Source of the DNA: Patescibacteria group bacterium
GTDB taxonomy: Bacteria; Patescibacteriota; Minisyncoccia; Phycocordibacterales; Phycocordibacteraceae
Length of the DNA: 43,300 nt
NCBI GenBank assembly: GCA_004296925.1
Contig: SCVI01000039.1
Span: forward strand, 1-43,300
Reading direction: 5' to 3'
The position numbers and the translations under genes are program-made. Below are positions 1 to 43,300 of this stretch, in pieces. Every line of letters starts with the position of its first letter. The stretch's first letter is position 1. The notes under the pieces were generated by a model. That model had not been told where the DNA came from and ran no database searches. It saw only the letters and a list, made by a program, of their open reading frames with translations.

Positions 1-600
1 TTTGAAACGAACATCGTTATGGAAGGTGGCTCTATTGAGCTAAATGGTGCGGGGACATTAATGACTACCGAGCAATGCCTTCTAAACAAAAATAGAAACC
101 CCGAACTCTCACGTGAACAGATTGAGAAGTATTTAAGTGACTATCTGAACGTGCGTCATTTTATATGGCTTAAGGAAGGCATTGAGGGCGATGATACTGA
201 CGGACACATCGACGACATTGCGCGGTTTGTAAATGAAACAACAGTGCTTTGTGCATATGAAGATGATGAGTCGAGCAAGAATCACGCAATCCTCAAAGAA
301 AACTTTGAAATACTACAAAACGCCACTGATCAGGATGGCAACAAACTTAACGTAGTAAAACTCCCTATGCCAGGGGTTGTGCCAGCGCACGACCGCGTAC
401 TCCCTGCCAGCTACGCAAACTTCTATATTGGAAATACTAAAGTAGTTGTTCCAACATTTGGAACCGAGAACGATGCAAAAGCATTAGAAATTATCCAATC
501 AGTATTTCAGAAAAGAAAAGTGGTTGGCGTAGATGCAACATATCTTGTATATGGACTTGGTACTTTCCACTGCATGAGTCAACAACAGCCAGCGATCTAG
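1..600 (+). CDS. aguA: Agmatine deiminase, C-terminal part (5' truncated by window edge)
   Basis: The frame is open from base 1, so the N-terminus lies outside the window; about 199 residues are visible. Agmatine deiminase hydrolyses agmatine to N-carbamoylputrescine and ammonia in the arginine-to-putrescine route, in the cytoplasm. The segment DDTDGHIDDIARFV matches the conserved TDGHxD block of the peptidyl-arginine/agmatine deiminase family. The end, GLGTFHCMSQQQPAI, matches the family's GGGNIHCxTQQxP block that carries the catalytic cysteine. The stop overlaps by 4 bases the stop of the convergent small membrane gene. The context supports the assignment: a deoxyhypusine-synthase-family gene follows and a SpeA-like decarboxylase lies about 5 kb on. 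The N-carbamoylputrescine amidase partner (aguB) is not seen here and could lie upstream. Confidence 0.9.
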   Translation, partial: FETNIVMEGGSIELNGAGTLMTTEQCLLNKNRNPELSREQIEKYLSDYLNVRHFIWLKEGIEGDDTDGHIDDIARFVNETTVLCAYEDDESSKNHAILKENFEILQNATDQDGNKLNVVKLPMPGVVPAHDRVLPASYANFYIGNTKVVVPTFGTENDAKALEIIQSVFQKRKVVGVDATYLVYGLGTFHCMSQQQPAI

Positions 601-899
601 CGCAAGAACACGAGGATAGAAACAAGATAGAGAATAACAAGAACGGCAAAAGTGCCGAGGGTTTTAAAGAAAAACGTAACAGCTTCTTTTTTCTTGTTAT
701 CAAAATAGAGACGAAGTGGTTCAAAGATAAAAAGAAAACCCATAGTTAGAGCTGAAAGAACGAAGAGTCCGAGTACCCCTATAGGTATGAGGAGAGTATT
801 CTCGAGAGACTTAACTGACGTGAAAGCTCCCATAGTAAAGGCAATACCAACAATATAGAGAGCCGCGAGCGAAGCGTTTACAAATGGACTTAAGCGCAT
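597..899 (-). CDS. Small three-helix membrane protein, unknown function
   Basis: A 100-residue protein of unknown function. It shows three hydrophobic stretches (about residues 8-28, 36-60 and 78-98) with a short basic loop (DNKKKEA) before the last one, so it is probably an integral inner-membrane protein. It starts with ATG at 899, converges on the agmatine deiminase gene and overlaps its stop by 4 bases, which is typical of compact genomes. It is transcribed away from the divergent deoxyhypusine-synthase-like gene that starts at 1001. No catalytic motif is visible. Confidence 0.65.
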   Translation of the reverse strand: MRLSPFVNASLAALYIVGIAFTMGAFTSVKSLENTLLIPIGVLGLFVLSALTMGFLFIFEPLRLYFDNKKKEAVTFFFKTLGTFAVLVILYLVSILVFLR

Positions 900-1000
900 G
901 TGTTCACTATACTCTTCTCTTTAAGATATAAGTTACGGCGACCTTAAAGAACTTCATTGACACTCGGTGTCGGTGAGCTACCATTCACTATAAGATTTAT

Positions 1001-2116
1001 ATGAATACAAACAATTCAGAAGATAAAAAGATAGACAATCTTTCGCCTGAACTCAAAAAGTTCATCGAGCCAGATAACAATCAAGTTGTTTCAGGAACTG
1101 TTTCTGACTACGTAAAAGCAAGCTCTTCCCCAGTAAGTGCCTATGCTGAACGCACCTTAAACCACACCAACGGTGGTGCGACGCTTCAAGCGGCACTCTG
1201 GCTAAAGGAGCATATCAAAAATGGCGGTAAGGTAGTGGTAACGCTCGCTGGTGCGCTCTCCTCTTTCCAGATTGGAATAATGCTCGCAGAATTAATTCGT
1301 CAAAACAAAGTGCATTTGGTTTCTGCAACGGGAGCAAACCACGAAGAATCGTACTACCGCTACGTTGCTCACTCCCATTACGCATACATCCCTCGCTACA
1401 CCGAACTAACTCCTGAACAAGAAGCAGAACTAAGAGACGCAGGACTACGCAGAATTACCGACACATTCCTTCCAGAAGATGAAAGTGTTCGAATTATGGA
1501 ACCGCACCTTTTGAAGATGTGGCATGAAGCGGAAGAAAAAGGAGAAAGTCACTACCCACACGAATATTTCCGTAGACTCTTCGCGGAAAAACTTATTACA
1601 CCTGACTCAAAAGCTAACCCGGACGATTGCTGGACATACGCGGCATATGAAAAAAATATTCCTATCGTGATCCCTGGATTTGAAGACTCAACGATGGGCA
1701 ATATTTTTGCAAGCTACACCTACAAAGGTCCTCACAAAAAAGCAGGCGACCCTTCTGTTGATCCAAAGGTTATGAAGTCAGGCTTAGAGTACTTCCACCT
1801 TATGTACGACTGGTATATGAAGGAATCTAAAGACGCTCCCATTGCCTTCTTGCAGCTCGGTGGCGGTATTGCGGCTGACTTCCCTATTTGCGTCGTTCCT
1901 TCCATTAAGCACGACCTTGGCAACCACAACGTACGCGACTGGGCAGGCTTTATTGAAATAGGCTCATCCCCAATGTCTTACGGCTCATACTCAGGTGCCG
2001 GCGGAAAAGAAAAAATTACGTGGGACAAACTTTCAACCGACTCCTACTACAACATTATCCAAAGCGACGTGAACGTCGCCTTCCCTTGGATCGCTGCCAT
2101 CCTTTTGGATCTTTAA
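1001..2116 (+). CDS. Deoxyhypusine synthase-family protein (probable polyamine aminobutyl transferase)
   Basis: A 371-aa protein of the deoxyhypusine synthase (DHS) family, matching the family's length (human 369). The NAD-binding/active-site order is recognisable: a GALSSFQIGIMLAELI segment, SATGANHEESYY (family: TTGANxxxD), a LGGGIAADF segment, and EKITWDKL near the C-terminus, where K343 aligns with the catalytic lysine of the family's EAVSWGKI block. Eukaryotic DHS moves an aminobutyl group from spermidine to a lysine of eIF5A. Bacterial members more often make or rearrange polyamines such as homospermidine. The neighbouring agmatine deiminase and SpeA-like decarboxylase favour a polyamine role here. 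The EF-P at 40335 has Gln where a modified Lys is expected, which argues against EF-P modification. Its 3' end overlaps the convergent Nudix gene by 4 bases. No Shine-Dalgarno is visible. Confidence 0.85.
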   Translation: MNTNNSEDKKIDNLSPELKKFIEPDNNQVVSGTVSDYVKASSSPVSAYAERTLNHTNGGATLQAALWLKEHIKNGGKVVVTLAGALSSFQIGIMLAELIRQNKVHLVSATGANHEESYYRYVAHSHYAYIPRYTELTPEQEAELRDAGLRRITDTFLPEDESVRIMEPHLLKMWHEAEEKGESHYPHEYFRRLFAEKLITPDSKANPDDCWTYAAYEKNIPIVIPGFEDSTMGNIFASYTYKGPHKKAGDPSVDPKVMKSGLEYFHLMYDWYMKESKDAPIAFLQLGGGIAADFPICVVPSIKHDLGNHNVRDWAGFIEIGSSPMSYGSYSGAGGKEKITWDKLSTDSYYNIIQSDVNVAFPWIAAILLDL

Positions 2117-2610
2117 TCTGAAATAGCTTCCAGAATCGCCAGATCTCTTGGAACAATGTATATCTTGCCTTCAATGCTCGTTGCCTGATTTTCAGCTAGT
2201 ATTTGTTTGGCTTTCTCGAGCGACATCCACACCAATACAAAACCTCTGTCTTTCTCATGTTGAGTAAAGTCAGGAATACCCTTCACGCCTTTTACCTTTG
2301 CGAGATAACAGTATGAAATTTGTCGGATAGTGAAAATCTTTCTGTACTCAAGAACCGAACCTATTTCCCTCTCTACTTCAATCTCGCATCCTATTTCCTC
2401 TACGCTCTCTCTCTGTAAAGCAGATAATTTATCTTCAGAACCTTCAAGACCACCGCCCGGTAACTTGTAGTAGTTTTCCTTGGAAACATGAAGTAACGCA
2501 ATCATTCCATCTTCGTCAAAAACAACCGCCCTCGCAGCTTCTCGCAAAGGGTAACCTTGAGCCTCGTCTTCAGAAACGTTTTCAGGATTGAGAAATAAAA
2601 TTTGCTTCAT
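2113..2610 (-). CDS. Nudix hydrolase
   Basis: A 165-aa Nudix-family pyrophosphohydrolase of unknown substrate. The Nudix box (Gx5Ex7REUxEExGU) is present at about residues 53-75: GGLEGSE, seven residues, then RESVEEIG, with the metal-binding glutamates intact; Ser replaces the usual hydrophobic residue after RE. The ATG at 2610 is chosen. An upstream TTG at 2637 would add only MGEGDYNDT and overlaps a purine-rich run (GGGGGAAGGTGAT). The gene lies between two unrelated genes and probably acts in nucleotide housecleaning. It could also be an accessory, transferred gene. Confidence 0.85.
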   Translation of the reverse strand: MKQILFLNPENVSEDEAQGYPLREAARAVVFDEDGMIALLHVSKENYYKLPGGGLEGSEDKLSALQRESVEEIGCEIEVEREIGSVLEYRKIFTIRQISYCYLAKVKGVKGIPDFTQHEKDRGFVLVWMSLEKAKQILAENQATSIEGKIYIVPRDLAILEAISD

Positions 2611-2713
2611 TGTGTCATTATAATCACCTTCCCCCAATTCGCGACCTCGAGTTAGAACCGCATTCGGTTAAGCCCTGCAAAGCGGATTAACTACATTTAA
2701 CATCCTCAGAACA

Positions 2714-2727
2714 ACGCGTCTCGAGCA
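2714..2727. repeat. Imperfect direct repeat flanking accessory gene (left copy; right copy 4301-4314)
   Basis: ACGCGTCTCGAGCA here and ACGTGTCTCGAGCA at 4301-4314 match at 13 of 14 bases and bracket the DUF5677-like gene. They could mark an insertion, but CTCGAG is palindromic and the repeat is short, so chance is possible. Confidence 0.35.
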
Positions 2728-2732
2728 TATGA

Positions 2733-4268
2733 CTACTTTCCTCCAGTTATAAATTTCAGGAATTTATAACTGCTTTTATACCTCCATCTTGAATAAAGCT
2801 CTTTTAAAAATGACCTCTTTTCAGGATTCGGTTCATGGACGATTTGTAAACTTAGGTTTGGATATTGCGACTCTATGAGCTGCAAGACTAAGTTAGTTAT
2901 TTTTACAATATCCTCTAAGACGCCTGGCAAGGTGTATACGCTTACCGACGGAATCGGATGAAGTCTGTGTAGTGGGTTCGCGCAAATTGCAAAACTTGAT
3001 TCACGGATGGCACCCCAGCTTCCGTGCGAAAAAGTAGATGTCCAATCGTAATACGCGTCGTATATATCTTTGCACCCAGCTTCTTCGCTCAACTTTCTTA
3101 AAGTAGAGCTGGTCCAATGACCCAGTTCTATGTCCGAAAATTCTTCCCAACGGTCTTCGTTCGCGATTTGCTTTAAAAACTTCTCGTCTATGAATGCTGG
3201 CTTATCATTCGAATCTCTCGCTTTTAAATAGCTGAGTTTCATTTGACCAATCCCATAATTTCTAAATTCATTCCAGATATTTGAATCATCCTTCTTTATT
3301 AAGTATGCGAGCGTTATAAAAGATTCAACACATGACCGGAGAGTCAATCTGCCGACAGCACCTCGAGAAAGGTTTGTCACAACCATCTCATCTAAAAGTC
3401 GTAAAACGTAGAATCCAGTACCAAAAATGGTGTCGTGTTTAGCATCAATAGCACTCGAATTATCTGTTTTTAGAAAGTGCAGTAAAAGAAGATGTCTTGC
3501 CCGATTCACTTGAGTGTTGGTTATCTTAATCTTATCTCTCCTTTGTTCTTCTCTAGGCATAGGAGCACATAGCGTTGTTTGCAGACATGCTTTCCAAAAA
3601 TCTTCCGGCCATTCGCTTGCTTCAGCGGGGAAAGATATTTCGCTTGCTCGTATCGAAGGACGCACTTCGCGCATATCGCCCTCGTTAGGGTAGTTCACTA
3701 TCGGAGAACCCATTGATCGGGGCATAGAGAATTTTCCGGTAAGGATTAAACAAAAAACCTTTACCCAGCGACAATCCGTAGCTTCTTGAGATTGGTGGTC
3801 AAGAGTAACCAGAACACCCTTCGTTAGAAAGTCAGCTACTTGTGCCTCAGTCCCAGCCATAACATTCCCAAATACTTCTTCCCAATCCTTGTATGCGGGA
3901 AGTCGAGGAAAGAGAACCAACGTCTGGAGGATTGATTTGGCATGAGGGTGTGAATCATGAAGTAAATTTAAGAGTGCAACTCTATCTGCTTTTGGCCAAG
4001 AGGCGATGCCTGATATCGTAACGTCCGAAAGTGCTTCGTGACCCATGACGAAGGCGCCAACTTTACGGAAAATATCTAAAGCCTCCTCTCTTGTTAAGTT
4101 TGCGATGAGAAGCACCGCCCAAAGCATTTGAGGCATTCTGTCATCCTTCCACGAAGAAGGAGTCATGGGCATTTGACGGATAGGCGGTTTTAAAACAGAA
4201 CCCTCTCTTTTATGCTTTGATATATTACTCGATCTGTTTTCTTCTTTATCTTTTTTAGATTCTGACAT
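2733..4268 (-). CDS. Hypothetical protein resembling DUF5677 family
   Basis: About 511 residues from ATG at 4268. An in-frame GTG at 4328 would add 20 residues; the ATG is preferred because a charged, low-complexity N-terminus (SESKKDKEENRSS) follows it. The C-terminal half (about residues 300-460) resembles DUF5677-type helical proteins: LTLRSCVESFITLAYLIK, then a conserved Y-G region, then a TFSHGSWGAIRES segment. No enzyme motif or membrane helix is clear. The gene sits beside the tRNA-Gln gene, between two imperfect 14-bp direct repeats (2714-2727 and 4301-4314), and looks accessory. DUF5677 proteins are often found in defence or mobile regions; a role in defence is only a guess. Confidence 0.65.
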   Translation of the reverse strand: MSESKKDKEENRSSNISKHKREGSVLKPPIRQMPMTPSSWKDDRMPQMLWAVLLIANLTREEALDIFRKVGAFVMGHEALSDVTISGIASWPKADRVALLNLLHDSHPHAKSILQTLVLFPRLPAYKDWEEVFGNVMAGTEAQVADFLTKGVLVTLDHQSQEATDCRWVKVFCLILTGKFSMPRSMGSPIVNYPNEGDMREVRPSIRASEISFPAEASEWPEDFWKACLQTTLCAPMPREEQRRDKIKITNTQVNRARHLLLLHFLKTDNSSAIDAKHDTIFGTGFYVLRLLDEMVVTNLSRGAVGRLTLRSCVESFITLAYLIKKDDSNIWNEFRNYGIGQMKLSYLKARDSNDKPAFIDEKFLKQIANEDRWEEFSDIELGHWTSSTLRKLSEEAGCKDIYDAYYDWTSTFSHGSWGAIRESSFAICANPLHRLHPIPSVSVYTLPGVLEDIVKITNLVLQLIESQYPNLSLQIVHEPNPEKRSFLKELYSRWRYKSSYKFLKFITGGK

Positions 4269-4332
4269 CAACTGAATTATAAACCTCTCAGAGTAAAAAT
4301 ACGTGTCTCGAGCACGATAACCTATCACGACT

Positions 4333-4434
4333 TGGCTGCAGGGGAAGGAATCGAACCCTCATTGGCCCTTTTCAGAAGACTCTTAAATTAAAGTCCTCTG
4401 AGAAGGGGCTGTTCTGCCATTAAACTAACCCGCA
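4333..4434 (-). tRNA. tRNA-Gln(CUG) with a 27-nt intron-like insertion in the anticodon loop
   Basis: The tRNA is read on the minus strand, with 5' end at 4434 and an encoded CCA at 4335-4333. The acceptor begins UGCGGGU and ends CCCUGCA-G-CCA, giving U1-A72 and discriminator G73, as in bacterial tRNA-Gln. The D arm is GTTT-AATGGCA-GAAC and the T arm is GAGGG-TTCGATT-CCTTC. Between D and T arms there are 27 extra bases. Removing them, using the CTTCT direct repeat at their edges, leaves GCCCC-TTCTGAA-A-AGGGC, an anticodon loop with U33, CUG and A37, and a normal 72-nt body. The extra sequence folds as a 10-bp hairpin (TCAGAGGACT/AGTCTTCTGA, one G-U pair). A near-consensus promoter lies just upstream. 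It may be spliced or it may be a pseudo-tRNA. Confidence 0.75.
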
Positions 4435-4443
4435 ATAGCATAC

Positions 4444-4472
4444 ATTATAGCATACTTTGAATCAAAAATCAA
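4444..4472 (-). promoter_or_regulatory. Promoter of the tRNA-Gln gene
   Basis: On the minus strand: -35 TTGATT (4472-4467), 17-bp spacer, -10 TATAAT (4449-4444), with an extended TGC before the -10. The predicted start near 4437 leaves almost no leader before the tRNA. Confidence 0.75.
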
Positions 4473-4634
4473 TCACTTTATGCACAATAAGCACAGAGGT
4501 CACAACATTTGCCACTAAATCTATACTGTCACCATCTTAAGAGCGAGTACTTACTTTCTGGAACATTGGTATAACAAAATTAAACCATCCATGCTAGTCG
4601 CGCAAATTAGAGAAGAAACCACCACATATATCGA

Positions 4635-5396
4635 CTATTCTTTATTCAATAGAGTTTCAGCGACCCGAACCGAGTGTCCAAAAATAACAGCACCGATAAC
4701 GCGATCATCAATTTCAGTTGACGTTGAGGACTGAATTGAGAATCCGCCTTTTATTAATAAGTTTGATAAGTCAGCAACTATTGTTGAAAATCTCTCTTCC
4801 ACTTTCCCTTTTGGTAAAAGCAAGAACTTATCGAGATCGCCCTCTGCAATCCCTGTGGTGAGATAGAGAATATTTTCCGCATAAACCTTTAGATGTTTAG
4901 GATCTTTTAATGGATACAGATCCCAAGCCGAAGTAAATAAGTTTTTGTTTTTACTCTCTATTGACTCCTTACCTTTTTTCTTCAAAGGCATGACCTCTTT
5001 CTTTAAGGCTGGGTCGAGCGCCTTTTTTGTCGACTTTTCTTCTGTTATACGAAAGACGTAACCCGCTCGGACAAAAGATTTATAAAACACCAGTAGCGTG
5101 TCTAACTTTTCCGTATCTCTGCGCATCATCCTCCCTATATTTGTGATACCCCATCGCCAATTACAATAACGATTGATTGAATATTGCGTCTCGTTAGAAA
5201 ACAACTCTGGGTAATTGTAGAACGAATTGTACGCAGCAATCCAGTTCGCGTCATTTACACTCCCAGTAACATCAAGTTCAATTATTGGAACAAAAAGAGC
5301 CGTGCCACATTTTCTGCAGTAACGATCTATGTCACCCACTTTAAGGGTCACCTCCACTCCGCAGTTTTTACATTGAACAGTTCCCTCCACAAACAT
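4635..5396 (-). CDS. Zinc-ribbon hypothetical protein
   Basis: A 253-aa protein of unknown function. The N-terminus is a zinc ribbon: Cys9-xx-Cys12 and Cys27-xx-Cys30 in a CKNCG...YCRKCG arrangement. The remainder has a lysine-rich middle (about residues 120-150) and no transmembrane segment. The start ATG at 5396 places the first CxxC immediately after the N-terminus, as in many zinc-ribbon proteins. It is downstream of the SpeA-like gene on the same strand but separated from it by a strong terminator hairpin, so it is probably transcribed separately. It may bind nucleic acid or a protein partner; this is inference. Confidence 0.6.
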   Translation of the reverse strand: MFVEGTVQCKNCGVEVTLKVGDIDRYCRKCGTALFVPIIELDVTGSVNDANWIAAYNSFYNYPELFSNETQYSINRYCNWRWGITNIGRMMRRDTEKLDTLLVFYKSFVRAGYVFRITEEKSTKKALDPALKKEVMPLKKKGKESIESKNKNLFTSAWDLYPLKDPKHLKVYAENILYLTTGIAEGDLDKFLLLPKGKVEERFSTIVADLSNLLIKGGFSIQSSTSTEIDDRVIGAVIFGHSVRVAETLLNKE

Positions 5397-5527
5397 ATCT
5401 TAACTCGGAACAAAATAGATACAGAACTTAATAACAAAGAGCGTCTCAGTACATCTCCGATGCTAAGAGCTTTGGATGAAGGCGGAAAAATTGAACCATG
5501 CCCTACCATACCCCCACCTAAACGAAT

Positions 5528-5594
5528 AAAACGCGCAAAAAAGAGAGTAAGGCTTGGCCTAGCGGCCTTGAGCGCTCTCTTTTTTGTGCGTTTT
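5528..5594. terminator. Large bidirectional terminator hairpin
   Basis: Two 20-nt arms (AAAACGCGCAAAAAAGAGAG and its near-complement, one wobble) enclose an inner GGCC-tagc-GGCC stem. The T-rich outer arms would end transcription of the decarboxylase gene on the minus strand. Confidence 0.7.
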
Positions 5595-5607
5595 ATGAAG
5601 TGACCTT

Positions 5608-6978
5608 TTACCACCCAAACTGCTTCCCAACATCTTCACTCGTCTCACGTCGTCGTATCAATTTTATCTCACCGTTTTGGCAGATTATCTTTGCAGGAGA
5701 TGAGAGGAGGCAGTGGTGTGAGGCAAGGGCGTCTTGGTATGCTCCTGTGTCATAGAAGGCAACGTACTGGCTCTCACTGTCATCCAAATCCTCAAGGCGA
5801 GGCATACTAATATTTCCACCTCCTGCGGTGTATTTATCGTCTGAGTCGCACGAAGAGCCAGCAAACCACACACGCTGGAGTTTGCGGTTCTTCATGTTGT
5901 TTACTGGTGTCACGTGCCACTTTTGCTTCAATGCCCACGTGTCCAAAAGGTCGTTCATAAAACTTCCGTCAATGACGTACCACTTGCGAGTTCCCTCTTC
6001 ACTCACCGACTTCTCGGTCAAAATTTTGTAGATAGTAAGTTGCGCTGGTGCGGCAACGTAGCGTCCCCACTCAACAATTAAGTTTGGGTGTTTCACTCCT
6101 GTTTTGTCGCAGTAGTTTTTTGCAGTCTTAACGATTCGGTTAATAGCAGACTTTCCGTTATAAAACTTCCCTTTCTTTTCATAAGGAACTCCAGCACCTC
6201 CTCCCATATCAATAGTGTCGAGTCCTGGGTTTTTCTCACGAAGTTTTTCGTATATCTCAAGCGCACGCTTTAGTGGCTCAATGAGTCCATCTACTTTCTC
6301 AATTTGCGATGAGATGTGGTAGTGAAGCACACTTAAGTTTCTTATTTTGCCGAGCTTTAATATTTCATCTTCACGAAAACCATAACGGTTGAAGCGCTTA
6401 TCCCAGTGCGACTGCACACGGACGCTCATGTTAAGGCGAATGCCTGTCTCGCCCTTGAACTTCTTAAAGCGTTCTAACTCGTTGTAGTCTTCGATGATTG
6501 GAATAACGGTAAGACCTTTTTCTTTGAGCTCCTCAATGAGTGCAATGTACTTTTCAGTTTTGGGACCATTACAAATAACCCGAATCTTCGGGTTGAATCT
6601 CTGCTCCATTAACATTTTCTTCACGAGCCATAGCTCGTTTACGCTCGCAACATCAAAGTGTCCTCCTTCTGACACAACCGGCAACACAAACTCTTTGTTC
6701 TGATTTACCTTCATTGCGTAGTGATAGTAGAACTTTCCTTTGTAGTTGTTGAGCTTTATGTACGCATCAAAAATATCAATCAAGCTTCGTACCCGATTTT
6801 CAAGAATAAACGGAAATACAATTTCGAGAGGTGTTCCGTATTTTTTTATTAAGTCAGCAACGTTGTACTGATAGTTCCCTTCCTTTACCAAAAGACTCCC
6901 ATCGGGAGTGATGTCGAAAAACTGCGTGTTGTACTCCTCGTGACCGAGTTTCCAAAATTGTTTGTAGTTCTTTTTCAA
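5608..6978 (-). CDS. PLP-dependent biosynthetic arginine decarboxylase-like enzyme (fold III)
   Basis: A 456-aa alanine-racemase-fold PLP decarboxylase, most like SpeA: arginine to agmatine, cytoplasmic. The PLP lysine is K90 in YAMKVNQN (SpeA: IKVNQ). HYHISSQI (219-226) and the phosphate-binding glycine loop MGGGAGVPYE (258-267) follow. The catalytic cysteine is C377 in GSSCDSDD (SpeA: CDSDG), and YDTGAYQ lies at 409-415. It is shorter than E. coli SpeA (658 aa), so the extra SpeA domains are missing. Lysine, ornithine or carboxynorspermidine decarboxylase activity cannot be excluded. With the agmatine deiminase at the left edge it would give putrescine from arginine. A long terminator hairpin follows the stop. 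Confidence 0.85.
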   Translation of the reverse strand: MKKNYKQFWKLGHEEYNTQFFDITPDGSLLVKEGNYQYNVADLIKKYGTPLEIVFPFILENRVRSLIDIFDAYIKLNNYKGKFYYHYAMKVNQNKEFVLPVVSEGGHFDVASVNELWLVKKMLMEQRFNPKIRVICNGPKTEKYIALIEELKEKGLTVIPIIEDYNELERFKKFKGETGIRLNMSVRVQSHWDKRFNRYGFREDEILKLGKIRNLSVLHYHISSQIEKVDGLIEPLKRALEIYEKLREKNPGLDTIDMGGGAGVPYEKKGKFYNGKSAINRIVKTAKNYCDKTGVKHPNLIVEWGRYVAAPAQLTIYKILTEKSVSEEGTRKWYVIDGSFMNDLLDTWALKQKWHVTPVNNMKNRKLQRVWFAGSSCDSDDKYTAGGGNISMPRLEDLDDSESQYVAFYDTGAYQDALASHHCLLSSPAKIICQNGEIKLIRRRETSEDVGKQFGW

Positions 6979-7073
6979 TTCAACGTTATTAGGAAATATA
7001 GGTTACGCACGTAATCGTAAGAAAAATGACAGATATGTCAAGGTTTTTCAGAAATTACCAGTGCGCGGAGTTT

Positions 7074-7238
7074 TCAAGATCGCTCTGCCAAGAAAGCGCT
7101 GAAATAGTAGTATGCCCCTGAGTCAACTTGAATATTCTCACGAATGGGACCGGTGCCACCACCTCTTCGTACCTCATCACGAAGCTTTTGACGTTCTGGA
7201 TCGCGTTTTGAGCTAGGTTTTAATCTTTCTCGTGCCAT
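7074..7238 (-). CDS. Small basic protein, 54 aa, unknown
   Basis: ATG at 7238 to TGA at 7074 encodes a 54-residue protein beginning MARERLKPSSKRDPERQK, with an arginine/lysine-rich N-terminal half, a GGGTGP turn and an aromatic segment (AYYYFSAFL). It is highly basic and could bind RNA or ribosomes; no family is recognised. It lies between the 16S rRNA trailer and the decarboxylase gene, all on the minus strand. The ordered basic-then-aromatic composition suggests a real small gene. Confidence 0.5.
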   Translation of the reverse strand: MARERLKPSSKRDPERQKLRDEVRRGGGTGPIRENIQVDSGAYYYFSAFLAERS

Positions 7239-7476
7239 GTAATTTCATACTACACTTCTCAACTCGCATGTCAAAAAACCTCTTTTTTGAAGAGTATTTT
7301 CACAAAAACCAAAGTCATTAAGTAGCTCCTTTTCTTCTGTCCCGTTTACCCCGTTTACGACTTCGCTTTTGTAGCGAACGGCTGCCGTGCGTTATTTTGG
7401 GACTATACGCAATGGTCCGTTCTCACTTGAACATCGACCGGATAAGTTTCGATACGAGATCGAAACGGTTTCCGCA

Positions 7477-8933
7477 TGGAATTGTTCCACGACCAGCTTC
7501 CGCTAGCCGTGCCTTGTTACAACTTACTCCCTGTCACCGAACTTGCCGTGGGTCGCGATAAACGCGAACGTCGGGCATTCCCGGCTCCCTTGAGTTGATG
7601 GGCGGTGAGTACAAAACTCGAGAACGTATTCACCGTAGTATGGCTGACCTACGATTACTAGCGATTCCAGCTTCAAGAGGTCGAGTTGCAGACCTCTATC
7701 CGTACTGAGGACGCGTTTTGGGATTTGCTCCACCTTACGGTATTGCTTCCTTTTGTCGCGCCCATTGTATCACGTGTGCAGCCCAAGACATCAGAGGGAC
7801 ATGCTGATCTGGCGTCATCCCCACCTTCCTCTCCCGTGAGGGAGCAGTCTCGCCTGACATTTAAAACAGACAACGGGGGTTGCGTTCGTTTACCCACTTA
7901 AGGGAACAGCTCAAGCCACGAACTGACGACGACCATGCATCACCTGCTATACACCCTCGAAGGCTGACTTCCTTTCGGAAGCCGTGCAGTATAGTTTCTA
8001 GTCTTGGTAAGGTTCTTCGCTTACCTACGAATTAAGCCACATGATCCACCGCTTGTGCGAGTTCCCGTCTATTCCTTTGAGTTTTAGTCTTGCGACCGTA
8101 CTACCCAGGCGGTTCCCTTAACGCGTTAGCTTCGCCACGAAGAGGGTCGATACTCCTCATAGCCAGGGAACATAGTTTAGGGCGTGGACTACAAGGGTAT
8201 CTAATCCTTTTCGCTACCCACGCTTTCGTGCCTCAGTGTCAGGAATGTCCCAGTACGCTGCCTTCGCATTCGGTGTTCCCCATGATATCAACGGATTTCA
8301 CCCCTACACCATGAGTTCCACGTACCTCTTACATCCTCTAGCGTTACCGTTTCCCCTCGAGCCTTCGGGTTGAGCCCGAAGGATTTAAAAGAGGACTAAT
8401 AACACCACCTACGCACCCTTTACGCCCAGTAATTCCGGATAATGCTTGGGGCCTCTGTATTACCGCTCCTGCTGGCACAGAGTTAGGAGCCCCTTATTCA
8501 TGAGGTACTGTCAAAACTTCATCCCTCATAAAAGATGTTTACGCCCCGAAGGACTTCATCCACCACGCGGCGTCGCTCCGTCAGACTTTCGTCCATTGCG
8601 GAAGATTCTCGACTGCGGCCTCCCGTAGGAGTAAGGACCGTATCTCAGTTCCATCGGTGGGGGTCAGCCTCTCAGCTCCCCTAAACGTCATAGCCTTGGT
8701 GAGCCATTACCTCACCAACTAGCTGATATTACGCAGGCTCCTCCTAGAGCGGATTGCTCCTTTACACCTTAGTGACCATCGGGAATTGCGCCATCTTTCG
8801 ATGGAATATGCCCGACTCTAGGGTAGATTCCTACGCGTTACTACCTCGTCTGCCGTGGGTCTAAACCCACTCGACTTGCATGCCTTATCCACGCCGCCAG
8901 CATTCATCCTGAGCTAGGATCAAACTCTAAGTA
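7477..8933 (-). rRNA. rrs: 16S ribosomal RNA
   Basis: The complete small-subunit rRNA is read on the minus strand. The 5' region contains AGAGTTTGATCCTAGCTCAG and the 3' region AAGTTGTAACAAGG. The terminal helix h45 is intact (ACGGCTAGC-GGAA-GCTGGTCGT). About 1457 nt, shorter than the E. coli 1542, as is common in CPR. After h45 the tail is GGAACAATTCCA rather than GGATCACCTCCTT, so the anti-Shine-Dalgarno is missing. The decoding site has U1396, A1405-U1496 and A1409-U1491. The 530 pseudoknot is UCC/GGA instead of GGC/GCC. The gene is unlinked to 23S (about 12 kb away). An 8-bp hairpin (7446-7466) lies just past the 3' end. End positions are estimated from alignment by eye. Confidence 0.97.
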
Positions 8934-9088
8934 AGAACCTCATGCCTCCAATTGAAGGGCACGAGATTCGATAAACGGAACAGAAGAAAAGGAAGAAATT
9001 CCTATTTCCTCTTTGTGCTCTTAATAACTTTCTTTACTGGTTTTTTGTGATTGCACTTACTATTGAATTTTCAAAGATCGTTTGGGGC

Positions 9089-9119
9089 AAAAAAAAGCCG
9101 AAGCTTTCCCCGCTTCGGC
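9089..9119 (-). terminator. Terminator-like hairpin inside the 16S leader
   Basis: On the minus strand GCCGAAGC-loop-GCTTCGGC is followed by eight T residues. It lies between the 16S promoter and the 16S gene. It therefore looks like a leader attenuator rather than an end-of-gene terminator; antitermination would be needed for read-through. Confidence 0.7.
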
Positions 9120-9215
9120 ACTACACATAATGGTTACTAATCGCTAGATTCTAGTGAGTAGATTCCATAGTGAGTGACAAAGGTACGCTCATCGCTTATG
9201 ACGAGCGTGACAGTT

Positions 9216-9244
9216 ATACTACCTCGCGGTTTATAACGAGTCAA
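9216..9244 (-). promoter_or_regulatory. 16S rRNA promoter
   Basis: Minus strand: -35 TTGACT (9244-9239), 17-bp spacer, -10 TAGTAT (9221-9216). This predicts a start near 9209 and a leader of about 275 nt before mature 16S. Confidence 0.8.
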
Positions 9245-9313
9245 CCCTGCTGTGCATAGAGCTGTTTTCACTGTATAGTGTCCAAAAAGTCCTTTATATA
9301 CAGCATTATTTGT

Positions 9314-10039
9314 ATGCCATCACAATCAAAAAAACCAACGAAATCCGCATCTAAAAAAGCTCCAGTTACCGTCATCTCCCTTGGGGGTTCGATGATAGTC
9401 CCCAATCTCCCTGACCCAAAATTTGTGAAGGAATTCGTAGAGGTCATCAAAGCAAGAGTAAAGAAAGGACGTCGTTTCATCATTGTGGCAGGAGGTGGGA
9501 AAGTATGCCGAAACTATCAGGACGCACTCACTGAAATTCGAAAAATCTCAAGCGACGAGAATGATTGGATGGGTATTTATTCAACCCATTTCAACGCACA
9601 GTTTATGCGCCTCGCTTTTGGCACACTAGCGGAGAAAGAAATCGCTATCCGATTTGGAAAGAAAATTAATTTTAAGAAATCGGTCCTCGTTGCAGCGGGC
9701 GAACTCCCTGGACACTCAACTGACTTTGATGCCGTACTTCTTGCGAAGATGTTTGGAGGCAATCACGTCGTAAACATTTCAAATATTGATTTTGTGTACA
9801 CTGCAGACCCAAGAAAAGATAAAAACGCAAAAGCAATTCCAAAACTTAACTGGAAAGAGTATCTAGCGCTCCTTCCTAAAAAGTGGACCCCTGGATTCTC
9901 ATCCCCTTTTGACATGAAGGCGGCGGAGATTGCGAGAAAAGCAGGACTTACTGTTTCAATCGTGAACGGTCGCTCCTTTGACGATATCAAAAATGCACTC
10001 GACCAAAAGGAGTTCCGTGGAAGCACTATTGCTGGCTAG
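9314..10039 (+). CDS. pyrH: Uridylate kinase (UMP kinase), archaeal-like amino-acid-kinase fold
   Basis: About 241 aa. It phosphorylates UMP to UDP in pyrimidine nucleotide synthesis. Motifs of the amino acid kinase fold are in order: ISLGGSMIVPNLPD (N-terminal phosphate loop), FIIVAGGGKVCRNYQDA, PGHSTDFDAVLLA, and NIDFVYTADPRKD (archaeal-type UMPK: NVDGVYTADPKKD). It resembles archaeal-type UMPK more than E. coli PyrH. ATG 9314 is chosen; a GTG at 9278 would add 12 residues. A basic N-terminal tail (SQSKKPTKSASKKA) precedes the domain. The gene is divergent from the 16S unit. Confidence 0.85.
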   Translation: MPSQSKKPTKSASKKAPVTVISLGGSMIVPNLPDPKFVKEFVEVIKARVKKGRRFIIVAGGGKVCRNYQDALTEIRKISSDENDWMGIYSTHFNAQFMRLAFGTLAEKEIAIRFGKKINFKKSVLVAAGELPGHSTDFDAVLLAKMFGGNHVVNISNIDFVYTADPRKDKNAKAIPKLNWKEYLALLPKKWTPGFSSPFDMKAAEIARKAGLTVSIVNGRSFDDIKNALDQKEFRGSTIAG

Positions 10040-10229
10040 TTAAATTACCGTTATCCGAAGCAAGAAACAATCTACGCAAAATACTTTTGCGTATCACTCG
10101 ACCACTGACACTGATTCCGACTTCAGCAAAAATTCCTGAGCTGGTTTTTATTACACTTCTGACCTCGCCTGGAGGTTTCTTCCTTAATACGGGAGTTGGA
10201 TTCGATATGATTTCAGGATTCCAAAACAT
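10026..10229 (-). CDS. Small hypothetical protein, 67 aa (uncertain)
   Basis: ATG at 10229 encodes 67 residues with a basic C-terminal part (GRVIRKSILRRLFLAS). It follows the 146-aa gene on the same strand by 24 nt and its end overlaps the 3' end of the convergent UMP kinase gene by 14 bases. No family is recognised. The position in line with secD-secF-hypothetical is the main reason to keep it. Confidence 0.35.
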   Translation of the reverse strand: MFWNPEIISNPTPVLRKKPPGEVRSVIKTSSGIFAEVGISVSGRVIRKSILRRLFLASDNGNLTSQQ

Positions 10230-10252
10230 GAGGATTGAAAAAAGTAATATCT

Positions 10253-10693
10253 CTACGACTTTTTAGGAATCACAGGTACTGCGGGTGCGAGCGTATTTTG
10301 TATCTCTTTAAGGGTTGTGTCATTAACGATTCTCGCCAGTTCCTCAGGGGGCATAACTATCATGGCCATCCCTCCGAAGTTAAAAAGGTCGTTGCATTCC
10401 TTTACGTTTTTTAATGTATTGATTGCAAACGAACCTTCAACCATAAACTCGTCCACGTTACGCCCCGCGTTACCCATTCCGCGAATTGCGCCACTCTCTA
10501 TAGAGCCCCAAAGTGCGGTAAATTTTCTCTGGTACTCCTCTGCATCTTCTGGTCTCGTTAAACGGAGCGCATTTCGAAAATGTCCAATTGCCATTCCATA
10601 CTCGCCCATTTGGACTGCCTTCTCTGCCTTTAGAAGCAATGCATCGGGAGATTCCTTACTCTCTTTCCCTTTTCCAAAAAAATTGAACTTCAT
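10253..10693 (-). CDS. Hypothetical protein with a TPR-like helical pair, downstream of secF
   Basis: 146 aa from ATG 10693, which lies 7 nt after the secF stop; a longer reading (to 10771) would run into secF and is rejected. Residues about 16-55 (DALLLKAEKAVQMGEYGMAIGHFRNALRL, interrupted) look like one tetratricopeptide-type helix pair. The C-terminal part has a VMPPEELARIVND segment. No signal peptide or membrane segment is present, so it is likely cytoplasmic. It is co-transcribed with secDF by position; a link to secretion is only inferred from this. Confidence 0.6.
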   Translation of the reverse strand: MKFNFFGKGKESKESPDALLLKAEKAVQMGEYGMAIGHFRNALRLTRPEDAEEYQRKFTALWGSIESGAIRGMGNAGRNVDEFMVEGSFAINTLKNVKECNDLFNFGGMAMIVMPPEELARIVNDTTLKEIQNTLAPAVPVIPKKS

Positions 10694-10700
10694 GCAGAAA

Positions 10701-11627
10701 CTAACGTTTCTTCTTCGGCTCCACTTGTGGTTTTTGCATTTTTTCAATCGTAACAAGGAGTGGTGATCCAATGAATACTGACGAGTATGTTCCGACTATA
10801 ACTCCAATAAGAAGTGCAGTCACAAAGAAGTGCGTCACAGCAGGACCCAAGATAAGCAATGTTGCGAGGACAAAAACAACGGTGAGAGATGTATTAATTG
10901 AGCGATTCAAAGTTTGTGAAATAGATTTACCGACCGTCTCCTCAAACGGCTCAGCAATCTTTTTATCATGATTCATTTTAAGATTTTCTCTCACGCGGTC
11001 AAACACCACGATAGTATCGTGCACCGAGAAACCTAAGACCACCAAGACGGCGGTAACAAAGAGCGTATCCACTTCCGCACCCATGAAATGTCCGAGAATG
11101 GAGAATGCGCCAACAGGGATGATGACGTCGTGCGCAAGAGATACCAGTGCTATAAGTCCATATTTCCATGATGAGACTGGTTTAGAAACGTGCCTGAACG
11201 CGAGCATGATGAAGAGGGCAATCGCGACTAACACGAGAACAATCGCCCATACTGACTTCGTCTGAAGTTCCGTACCGATAGTGGGACCAATGGAGTCATA
11301 GCGCTTTTGTTCAAAAGTATGAGTACCCGAAGTAAGCGCAAGATTCATGGCAGAAAATTGTTCAGGCGAAAGAAATGGTGTACGGATAATGTATCCCGTC
11401 TCCCCTGTTGGTCGCACCGATGAACCTTCAATGCCGACACTCTTGAGCGCCTCCGAGACCTCCTCGTTCGTTGGTGCCGGTGACTCGTTGTATGCAATTT
11501 CCAGAAGCGAACCACCATTAAAGTCGATACCAACCTTTAGTCCCCACGTAAGAAGCGCGACAACTGAAATCGCAACCAAAACTGCCGAGACTCCGTAAAA
11601 AATATTTCTGTGTTTAACAATCCACAT
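10701..11627 (-). CDS. secF: Protein translocase subunit SecF
   Basis: 308 aa, the usual SecF length. SecDF uses the proton gradient to pull secreted proteins out of the SecYEG channel. It has an N-terminal transmembrane helix followed by GIDFNGGSLLEI (family GxDFxGG), a short periplasmic domain, and five C-terminal helices with SVHDTIVVFDRVREN (family: GYSxNDTxVVxDRxREN). The start lies 3 nt after the secD stop, so the two are translationally close. The C-terminus is basic (PKKKR). Confidence 0.95.
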   Translation of the reverse strand: MWIVKHRNIFYGVSAVLVAISVVALLTWGLKVGIDFNGGSLLEIAYNESPAPTNEEVSEALKSVGIEGSSVRPTGETGYIIRTPFLSPEQFSAMNLALTSGTHTFEQKRYDSIGPTIGTELQTKSVWAIVLVLVAIALFIMLAFRHVSKPVSSWKYGLIALVSLAHDVIIPVGAFSILGHFMGAEVDTLFVTAVLVVLGFSVHDTIVVFDRVRENLKMNHDKKIAEPFEETVGKSISQTLNRSINTSLTVVFVLATLLILGPAVTHFFVTALLIGVIVGTYSSVFIGSPLLVTIEKMQKPQVEPKKKR

Positions 11628-11630
11628 ACG

Positions 11631-12935
11631 CTATTTATTTAATTCATTACCGAATAGAAAATGAGATGCCTTCGAAGTTAATGAACCGAACCCAAGCGCT
11701 AGAAGAAGTGTTCTCGTTAGCGTGATTGCGGTAAACATAGAGACGATGACACCGATTACGAATATAAGCGCAAATCCTTTAATAACAGCTGTCCCTCCAA
11801 GCCAAAACAAAATCACTCCCGTAATAATTGATGAGAGGTTGGAATCGCGAATTGAGCTCCACGCACGTTTGAATCCTTCGCGGATTGCTTCACCTAGCAC
11901 TTTACCTTTCGCTAACTCTTCTTTTGTTCTTTCAAAAATAAGAATGTTCGCATCAACCGCCATACCTATAGAGAGGATGAACGCAGCCAAACCAGCTGTG
12001 GTGAGCGTGACAGGAATTAATTTGAATATTGCGAGGTTAAGCGCAACGTAGAACGTAAGTGCGAAAACAGAGATCAGGCCTGGCAAGCGATACCAAACAA
12101 TGAGAAACAATGCGACGAGCACAAAGCCCCAAATGCCTGCATCAACGCTTTGTGTAAGCGCCTTTTCACCAAGCGATGCTCCAACTGTTTGAGAAGATAC
12201 GAGTTCAATAGGAACAGGAAGTGCGCCAAAGTTAAGATTACGTACTAATTCGCGGGCTTCGTCCGGTGTAAATGTTCCTGTAATAGTAGCCTCACCATTT
12301 GGTATAACTTCTTGAATAACTGGAGTTGAAATTGGTGTTCCGTCTAGGAAAATCCCTAATACTTTGCCAGTATTTTTCTCTGTAATATTTTTAAATCGCG
12401 TAGCACCCTCAGTATTAAACTTAATAGCAATTATAGGTTGATTCGAAAGCGTGCCTCCGCGGCCAGATGAAAATTCAAGCGTTGCGTGATCTAAGTACTG
12501 TCCTGTGAGCCCTGTTTCTGTATACACTAATGCTCCCGTACTATCGGTACTTTGCAAAAGAAATTCTAACGTAGGGGTTTTCCCAATGGCTGATACTGCT
12601 TGTGATAAATCAGTAACCCCAGGAAGTTCAACAATAAGACGGTCTTCTCCTCCACCAACGACACCGCCTCGTTCAATTTGTACTAACGGTTCTGAAACAC
12701 CAAACGCGTTTACTCGTCGCTCCACCACATCACGAAGTGATGCCATGGCGGATGGTATATCTCCCGAAGAAACTTTTGATGTGTCCGCACGATACAAAAG
12801 ATGTGAACCGCCTGCCAAATCTAATCCGAAATGAAAAGGAAATTTAGAGGTTGGCTTTTCTGAGTCGAAAACAAACCATCCGATTCCTACACCTACCAAA
12901 AGGAGTATTACCGCAAAAATCCGTACTTTCCACAT
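11631..12935 (-). CDS. secD: Protein translocase subunit SecD
   Basis: 434 aa; the partner of SecF in the inner membrane. It contains an N-terminal helix, GLDLAGGSHLLY (family GLDLxGGxH), the P1 periplasmic region with SALIGKTPTLEF-like sequence, FTPDEARELVRNLNFGALP, and six-helix membrane core with GMAVDANILIFERTKEE (family GMAVDANVLIFERIREE). It is much shorter than E. coli SecD (615 aa), as in Gram-positive and CPR forms. ATG 12935; no Shine-Dalgarno upstream. It follows folD by 40 nt. Confidence 0.95.
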   Translation of the reverse strand: MWKVRIFAVILLLVGVGIGWFVFDSEKPTSKFPFHFGLDLAGGSHLLYRADTSKVSSGDIPSAMASLRDVVERRVNAFGVSEPLVQIERGGVVGGGEDRLIVELPGVTDLSQAVSAIGKTPTLEFLLQSTDSTGALVYTETGLTGQYLDHATLEFSSGRGGTLSNQPIIAIKFNTEGATRFKNITEKNTGKVLGIFLDGTPISTPVIQEVIPNGEATITGTFTPDEARELVRNLNFGALPVPIELVSSQTVGASLGEKALTQSVDAGIWGFVLVALFLIVWYRLPGLISVFALTFYVALNLAIFKLIPVTLTTAGLAAFILSIGMAVDANILIFERTKEELAKGKVLGEAIREGFKRAWSSIRDSNLSSIITGVILFWLGGTAVIKGFALIFVIGVIVSMFTAITLTRTLLLALGFGSLTSKASHFLFGNELNK

Positions 12936-12975
12936 ATTGCTTTAGAGTATGCCATAGCTCACCCTTCGGGGCTAG

Positions 12976-13947
12976 CTATAGGTATTTTGCTTTAAGTGCC
13001 ACTAAGTTTGCAAAAATTTCAGTAACCGCGATAGGTCCAACCCCTCCTGGAACCGGAGTGAAAACGCTGGCTTTCTCAGCACACAGCGGATCCGCATCCC
13101 CAACCACTATCCCACCAGACTCGCTCGTACCACCATCAATGATAACTACTCCCTCTTTGACCATATCGGGCTTAATAAGCGCAGGAGCCCCTGCTCCAGA
13201 AATAATAATGTCGGCATTTTTTGTGGCCTCAGCTACATTGTCTCCCTTTACTAATACGGTAACGTTCGCGCCGAGTCTTTTAAACAAAATATTTGCAGGC
13301 CTCCCTACTAACCTACCTCCTCCAATAAGAACTACGTTTGCGCCTTCTACAGTTACATTATTTCGTTTAAGTATGTACCACATTGCGGCAGGTACTGGAG
13401 GGATTGCGGGAAATTCATTAGAGCTCGTCTGAAAATCCCGTCCTGTCTGTGATGCTAATTCCTGGGCTACGGGACGCTCGTCTCGTCCTCGCTGTACTTC
13501 CAGTACACCTCGAACTCCGACTCGATCCCTCGCCTCAGGAGATTCGCCTCTCGGCTCGGACACCCCGTTTTTCAGACGAGCTCCCACAAAAAGTTTGAAC
13601 GCCTCGTCGCTCAATACATCAACATCAAGGTGTGCGGGAATGGCGTTCTTTGCAACATCAACATCAATACCCGGAGGGAGCGGTAACTGCAAAATCACTC
13701 CATCATGAACAGATGCTTTTTTTACTGCATCAACAACATCGTCAAGAGTTGCATCGTCTGATACGTGGTATTCAACAACATCAATATCGAGAGCTCGTGC
13801 AGCGCGCTTCTTTATACCAACGTATGATTGCGTCACAGGACTCGTGGTTGCAATAACTACACCAAGCGAAAGTGCGCCGAAGCGCACACGACTCTCCCGA
13901 ATTTCTTCTGTTCGCTCAGAAGCGAGTCTCCTTCCATCTACTATCAT
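12976..13947 (-). CDS. folD: Methylenetetrahydrofolate dehydrogenase/cyclohydrolase FolD with internal insertion
   Basis: 323 aa; about 285 is normal. FolD interconverts 5,10-methylene-, methenyl- and 10-formyl-tetrahydrofolate in the cytoplasm. SYVGIKKRAARALDI holds the catalytic lysine region; QLPLPPGIDVD and the NAD(P)-binding VVLIGGGRLVGRPANILF are present; the end is TPVPGGVGPIAVTEIFANLV (family TPVPGGVGPMT). Residues about 122-176 are extra. They are encoded by a 163-bp palindromic element inserted in frame between the FKLFVG and FPAIPPVPAAM segments, i.e. at the junction between the catalytic and NAD(P) domains. The insertion is arginine/glutamate-rich and looks unstructured. The protein may still function because the core motifs are intact. 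Confidence 0.93.
   Translation of the reverse strand: MIVDGRRLASERTEEIRESRVRFGALSLGVVIATTSPVTQSYVGIKKRAARALDIDVVEYHVSDDATLDDVVDAVKKASVHDGVILQLPLPPGIDVDVAKNAIPAHLDVDVLSDEAFKLFVGARLKNGVSEPRGESPEARDRVGVRGVLEVQRGRDERPVAQELASQTGRDFQTSSNEFPAIPPVPAAMWYILKRNNVTVEGANVVLIGGGRLVGRPANILFKRLGANVTVLVKGDNVAEATKNADIIISGAGAPALIKPDMVKEGVVIIDGGTSESGGIVVGDADPLCAEKASVFTPVPGGVGPIAVTEIFANLVALKAKYL
13421..13583. repeat. RPE-like palindromic element inserted in folD
   Basis: The ends are inverted repeats: GAGCTCGTCTGAAAA at 13421-13435 and TTTTCAGACGAGCTC at 13569-13583. The centre, around TGTACTTCCAGTACA, is also palindromic, so the whole 163 bp can form one long hairpin. It is read through in frame by folD. No second copy is seen in this window. 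Confidence 0.75.
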
Positions 13948-14004
13948 GTCTAGAACATATCATAGACTTGAAGCAATCGCATAGTCACTCACCCTCTGGA
14001 TCTG

Positions 14005-14961
14005 TCACTTATTTTTATTGTGGTACATTCGGTACCAATCCACAAACTTTTGTACTCCTTCTTCAATAGATATATTCGCTTTAAAGCCTAACTCCTCTTC
14101 CGCTTTTTTTGTACTTGCGTATGTCTCTCTCATATCGCCCGGTTGCATAGGTTTATTTACAATGTTTGCCTTTACGCCGAGCGCTTGTTCAAGCACCGAA
14201 ACGAAACTCATCAACGCTACAGGGGCTCCACGACCAAGATTGTAAATATTGAACCCTGACTTAAGTTTAAGTGCAACCAATCTAAGTCCGTCAACGATAT
14301 CGTCGATATAGGTAAAATCGCGCTTCATGTCGCCATTATTGTAAATTTCTATTGTTTCGCCATTCAATATTTTCTCTGTAAAAGAAAAGAGTGCCATGTC
14401 TGGTCTACCCCATGGCCCATACACAGTAAAAAATCGTACCGCGGTAATATTCATATCAAACGAGTCTGCATACTCTCGACACAGATTCTCCCCAACTTGT
14501 TTTGTTTTTGCATACACCGATAACGCTTTACCCAAGTCTTGATTCTCTAGAAATGGAGTGTCCGTGAGGTCGCCATACACAGAGGACGATGACGCAAATA
14601 TAACAGGAGGTGCACCGTGCACGCGCGCTAATTCCAAAACATTCTTTGTGCCGATTTCGTTAGAGCGAATGTAGACCTCTGGATGCGAGATTGAGTATCG
14701 AACGCCAGCTTGAGCAGCAATGTGATAAATCAAATCAAACGAGTGAGTATCAAAAACCTTTGAGAGTTCATCGAGATTCGCAATATCAATTTCATACAAT
14801 GCGACTGATTCTGAAAAATGCTGAATCCTGTCACGCTTCAATTGCGGGTCATAGTACTCATTAATATTATCGACGCTGACCACTTCGTGTCCTTCTGAAA
14901 GAAGTCTGCCAATAAGATGACTTCCTATAAAACCAGCCCCGCCTGTTACGAGCACTTTCAT
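14005..14961 (-). CDS. NAD-dependent epimerase/dehydratase, UDP-glucuronate 4-epimerase-like
   Basis: 318-aa extended short-chain dehydrogenase. The Rossmann motif GGAGFIGSH is at residues 7-15, and DNINEYYDPQLK resembles UDP-glucuronate 4-epimerase. SSSSVYGD and the catalytic SVYAKTK (YxxxK) follow, then VYGPWGRPDMA for substrate binding. It probably makes a nucleotide sugar for surface polysaccharide. The start overlaps the stop of the upstream SDR gene by 4 bases, so the two are coupled with the sugar transferase in one operon. Substrate is inferred from motif similarity only. Confidence 0.85.
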   Translation of the reverse strand: MKVLVTGGAGFIGSHLIGRLLSEGHEVVSVDNINEYYDPQLKRDRIQHFSESVALYEIDIANLDELSKVFDTHSFDLIYHIAAQAGVRYSISHPEVYIRSNEIGTKNVLELARVHGAPPVIFASSSSVYGDLTDTPFLENQDLGKALSVYAKTKQVGENLCREYADSFDMNITAVRFFTVYGPWGRPDMALFSFTEKILNGETIEIYNNGDMKRDFTYIDDIVDGLRLVALKLKSGFNIYNLGRGAPVALMSFVSVLEQALGVKANIVNKPMQPGDMRETYASTKKAEEELGFKANISIEEGVQKFVDWYRMYHNKNK

Positions 14962-16016
14962 TTTCTCAATTCTTCAGGAACAAATGATTCGTAGCGACCC
15001 TTCGTTGAAACAAATGCATCAAGGGAATCCATAACGTATGTGTGACCGAGTTGGTTCGTAATTTTCGTACCATCCATAAGAATTGGGTACGAATAAAATC
15101 TCCACGAACCAGGGGCGGTTGGAATTTTCCCACGTGTAAGATGCCAGAAAAAGAAATAAACAAAACGAATGAATATAGGTGGCACAGGGATGGTTTTCTT
15201 CCCTACCGCACGCGCCATATCCTTAACAAATACTGGTTTACCGGGAGGAGTGAGATTATAAATTTCGTGCGCTCCACCTTTTACAGCGTCAAACGAAAGC
15301 TTCTCCACAATGTCGTTTACATCATCCTCGTGGACAAACTGTCGTACCCATCCTTTAGTAGCAGGTACCCATGCAACAAGAGCCGATACTAGCCCATACA
15401 CTCCCCCCTTTAATTGCCCTGATAGTGCAGATTGCAATCCGAAACGGATACGCATAAACCTTCCTCGTGGCCCCGTAATAGCTGCGGGACGAACAACTGA
15501 AACAATTGGAGAGCGGACGGATTCTGCAATCATTTTATTGAGGATTTCTTCAGCTCGTCTTTTTTCAACGCCGTAAATATACTCACTCTCGAGCATCTCT
15601 TCGCTCTCTTTGAAATAATGCTCGAACGTATTCGTGTGATACGCACCATAAATAGATGCGGTAGAAAAGTGAACTAGGCGCTTCACAAAATCATTTTGAA
15701 ATGCAAAATCAAAAACAGCGCGCGATCCTTCTACGTTCCATTTCCAAGTTGTTTCGGGATGTCCGTAGAGTGCTCTAATTTGCCATGCAGTATGTATGAC
15801 TATGTCTGGCGATAGACGAGCAACTTCCTCCTCCCATGTACCATCAGAAGTATTTGCTGTAATCCAATGAATTTTATTGTTACCAGAAAGCGATTCAGGC
15901 ATCGGCTCTTTATCAAGCGCAATGATTCTTTCAACGTCATCGCGTTTTGCAAACTGCTCGCACAACATAGTGCCAACGTAACCTGCTCCTCCTGTGATAA
16001 ATAATGTGTGCTTCAT
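14958..16016 (-). CDS. NAD-dependent epimerase/dehydratase (extended SDR)
   Basis: 352 aa from ATG 16016 (MKHTLFITGGAGYVGTM); a TTG at 16025 would add three residues. The Rossmann motif GGAGYVG lies at the N-terminus; STASIYGAY and YIYGVEKRRAEE provide the Ser/Tyr-x3-Lys catalytic set. The substrate is not clear. An aromatic hydrophobic stretch (FIRFVYFFFWHL, about residue 285) may touch the membrane. It overlaps the sugar-transferase stop by 4 bases and the next epimerase start by 4 bases, so it belongs to a surface-sugar operon. Confidence 0.85.
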   Translation of the reverse strand: MKHTLFITGGAGYVGTMLCEQFAKRDDVERIIALDKEPMPESLSGNNKIHWITANTSDGTWEEEVARLSPDIVIHTAWQIRALYGHPETTWKWNVEGSRAVFDFAFQNDFVKRLVHFSTASIYGAYHTNTFEHYFKESEEMLESEYIYGVEKRRAEEILNKMIAESVRSPIVSVVRPAAITGPRGRFMRIRFGLQSALSGQLKGGVYGLVSALVAWVPATKGWVRQFVHEDDVNDIVEKLSFDAVKGGAHEIYNLTPPGKPVFVKDMARAVGKKTIPVPPIFIRFVYFFFWHLTRGKIPTAPGSWRFYSYPILMDGTKITNQLGHTYVMDSLDAFVSTKGRYESFVPEELRK

Positions 16017-17353
16017 ACAATCCAACGAGAAATCAATGTTTTAAGTGTTCGGAGCGTTATGGATAAATCGAGTAACGGTGATCGATGACGGACGTAATAT
16101 AAATCATACGCTAGTCGGAGGCGTGATTCTTCAATAGATTGCGGACTAATATTTCCTGGACTATATCGTTGATTAACCTGTGCCCACCCAGTAATACCAG
16201 GCGTAACCGTGTAACGTGACGTATAAAACGGTATTGAATCGGCAAGTCTCTCAGCAAGAGCCACAATATCGCTTCGTGGACCTATGAGCGATAAGTCACC
16301 TCGTAAGACAGTGAGCACCTGCGGTAACTCATCGAGAGATGTTTTTCTAAGAAACGAACCAACTTTGGTTACCTTATTCTCACTCTCACCAAGCCAGACT
16401 CCCTGCTCGTCATTTGTCATCGTTCTGAATTTAAGTACTGAAATTTTCTTACCACCCTTCCCCATACGCTCCTGCGTAATAAAAAGCTTCCCAGAACCTT
16501 CTATAAATAGAGCTGCCCATACGAAAGGAAGAATAACTAGAAAAACGACGAACAATATAACCCCGCACAGTAAATCAAAAAACCGTTTCGCGATTGCGTA
16601 AAAAAATTGCTCGGGTTTACCATTTGAAATCAACCACCTATAGGACAGTGCGCGCGGAGTAATTCTACGAAAAAGATCTTCATACACTTTGGCAAAATTC
16701 AAAAAACGACCTTCGAAGTGCACTCTGTTCGATAGTCTTGCGAACATAGACTGAGTCTCTTCACTACCAATATCCATAATTATAAAATCTGGTTGTGTAG
16801 CGAGAGCTTCTTCTACCTCGTCCGTAATAGTGTCTATATTTTTCCCAGACACCGATATAGTCCTTTCAATAAAAAATGAACACGTCCCATTTTTTGCTTC
16901 GTGCGCCACCTCATCAAAATCGGTTCCATCTCCAATAAGCATAGCGCGTGCTTTACTCCTTCCAAATATCAAAGGCGCCCAAAAATGCCACGCCGACACA
17001 AAAGCTACTGACACAAGAAGATAAATAAAGAGTGTCGTTTTTGGAGTGATGCCAAACAATGGCACAAAAAAGAAGAACACCGTCGCGAGGAGCATATTAA
17101 CGATTTGTGCAACGAAAATCGTTCCCGGCACTTCACGTCTTGAAATCGCCGTTTCAGAGTCATAGAGACCTGCGCTAAAGAAGACGAGTATGAAAAGAAT
17201 GGTGAGTATAGAAAACGGCACAAGGTGGAGGACAACGTCAGCTGAACTCGGTACACCCAAAATGCGGATTGAGAGTGCTATAGGCACTGCTAAAAGAAGG
17301 AGTATGATGTCTCCCCCAACAAGTAGGAATCTCATTAAAACGCGTGCTGGCAT
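16013..17353 (-). CDS. Polyprenyl-phosphate sugar phosphotransferase (WbaP/PglC-type, exopolysaccharide)
   Basis: 446-aa membrane protein. Four to five N-terminal transmembrane helices are followed by a soluble Rossmann-like region, one more helix (about 270-295), and the conserved C-terminal bacterial sugar transferase domain: KRFFDLLCG, RMGKGGKKISVLKFRTM, GSFLRKTSLDELPQ, VLRGDLSLIGPR and TPGITGWAQVN. It transfers a sugar-1-phosphate from a nucleotide sugar to undecaprenyl phosphate, starting a surface glycan. It is divergent from the GT4 gene with only 36 nt between their starts, so control signals for both must be very compact. Confidence 0.93.
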   Translation of the reverse strand: MPARVLMRFLLVGGDIILLLLAVPIALSIRILGVPSSADVVLHLVPFSILTILFILVFFSAGLYDSETAISRREVPGTIFVAQIVNMLLATVFFFFVPLFGITPKTTLFIYLLVSVAFVSAWHFWAPLIFGRSKARAMLIGDGTDFDEVAHEAKNGTCSFFIERTISVSGKNIDTITDEVEEALATQPDFIIMDIGSEETQSMFARLSNRVHFEGRFLNFAKVYEDLFRRITPRALSYRWLISNGKPEQFFYAIAKRFFDLLCGVILFVVFLVILPFVWAALFIEGSGKLFITQERMGKGGKKISVLKFRTMTNDEQGVWLGESENKVTKVGSFLRKTSLDELPQVLTVLRGDLSLIGPRSDIVALAERLADSIPFYTSRYTVTPGITGWAQVNQRYSPGNISPQSIEESRLRLAYDLYYVRHRSPLLDLSITLRTLKTLISRWIV

Positions 17354-17389
17354 GAACGTCTACAGGTACAATACGGAATAAAGAGATAT

Positions 17390-18523
17390 ATGGCAACTCA
17401 TACGAAAGTACTTTTCGCTATCACTAAGTCCAATTTCGGAGGAGCACAACGATATGTCTATGACATTGCTCGATCTCTCCCAGAACAATTTGACCCAGTT
17501 GTTATGTTGGGTGGAGATGGGTGGCTCCTTTCTACCCTTACTCAGAAAGGTATTAAGGTGGTTACTGTTCCCGCACTTCAAAGAAACGTAAGACTGTTTT
17601 CTGATCTACGTGCTTTTTTTGAGATTGTAAAAATAATTAAACTAGAAAAACCAGATATTGTGCATCTCAATAGCTCAAAAATGGGCATATTGGGTGGTGC
17701 GGCGGCGCGCCTTATTGGGGTAAAAAGGATAATTTTTACATCTCACGGTTGGAGCTTCAATGAAAAAAGACCCGGATACCAAAAAAAGATTCTCTGGATA
17801 CTTCAGGCAATTACTATTCTTCTCGCACATTCCACCATTGCGGTCTCAAAAGATATTCGTAACCATGCTCCAATCAAAAAAAATGTTGTGCTTATTTATA
17901 ACGGTATAGAGACTCCACGCTTTATCAATAAAGATGCGGCGCGCGCCACGCTCACGCACCTCAGCAGAATTACATCATCAACCAAAATCATTGGCACTAT
18001 TGGCGAGCTCCATAAAAATAAAGGCCACGACATACTCTTACACGCTATTTCAATTTTAAAAAAACGAGATGTCGACACGTTCTTAGTAATTATTGGTGAA
18101 GGCGAAGAAAGGCGACGTTTGCAAACAGTAATAGAAAGAGAGAACCTCTCAGATTCAGCAATACTTTTAGGACACATAGATGACGCCGCAACACTGCTGA
18201 AAGGTATGGATATATTTGTATTTCCATCGAGAACCGAAGCTCTTGGATATGCGCTCCTCGAAGCGGGTTTAGCGGGGGCCTCTGTTATCGCATCTAATGT
18301 TGGAGGTATTCCTGAAATTGTAGAAAACCAAGTCTCAGGCATCTTAGTGCAGAGCGAAGATCCTGAATCGCTTGCTGACGCAATAGAACTACTTCTGAAA
18401 AACGAATCACATCGTGCGAGTTTGGGTGCTTCATTATTTAAAAACACACTCGAGCAATTTTCTCAAAAGTCCATGATTCGAAATACTGTCGCACTCTACG
18501 AACCAACGCCAACCATTTCGTAG
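17390..18523 (+). CDS. Glycosyltransferase family 4
   Basis: 377-aa GT-B glycosyltransferase. The N-terminal domain begins with a FAITKSNFGGAQRYV segment (family GGxxxhv), and the C-terminal donor domain contains IGTIGELHKNKGHD and PSRTEALGYALLEAG (E-x7-E motif), followed by ASNVGGIPEIV. It probably extends the glycan started by the divergent sugar transferase. The last 28 nt overlap the 3' end of the convergent rodA gene. No Shine-Dalgarno; upstream is AATAAAGAGATAT. Confidence 0.92.
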   Translation: MATHTKVLFAITKSNFGGAQRYVYDIARSLPEQFDPVVMLGGDGWLLSTLTQKGIKVVTVPALQRNVRLFSDLRAFFEIVKIIKLEKPDIVHLNSSKMGILGGAAARLIGVKRIIFTSHGWSFNEKRPGYQKKILWILQAITILLAHSTIAVSKDIRNHAPIKKNVVLIYNGIETPRFINKDAARATLTHLSRITSSTKIIGTIGELHKNKGHDILLHAISILKKRDVDTFLVIIGEGEERRRLQTVIERENLSDSAILLGHIDDAATLLKGMDIFVFPSRTEALGYALLEAGLAGASVIASNVGGIPEIVENQVSGILVQSEDPESLADAIELLLKNESHRASLGASLFKNTLEQFSQKSMIRNTVALYEPTPTIS

Positions 18524-19614
18524 CGGGTATCTTCGTGCACTACACGACCATACATACGCATAGCATTTACTATCCCGAGAAGCGCATATCCTGTAACAAC
18601 ATGCGAACCGCCGTAGCTCATAAACGGAAGCGGAACACCGGTTACCGGTAATAGCCCTATATTCATTCCTATATGAATAATTGAGTGGATTCCGAAAAGT
18701 GCTACAACTCCCAGCACAAAAAAGGTTTCAAAGTTGGTAGCGCCTGACTTTGCATTTTCAATCAATCTAAAAAATAAAAGACCGAAGAGCCCGAGTAGTA
18801 TAAGTGTACCTATTAGCCCCCACTCTTCCGCAAACGCCGCAAAAATAAAATCGGTTTGATTTTCTGGAAGAAATTGCAGACGAGATTGTGTGCCGTACCC
18901 AATACCCTTTCCTAAAATTCCACCTGAACCCACCGCAACGGTGGATTGAAATGCGTTGTATCCAGCACCTGAAATGTCAGCGAGCGGGTGAACGAAAGTT
19001 ATGATTCGAGCTTTTTGGTACGGCGCAAATGCAAATACCCAAAGCAACGAAACAGCAACAACGCCGGTGAGAGCAATAAGTAGTAAATGTCTAAATGGGA
19101 TTCCTGCAAGCAAAACCATCGCCATCCAAAGCGCTCCAACAATAACTGCCGACCCAAAATCCGGTTGTAGAAACAGCAAAATGAACATAAGAAACATGTA
19201 CGCTCCAGAAACAAGGATGTGACGAATACGTGCAATTTCGATATGTCGGCGAGAAAAATACTTTGCCAAAAGCACAATGAGGGCAAACTTGGCTGGGTCC
19301 ACTGGTTGCACCGCGAATGCTCCGAGATTAAACCAACTTTGTGCTCCTTGAAAGACAGAGCCCACAGCAAAAAGAAGTGCGAGGAAAAAAAGTGCAAGGA
19401 TATATAAAATGGTGACTACGCTCGTTCTGCGAAGAAAATGAAAATCGATGGAGCTCATAATAAAAAAAACAGAGAGCCCAACAACTATCCAAATTATTTG
19501 ATGCGAAGCGTATTGGTTGTCGCCGCTAAAACCGAACATACTCGCAAGCCCTGCAAAAGAAATGAGAAGCGCGCTCCCCACCATGAACCAATCAGTACTC
19601 TTTAATACATTCAT
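18496..19614 (-). CDS. rodA: RodA/FtsW-family peptidoglycan polymerase
   Basis: 372 aa with about ten transmembrane helices. SEDS-family glycosyltransferases polymerise lipid II at the cell membrane. Signature segments are QPDFGSAVIVGALW, GSGGILGKGIGYGTQSRLQFLPENQTDFIFAAFAEEWG, interrupted here for length, and GVPLPFMSYGGSH. The glycine-rich loop and the PENQTDFIFA motif favour RodA over FtsW. The gene lies after the anchored surface protein gene at 19630, with 15 nt between, forming a probable two-gene unit. Confidence 0.92.
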   Translation of the reverse strand: MNVLKSTDWFMVGSALLISFAGLASMFGFSGDNQYASHQIIWIVVGLSVFFIMSSIDFHFLRRTSVVTILYILALFFLALLFAVGSVFQGAQSWFNLGAFAVQPVDPAKFALIVLLAKYFSRRHIEIARIRHILVSGAYMFLMFILLFLQPDFGSAVIVGALWMAMVLLAGIPFRHLLLIALTGVVAVSLLWVFAFAPYQKARIITFVHPLADISGAGYNAFQSTVAVGSGGILGKGIGYGTQSRLQFLPENQTDFIFAAFAEEWGLIGTLILLGLFGLLFFRLIENAKSGATNFETFFVLGVVALFGIHSIIHIGMNIGLLPVTGVPLPFMSYGGSHVVTGYALLGIVNAMRMYGRVVHEDTRYEMVGVGS

Positions 19615-19629
19615 ATCGTACGCGTATCG

Positions 19630-20370
19630 CTACTCTTGTATGCGTGCAACAATTTCCGTGCGTACCACTGGACGACTAAAAACATCTTGCCAAGTAAATA
19701 CCACCGTTTCTTTTACGCGCCCCTGCATCCTCTCTATCTTTGTCTGCGACGCAGTAATTAAAATATCGTTCACATCATAAAGAAGCGATGTTAAAACCAC
19801 TGGACCCACAGGTGACGCGAGCGTATTTTCAATATCAGCTTTAAGTATTAATGCCTGCTGATCTAACTCCCTCGATACGATAGCTACAGGAGTTGAAACT
19901 CTATCCATCGTCGTCCACGTTGCTTGACCAAACACTATGAATGTCCGAGTAGGATTACGCTCCCCAGTAACAATATTTGGTTCAAACACAGGCACTGTTT
20001 CCCCTGGCTTTAAAAATGTAACTCCACGCCTTTCTGCGATTAAAATATTCTTTTCATCGAACAATTGGAATGTGTACGGAAGAGCTTGTGTACCTGCTCC
20101 ACTTTCTGGATTTCTTATCATCGCAACCGCGTGATACACACCTGGTGCAACTTGCACGGAGCGTGCCCATTGTGCCGAGATTCGCGGTGCCTCGCACACA
20201 AGGTTACACGACCCATCGCAATCAATACCTTGCTCATCTTGGTTTTTAATACCGTCAAAACATGTTGGTGGATGATAAAAAAAGAAATACCATACTCCTC
20301 CTAACACCAAAAGGACTATCAATAAAAAAGAGAGCGCAAAGAAAAGTTGGCGTTTGAATGACCACTGCAT
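19630..20370 (-). CDS. Membrane-anchored extracellular protein with Cys-rich motif
   Basis: 246 aa. A single N-terminal transmembrane helix (about residues 9-31) is followed by a Cys motif, CFDGIKNQDEQGIDCDGSCNLVC, read here in two parts: CFDGIKNQDEQG and IDCDGSCNLVC. This CxDGxxNxxExxxDCxG pattern is common in secreted CPR and archaeal proteins and may form disulfides or bind metal. The rest is likely a beta-sandwich domain facing outside. It precedes rodA in the same direction, suggesting an envelope role. Function is unknown. Confidence 0.7.
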   Translation of the reverse strand: MQWSFKRQLFFALSFLLIVLLVLGGVWYFFFYHPPTCFDGIKNQDEQGIDCDGSCNLVCEAPRISAQWARSVQVAPGVYHAVAMIRNPESGAGTQALPYTFQLFDEKNILIAERRGVTFLKPGETVPVFEPNIVTGERNPTRTFIVFGQATWTTMDRVSTPVAIVSRELDQQALILKADIENTLASPVGPVVLTSLLYDVNDILITASQTKIERMQGRVKETVVFTWQDVFSRPVVRTEIVARIQE

Positions 20371-20422
20371 ATGACAAGTATAACAAAATAATACCCTCGA
20401 CTGGCGTGGTTAATATTCTTTA

Positions 20423-20459
20423 TTTTTATATCAAATTCTCTGTTCTGGCGACTAGCTAC
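20423..20459. repeat. Duplicated 5S 3'-end plus flank (copy 1; copy 2 at 20621-20657)
   Basis: 37 bp match 20621-20657 with one mismatch. Copy 2 is the 3' end of the 5S gene and its trailer; copy 1 is an isolated fragment 198 bp away. The stretch 20460-20592 between them shows no gene; it holds an imperfect inverted repeat (GGCGACTAGCTACC with GGTAGTCGCC). Confidence 0.75.
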
Positions 20460-20592
20460 CGGCAAGTGAGTGAGTGTAATGGAAAGCTTACTTACCAATT
20501 ACCGAACGAGCGACGCCGGAAAGAATTTCGGCTCTGAGAAATTCTTACTCTCCCAAACACATAGATGGTAGTCGCCGGTTGTCGGCATTATA

Positions 20593-20627
20593 TAAAAACA
20601 CCGACTGTTTAGAGTCGGTGTTTTTAT
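20593..20627 (-). terminator. Terminator of the 23S-5S unit
   Basis: AAAAACACCGACT-gttta-AGTCGGTGTTTTT forms a strong hairpin with T runs on both strands, placed 13 nt past the 5S 3' end. Confidence 0.85.
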
Positions 20628-20639
20628 ATCAAATCCTCT

Positions 20640-20748
20640 GTTCTGGCGACTAGCTACTCTCCCCTTTCGAGTACCATCGCCACAATTGCGCTTAACTTCC
20701 GAGTTCGGAATGGGATCGGGTGTGACCACAACGTCAAGTCACCAGAAC
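20640..20748 (-). rRNA. rrf: 5S ribosomal RNA
   Basis: 109 nt on the minus strand, with pairing ends (GTTCTGGTGACTT / AGTCGCCAGAAC). The core contains CACACCCGATCCCATTCCGA and GAAGTTAAGC, which identify 5S. It follows 23S by about 80 nt and shares its promoter. Confidence 0.93.
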
Positions 20749-20793
20749 ACAAAATTCGATACACACTACACAATGTTGTGTAGTACTACCTAT

Positions 20794-20816
20794 CATCATA
20801 AAGAGAACACCGAGCA
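20794..20816. other. Pre-23S processing stem, 3' arm (5' arm 24505-24527)
   Basis: 23 bases here are exactly complementary in the transcript to 24505-24527. The two arms bracket 23S and would form the double-stranded stalk cut by RNase III in pre-23S rRNA. Confidence 0.8.
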
Positions 20817-20961
20817 CAAATAGAGCTTGTTATGGATTTCCACGCTTCCCCGCAGAATGGACGAATTAGTACTTCTCAGCTCAATGCATTGCTGCATGTA
20901 CACTTAAAGCCTATCAACGTGATCATCTCTCACGAGTCTCAACGATACCTAATCTTGGAGG

Positions 20962-21000
<39 letters not shown>

Positions 21001-21287
21001 CGACATAGCTACTCTGCAATGCTCCTGGCGGAACAACAGATAGACCAGAGGTCAGTTCATCCCGGTCCTCTCGTACTAAGGACGACTCTCCTCAAGTATC
21101 AACGCTCATAGTAGATAGGAGACCAACCTGTCTCACGCACTTCGTTTCGTGTGTGTTAGAAACACACACGAGCGTTCCTTACGGAACCCCAAATTACTTT
21201 GGGAGTCGGACTGTAACTTCATCCTTCAATTTTTTTACAAAAATTGTGTTGGATGATCAACATTCAGTCTCTCGAGGCTAAGCAGCT

Positions 21288-21355
21288 CTGAGTACTGAGT
21301 TCCAAGTCTAGAGTTAAAAACTCTGGACTCAAAACTAGAAACTCTGAACTAACTC
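21288..21355. repeat. Palindromic repeat copy A (inside intron)
   Basis: An imperfect palindrome made of GAGTTC/TAGAGTT-type words with an AT centre (GAGTTAAAAACTC). Related copies lie at 21565-21627 and 24032-24104. Confidence 0.65.
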
Positions 21356-21564
21356 ATTCCTTCGATATTGTCCTACCAAAGTAGGATTTCATCGATATTA
21401 GTTGATTTCTTCACCCACATTCCTATAGGTGACCGCCGTGATTATGATTGACTCTTCTCACCCGACCAGTAATCGGGCTTCGATTTAAAAATCGAATATT
21501 ATATTTCTAAGACGAAAAAACTTTCAATAACTCTCTCTATGGGGTTCAGACTGTGAAATTGTCC

Positions 21565-21627
21565 AGAGTATTGAGTTCAGAGTCTAGAGTTTTAAAACTC
21601 AGAACTAGGAACTCGCAACTATGAACT
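21565..21627. repeat. Palindromic repeat copy B (in intron P1 loop)
   Basis: Same family as copy A, centre AGAGTTTTAAAACTC. It sits between the 5' splice site and the guide sequence, so it extends the P1 loop. Confidence 0.65.
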
Positions 21628-21632
21628 GCTTC

Positions 21633-21664
<32 letters not shown>

Positions 21665-24031
21665 ATGGCGAACAGCCATACCCTTGGAACCTTCTCCAGC
21701 TCCGGGATGTGGTGAGCCGACATCGAGGTGCCGAACTGCGCCGTCGCTATGGACGCTTAGGCGCAACTAGCCTGTTATCCCCAGAGTAACTTTTATCCGT
21801 TGGGCTTCCCCTGCATCTAATGCATAAGGTCGGATCACTATGCTCCACTTTCGTGTCTGCTCGATATGTACATCTCACAGTTAAGCCAGCTTGTGCCATT
21901 ACACGACCGGCACGGTTTCCATTCGCGCCTAGCTGACCTTTGTAGGCTCCTCCGTTACTTTTTGGGAGGAGAGCGCCCCACTCAAACTGCCTGCCACGCA
22001 CTGTCTCCCAGGTGTTTATCCTGAGGTTAGAAATTGCAACACATAAGAACGGTATTTCACTGGCGAGTCCACAACAACCGAAACCGTTGCTTCAACCTCT
22101 CCCGTCTATGCTACGCATATGCGTCACAATCCCAATACGAAGCTACAGTAAAGCTTCTGGGGTCTTTTCGTCTAACTATGAGTAACCGGCATCTTCACCG
22201 GTACTGTATTTTCACCGAGCAAGTCCTCGAGACAGTTTCCAACTCGTTACACCATTCGTGCACGTCTGAACTTACCAGACAAGGAATTACGCTACCTTAG
22301 GACGATTATAGTTATCGCCGACATTGACCAGGGCTTATAAAGACCAGCACATAGTATTGCTACCATGCACCATCCTTAGTTGACCTTCTGGCATTGGTCA
22401 GGTGTCACCCCCTATACATCCTCTTGCGAGTTCGCAGGGAGCTGTGTTTTTGGTAAACAGTCGATTGGAAATCTTTCGCTGCGGCCCCCTAAATTAATAG
22501 GAGGCAGGCCTTATCCCGAAGTTACGGCCGCTGTTTTGCCGAGTTCCTTGAGGACCTCTCACTCGTTCGCCTTAGTCTACTCGACCAGACCACCTGTGTC
22601 GGTTTGCGGTACGGGCTCACACCAACTGAAGCTTAGAAGATTTTCTTGGAAGCGCGCTCCATGCCATTTACGCTGACGAATCAGCGCATTTCCGCTCCGC
22701 TTGGATAGCCTACATCAAAGTAGTTTCTTCCGGATTTTCCTAGAAGATATCCTCACGGCACGAACACACATCCAGTTGTGTGCGGCATGTACAGCCCTCC
22801 GTCTCTCCATCGCATTGGTGCGAGGCCAGGGAATATTAACCCTGTGTCCATCGCGTTCGGCTTTCGCCATTTGCTTAGGCCCGGCTAACCCTTGGTTGAT
22901 TATCAGTGCCAAGGAAACCTCGGTCTTTCGGCGTACGGGGTTCTCACCCGTATTGTGGTTACTTGTGCCGGCATTCTCACTTCCAAACGCTCCAGAATGG
23001 GTCACCCCTTATCCTTCATCGCGGTTTGGAACGCTCTCCTACCGATCATTTTTGTCGAAACAAAAATAATCCCTCAGTTTCGGTACCGTGCTTAGCCCCG
23101 ATTATCTTCGGCGCAGAAATTCTCGGTGAGTGAGCTGTTACGCTTTCTTTAAATGGTGGCTGCTTCTAAGCCAACATCCTCACTGTTTCAGAATTTCCAC
23201 TTCCTTATGATGCACTCAGCGCGGATTTAGGGACCTTAACTTGAGATCTAGGCTCTTCCCTTCTCGACGTATGGAGCTTAGCCCCCATCGTCTAACTGCC
23301 TGATTCTAGCTCTCTGGTATTCGGAGTTTGATAGGGTTAACGAGATTGCTCCCTGTTTAACCCTTCCAGTGCTCTACCCCCAGGAGGAACATCAGACGCC
23401 AGCCCAAAAGCTGTTTCGGAGAGAACCAGCTATTACCAGGTTCGATAAGCTTTTCACTCCTTACCACAAGTCATCCCAAGACGTTGTACGATCTACGGGT
23501 TCGGGCCTCCCCTTTTCTTTCGAAAAGGTTCACCCTGCTCATGGCAAGCTCACCTGGCTTCGGGTCTTACGTACGCGACTAAACGCGCTATTCACACTCG
23601 GTTTCCCTTCGGCTCCAACCTTACGGTCTTAGCCATGCCGTGTACGTAAACTCGCCGGCTCATTCTTCAATAGGCACGCCGTCGAGGTGCAAGCACCTCT
23701 TCGACTCCTTGTAGATGTGTGGTTTCAGAACTATTTCACTGTCCTTACCGGACTACTTTTCACCTTTCCCTCACGGTACTGGTTCACTATCGATCTCTGT
23801 AGATATTTAGCCTTGCCGGTTAGTGCCGGCAGATTCATCCAAGCTATTCATGTCTCGGATTACTCAAGAACGACAACAAGAAAGTGATTGGTCGTTTCGC
23901 ATACGGGACCGTTACCCTCTAGGGTTCTGCTTCCCAGCAGATTCTGCTACGACAATCATTGTTAACTTTCCTTCCATAAATGGAACGTCATCGCCTTACA
24001 ACCCCCACGCATCACATGATGCACGATGCAT

Positions 24032-24104
24032 CAGTTCTGAGTTCCTAGTTCTGAGTTGAGAGTTTTAAACTTCTCTGGACTCGGAACTCTGTACTCTGAA
24101 CTTC
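24032..24104. repeat. Palindromic repeat copy C (in a 23S 5' expansion)
   Basis: Same family, centre GAGAGTTTTAAACTTCTC. It is enclosed by a longer stem (CGCATCACATG / CATGTGATGCG) and is part of the mature 23S region, or is removed by fragmentation. Confidence 0.65.
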
Positions 24105-24557
24105 AGCATCACATTCCATGTGATGCGTAGGTTTGGGCTTATCCCGTTTCGCTCGCCGCTACTCGGGGAATTCCAGAATCCCGGTCTCTATGCAAATAAA
24201 TTCGCACAGAGACCGGGATATCCTGTTGGTCTCTTTTCCTCTAGGTACTGAGATGTTTCACTTCCCTAGGTGCACTTCTCGAACACGCGTTCGAGATATC
24301 TGTCGAAGACAGATAGGTTTCCCCATTCGGACATTTTCGGATCAAAGCTTGCTCGTCAGCTCCCCGAAACATTTCGTCGACTGCTACGTCCTTCATCGCT
24401 CTACAGAGTCAAGGCATCCACCACACACCCTTCAAACTTCCACGAGGAAGCTTGAAAACCACATAACGTTACGCTCATTTAATTTAACGAACGTCTCTAA
24501 ATTATGCTCGGTGTTCTCTTTATGATGTGTTGTCAACGAACAGGTTTCTAAGGGAAT

Positions 24558-24581
24558 AAAAAAGGCCGCATTTCGCGGACC
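24558..24581 (-). terminator. Terminator-like hairpin inside the 23S leader
   Basis: Minus strand: GGTCCGC-GAAAT-GCGGCC (one bulged T) followed by TTTTTTATT. It lies between the 23S promoter and the 23S gene, in the same arrangement as before 16S. Confidence 0.6.
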
Positions 24582-24655
24582 GCATACGGGAGCAGAAACT
24601 GCTACCTTTAGCGCCGCATTTCGCCTTTAGTATTAGTACTCATAAACCTTTGTGT

Positions 24656-24684
24656 AGAATACGCTCCGAGATGGATTATGTCAA
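24656..24684 (-). promoter_or_regulatory. 23S-5S rRNA promoter
   Basis: Minus strand: -35 TTGACA (24684-24679), 17-bp spacer, -10 TATTCT (24661-24656). Predicted start near 24649. The stretch 24685-24847 upstream shows no gene. Confidence 0.8.
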
Positions 24685-24847
24685 GAAATATAAGGGTTCT
24701 GGGGCGATTGAGGGAGACCAAAAAGCGAAACGGCTTAAATAAAGGCGATTCTAGAAAGCATGTAAAATAACGCACCTTCTATCCCCAGCTTTTCCCCTCT
24801 TAGTCAGGGGTCAGATTTCAAATTTCAGGTACCGCATTTTGACACGT

Positions 24848-24878
24848 AAATACCCTAAGGTTTCGCCTTAGGGTATTT
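24848..24878. terminator. Bidirectional terminator
   Basis: AAATACCCTAAGG-tttcg-CCTTAGGGTATTT, just downstream of the 69-aa gene on the minus strand. Confidence 0.75.
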
Positions 24879-24884
24879 GGAGAT

Positions 24885-25094
24885 TTAATCTCTCGATCTA
24901 TTTCTTGGTTTTTTTGAATTCCACCAACGCAAGGAATTCAAGAGACTGGACTCGGCTGGTGTTAAGCGTCTACTTCCAGCTCTAGTGCGATCTGTTTGCT
25001 TCACCACAATATTCATATCTCGTTCACGTAAATCCAAAAGCGACGGATGTTGTGGTCGCCACATTCCTTCAATCTTAATCGGTTGATGTTCCAT
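24885..25094 (-). CDS. Small basic hypothetical protein, 69 aa
   Basis: From ATG 25094, 69 residues. The protein is polar with a basic C-terminus (WWNSKKPRNRSRD) and a MWRPQHPSLLDLRERD segment; it has no membrane helix. A longer reading to 25142 would run into the terminator of the upstream gene and is rejected. It lies between two strong terminator hairpins, one just after its stop, which suggests a separate transcription unit. No family recognised. Confidence 0.5.
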   Translation of the reverse strand: MEHQPIKIEGMWRPQHPSLLDLRERDMNIVVKQTDRTRAGSRRLTPAESSLLNSLRWWNSKKPRNRSRD

Positions 25095-25134
25095 TTGCCG
25101 ATGGTATACCTGTGAATATAGTTTGTCAAAAAAC

Positions 25135-25168
25135 AAAAACACCCACGACGTACGTCGTGGGTGTTTTT
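25135..25168. terminator. Terminator of the channel-like gene
   Basis: A perfect 34-nt palindrome (arms AAAAACACCCACGACG / CGTCGTGGGTGTTTTT) lies 20 nt after the stop of the minus-strand channel gene. Confidence 0.85.
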
Positions 25169-25188
25169 AAAAACAACTAAAAAATTAT

Positions 25189-25881
25189 TTAGTGTTTGTG
25201 ATTTCCGATTTCAGAACGAACCTTCTCGATTGCGCGAGCGGCTGCGTCTTGACCTCCGAGACCAAACGCGAGTCCAACAGCAAGTGAGACTGCGATGACC
25301 ACACCCGTGACGAGTGTTTGTACAAAGACAGTTGCAACTTGGAGTTGTGCAAGTACGGCAAGGATTGTGAAAATCCAGATTGCCCACTTTGCAATTGATC
25401 CTGCGAGACCTGCTGACATAATGCCGGCAGCTTTTGCAGCACCACCAACCATAGTCTTAGCAAGTTCTGCCAAGAGCGCACCAACCAACACCATGATTAC
25501 CGCAACGATAACCTGTGGGAGGTATGACAACACCACCATTTGAAGGAACATGTTGACCTGTGTAAGGCCGAGCACTTCCAATGATGCCATTAAGAAGACG
25601 ATGATAAAGAACCACTTCACTAATGCGCCAAGGAAGGCACCTGAGTCAAGTGTGAAACCTGCGCGTTCAACAACATCGTTGAGGCCGGTTTGCTTCAAAG
25701 CAGCATCAAGTTTCACAGTCTTTAGAACTTGCGAAACGATACTACCAAGTGCAGCACCAACGAGCCATCCGAAGATGAAGATGATGATTGCAACAAGAAT
25801 GTTTGGCACAAATGCTATGAGACCAATCCAGAGATTCTGGAATGATTGCGTAAGCACATCTGCCCATGTTTGAATAATCAT
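25189..25881 (-). CDS. Conserved TM-helix mechanosensitive-channel-like protein (CmpX/MscS-related)
   Basis: 230 aa from ATG 25881; a start at 25899 would add six residues. There are five hydrophobic segments with the paired TM-helix repeat seen in CmpX-type proteins: NILVAIIIFIFGWLVGAALG and LPQVIVAVIMVLVGALLAEL, followed by VAVSLAVGLAFGLGGQDAA, which matches the MscS pore-helix consensus. It lacks the large MscS cytoplasmic domain. Probably an inner-membrane small channel or scaffold. It stands alone between a terminator and the regulator gene. ORF boundaries and the terminator agree. Confidence 0.8.
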   Translation of the reverse strand: MIIQTWADVLTQSFQNLWIGLIAFVPNILVAIIIFIFGWLVGAALGSIVSQVLKTVKLDAALKQTGLNDVVERAGFTLDSGAFLGALVKWFFIIVFLMASLEVLGLTQVNMFLQMVVLSYLPQVIVAVIMVLVGALLAELAKTMVGGAAKAAGIMSAGLAGSIAKWAIWIFTILAVLAQLQVATVFVQTLVTGVVIAVSLAVGLAFGLGGQDAAARAIEKVRSEIGNHKH

Positions 25882-26003
25882 AGAGGTACGTCTATACAAT
25901 AAATAAAATAATAATGATGGGTTTATTCCCTACTAAAATGGTAGCACACCTGAACTCGCTAAAAGCGATGGTGTGGATAGCACAAAAAGGCTCTGCTAAG
26001 GAG

Positions 26004-26570
26004 TTACTTTCGCCCAATAATAATTCTATGTGAGAACTCAAGAATGTCTCGGAGTAACCGATCTCTTGCTTCGAGTCTTTCTCGAAAGGCCTTTGTTTCT
26101 AAGACCGCGTAGCGAAGCGGTATCGCTGAAACGTGTTCAGCTTTTCTAATTGCCTGCGCAATACGAGGGTCGTGAGGACGACGCGCAACGATTAATAAGT
26201 CCACACTGCTTTGCGACTCATTTGCTAAAATTCCTGTAGCAATTACAAGAGTAAGTGCGGGTACACCAGTGAATGCTCGCGCGAGTGTTCTATCGTCAGG
26301 GAGTGTTGCTTCTCCTAAAAACCTTTTCAAAGAATCAGCAAGTGGGTGAGATTTGTTAAATGCATACGTCGTTGTCTTCCCACTTTTTCGGGCGTTTAAA
26401 ATACCAAGTCTTGCGAGTGTTGATGTCTCACGAGAAATCGTTACTTTCGATCCTCCGATAGTACTCGCAACGGTGGATGCCGGGGCGCGTTCATCAGTAT
26501 TGAAAGCAAAAAATTTCAGAACCTTGAGACGTGTGGAAGAAGAACAAAATCGGACGACGTCTGGAAACAT
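26004..26570 (-). CDS. Winged-helix (ArsR-like) regulator with C-terminal nucleotidyltransferase-like domain
   Basis: 188 aa. Residues about 5-75 form a winged helix: SSSTRLKVLKFF, ASTVASTIGGSKVTISRETSTLARLGIL split here at GG, then RKSGKTTTYAFN as the wing. The C-terminal part, with SSVDLLIVARR, resembles the core of a minimal nucleotidyltransferase, although the usual GSxARG motif is not evident. Such HTH-nucleotidyltransferase fusions are frequent in CPR and archaea and are usually DNA-binding. It may bind the 40-bp palindrome that overlaps its own predicted promoter; that is inference. Confidence 0.75.
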   Translation of the reverse strand: MFPDVVRFCSSSTRLKVLKFFAFNTDERAPASTVASTIGGSKVTISRETSTLARLGILNARKSGKTTTYAFNKSHPLADSLKRFLGEATLPDDRTLARAFTGVPALTLVIATGILANESQSSVDLLIVARRPHDPRIAQAIRKAEHVSAIPLRYAVLETKAFRERLEARDRLLRDILEFSHRIIIGRK

Positions 26571-26697
26571 TGGAGTATTGTACCTAGCTAAATGTTAAAA
26601 GTAAAAAAACTGATTCTTTGTGCTTTTTCGATGACTTTTCACGTAACTTTGCTTTTGACTTTATTCGTGATTCTGTTCGTAATTCTGTGAAATGTCT

Positions 26698-26737
26698 GGT
26701 CTAGTATAATTATGCTATAGCATAATTATACTAGACC
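26698..26737. promoter_or_regulatory. 40-bp perfect palindrome, possible operator
   Basis: Arms GGTCTAGTATAATTATGCTA and TAGCATAATTATACTAGACC are exact complements with no loop. TATAAT lies in both arms. No T-run follows on either strand, so it is not a typical terminator. Confidence 0.7.
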
Positions 26738-26754
26738 GTTAGATATTTGTGTAA
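26725..26754 (-). promoter_or_regulatory. Predicted promoter of the winged-helix regulator
   Basis: Minus strand: TTACAC (26754-26749), 18-bp spacer, TATAAT (26730-26725). The -10 is inside the palindrome, so binding there would block the promoter. The leader would be about 150 nt. Confidence 0.45.
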
Positions 26755-27113
26755 TTGACAGAGTCGGTGGCAGCGGACACGATCGCTGTGAGATTTTTTG
26801 AATAATAAATAGATGTGGTGAAAATAGATACACCACGAGGTGTCTGTCTAATCAATTGATTGGTCCCGCGATAAAATACATATCGTGGAATGTGTGTGGC
26901 ATTAATACGTTTAGTGATGCCGAATACATAATAAAGATTTGGGATGTGAACTGAGAAATGTATTGATGCACGAATGAGTGAAGTACGTTTAAAAAATAAA
27001 TAAAAACGCAGAACAGGTACATGAATAATAAATGCTTGTAAAAAACTCTTCGTAGTTTTTTTGAAAATTAGTACCTGATCTTCAACTTCCCCACTTTCAG
27101 CGTTTGTAATTTT
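26739..27113 (-). CDS. Start-less open frame of 124 codons, possible gene or remnant
   Basis: Minus-strand frame open from just after a stop at 27114-27116 to TAA at 26739. It has no ATG or GTG near the 5' end; ATT at codon 2 or a TTG far inside (codon 86) would be the only starts. The translation shows a hydrophobic-basic middle (FIIHVPVLRFYLFFKR) and a regular C-terminus (TPRGVSIFTTSIYYSKNLTA). It may be a decayed gene, a gene with a rare start, or chance. The rest of 26571-27330 holds only the palindrome, a terminator and hairpins. Confidence 0.3.
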   Translation of the reverse strand, partial: KITNAESGEVEDQVLIFKKTTKSFLQAFIIHVPVLRFYLFFKRTSLIRASIHFSVHIPNLYYVFGITKRINATHIPRYVFYRGTNQLIRQTPRGVSIFTTSIYYSKNLTAIVSAATDSVNYTNI

Positions 27114-27121
27114 TTATCATA

Positions 27122-27153
27122 AAAAATACCCAGACATATGTCTGGGTATTTTT
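27122..27153. terminator. Bidirectional terminator downstream of rplL
   Basis: A perfect palindrome, AAAAATACCCAGACAT / ATGTCTGGGTATTTTT. It ends the rplJL transcript on the minus strand. Confidence 0.8.
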
Positions 27154-27206
27154 GATTTCGAGAATTACCGCCTTGGTCGACATGTTCTCGTTTCGAAACC
27201 TCCTCG

Positions 27207-27351
27207 GTCCGTGTTCCTAACACGGACACCTACGGAAAAGTTGAGTAATCGTCTTAGACGAGTTCAACTTTTCCTCCACTGGCCCGCATGTTCTCATGAC
27301 GGGCACGGCTGGCAATGTGGAGTGCTCGCGTTACGCGAGCTCCACCTTGCC
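27207..27351. repeat. Cluster of three strong hairpins in the rplL 3' region
   Basis: 27207-27227 (GTCCGTGTT-cct-AACACGGAC), 27234-27274 (GGAAAAGTTGA/TCAACTTTTCC with an inner CGTC/GACG), and 27311-27351 (GGCAA.GTGGAG/CTCCAC.TTGCC with an inner CTCGCG/CGCGAG). The last covers the rplL stop codon. They may protect the mRNA 3' end or be repeat elements. Confidence 0.55.
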
Positions 27352-27732
27352 ACCCGCCTCCTCAATTTTCTTCTTGAGGGCTTCTGCGTCTTCTTTCTTC
27401 ACACCTTCTTTCAATACTGAAGGAGCTGCATCAACGAGATCTTTTGCTTCCTTAAGACCAAGCGCAAGAGCTTCCTTAACTACCTTGATGACTGCAATTT
27501 TTTGCGCACCAAAATCAGTAAGCTTCACGGTGAAAGTTGACTTCTCTTCTGCTGCCTCTCCTGCTATTGCGGGACCTGCAACTGCAACTGCTGCTGCAGA
27601 GACACCAAACTTTTCTTCAAATACTTTCACGAGCTCATGGAGTTCCATAACGCTCATTGTTTCAATTTTCTCAACGATGTCCTTGAACTTTGCAGGGACT
27701 TCACTTAGGGTTGCTTGTGTTTCGTCTGACAT
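27331..27732 (-). CDS. rplL: Ribosomal protein bL12 (L7/L12)
   Basis: 133 aa, the acidic stalk protein that recruits translation factors. The N-terminal dimerisation part ([26 protein letters not shown]) is followed by an alanine-rich hinge and the C-terminal domain with [27 protein letters not shown], written here to show order only. Each is split in the family by the same spacing. Start ATG 27732 is preceded by AAAATTATAATC with no Shine-Dalgarno. It lies 25 nt after rplJ. Confidence 0.97.
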
Positions 27733-27757
27733 GATTATAATTTTATTTTTTAATTAA

Positions 27758-28264
27758 CTATGCTTTTTTCTCAGCAATTTGATTGAGCGCAATCACCATA
27801 CGCTGAATTGGCGAATTGATGATGTTTACAAACATACCTCGCAACATTGGTGTTGCGGGAATTTCTGCAACTTGCACCGCATCTTTCAGAGATAAGTAAC
27901 GTCCTTCTAATGCTCCTCCTAAAAAGCCAAGCTTGCCTTTAAACTTCTTTACGAAGCTTCCAAGGCTTCTTGCTGGAAGCGTTACATCGGTATCTTCAGA
28001 AGAAGTTGAGATGTAGGCCATAGCTACCTCACCTGGCATCTCAGGCATTTCGCCCTCATATCCTTTATCGGTAAGCGCTTTTTTAAGAAGTGTTTTTTTC
28101 ACGACAGTGTATTTCACACCATTCGTTCGAAGTGCGTCACGAAGCTCATTTGCTTCTTTCACATTCATCCCCTTAAACGCAACAAAAATAACCGACACCG
28201 CATTTGAAAGCGACTCAGTCACTTCTTTGAGTAGAGACTCCTTTTTTGCTCGAGTAATTGCCAT
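27758..28264 (-). CDS. rplJ: Ribosomal protein uL10
   Basis: 168 aa, the stalk base that binds 23S rRNA and bL12 dimers. The N-terminus (MAITRAKKESLLKEVTE) and FKGMNVKEANELRDALR fit the family, and the C-terminal helix IQRMVIALNQIAEKK is the bL12-binding region. rplK and rplA do not precede it; a TPR protein gene and a 35-aa gene do. The leader region holds structured RNA that may be the L10 autoregulatory site. No Shine-Dalgarno. Confidence 0.96.
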   Translation of the reverse strand: MAITRAKKESLLKEVTESLSNAVSVIFVAFKGMNVKEANELRDALRTNGVKYTVVKKTLLKKALTDKGYEGEMPEMPGEVAMAYISTSSEDTDVTLPARSLGSFVKKFKGKLGFLGGALEGRYLSLKDAVQVAEIPATPMLRGMFVNIINSPIQRMVIALNQIAEKKA

Positions 28265-28309
28265 AATAACTAGGTATTAGGTTCTAGGTTTTAGGTTTTA
28301 GTCTCGGAA

Positions 28310-28500
28310 AATCCGGAAAAAAACTAAAAACAACAACCGGATTAATTACACACGTTCTATAGGAGTTCGAGGCGGATCGACCGCGCCCTCGACTTAGGCT
28401 GGCAAACTTTCGTTTATTATCCTCTTTGAGAGGGCCAAGCTGTCTCCAGTCGTGCTAAAAGAGAGAGTATCACGCTCATCCCTCTCATTCAAGCTGGGAG
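28310..28500 (-). ncRNA. Candidate L10 leader (autoregulatory structured 5' region of rplJL)
   Basis: Between the 35-aa gene and rplJ is a 190-nt non-coding stretch with paired regions: TCGAGGCGG/CCGCGCCCTCGA near 28364-28393 and CTGGAGACAG with a CCAGCC further on (minus strand). Position and the GGAGACAGC block resemble L10 leaders, where L10(L12) binds its own mRNA. An AT-rich run of TAGGTTYTAGG words (28270-28305) lies next to the rplJ start. Assignment is by position and motif only. Confidence 0.4.
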
Positions 28501-28503
28501 GTG

Positions 28504-28611
28504 TTACGTTACCAGTGCGCCAAAAACAGATATAACAACAACACTAATCAGGATAATTACAGAAAATCCTAGTAGAAATCTAAAAAACGCCGGTGTAAAA
28601 AGTCCTTTCAT
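28504..28611 (-). CDS. 35-aa single-helix membrane peptide
   Basis: ATG 28611 to TAA 28504. The peptide is MKGLFTPAFFRF followed by about 20 hydrophobic residues (LLGFSVIILISVVVISVFGA), so one membrane helix. It starts 8 nt after the TPR-gene stop, which suggests co-transcription. Typical of small membrane proteins; function unknown. Confidence 0.5.
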   Translation of the reverse strand: MKGLFTPAFFRFLLGFSVIILISVVVISVFGALVT

Positions 28612-28619
28612 GGTACTTG

Positions 28620-29429
28620 TTAGTTAGAGAGCTTCTCTATTTCAGCTCCGAAGCCGTCGATCTGAGTTACATTCCCTGCTTTTCGCGCTCTCTCTAATGC
28701 GGTTGTGTATACCTCGAGTGCTTTTACCTTGTCACCTCTGTCTCGGTAATACGCACCAAGGAGTCCATATGGGTCAGGATTCTCTGGGAACTTTGCACCT
28801 GCAGAAATAAGAGTGTCGACAGCAAGAGTTGATTCGGTCTTATAAAGATAACGATAAAGCTCGTGGAGTTCGAAGTATGGTGAAATCATTTTTGGATCTG
28901 CGGTCATTGCTTTCTTCAAATACATTTCTGACTTCGGAAAATCTTTGAGATTGTACTTATAGAGCTTCCCGAGATTCTCATACACAGTCGCTACCCCTGG
29001 CGCAGGCACTACTTCTGCCAAGAAATTCCACACATCTCTCGCTCCTTCATAGTCACTCGCTGAGTGATACAAAACGCCGAGCGTGAACCAATCATCAGCT
29101 CGATTCATGTCTTTCTTTAGCCTTATAGCCACATCTCCAATCTGCTTCTTCATTATTGCTTGTGCTTCCAGCGGAGTATTTGCTGGAAACTGCACCTCCC
29201 TATCCAAATTCGGAGCAAGTGATCTGAGATCTACTCCACCTACCTCCTCTATTGTGTAGTTGTCATTTCCTGAACCACTACTCTCTACAACCTCATTGTT
29301 CTTTAAAGAGTTTGACTGAAGAATGAAGACAAGTAATCCTCCTAATATAAGAGCCGACAGAGAAACGCCGATAACGAGCGGTAGCTTTGATTTTTTTTCT
29401 GGTGTAGTTGTTTCGTTCATATTGTTCAT
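28620..29429 (-). CDS. Membrane-anchored tetratricopeptide (TPR) protein
   Basis: 269 aa. After a short polar N-terminus, one transmembrane helix (about residues 16-37, LPLVIGVSLSALILGGLLVFI) anchors the protein with its bulk outside. Tandem TPR-like helix pairs follow from about residue 95: DWFTLGVLYHSASDYEGARD, YENLGKLYKYNLKDFPKSEMY, PYGLLGAYYRDRGDKVKALE. TPR arrays bind partner proteins; here an envelope role is likely. ATG 29429 and 29420 are both possible starts. Followed by the 35-aa gene. Confidence 0.8.
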   Translation of the reverse strand: MNNMNETTTPEKKSKLPLVIGVSLSALILGGLLVFILQSNSLKNNEVVESSGSGNDNYTIEEVGGVDLRSLAPNLDREVQFPANTPLEAQAIMKKQIGDVAIRLKKDMNRADDWFTLGVLYHSASDYEGARDVWNFLAEVVPAPGVATVYENLGKLYKYNLKDFPKSEMYLKKAMTADPKMISPYFELHELYRYLYKTESTLAVDTLISAGAKFPENPDPYGLLGAYYRDRGDKVKALEVYTTALERARKAGNVTQIDGFGAEIEKLSN

Positions 29430-29480
29430 ACATTGTAGGCTTAAACTCTTTCATCGGCAACGCACGCAACCGCAAACATA

Positions 29481-29524
29481 ACAGAGGTCCGACCTCTGTT
29501 TAAATTACAAAGGCCGGACCTCTG
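29481..29524. repeat. REP-like palindromes downstream of the RAYT gene
   Basis: ACAGAGGTCCGACCTCTGT (29481-29499) is a perfect 19-nt palindrome, and a related half-palindrome AAAGGCCGGACCTCTG follows. The core AGGTCSGACCT recurs at 30035-30051 and 30238-30278. Confidence 0.75.
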
Positions 29525-29543
29525 TTTTTGATTCTAGTGCAAT

Positions 29544-30221
29544 TCACTCATCCGTTGCATTTCGTAAAAAATTGAGGAGTTCCTCTAGGTCATTTTGTTC
29601 TTTCATAAAATCTGGGGCTTGATTATAGGCAATCAACTGACGCCATTGGCGCTCACCGACCGAATAATCATAAAAACTTGAATACGGGTAGGTCGCTAAA
29701 AATTTGCGCACCGCGTCGGGATCCTCAATCCCTTTTTCTTCCCAAAGTGGTTCAATAAGAGAGACAGGATTTAAATGTACATATGAAAATATGTATCGAA
29801 AATAAGGGTTCGTACCAACATGACGACTCTTAAAACGTCCCTGAAACAAAACACCGCTATGGGCGTGCTTGGCATTGAAATACATAGTATAGGCAGTTAC
29901 GACCTTTCTCATGAAGCGCGTAATCCCTTGATCTTCTTCTTGCCTCAACACAAAGTGAAAATGGTTAGGCATAAGAGTCCACGCCATAATACTGACGAGT
30001 GGTTTGCCGCGTACTTCTAAATCCATAATATCTGCAAAGGTCCGACCTTTGTATCTGCTAAGTAGTGCGCGAGTATCTACCGGAGCAATACTGTTTGCGA
30101 GAAAAAGGATAAGAAGTAATCGTTCGTAATCTTTATTTGAACGAAAGATTAAGTTCTTGTGAGCGCCTCGATTGTAAACATGGTATGTTTCCCCGATTTC
30201 GAGAGGTTTATCTCGTATCAT
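29544..30221 (-). CDS. REP-associated tyrosine transposase (RAYT, IS200/IS605-like Y1)
   Basis: 225 aa, the usual RAYT size. These HuH endonucleases cut and join single-stranded DNA at REP hairpins. The HuH motif is MPNHFHFVL, and the catalytic tyrosine is likely in the YIFSYVHLNPV helix. GETYHVYNRG at the N-terminus is the family's start signature. It has REP-like palindromes on both sides, and its own coding sequence contains one copy at 30035-30051. No second IS gene (TnpB) is present. Probably domesticated or a mobiliser of the repeats. Confidence 0.9.
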   Translation of the reverse strand: MIRDKPLEIGETYHVYNRGAHKNLIFRSNKDYERLLLILFLANSIAPVDTRALLSRYKGRTFADIMDLEVRGKPLVSIMAWTLMPNHFHFVLRQEEDQGITRFMRKVVTAYTMYFNAKHAHSGVLFQGRFKSRHVGTNPYFRYIFSYVHLNPVSLIEPLWEEKGIEDPDAVRKFLATYPYSSFYDYSVGERQWRQLIAYNQAPDFMKEQNDLEELLNFLRNATDE

Positions 30222-30237
30222 CCAATAAGAATATCAC

Positions 30238-30278
30238 CCACCTCCCCTACAAAGGTCGGACCTTTGTAGGGGAGGTGG
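30238..30278. repeat. REP-like 41-nt palindrome upstream of the RAYT gene
   Basis: Two 20-nt arms (CCACCTCCCCTACAAAGGTC and its exact complement) around a single central G. It shares the AAAGGTCGGACCTTT core with the copy inside the gene (30035-30051). Confidence 0.8.
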
Positions 30279-30294
30279 AGATTTTTGGACACGC

Positions 30295-30325
30295 AAAAAC
30301 CCGCCCCTTGTGAGGGCGGGTTTTT
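30295..30325. terminator. Terminator of the S-layer-like gene
   Basis: AAAAACCCGCCC-cttgtga-GGGCGGGTTTTT is a strong hairpin with a T run, 56 nt after the minus-strand stop at 30381. Confidence 0.85.
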
Positions 30326-30380
30326 GCTGCTAACCCAAATTGTTAGCTGGAGTTTCCGTGAGGAAACTAAAGGTCAAGCC

Positions 30381-33300
30381 TTAGTGAGAGCGGGTTGCGT
30401 ACAAACCACCTGCAGAAAGACCTGGGACACCGTATCCGTTTGTCCAATCCTGATCTGCACGAGCTGCTGTAGTCGTGGAGTTAGGAGACCAAGCGAATGC
30501 AGTTGCTGAGATACTACCCGCTGCAAGCAATGGGTTAGCAGTAGCACCAGCTGCAGTTGATGGGAACGTTGAAGATCCGAGGATCTTAGTCGTTACCGCT
30601 GCGCCAGTTGCAGATCCAGAAATCGAGCCGCGAACCTCGAAGTATCGAGTTTGGCCAGCTGGAACTTGGATTGCAGTTGCTGTATTACCTGCTGTTGTGA
30701 CACCGATAGTGACGTTGCCGTCTGCTGGTACCGTTGCATCAACATTTGCCTGGAGGTCTCCGCTTGAGGAAACACCCGAGATAGCCTGTGAGTAACCAGA
30801 GTCAGTAAATCCGTAGATTGTTACGTTAGTGACCGAAGCAGTCGTAGTCGCAAGGTTAATTGCAAACTGCGTAATACCTACTGGCCCCTTAGCGTCAGCC
30901 GTTACCTTAAATCGCATCAAGCGACCATCGGTTAGACCCGTTGTTCCGTTGACTGTTGAGTCAAGCGCAAACGTTGGGAACGACTTAAATACACGAACTC
31001 CTGAAGTTGCAGATGATCCTGATGGGTAGATGGTCGTACCAGATGATACGCCCGAACCTTCCGCATTCAAGAAGTCAACAGCGACCAAGTGACCTGAGAA
31101 GGTTACTGGCTCACCTGTTCCTACATTCTGGAAGTTAGCTTTGATGGTAAGAGTCTTATCAGTGTTCTTTACGAGAGTCACAACACTTGAAAGTGTTGAT
31201 GTTGCTGTCGTGTTAGAACCTGTGAAGTACGCCTCACCTACCTGTGTTGCGCCATCCCAAATCGTAACCTTTACGAGGTCAGATGATGATGATGATGCAG
31301 TGTTGGTAAGAGTAAGTCCAACTTTTCTGAGGTTTAAGTCCTCATTAGCTGAACGGAACTTAAGCGCACCTACAGTGACGTCAGTAGCACCTGCAGCGGC
31401 AAGCGTGAAGCTTGGGCTTGAGGCATCAAGAGCAACCGTAGCAGAACCAGAAGCAACAGTCATAGTGATTGTTGCGCTTGTAGTATCTGTACCTGTGATT
31501 GTTGTTCCTGAAGTTGCACCTGTGAATGTGTAGGTAGAAGCTAGACCTGGTGCAAATGACCATGTACCTGCATTCGTTGCCGAACCAGAAACATTACATT
31601 TGATACCGATAGTCTTTACCGTACCCTTTGCAACCGTTACAGGATTATCAAGCGTGAATGTAACAGTTGCAATTGATGAACCTGAAGGATTTACAACGTT
31701 CGAACCAGTCGAAAGTTGTGTTGCTCCATCGAACGCTGCACATGAAGTGAGTTCTGTAACTACACCTGTTGCGTACGTCAATTTTGCTGGGATAGAAGCG
31801 AGGCGAACATCTTCACCTGATTGCGTTGCATCATACTGGAAGTTCGCGAAGAGAACTTGCGATCCACCAGGAGTGATGTTTTGCGAAGCAGGAGAGTTTG
31901 CTGTACCAACTGCGACAGCACCCGCTTTCACAGTCATGGTGTTCATAGAGAACACACCATTTGCTGAGAGAGAGATTGTGTTGCCAGTTGTTTCACCCTT
32001 AACGTTTGTCCATCCAGAAGATGGTGTTGAAGAGACGATGTACGTGGATCCGTTTGTTGAACTAGAATCTACTTTACCGCGAAGTGTATACACTTGGCGG
32101 CCGGTCTTGTAGGTAACTGAGTCAGTAAATGTAATCGTCGAAGCGTTTGCACTTACGTACACAGAGTCAACTGGACCTGCAACAACTGAACCGTTTGCAT
32201 CAACAAGAGTGACATTGGTCAATTTTTGAGCACCAGTTGTAGTTGCTACGTTAAATACGTGCGACTGGATTGTCATGCCTTCACCTCTCAAGTCAACTGC
32301 GTAACCACCGAGAGGCTGGTTAGAAAGGTTGATTGCGATGTTCTGAGCTGCAACTTCGTTTGCTTTACCAATTGAAGTTACTGAAGCACCAGAGATCGTT
32401 ACTTGAGTTGAGTAAACGAATGGAGTTCCGTTTGTGATTGTGAGAGTTCCACGAGATGAAGGAACTGCAGTTGAGCTAGCTGCTGGAGAGACACCATAGT
32501 TGTATGTCTGACCAACTCCGAAGATGTCAGTAGTTCGGTCGATATCGAAGACTACAGTGCGGTTTGCAGCACCTGATCCTACGATGTCGTATTGAACGTA
32601 TACATCTACTTGGTTACCCTTTGCAATTACTACACCTGAACCGAGATTCGTTTCGTAGTACTTACCATCTGAAGAAACAGTGGTTGGGTATGCAGTGCCA
32701 CCTACAACCGTTTGCACGTTTGCGATGTCAGTTGCTGATACTGAACCTGTCTGATTCCATCGGATGTTCTTAAGGCGAACGTCTTCAGAAGATCCTGCTG
32801 TAAGGCGAAGACCTGTTGTCTTGTATGCGGTTGTGCCGATTTCCTTCGTTTGGTTCGTATTTGCTGCGAACGCATTTGAAGTAGCAATCGTCATAGTACC
32901 GACAGTCAAGGAATTGTTGTTCACGTTGTGAGCACCAACGATAGGAAGTGATCCAGAAACGGTTGCTGAAGTGTTAACTGCAACAAGCGCGAGTCCTGGA
33001 GCTTCACCAGCGTACGAAGAAAGAGAAGATGCCATGTTTCCTGCGAGCAAGAAAGTCTTGGTTGTTCCCTTTGCAATCGTAAATGGTACGCCAACAGTTG
33101 CCTGGTGGTTTGAGTTGAAAGTCTTGGCAACACCAACTTGCATTCCTGTTGATTCGTCAACGAGGACGATACCAGCAAATGCAGCGTCTTGTCCGAGACC
33201 ATCTTTCTGTACCGTTACTGAGTTCACTGTTACGTCACCATCGTTACCGGCAGTGAGTGTGAATCGAGTAAACGGAACGCGCGTAGCACCTGCTGGTGAT

Positions 33301-33863
33301 AGCGAGTTTTGTGGTTGTGAACCAGCAGCAACGGTCAATCCTGTTCCCGTTGGAGTCGTTCCACCTCCTGTTGATCCACCTGTTGATGAACCACCGAGTT
33401 TGAACGCTGCTTGCGAGATAGGTCCGAAGTAGCCGACTGCAGGAGAAACTCCTGCTGCCTTCTGCCATGCGGATACCGCAGCTACAGTTTGTGAACCGAA
33501 GTAGCCGGTCGCACCTGCTGGGATCGAGTATCCAGCTGCGATAAGCGCAGTTTGAAGACAAGTTACCTCAGCACCTTTCGAGCCAGTCGTAAGACTGCCT
33601 GTGAAAGTACATGAGCCAGATACTGAGCCGCCTGAGCCGCCTGTTGGGGCTGTTCCGCGAAGCGATGCGTCAACGTTCGAGATTGTCGAAGCGTCAGCAC
33701 CGAACGACTGCAAGAGAGAGATGATTGCAGAAATTTGAGTATCCGTTAGCGCCGCTGCTTCTGCACGCGATGCTGTAAACGTAAACGCAAATCCTGCCAC
33801 CATTGAGACTGCAACGACGAGCGCTGCAACCTTTGTGAGTGAATTGTTTACAATTGAAGTCAT
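30381..33863 (-). CDS. S-layer-like secreted surface protein with peptidoglycan-binding domain
   Basis: 1160 aa. The N-terminus has a signal peptide (KVAALVVAVSMVAGFAFTFTA, likely cleaved near SRAEAA). A peptidoglycan-binding type 1 domain follows at about residues 84-157 (GSKGAEVTCLQTALIAAGY, then TGYFGSQTVAAVSAWQKAAG, then VGYFGPISQAAF). A Gly/Ser/Thr-rich linker (158-175) leads to about 980 residues of beta-rich repeats rich in Thr, Ser, Val and Ala. Such proteins form the abundant surface layer in CPR cells. It lacks a C-terminal membrane helix, so the N-terminal domain probably attaches it to the wall. It has an exceptional non-coding leader of several hundred nt. Confidence 0.88.
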   Translation of the reverse strand: MTSIVNNSLTKVAALVVAVSMVAGFAFTFTASRAEAAALTDTQISAIISLLQSFGADASTISNVDASLRGTAPTGGSGGSVSGSCTFTGSLTTGSKGAEVTCLQTALIAAGYSIPAGATGYFGSQTVAAVSAWQKAAGVSPAVGYFGPISQAAFKLGGSSTGGSTGGGTTPTGTGLTVAAGSQPQNSLSPAGATRVPFTRFTLTAGNDGDVTVNSVTVQKDGLGQDAAFAGIVLVDESTGMQVGVAKTFNSNHQATVGVPFTIAKGTTKTFLLAGNMASSLSSYAGEAPGLALVAVNTSATVSGSLPIVGAHNVNNNSLTVGTMTIATSNAFAANTNQTKEIGTTAYKTTGLRLTAGSSEDVRLKNIRWNQTGSVSATDIANVQTVVGGTAYPTTVSSDGKYYETNLGSGVVIAKGNQVDVYVQYDIVGSGAANRTVVFDIDRTTDIFGVGQTYNYGVSPAASSTAVPSSRGTLTITNGTPFVYSTQVTISGASVTSIGKANEVAAQNIAINLSNQPLGGYAVDLRGEGMTIQSHVFNVATTTGAQKLTNVTLVDANGSVVAGPVDSVYVSANASTITFTDSVTYKTGRQVYTLRGKVDSSSTNGSTYIVSSTPSSGWTNVKGETTGNTISLSANGVFSMNTMTVKAGAVAVGTANSPASQNITPGGSQVLFANFQYDATQSGEDVRLASIPAKLTYATGVVTELTSCAAFDGATQLSTGSNVVNPSGSSIATVTFTLDNPVTVAKGTVKTIGIKCNVSGSATNAGTWSFAPGLASTYTFTGATSGTTITGTDTTSATITMTVASGSATVALDASSPSFTLAAAGATDVTVGALKFRSANEDLNLRKVGLTLTNTASSSSSDLVKVTIWDGATQVGEAYFTGSNTTATSTLSSVVTLVKNTDKTLTIKANFQNVGTGEPVTFSGHLVAVDFLNAEGSGVSSGTTIYPSGSSATSGVRVFKSFPTFALDSTVNGTTGLTDGRLMRFKVTADAKGPVGITQFAINLATTTASVTNVTIYGFTDSGYSQAISGVSSSGDLQANVDATVPADGNVTIGVTTAGNTATAIQVPAGQTRYFEVRGSISGSATGAAVTTKILGSSTFPSTAAGATANPLLAAGSISATAFAWSPNSTTTAARADQDWTNGYGVPGLSAGGLYATRSH

Positions 33864-34240
33864 GAGTAAGGAAGTAATTTCTAATGTTCTAACGCAGTTT
33901 GAGTTCGCGCGTAATTAAATAAATGCGCTCGCCTTCACTGCGGGTGCGAGGACACGAAACATTCCAAATAAATTTGAAACATTCGCGAGCCCGCCGCATA
34001 CCTGTTAATAAGCACAACTAAGGAGTTGAACTTTCCGTTATCGTTTGCTCGAAAGAAAAATGAATTTCTTCTTCGCTCGTAGAACGGTTAGCACAACTTG
34101 TAAGTCGAACCTTCTGTTATCACGAGCGCGTAAAAAAATAAATTTATTTACGCACCCGAACAACAGTTAGCACAACTTCATTTCCATCACTCAACAACTT
34201 TTACATTGTTGAGAGAATGGCAAAAATAATTTTTCGTTCG
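33864..34240 (-). ncRNA. Structured 5' leader of the S-layer-like gene with tandem ~79-nt RNA units
   Basis: Unit A (34102-34178) and unit B (34024-34099) share the start AAGTTGTGCTAAC and the same fold: an outer stem (AAGUUG/CGACUU in A, AGUUG/CAACU in B), a UGCUAA/AAGGUU-type internal loop, a second stem (CUGUU/AACAG in A, CCGUU/AACGG in B) and an AT-rich top hairpin. A third, partial start (AGTTGTGCT) comes at 34019, at the same period. An 8-bp hairpin (34190-34213, CTCAACAA/TTGTTGAG) precedes unit A. The role may be mRNA stability or sensing. Confidence 0.65.
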
Positions 34241-34417
34241 GTCGTCCATCCATCTGCGGGAAAGTGCTTCCGTGTCAGTAAAAATTTGTGAAATAGATTT
34301 GAGATCTATTTCAATCCTGATGTATTCCGGATATTTAATTTTCAAAGTTCAGGATGGGCAGAACCGGGCGCGTCTAAAACATACACGCAACCGAACACCA
34401 AGTACGGGAGTTCACCT

Positions 34418-34423
34418 ATTATA
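34418..34423 (-). promoter_or_regulatory. Possible -10 element for the S-layer transcript
   Basis: TATAAT on the minus strand without a good -35 hexamer. If used, the leader is about 545 nt. The stretch 34241-34685 otherwise shows two short palindromes (34290-34312 and GTTAAGAGCTCTTAAC at 34496-34511) and no convincing gene. Confidence 0.25.
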
Positions 34424-34685
34424 CGTTCCAATATCAACTTCGAGAGATGACACCGAAGACGCATATGTGGACAACATAGACACGAAAAGTCCCCTGTTAA
34501 GAGCTCTTAACGCCTATGTAGGCTTATTGCATTCCACCCATTAATAATACCAGCGAAACCCTTATAAATCAATACATACCCCCTACTTTGCGACACCACA
34601 CAAAAACATATAAAAGGTGTGTTTAGAGTTAAAAATACTGAAGTCAAAACGGACACAAATACGCGAAAATAATGACCTTGAAAAC

Positions 34686-35429
34686 TTAGGCTTTCTTATA
34701 GGTACTCCATCGTCTCTCGCCTTCCTTTATAAGTAGCCCATCACGGACCATTGAGAGTAATTCTCTTTGAATTGTCTTTTCGCTGTACTCAGGCATAGCG
34801 ACAGAAACGTCTTTAATTGAAATAGGTCTTTCTGACATAAGGTTAAGGACAGATTGTTTCCTATCAGATTTGATTCCTGATGAGTCTGCACCAATTCTAA
34901 TTTTTCTTACAGATACATTATCTGTCCTTTTGAATGTCCTTGATGGTTGTCCTATAGAACTTCCCTCTTGATTTGGCTGCTCATCTCCTATGGTGTCTTT
35001 AATACTTGCACTCTTCGTGACAATACTTTCCTGTCTCTCTCCAACAAATGTTGCCAAGGATGCATACTCATCACAGATGAGTTTTGCATTCATAGGAGAT
35101 ATAAGTCCGCCCGATTGAGCCGTCTCAAGGATGCTGGAAATTTCAACGCACTTTGCACTAAAAAAATCGACGCCGGGTCCATTCAATTTATCTTTGTCGG
35201 TCGAACAATTTATAAGGTCAAGTGCGCACGCTCTAAGACGTGTCCTTATAGGTTCTTCGGGAGACAAAAAGCCAGTTATGACATAAAGGGCAGAAGCAAG
35301 TCTCTCGGACTTACGGACAACAAATTCTTGGTTTTCATTCTTAAGGAGAGATTTAATACCTGAACTGGAGTAGACTTGCGATGTCTTAGAAGTAAGTCCT
35401 TTTGAGTTGTCTTTAAAGCTATTGGACAT
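34686..35429 (-). CDS. Protein with C-terminal winged-helix DNA-binding domain
   Basis: 247 aa. A helical N-terminal domain (about 35-130) and a polar linker (about 145-180) precede a DeoR/MarR-like winged helix at 187-247: RKQSVLNLMSERPISIKDVS, YSEKTIQRELLSMVRDGLL (recognition helix), then RRWSTYKKA. Not membrane-bound. It lies upstream of the S-layer gene on the same strand across about 820 nt of non-coding DNA; it could regulate that gene, but this is inference. The start is ATG 35429. Confidence 0.65.
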   Translation of the reverse strand: MSNSFKDNSKGLTSKTSQVYSSSGIKSLLKNENQEFVVRKSERLASALYVITGFLSPEEPIRTRLRACALDLINCSTDKDKLNGPGVDFFSAKCVEISSILETAQSGGLISPMNAKLICDEYASLATFVGERQESIVTKSASIKDTIGDEQPNQEGSSIGQPSRTFKRTDNVSVRKIRIGADSSGIKSDRKQSVLNLMSERPISIKDVSVAMPEYSEKTIQRELLSMVRDGLLIKEGERRWSTYKKA

Positions 35430-35673
35430 ATTTTATGGACGCCATGTCTCTAATTAAAGGTCATTGTATCTCTAAGACAAGCCCTATTGCAAGGAACATT
35501 CTTTAGGGTCTCTTGTAGCAGTTCTCTCCCAATAACCTGCACCACAGTAAATATGTGATGTTTTGAAAAGATGGATATGGCGGAACTTACACAATCAGAG
35601 AGTCTTTATTTTTTGATTTCAATTTCGCCTTTTGCACCAACATAGTTTTCTGCAAGCGTGTTAAAATCCACGA

Positions 35674-37842
35674 ATGGCAAGGAAAAAATCATCGAAAAAA
35701 AAGTCGGAGAAATCTGGCTTTACACTTCCTTCTCTCTCACTCAATTTACGACCCGAAACAGCAAATAGTATCCGTGCAATTTTAACCCTTTTTATCGGTG
35801 TGATTTTCTTGTTTGCACCACTTGGAAAAGGCGGCGCTGTCGGTCGTTTTTTATATGATTCGCTCAGCACATTTTTAGGTGTTGGATATTTTCTCGTTCC
35901 TATATCTTTATTTTTTCTTGGCGCAGGACTCTTCCGTGATCGAGAACACAGAGGTTTCGTTGGAGTTCGAGTCTTTGGAACCAGCATTCTTTTTCTTGCA
36001 GGAATCGGACTTCTTTCTCTCGTAGGAAATCTTGGAGGCATTCTTGGTGGATGGGTGTCTGGTCCTTTTGTGTCACTCTTTGATTTTACGCTCGCTCTAA
36101 TTCTATTAAGCGGTATTGCGCTTGTTGGCGGACTCCTTACACTCGACACACCGCTTTCTGTACCAAAATTCGCAGCACCTTCATTCCTCTCTTTCATGCG
36201 AAAGAAAAAAGATGACACTGAAGACGACTTTGAAATCACAGGAGTTCCAGAAGAAGAACCAAGCCAGACTCCAGAGAAGATAGAAAGAAAACCTGAGAAA
36301 AAACAGAAACCAGAAAAGATCGAGGAGGTTGAAGCAGGATTTGTATTTTCACCTACGGGCGACACCTATAATCCCCCACCAGTTTCATTATTAGATAGAG
36401 ATAAAGGAAAGCCAGACAGTGGCGACATTAAAGCGAATGCTAACCTCATTAAACGAACATTACAAAACTTCGGCATTACCGTTGAGATGGACGAAGTATC
36501 TGTGGGGCCAACTGTTACTCGTTACGCCTTAAAACCTGCAGAAGGAGTGCGACTTCAGAAGATTCTTTCTCTCCAAAATAACTTGGAGCTTGCTCTCGGT
36601 GCCACCCACCCTATTCGTATTGAGGCACCTATCCCAGGTAAATCGCTTGTAGGTATTGAGGTGTCTAACATGAAAAAAGCGACCGTGGGATTAGGCTCGC
36701 TTATTTCGGAAGAGAAGTTCCAAAACAACCAGCGCCCTCTCACTATTGCACTTGGACGTGACATCGTAGGCACTTCTCACTTTGCGAACATTGCAAAAAT
36801 GCCACACCTTCTTATTGCAGGCGCAACCGGTGCTGGTAAGTCTGTATCCATCCACGCGCTTATTACTTCACTTCTCTATCGAAATGGCCCTGCAGCGCTT
36901 CGCTTCATCATGATTGACCCAAAGCGAGTAGAACTAACTGCATACAACCCTATTCCTCATTTGCTTACTCCAGTAATTACTGACCCAAAAAAGGCCATCC
37001 TCGCATTAAAGTGGGCAGGCAAAGAAATGGAGCGCCGATATAATTTGCTAGAGAAGCACGCTGTGCGAGACATTCAGTCGTACCACGAAAATATTGTTGC
37101 AAAATCTCAGAAATCAAAGAGTAAAGATGACGAGGAGCAGGTAGATCAAATGCCCTACATCGTTATTGTGCTCGACGAGCTCGCCGACATTATGCAGACA
37201 TACCCGCGCGAACTTGAATCAGCAGTTGTACGGCTTGCGCAAATGAGTAGAGCGGTTGGTATCCACCTCATACTTTCAACACAACGCCCTTCGGTGAATG
37301 TTATTACCGGACTCATTAAAGCGAACGTGCCCGCACGCATCGCGCTTCAAGTGGCATCTCAAATTGATTCACGAACCATTCTGGATTCTGCTGGTGCAGA
37401 AAAACTCCTTGGCGCTGGCGACATGCTCTACCAATCAGCTGATATGCCAAAACCACACCGTATCCAAACTGCATTCATTTCAGAAAATGAAGTAAAAGAG
37501 ATCGTAGAATACATCCGCAAGCACAACGAACCAACGCTCGACGGCATTGCCCTCTCAGGCCCTGCTACAGAAACTCCGAACGCAATATTCTCAGCATCCC
37601 TTGAAGAAGATGATAACGACGACGAACTCTTCCAAGAAGCAAAACAGATTGTTGAAGAAGCAGGCAAGGCATCAACCTCATACCTTCAAAGAAAACTCCG
37701 CATCGGATACGCGAGAGCCGCTCGCCTCATGGACGTCTTAGAAGAGAAAGGGGTCATAGGCCCAGCAGACGGTGCCCGCCCTCGCGATGTACTCACAAAC
37801 GCAGGTACGACCCCAGAAGAGGAAGATAATGACACCGTATAA
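35674..37842 (+). CDS. ftsK: DNA translocase FtsK/SpoIIIE
   Basis: 722 aa. Four N-terminal membrane helices (about residues 28-165), an acidic/basic linker (180-230), the motor domain and a C-terminal gamma winged helix. Walker A is GATGAGKS (about 383-390), Walker B-like DELADIM follows, and QRPSVNVITGLIKANVP is a family signature. The gamma domain (STSYLQRKLRIGYARAARLMD) reads chromosome polarity sequences. FtsK pumps DNA during division and activates dimer resolution. It overlaps the next gene by 14 nt. No Shine-Dalgarno before ATG. Confidence 0.96.
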   Translation: MARKKSSKKKSEKSGFTLPSLSLNLRPETANSIRAILTLFIGVIFLFAPLGKGGAVGRFLYDSLSTFLGVGYFLVPISLFFLGAGLFRDREHRGFVGVRVFGTSILFLAGIGLLSLVGNLGGILGGWVSGPFVSLFDFTLALILLSGIALVGGLLTLDTPLSVPKFAAPSFLSFMRKKKDDTEDDFEITGVPEEEPSQTPEKIERKPEKKQKPEKIEEVEAGFVFSPTGDTYNPPPVSLLDRDKGKPDSGDIKANANLIKRTLQNFGITVEMDEVSVGPTVTRYALKPAEGVRLQKILSLQNNLELALGATHPIRIEAPIPGKSLVGIEVSNMKKATVGLGSLISEEKFQNNQRPLTIALGRDIVGTSHFANIAKMPHLLIAGATGAGKSVSIHALITSLLYRNGPAALRFIMIDPKRVELTAYNPIPHLLTPVITDPKKAILALKWAGKEMERRYNLLEKHAVRDIQSYHENIVAKSQKSKSKDDEEQVDQMPYIVIVLDELADIMQTYPRELESAVVRLAQMSRAVGIHLILSTQRPSVNVITGLIKANVPARIALQVASQIDSRTILDSAGAEKLLGAGDMLYQSADMPKPHRIQTAFISENEVKEIVEYIRKHNEPTLDGIALSGPATETPNAIFSASLEEDDNDDELFQEAKQIVEEAGKASTSYLQRKLRIGYARAARLMDVLEEKGVIGPADGARPRDVLTNAGTTPEEEDNDTV

Positions 37843-38230
37843 ACCAATTAGTGCTCGACCTCCAAAAGTAGTACTGATACTCATCAGCACCACACTCGCC
37901 ATCATTATTGGATACAGCGTCTATGCCGCATTCCCCTTTCTTGAGGGTCCTTCATTGAAAGTAAAGGCGGTGGCGTCAGACAATAACTCAACCCTCATTC
38001 AAGGTGTTACAAAAAGAGTCTCCTACCTCGATATCAACGGCAAGGCCATCTCTATTGGGGAAGACGGTTTATTCTCAGCTGAACGCACGTACCCCACAGG
38101 GTATAATGGGATAACCGTAACGGCACGAGACAGATTTGGAAGAAGTATCACCAAAGAACTCTCAATTTTAGTAACAAATAATCAGCACACCGAGGCGACA
38201 ACCACATATGCAAAAAAAGAAAACATCTAA
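37829..38230 (+). CDS. Membrane-anchored Ig-like domain protein
   Basis: 133 aa from ATG 37829 (overlapping ftsK by 14 nt); a start at 37772 would lie deep in ftsK and is rejected. One transmembrane helix (about residues 15-35, [20 protein letters not shown]) precedes a small beta domain with an Ig/Big-like pattern: [18 protein letters not shown] and [18 protein letters not shown]. Probably extracytoplasmic and attached to the membrane. It overlaps recA by 23 nt. The cluster ftsK-this gene-recA is tightly coupled. Confidence 0.7.
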
Positions 38231-39230
38231 AACTGAAAAACCAAAAATCGATACATCGAATACAATTGATGAGACGATCAACAGCATCAAAACGAAGTTT
38301 GGTGATGAAGCAATCACCACGCTCGGCATGCGACCAAAAACAGGCATTGACGCAATTCCTACTGGCTCTATTGGACTCGACTGGGCGCTCGGCATTGGTG
38401 GAGTACCGCGAGGACGTATTATTGAAATTTTTGGCCCTGAATCGTCAGGTAAAACTACTCTCTCCTTACACATTGTCGCTGAAGCTCAAAAGAAAGGTGG
38501 TGTATGCGCATTCATCGACGCAGAGCATGCGCTCGACCCTGAATATGCGAAAAGACTCGGAGTAAAAATCGACGATTTGATAGTTTCACAACCAGACACT
38601 GGTGAACAAGCGCTCGATATTACCGAATCTCTCATTCGTTCTGGAAAAATTGATGTAATAGTAATCGACTCAGTCGCTGCGCTCACTCCAAAAGCAGAAA
38701 TTGAAGGCGACATGGAAACACAGCACGTGGGACGACAAGCGCGCCTTATGTCTCAAGCGCTTCGCAAAATGACAGCTATCGTCGCTCGTTCAAAAACTAT
38801 TGTTATCTTCATCAACCAAATCCGCATGCAGATAGGTGTGATGTTTGGTAATCCTGAAACTACTCCAGGAGGAAAAGCGTTGAAGTTCTACACTTCAGTT
38901 CGCCTAGATATTCGACGTATTGCTCAAATTAAAAAAGGCGAAGAGGTGGTGGGAGGAAGAGTGCGTGTAAAAGTAGTGAAGAACAAAGTGGCAGCGCCAT
39001 TCCGTGCCACAGAATTTGACCTCATGTACAACGAAGGTATTTCAAGAGAAGGAGAAATTATTGCACTTGGCGAAAAATACGGAATTCTTACAAAATCCGG
39101 CACTTCTTATAAGTACGGCGATGAGTCGCTTGGTCGCGGATATGACGCCACCCGTACCTTCCTAAAAGAAAATCCAAAAGTTTCAAATGACCTATTGAAA
39201 CAAATCCGCGTCAAATTTACAGAGCTCTAG
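38208..39230 (+). CDS. recA: Recombinase RecA
   Basis: 340 aa, the typical size. Walker A GPESSGKT at about residues 76-83, Walker [13 protein letters not shown], the L1 region [20 protein letters not shown] (20-residue extract) and the L2 region [20 protein letters not shown] are all present. RecA coats single-stranded DNA for recombination and SOS induction. A short basic N-terminal extension ([11 protein letters not shown]) is present. It follows the Ig-like gene with a 23-nt overlap. Confidence 0.98.
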
Positions 39231-39259
39231 ACCGCAGAGACGCTACGTACTTCTAAGTA

Positions 39260-39583
39260 TTACTGTACTGAAAGTTGTGCGTTTTTGTGACGAAGTCCAT
39301 CCACCATACTCCAACCCACAATAAAGGTTGAGGCGATTGCGGTAAGTTGCACAGTCACTGTAGTGCTCAAAAATGCCACGACGCTGAAACGTACGAGCCC
39401 AAGAAGACCGTTTACTTGTAAAGCATTCTCGATAACGTTTGGGAGTGACACCGAGGAGATGAGTGCAAAAAGGAACACTAGAACAGCCGCAATACGTACA
39501 GGCATACTTGTGAGCTGTCTCGCTACATACATAACGTAGACCGAGCGCATGATTCTTTTTCGTAATTCTTGTTCTGATGCCAT
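39260..39583 (-). CDS. Small membrane protein next to sigma factor
   Basis: 107 aa with three hydrophobic segments (about 30-48, 58-75 and 78-95). It begins 17 nt after the stop of the ECF-like sigma gene in the same direction, the usual place for an anti-sigma factor. No recognised zinc-finger anti-sigma motif (HxxxCxxC) is seen, so any regulatory role is inference. The stretch to recA (39231-39259) is empty. Confidence 0.55.
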   Translation of the reverse strand: MASEQELRKRIMRSVYVMYVARQLTSMPVRIAAVLVFLFALISSVSLPNVIENALQVNGLLGLVRFSVVAFLSTTVTVQLTAIASTFIVGWSMVDGLRHKNAQLSVQ

Positions 39584-39600
39584 ATAAAAATACTATCCTA

Positions 39601-40227
39601 CTAATTATCTACTGAACCTATAATAGTGCGCAACACTGCCTTTGCTCGATGGACCCGTGTTTTTACAGCCGGCACACTGATATTAAGTCTTTCTGCAATC
39701 TCCGCGTATGGTAGATCTTCAATGAAAGCGAGCGTGAGTATTTCTGCTACATCCTTCGGTGCTTTCTCTAACCCTTTTTCTATTACTTCTCGAGCGTACG
39801 CTTGGTGACCCTCTTTGTGAGGTTCAGAAGTATCGGCGAGTGATTCATAGTGCTCTGTCGTAAGTTCAGCTACCCTACCGCGCGTTCGTGCCATTTTACT
39901 GTAGTGAGTACGCGCCACGTTCATAAGAATAGTGAGCGACCATGCGCGAAATGAACCATTTTCTCCTTTAAAACGTGGTGCGAAGCGGTAAATACGAATG
40001 AAAGTTTCCTGCACTACATCCTCGGCTTTATCAGTATCCCCCACCACAGCGCGAGCGCGATTAAGAAATTGTGATTGATACCGCGCCACCAACATCTCGA
40101 AGGAGCTTGGTCGTGACAGTGATGCCAAAAGTAATTCCTCATCCGAAAGCGTCAGTTCGTTCTGTACGTCCATATCGAAGTATTCCCTCGATAGTACCGC
40201 CGACTTAGTGATTTGAACAGCTTTCAT
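39601..40227 (-). CDS. Sigma-70 family (ECF-type) RNA polymerase sigma factor
   Basis: 208 aa with only regions 2 and 4, as in ECF factors. Region 2: FEMLVARYQSQFLNRARAVV and KAEDVVQETFIRIYRF. Region 4: LPYAEIAERLNISVPAVKTRVHRAKAVLR, the helix-turn-helix binding the -35 element. It directs RNA polymerase to a special promoter set, probably under envelope or stress signals. The first 20 residues are non-conserved; ATG 40227 is kept. It is followed closely by a small membrane protein. No Shine-Dalgarno. Confidence 0.9.
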   Translation of the reverse strand: MKAVQITKSAVLSREYFDMDVQNELTLSDEELLLASLSRPSSFEMLVARYQSQFLNRARAVVGDTDKAEDVVQETFIRIYRFAPRFKGENGSFRAWSLTILMNVARTHYSKMARTRGRVAELTTEHYESLADTSEPHKEGHQAYAREVIEKGLEKAPKDVAEILTLAFIEDLPYAEIAERLNISVPAVKTRVHRAKAVLRTIIGSVDN

Positions 40228-40334
40228 GTATCAGTTATAGTTAGCTCTCGGCGCACCTTGCGCCTTTATATATACTAATTAAAGGAGTTCGTGGTTTCAT
40301 AACCCTCCTCCCTATCAGCTATAACCTAATTCCA

Positions 40335-40910
40335 ATGTCAGTACTTTCATACAACGAAATAGTTCCTAAAAAAGTAATTGTCTACGAAGGACAACCATGC
40401 GAAGTACTTTCTTCGCATGTGTTTCGTAAACAACAACGAAAGCCAGTCAACCAAACAAAACTCCGTGGTCTTAAAACAGGTAAAGTGCTTGAAATATCTT
40501 TTCACCAAAACGAAACGGTACTCGAAGCCGATACGGAAAAACGACCTGCCAAATTTATCTACAAAAATAAAGGGGAAATTTGGTTCACTGACCCTGATGA
40601 TCCAAAAAATCGATTCCAGGTTGCAGAGGCGCTATTGAACGAAAAGGCAAAATATCTGAAACCAGACCTAGTTATTGATCTCTTATTTTGGAACGAAGAA
40701 ATTATTGACGCAGACTTCCCCATCAAAATGGAGTTTAAGGTAACGGAAGCTCCCCCATCAGTGAAAGGGGCAACTGCACAAGGTGGTAACAAGGTAGTAA
40801 CGATAGAGGGTGGCGCGACAATAAACGTACCTATGTTTATTAATGAGGGAGATATTGTTCGTATCAATACTGATACTGGAGAGTATACTGAGCGCGTAAG
40901 TAAATCATAA
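40335..40910 (+). CDS. efp: Elongation factor P
   Basis: 191 aa. EF-P frees ribosomes stalled at polyproline. It aligns without gaps with E. coli EF-P over the first 43 residues; the loop that carries K34 in E. coli (KPGK-G) reads RKQQRKP here, so the tip residue is Q34, with R35 and K36 beside it. The KOW-like and two OB-like domains are intact, ending with FINEGDIVRINTDTGEYTERV. No EpmA/EarP gene lies nearby. Upstream is CTATAACCTAATTCCA, no Shine-Dalgarno. Confidence 0.96.
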   Translation: MSVLSYNEIVPKKVIVYEGQPCEVLSSHVFRKQQRKPVNQTKLRGLKTGKVLEISFHQNETVLEADTEKRPAKFIYKNKGEIWFTDPDDPKNRFQVAEALLNEKAKYLKPDLVIDLLFWNEEIIDADFPIKMEFKVTEAPPSVKGATAQGGNKVVTIEGGATINVPMFINEGDIVRINTDTGEYTERVSKS

Positions 40911-40925
40911 GGGGGCCTTTCTGCT

Positions 40926-41076
40926 CTGCTCAGTTCAGAAATGAAAGTGTGCTTTCATTTCGCTCGCTCTACGTCGGCAGTAATAACAACGCATGGGAAG
41001 GCGTTTTTGTTTCAGCCATCCTCGGCTCGGAAATGAAAACTAAGAAGCTTTCATTTCCCTCGCTCTACGTCGGCTG
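40926..41076. repeat. Two tandem hairpin repeats after efp
   Basis: Copies at 40926-40980 and 41013-41076 share GAAATGAAA/TTTCATTTC arms and CTCGCTCTACGTCGGC. The outer stems differ but remain paired (CTGC/GCAG and CAGCC/GGCTG), so the structure is conserved rather than only the sequence. Confidence 0.6.
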
Positions 41077-41088
41077 TAAAAGCATAAT

Positions 41089-41115
41089 AAAAAATCCCCC
41101 AATGGGGGATTTTTT
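41089..41115. terminator. Bidirectional terminator between efp and rpsR
   Basis: AAAAAATCCCCC-aat-GGGGGATTTTTT ends both convergent units; the rpsR stop is 3 nt beyond on the minus strand. Confidence 0.85.
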
Positions 41116-41117
41116 AA

Positions 41118-41309
41118 TTATCGAGCTATGTACGGGAGAAGTCCCATGAAGCGAGCTCTCTTGATAGCTTCTTCAATCTTGCGTTGATGGCTCGCAGGGA
41201 CGTTCGTGCGGCGCGATCCTTGGATACGTGCGTGAGGTGTCATAAAAGTACGCAAATACGCTACATTTTTGTAGTCTACGAACTTTGGAAGGCTTGGCAT
41301 TGTTGTCAT
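41118..41309 (-). CDS. rpsR: Ribosomal protein bS18
   Basis: 63 aa; binds with bS6 on the 30S platform. FVDYKNVAYLRTFMTPHARI and RRTNVPASHQRKIEEAIKRAR (quoted as two parts) match the family. Either ATG 41309 or 41300 could start it. rplI (bL9), which normally follows, is absent; a terminator follows instead. It is last in the rpsF-ssb-rpsR unit. Confidence 0.96.
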   Translation of the reverse strand: MTTMPSLPKFVDYKNVAYLRTFMTPHARIQGSRRTNVPASHQRKIEEAIKRARFMGLLPYIAR

Positions 41310-41329
41310 AAATGTATATTTGAAATTAA

Positions 41330-41782
41330 TTAAAACGGAATATCGTCTGGGCTAATTTCTTCGCTAGGATACTCGATATCTGCTCCTTTGGCTACCCCAC
41401 CAGAATTTGGTGAAACAGGAGCTCCTTGACCGCGTACTTCGTCAGAAGAACCTCCGCCGGTCTTTGAACCAAACTGTACGCGATCAGCAACAATCTCGGT
41501 GCGATATTGTTTCGTGCCGTCCTTCTCCCACGAACGTGTTTGAAGACGTCCCTCAACAAGAACCTGCTGACCTTTCTTAAGGTATTGCGCACATGTTTCT
41601 GCTTGGCGACCAAACACAACAATGTTGTGGAATTCTGTTGCCTCTTTCTTCTCACCGTTTTGGTCTTTCCAAACACGATTCGTTGCAACTCCAAAAGAAG
41701 TAACACTTGCTCCTGAAGGAAGCGCTTTCAGTTCAGGGTCTCGTGTGAGATTACCTGCAACGAAAACTTTGTTTAAATACAT
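41330..41782 (-). CDS. ssb: Single-stranded DNA-binding protein
   Basis: 150 aa. The OB-fold begins MYLNKVFVAGNLTRDPELKA and has FHNIVVFGRQAETCAQYLKK and VEGRLQTRSWEKDG, all family signatures. A Gly/Ser-rich linker leads to the acidic tip PDDIPF, which recruits replication and repair proteins. It coats single-stranded DNA. It lies between rpsF and rpsR as usual. Upstream TTTCAAGCATTTAACT has no Shine-Dalgarno. Confidence 0.97.
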   Translation of the reverse strand: MYLNKVFVAGNLTRDPELKALPSGASVTSFGVATNRVWKDQNGEKKEATEFHNIVVFGRQAETCAQYLKKGQQVLVEGRLQTRSWEKDGTKQYRTEIVADRVQFGSKTGGGSSDEVRGQGAPVSPNSGGVAKGADIEYPSEEISPDDIPF

Positions 41783-41800
41783 AGTTAAATGCTTGAAAAA

Positions 41801-42334
41801 TTACTCAGCAACCTTAGAGTCTTCAGTTTCAATGGTTTCAAGGGCTTCATCGAGAGCAACATCTGAAACCTCTCCTTCTCCGTCTGCTTCACGTTTTGGT
41901 TTATCAATAGAACCTGTTGGTCCAAGCGGAGTTTCAACAGCGCTCAAAGCTGAGGCAACTGCATCTTTATCAGTGATAACAATCAAAGAGCGTAATACTG
42001 AAGGATGTTCATCTAGCATTATTTTAAGCTTTGCAATTCCTTTACGTGGTGCCTCAAAAGCAACCCAACCAAAGTATGCTCGGTCAAAGTTCGTCAATTT
42101 TCCTGACACTCGTTTTGAGATAGAGTATGCAAGCTCAAGACTTGATGGAAATCTATCTCCAACAAATTCTCCGCCTTCTTTCTTAATAGCTTCCATTATT
42201 CCTGACACGGTACTTGTAACCTCCTCTTCTGAAAGAGTAGGGAGAAGATGGTAGCCAACTTCATATACGTTAGTTCTAACGTCGTTCACGTCGCTCTCCA
42301 TGCCGATTTCGAGTTCATTTACCTCTGTTTCCAT
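41801..42334 (-). CDS. rpsF: Ribosomal protein bS6 with extended acidic tail
   Basis: 177 aa; E. coli bS6 is about 131. The core begins near residue 23 (YEVGYHLLP) and includes RVSGKLTNFDRAYFGWVAFE and SLIVITDKDAVA. The C-terminal 45 residues are acidic (ADGEGEVSDVALDEALETIE) and extend beyond the core; a 20-residue N-terminal extension is also acidic. It partners bS18 on the 30S platform. Upstream of ATG is ACCTCCTCAAACA, i.e. the opposite of a Shine-Dalgarno. Confidence 0.93.
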   Translation of the reverse strand: METEVNELEIGMESDVNDVRTNVYEVGYHLLPTLSEEEVTSTVSGIMEAIKKEGGEFVGDRFPSSLELAYSISKRVSGKLTNFDRAYFGWVAFEAPRKGIAKLKIMLDEHPSVLRSLIVITDKDAVASALSAVETPLGPTGSIDKPKREADGEGEVSDVALDEALETIETEDSKVAE

Positions 42335-42383
42335 TGTTTGAGGAGGTTACCATATCTGTTTTTAAGAAGCAATTGCTCGTCTT

Positions 42384-43193
42384 TCAGACATTTGATGGCG
42401 TAAAGACTCTGAGGGCATTTTGAAGCACTTTCTCTCTTGTTTCCTCAACATCAACTCCCTTAATACCCGCTATCGCTTCCACAACATATTTCACATAATG
42501 AGGCTCATTTCTACTCCCTCTAAAAGGTACCGGTGTTGCAAAAGGAGCGTCTGTCTCGGTAAGTAGCATAGAAAGAGGTGCAAATCGGACAACGTCATCA
42601 TAATCATGTGTAAACGTAAGCACTCCTGTAAACGACGTAGTGAAGCCGATTTCATAAAACCTCCGTGCTACTTCTACATTTCCTACAAAAAAATGCACGT
42701 TCCCTCGAAGCTTCTCCCCCACTTCCCGCACACGTGCTTCTAGTACGTTCAGAATGTCTTCATATGCATCAACAGTACCTTTTGTTGGTCTGCAGTGAAT
42801 CATGAGTGGTTTATTGTATGTAATGGCACACTCCATTTGTTTCTCAAACTCAGCCTGCTGTCGTTTTTTCTCAGTATCCAAGTCCCCTACTAATCGATAG
42901 TAGTCATACCCACATTCGCCTATACCAATAACTTTTGGGTTTACCAAAAGTTCCCGATACTCACTTTCCACAAACTGTTCTTTAGGTGCGTCCGTTGGAT
43001 GCAACCCTACAATCGAATAGAAATTATCTTTGCCTTCCCCAAAACGTACCGCTTCTTTAGAGGTCGCGAGATTTACTCCAACGGTTGCTGTTAAGACACC
43101 GTTCTCATACATGCGCATTAGTACGGCATCAATATCGCTTTCGTAATCTTTAAACGTTACGTGCGAATGAACATCAAAATACTTTGGAATCAT
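42384..43193 (-). CDS. tatD: TatD-family metal-dependent deoxyribonuclease
   Basis: 269 aa TIM-barrel hydrolase. Metal ligands: H9 and H11 in DVHSHV, E in GIGECGYDYYR, H in MIHCRP, and D in TETDAPFA; the family order is intact. TatD enzymes degrade or repair DNA 3' ends. The ATG at 43193 overlaps the TGA of the upstream gene (ATATGA), so the two are translationally coupled. Followed by rpsF after a 50-nt gap. Confidence 0.92.
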   Translation of the reverse strand: MIPKYFDVHSHVTFKDYESDIDAVLMRMYENGVLTATVGVNLATSKEAVRFGEGKDNFYSIVGLHPTDAPKEQFVESEYRELLVNPKVIGIGECGYDYYRLVGDLDTEKKRQQAEFEKQMECAITYNKPLMIHCRPTKGTVDAYEDILNVLEARVREVGEKLRGNVHFFVGNVEVARRFYEIGFTTSFTGVLTFTHDYDDVVRFAPLSMLLTETDAPFATPVPFRGSRNEPHYVKYVVEAIAGIKGVDVEETREKVLQNALRVFTPSNV

Positions 43194-43300
43194 ATGAGTC
43201 GCGGACTGCCTTCGCGAGACGCTTCGACAAGCCGAGGAAAGAGATTTTCTGGTTTTTTGTTTTCACGTACTGCCTTAAGAATATTTTCACTGGTCTCCGG
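43190..43300 (-). CDS. C-terminal 36 residues of an unidentified protein (cut by window edge)
   Basis: The frame is open from the right edge to TGA at 43190, ending ENLFPRLVEASREGSPRLI. It overlaps the tatD start by 4 bases, indicating an operon. Too little is visible to name it; by genome context tmk or metG are frequent neighbours of tatD, but neither is shown here. Confidence 0.6.
   Translation of the reverse strand, partial: PETSENILKAVRENKKPENLFPRLVEASREGSPRLI

Follow-up and report, generated by a model that had tools for sequence, protein, structure and literature searches.

Genomic context and structure of a tRNA-like gene

In the window (the whole 43,300-nt stretch of DNA analyzed here), a gap bordered by an arginine decarboxylase-like gene on one side and by a NUDIX gene on the other holds a tRNA-like RNA gene flanked by a DitA-like gene and an orphan gene (Table 1). 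The matching gap in two genomes of the same genus (G005 and G006) contains neither the RNA nor the DitA-like gene nor the orphan, and hence the RNA gene can be regarded as part of an accessory stretch. The DitA-like gene has no homologue in 60 relatives and no sequence match in PDB; the orphan has no Pfam, NCBIfam or PADLOC match and no homologue in 99 relatives. With regard to the Aditi system, DitA is present, the gene downstream of it is the NUDIX gene and the one upstream is the orphan without a PADLOC match; on an S. salivarius plasmid, DitB directly follows DitA. Positions 4536-4567 of the window look like half of an inverted-repeat element that G005 has in its corresponding gap (L076:8906-8937), and are possibly the trace of a small mobile element. 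Elsewhere in the window, an intergenic repeat (40951-41081) recurs in two genomes of the genus, where it immediately follows the arginine decarboxylase-like gene (L077:5370-5467, L075:5396-5464), and the agmatine deiminase, deoxyhypusine/homospermidine synthase-like and arginine decarboxylase-like genes at 19-6978 together suggest a polyamine locus. The 23S rRNA match (20849-24444) contains long insertions and extends over 3.6 kb, as opposed to 2.9 kb for the model; it is not linked to the 16S gene (7475-8935).

Table 1. Features of the tRNA-like gene and its surroundings, in window positions.
Feature	Position	Strand	Basis or remark
DitA-like (DUF5677) gene	2733..4268	minus	64 nt downstream of the RNA; PADLOC DitA (E=3e-81), Pfam DUF5677
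Whole tRNA-like RNA gene, 102 nt including encoded CCA	4333..4434	minus (runs 4434 to 4333)	RF00005 score, three full-length homologues, covariation
Acceptor stem 3' side, G73, encoded CCA	4333..4343	minus	Sequence, alignment
Variable loop of 4 nt (A46, no residue 47) and T arm	4344..4364	minus	Alignment, pair counts
28-nt insert: apical hairpin and 3' end predicted to pair with, and mask, the anticodon loop	4370..4397	minus	Folds, compensatory changes
Anticodon loop UUCUCAG	4398..4404	minus	Anticodon CUC at 4400-4402
Canonical anticodon stem 5' side	4405..4409	minus	Pairs with 4365-4369; 18 of 20 cells paired in the family
D arm	4411..4425	minus	U11-A24 and U13-G22, both invariant in the four members
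Acceptor stem 5' side	4428..4434	minus	U1 at 4434; pairs with 4337-4343 (alignment, pair counts)
Promoter-like TTGATT-17-TATAAT	4444..4472	minus	Ends 9 nt before the RNA; consensus match only
Orphan 253-aa gene	4635..5396	minus	Shares the inserted stretch with the RNA and lies upstream of it

A tRNA-like gene had been proposed at this position from the sequence alone, and this is borne out, on the minus strand, by a match of 32.7 bits to the Rfam tRNA family (RF00005, gathering score 29); both the window RNA and the homologues described below present a tRNA cloverleaf with D and T arms. ARAGORN misses the gene with default settings; once introns are permitted, the gene is reported as having one of 28 nt. 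The U1-A72 pair, G73, encoded CCA and CTTCT repeat listed in that sequence-only reading are all present, but its assertion that all other tRNA parts are normal is inexact, for the window copy contains two helix mismatches (U7/C66 in the acceptor stem and C31/A39 in the anticodon stem). Its 27-nt insert must likewise be corrected, as removal of the 27 nt that lie between the CTTCT repeats leaves an 8-nt loop and the C31/A39 mismatch, whereas removal of 28 nt restores a 7-nt loop, and the identity it assigned, tRNA-Gln(CUG), gives way to an aligned anticodon CUC in the window and YUC in all four members of the family. The upstream promoter that it called strong does correspond to a promoter-like match just before the gene, with agreement at 10 of 12 consensus positions and a TG preceding the second hexamer, but two such matches occur in the region where 1.3 are expected. 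Directly upstream of the three homologous copies (G538, G043 and G657), no clear promoter-like matches were found.

The folded RNA strand consists of an acceptor stem, a T arm and a long anticodon arm. The middle of the insert forms an apical hairpin, in agreement with the hairpin proposed earlier, and the anticodon loop is paired with the 3' part of the insert. The upper arm of the predicted fold has 12 contiguous pairs (z of -2.93 with respect to shuffles, of which 1 in 200 folds as well). Across the family, 55 of the 60 cells of this upper helix are paired. U35 and C36 have unpaired probabilities of at most 0.04 in the predicted ensembles, and thus the anticodon is predicted to be paired in the unspliced RNA, instead of lying free in a 7-nt loop as in a tRNA. 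Judging from these folds and the alignment, the insert just 3' of the anticodon extends the anticodon arm into a single hairpin with some 20 base-pair layers. Since the anticodon pairs with the insert, decoding would be blocked as long as the arm stays closed.

A rare family conserved through compensatory changes

A covariance model built from the window copy alone and run over 394 related genomes retrieved three full-length homologues, in G538 (74.9 bits, 102 nt), G043 (71.7 bits, 102 nt) and G657 (69.0 bits, 101 nt), with ordinary tRNAs scoring at most 54.7 bits in the same search. These homologues belong to the Paceibacterota (Patescibacteria) and come from separate public assemblies. Their Rfam tRNA scores range from 51.5 to 56.7 bits, the window copy having the lowest of the four, and their inserts measure 28, 28 and 27 nt, next to 28 nt in the window. 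In the four-way alignment 96.3% of cells pair, a share that is favored by the fact that the consensus structure was drawn partly from the same sequences; changes on both sides of a pair are less explicable in this way, and they are found in 18 of 34 pairs, 11 of them in the extended arm, with one pair showing four different base pairs in the four sequences. In the shuffle control, none of 500 replicates reached the observed value for four of five measures, two-sided changes included, and sliding the partners by 1-3 columns yielded 2-6 two-sided pairs. The aligned sequences show compensatory changes that preserve the extended arm as well as the canonical anticodon stem and the tRNA shell. The window RNA and its three homologues make up a rare and conserved Paceibacterota family of RNAs with the shape of a tRNA.

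No members beyond these four were found among the relatives (394 genomes), the class (383) or the phylum (379, with at most ten candidates scored per genome), and an exact pattern run over 84,980 species genomes returned only contigs of the same three homologues. Tight patterns gave no members in viral contigs, and loose-pattern matches there were other odd phage tRNAs, outside the family. A 143-nt match in G541 (L119:2456-2598; G541:C1:34455-34597) was also rejected as a non-member, being a tRNA-Gln(CUG) gene plus a partial copy; a second copy of the 3' part of this tRNA gene lies directly after it, as integration at a tRNA gene leaves. Within the family, D-arm type and anticodon group the window copy with that of G043 and the G538 copy with that of G657, contrary to taxonomy, and this grouping, although based on few sites, suggests horizontal movement of the RNA gene.

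Mixed identity and redundancy of the gene

The anticodon at the homologous position is CUC in the window and UUC, CUC and UUC in the homologues, and none of the four members carries the YUG anticodon of tRNA-Gln. The loop reads C/U32, U33, Y34, U35, C36, A37 in all of them, with U33, U35, C36 and A37 invariant, so that among anticodon bases only the one at the wobble position varies. Of the tRNA-Glu determinants listed in the literature (PMC9976931), the RNA has U35, C36, A37, U11-A24, U13-G22, A46 and no residue 47, and lacks the weak determinant G1-C72. All four members have instead U1-A72, a pair found in tRNA-Gln and relied on by amidotransferases (PMC9976931), together with G73 in three cases and A73 in G657. 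According to an automatic parser, U1-A72 occurs within this genome only in Gln and Asn tRNAs, and the D-arm/variable-loop set is also found in two Gly tRNAs. The shell, as read from its sequence, joins a Gln-type acceptor with a Glu-type anticodon. It resembles the tRNA-Gln of the same genome in U1-A72 and G73 and its tRNA-Glu in the YUC anticodon, and it shares with both of them U11-A24, U13-G22, A46 and a four-base variable loop; it departs from both in its mixed marks and its closed, extended anticodon arm.

The carrier genome (787 kb in 129 contigs, judged 97.7% complete) contains 39 other tRNA genes, and among these Gln(CUG), Gln(UUG), Glu(CUC) and Glu(UUC) are all intact. The sequence-only reading had advised looking for another tRNA-Gln(UUG/CUG) gene in the genome; both are there and intact, and with the second tRNA-Gln(CUG) one half of what it held would refute it (such a gene, together with reads of only the unspliced form) is in place. 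Given these intact Gln and Glu tRNAs the RNA gene is surplus, and a role as replacement for a missing tRNA was rejected. All four carrier genomes have intact Gln genes; for Glu, such genes were observed in the carrier of the window (G000) and in G538. In the assembly, tRNA-Ile(GAT) and Leu(CAG) were not seen; in G005 these two genes adjoin the agmatine deiminase gene, at which the contig of the window begins, and their absence is thus likely due to a contig break.

Association with defense genes

Defense genes flank all four copies of the RNA gene, which lie in variable regions, but they belong to different systems and no partner is shared. In G538 the RNA lies between an AbiL pair (AbiLi 2e-73, AbiLii 1e-10) and a KAP NTPase gene with a SIR2-like gene, the KAP gene starting 2 nt after the RNA. 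The G657 copy is followed, after 17 nt, by the gene of an OLD/AriA-like ATPase that has a TOPRIM domain. The G043 copy lies between an MzaB-like ATPase gene and Fic and TOTE-type primase-helicase genes; near this RNA there are also a serine recombinase and a methyltransferase paired with a restriction enzyme. The G043 and G657 copies occupy a common chromosomal place near tRNA-Trp, with different cargo. As a control, 49 ORFs flanking 30 ordinary tRNAs of this one genome gave only a few PADLOC matches at 1e-5; if each flank matched at a rate of 6-12%, matches at all four loci would be expected by chance with a probability of approximately 0.0002-0.003. With four loci, a control drawn from a single genome, and generic ATPases that match many models in the RNA loci and the control alike, the link to defense is suggestive rather than proven. 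The RNA does not appear to be a general component of Aditi, as there was no tRNA-like match around four other DitA loci, and an origin of the insert as a palindromic repeat (MITE- or RPE-like) was rejected because the insert is single-copy in the genome when searched with up to 3 mismatches.

Discussion

The structure of this RNA, its surplus status and its accessory location derive from comparison, and what we infer from them is a function. Our preferred reading, held tentatively and at somewhat less than an even chance, is that the family represents a conserved, normally non-decoding tRNA mimic of defense islands that acts, in conflicts where tRNAs are the target, as bait, guard or conditional tRNA. 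The RNA gene would be transcribed and the ends of its product matured as in a tRNA; the closed arm would make the RNA unable to decode, and tRNA-binding nucleases or synthetases, whether of the island or of a phage, might engage it in one of these three capacities. tRNAs are widespread targets of bacterial antiviral immunity, and the PARIS TOPRIM nuclease AriB, with a catalytic site like that of the double-strand-cutting RNase M5, cuts tRNA anticodon stems (PMC12409363). Two of the neighbors of the RNA are AriA-like ATPases with TOPRIM partners or domains and, given their resemblance to the PARIS pair, a bait or guard against tRNA-cutting enzymes would by analogy be the most concrete version of this proposal. 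Several observations speak against it. No partner is common to the neighboring defense genes, and the RNA is missing at four other DitA loci, which makes it no fixed part of one system; the family has only four members, and promoter-like matches are not clear directly upstream of three of them; and the invariant U33, YUC and A37 are easier to explain if the loop is exposed at some stage.

This invariant loop is in fact the best argument for a loop that is opened or freed at some point. It also favors the view that the RNA is a precursor tRNA whose insert is a true small intron in the canonical position, excised by a bacterial enzyme that has yet to be described. Such splicing would leave a Glu anticodon on a Gln-type acceptor, and hence either an unusual Glu tRNA or, after amidation, one that inserts Gln at Glu codons. 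The insert would not be a group I intron, for which the sequence-only reading had already judged it too small: such introns, which likewise interrupt the anticodon loop of some bacterial tRNAs, span some 200 nt or more, as opposed to 28 nt here, and the window has no Rfam intron match. It does lie immediately 3' of the anticodon, following residue 37 or 38, like protein-spliced tRNA introns, its place and length fall within the archaeal range (PMC4090602), its pairing with the anticodon resembles that of eukaryal precursors, and the canonical anticodon stem that splicing would restore is largely paired throughout the family, with only the wobble base varying in the anticodon. Nonetheless, the bulge-helix-bulge splice motif (described in PMC4090602) is absent from the predicted folds, and RtcB was not found in 40 genomes (the four carriers and 36 relatives) by a search that was positive in 9 of 14 controls, so that splicing by a known route is unlikely; the existence of intact Gln and Glu tRNAs also weighs against a precursor. 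Archaeal and eukaryal intron-containing pre-tRNAs hence share with this RNA a 27-28-nt insert just 3' of the anticodon and its pairing with the anticodon, but the RNA differs from them in being bacterial and surplus, in lacking a bulge-helix-bulge and a detected RtcB, in combining a Gln-type acceptor with a Glu anticodon, and in its defense-island location. On balance we deem a spliced precursor unlikely, though far from negligible. The earlier choice between unknown processing and a pseudo-tRNA must accordingly be recast, for homologues and compensatory changes argue against the latter and the known processing route finds no support, while a functional unspliced RNA had not been considered.

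It is rather improbable that the RNA is a mere passenger, that is, a tRNA-derived element (an integration-site relic or a mobile-element tRNA) that travels with defense or integrative islands without a role in defense. The variable regions, the shared place of the G043 and G657 copies with its changing cargo, the serine recombinase and the subtype groupings that cut across taxonomy would all fit such an element, but there is no repeated copy of the RNA 3' end nearby, the insert has no second copy in the genome, and the extra arm shows strong two-sided changes, which implies that the RNA itself is under selection. A structured leader, made with the downstream defense gene as a processing or control element and cut at its ends by RNase P and RNase Z, would account for the three copies that lie just upstream of a co-oriented defense gene (at 2, 17 and 64 nt in G538, G657 and the window, respectively); it has only a small chance of being correct, as the downstream neighbor in G043 is convergent and the masked, invariant anticodon would go unexplained. 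Slimmer still is the prospect of a specific island-borne conditional tRNA, with a Gln-type body and a Glu anticodon, kept inert by its own hairpin until, under phage attack, this hairpin is opened or removed by a nuclease or in a repair event, which yields a growth-stopping miscoding tRNA or a bait for tRNA-cutting enzymes. Finally, the two helix mismatches of the window copy, its lowest tRNA score and the redundancy of the gene might point to a pseudo-tRNA or an assembly error, but the same structure in three independent assemblies, full-length and with compensatory changes, renders both very improbable.

If the mimic reading is true, an RNA player is added to the tRNA-targeting conflict, providing a concrete object to test; were the conditional-tRNA variant to hold, it would represent a new kind of RNA effector in antiviral defense. 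To our knowledge, no small-intron tRNA has been known in bacteria, and a spliced RNA would thus be the first, in genomes where RtcB was not found, and would require an enzyme yet to be described. Either outcome, masked mimic or spliced tRNA, is therefore informative. Phage T5 tRNA variants that resist PARIS offer a parallel, in that a tRNA variant is linked to tRNA-targeting immunity; these are, however, decoding tRNAs with point changes (PMC12409363), whereas the RNA described here is chromosomal, its anticodon is predicted to be blocked and its tie to tRNA cutting is putative. Viral and mRNA tRNA-like structures resemble it in a tRNA shell that is possibly used outside decoding, but here the cloverleaf is complete, the gene is a separate chromosomal one and several unrelated defense systems adjoin it. 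No described family with such features was found in Rfam or the open-access literature, which is weak evidence of novelty. Two other kinds of odd tRNA were observed in viral contigs. In three of them (L165:3276-3376, L171:2875-2973, L203:1879-1977, minus strand), shells in phage tRNA clusters retain acceptor, D and T arms and have the anticodon arm replaced by other short hairpins, scoring below the Rfam tRNA gathering score. In three others (L230:8971-9066, L216:737-832, L194:290-385, plus strand), phage tRNAs that ARAGORN calls tRNA-SeC combine a UCA anticodon arm with a second anticodon-like arm in the variable region.
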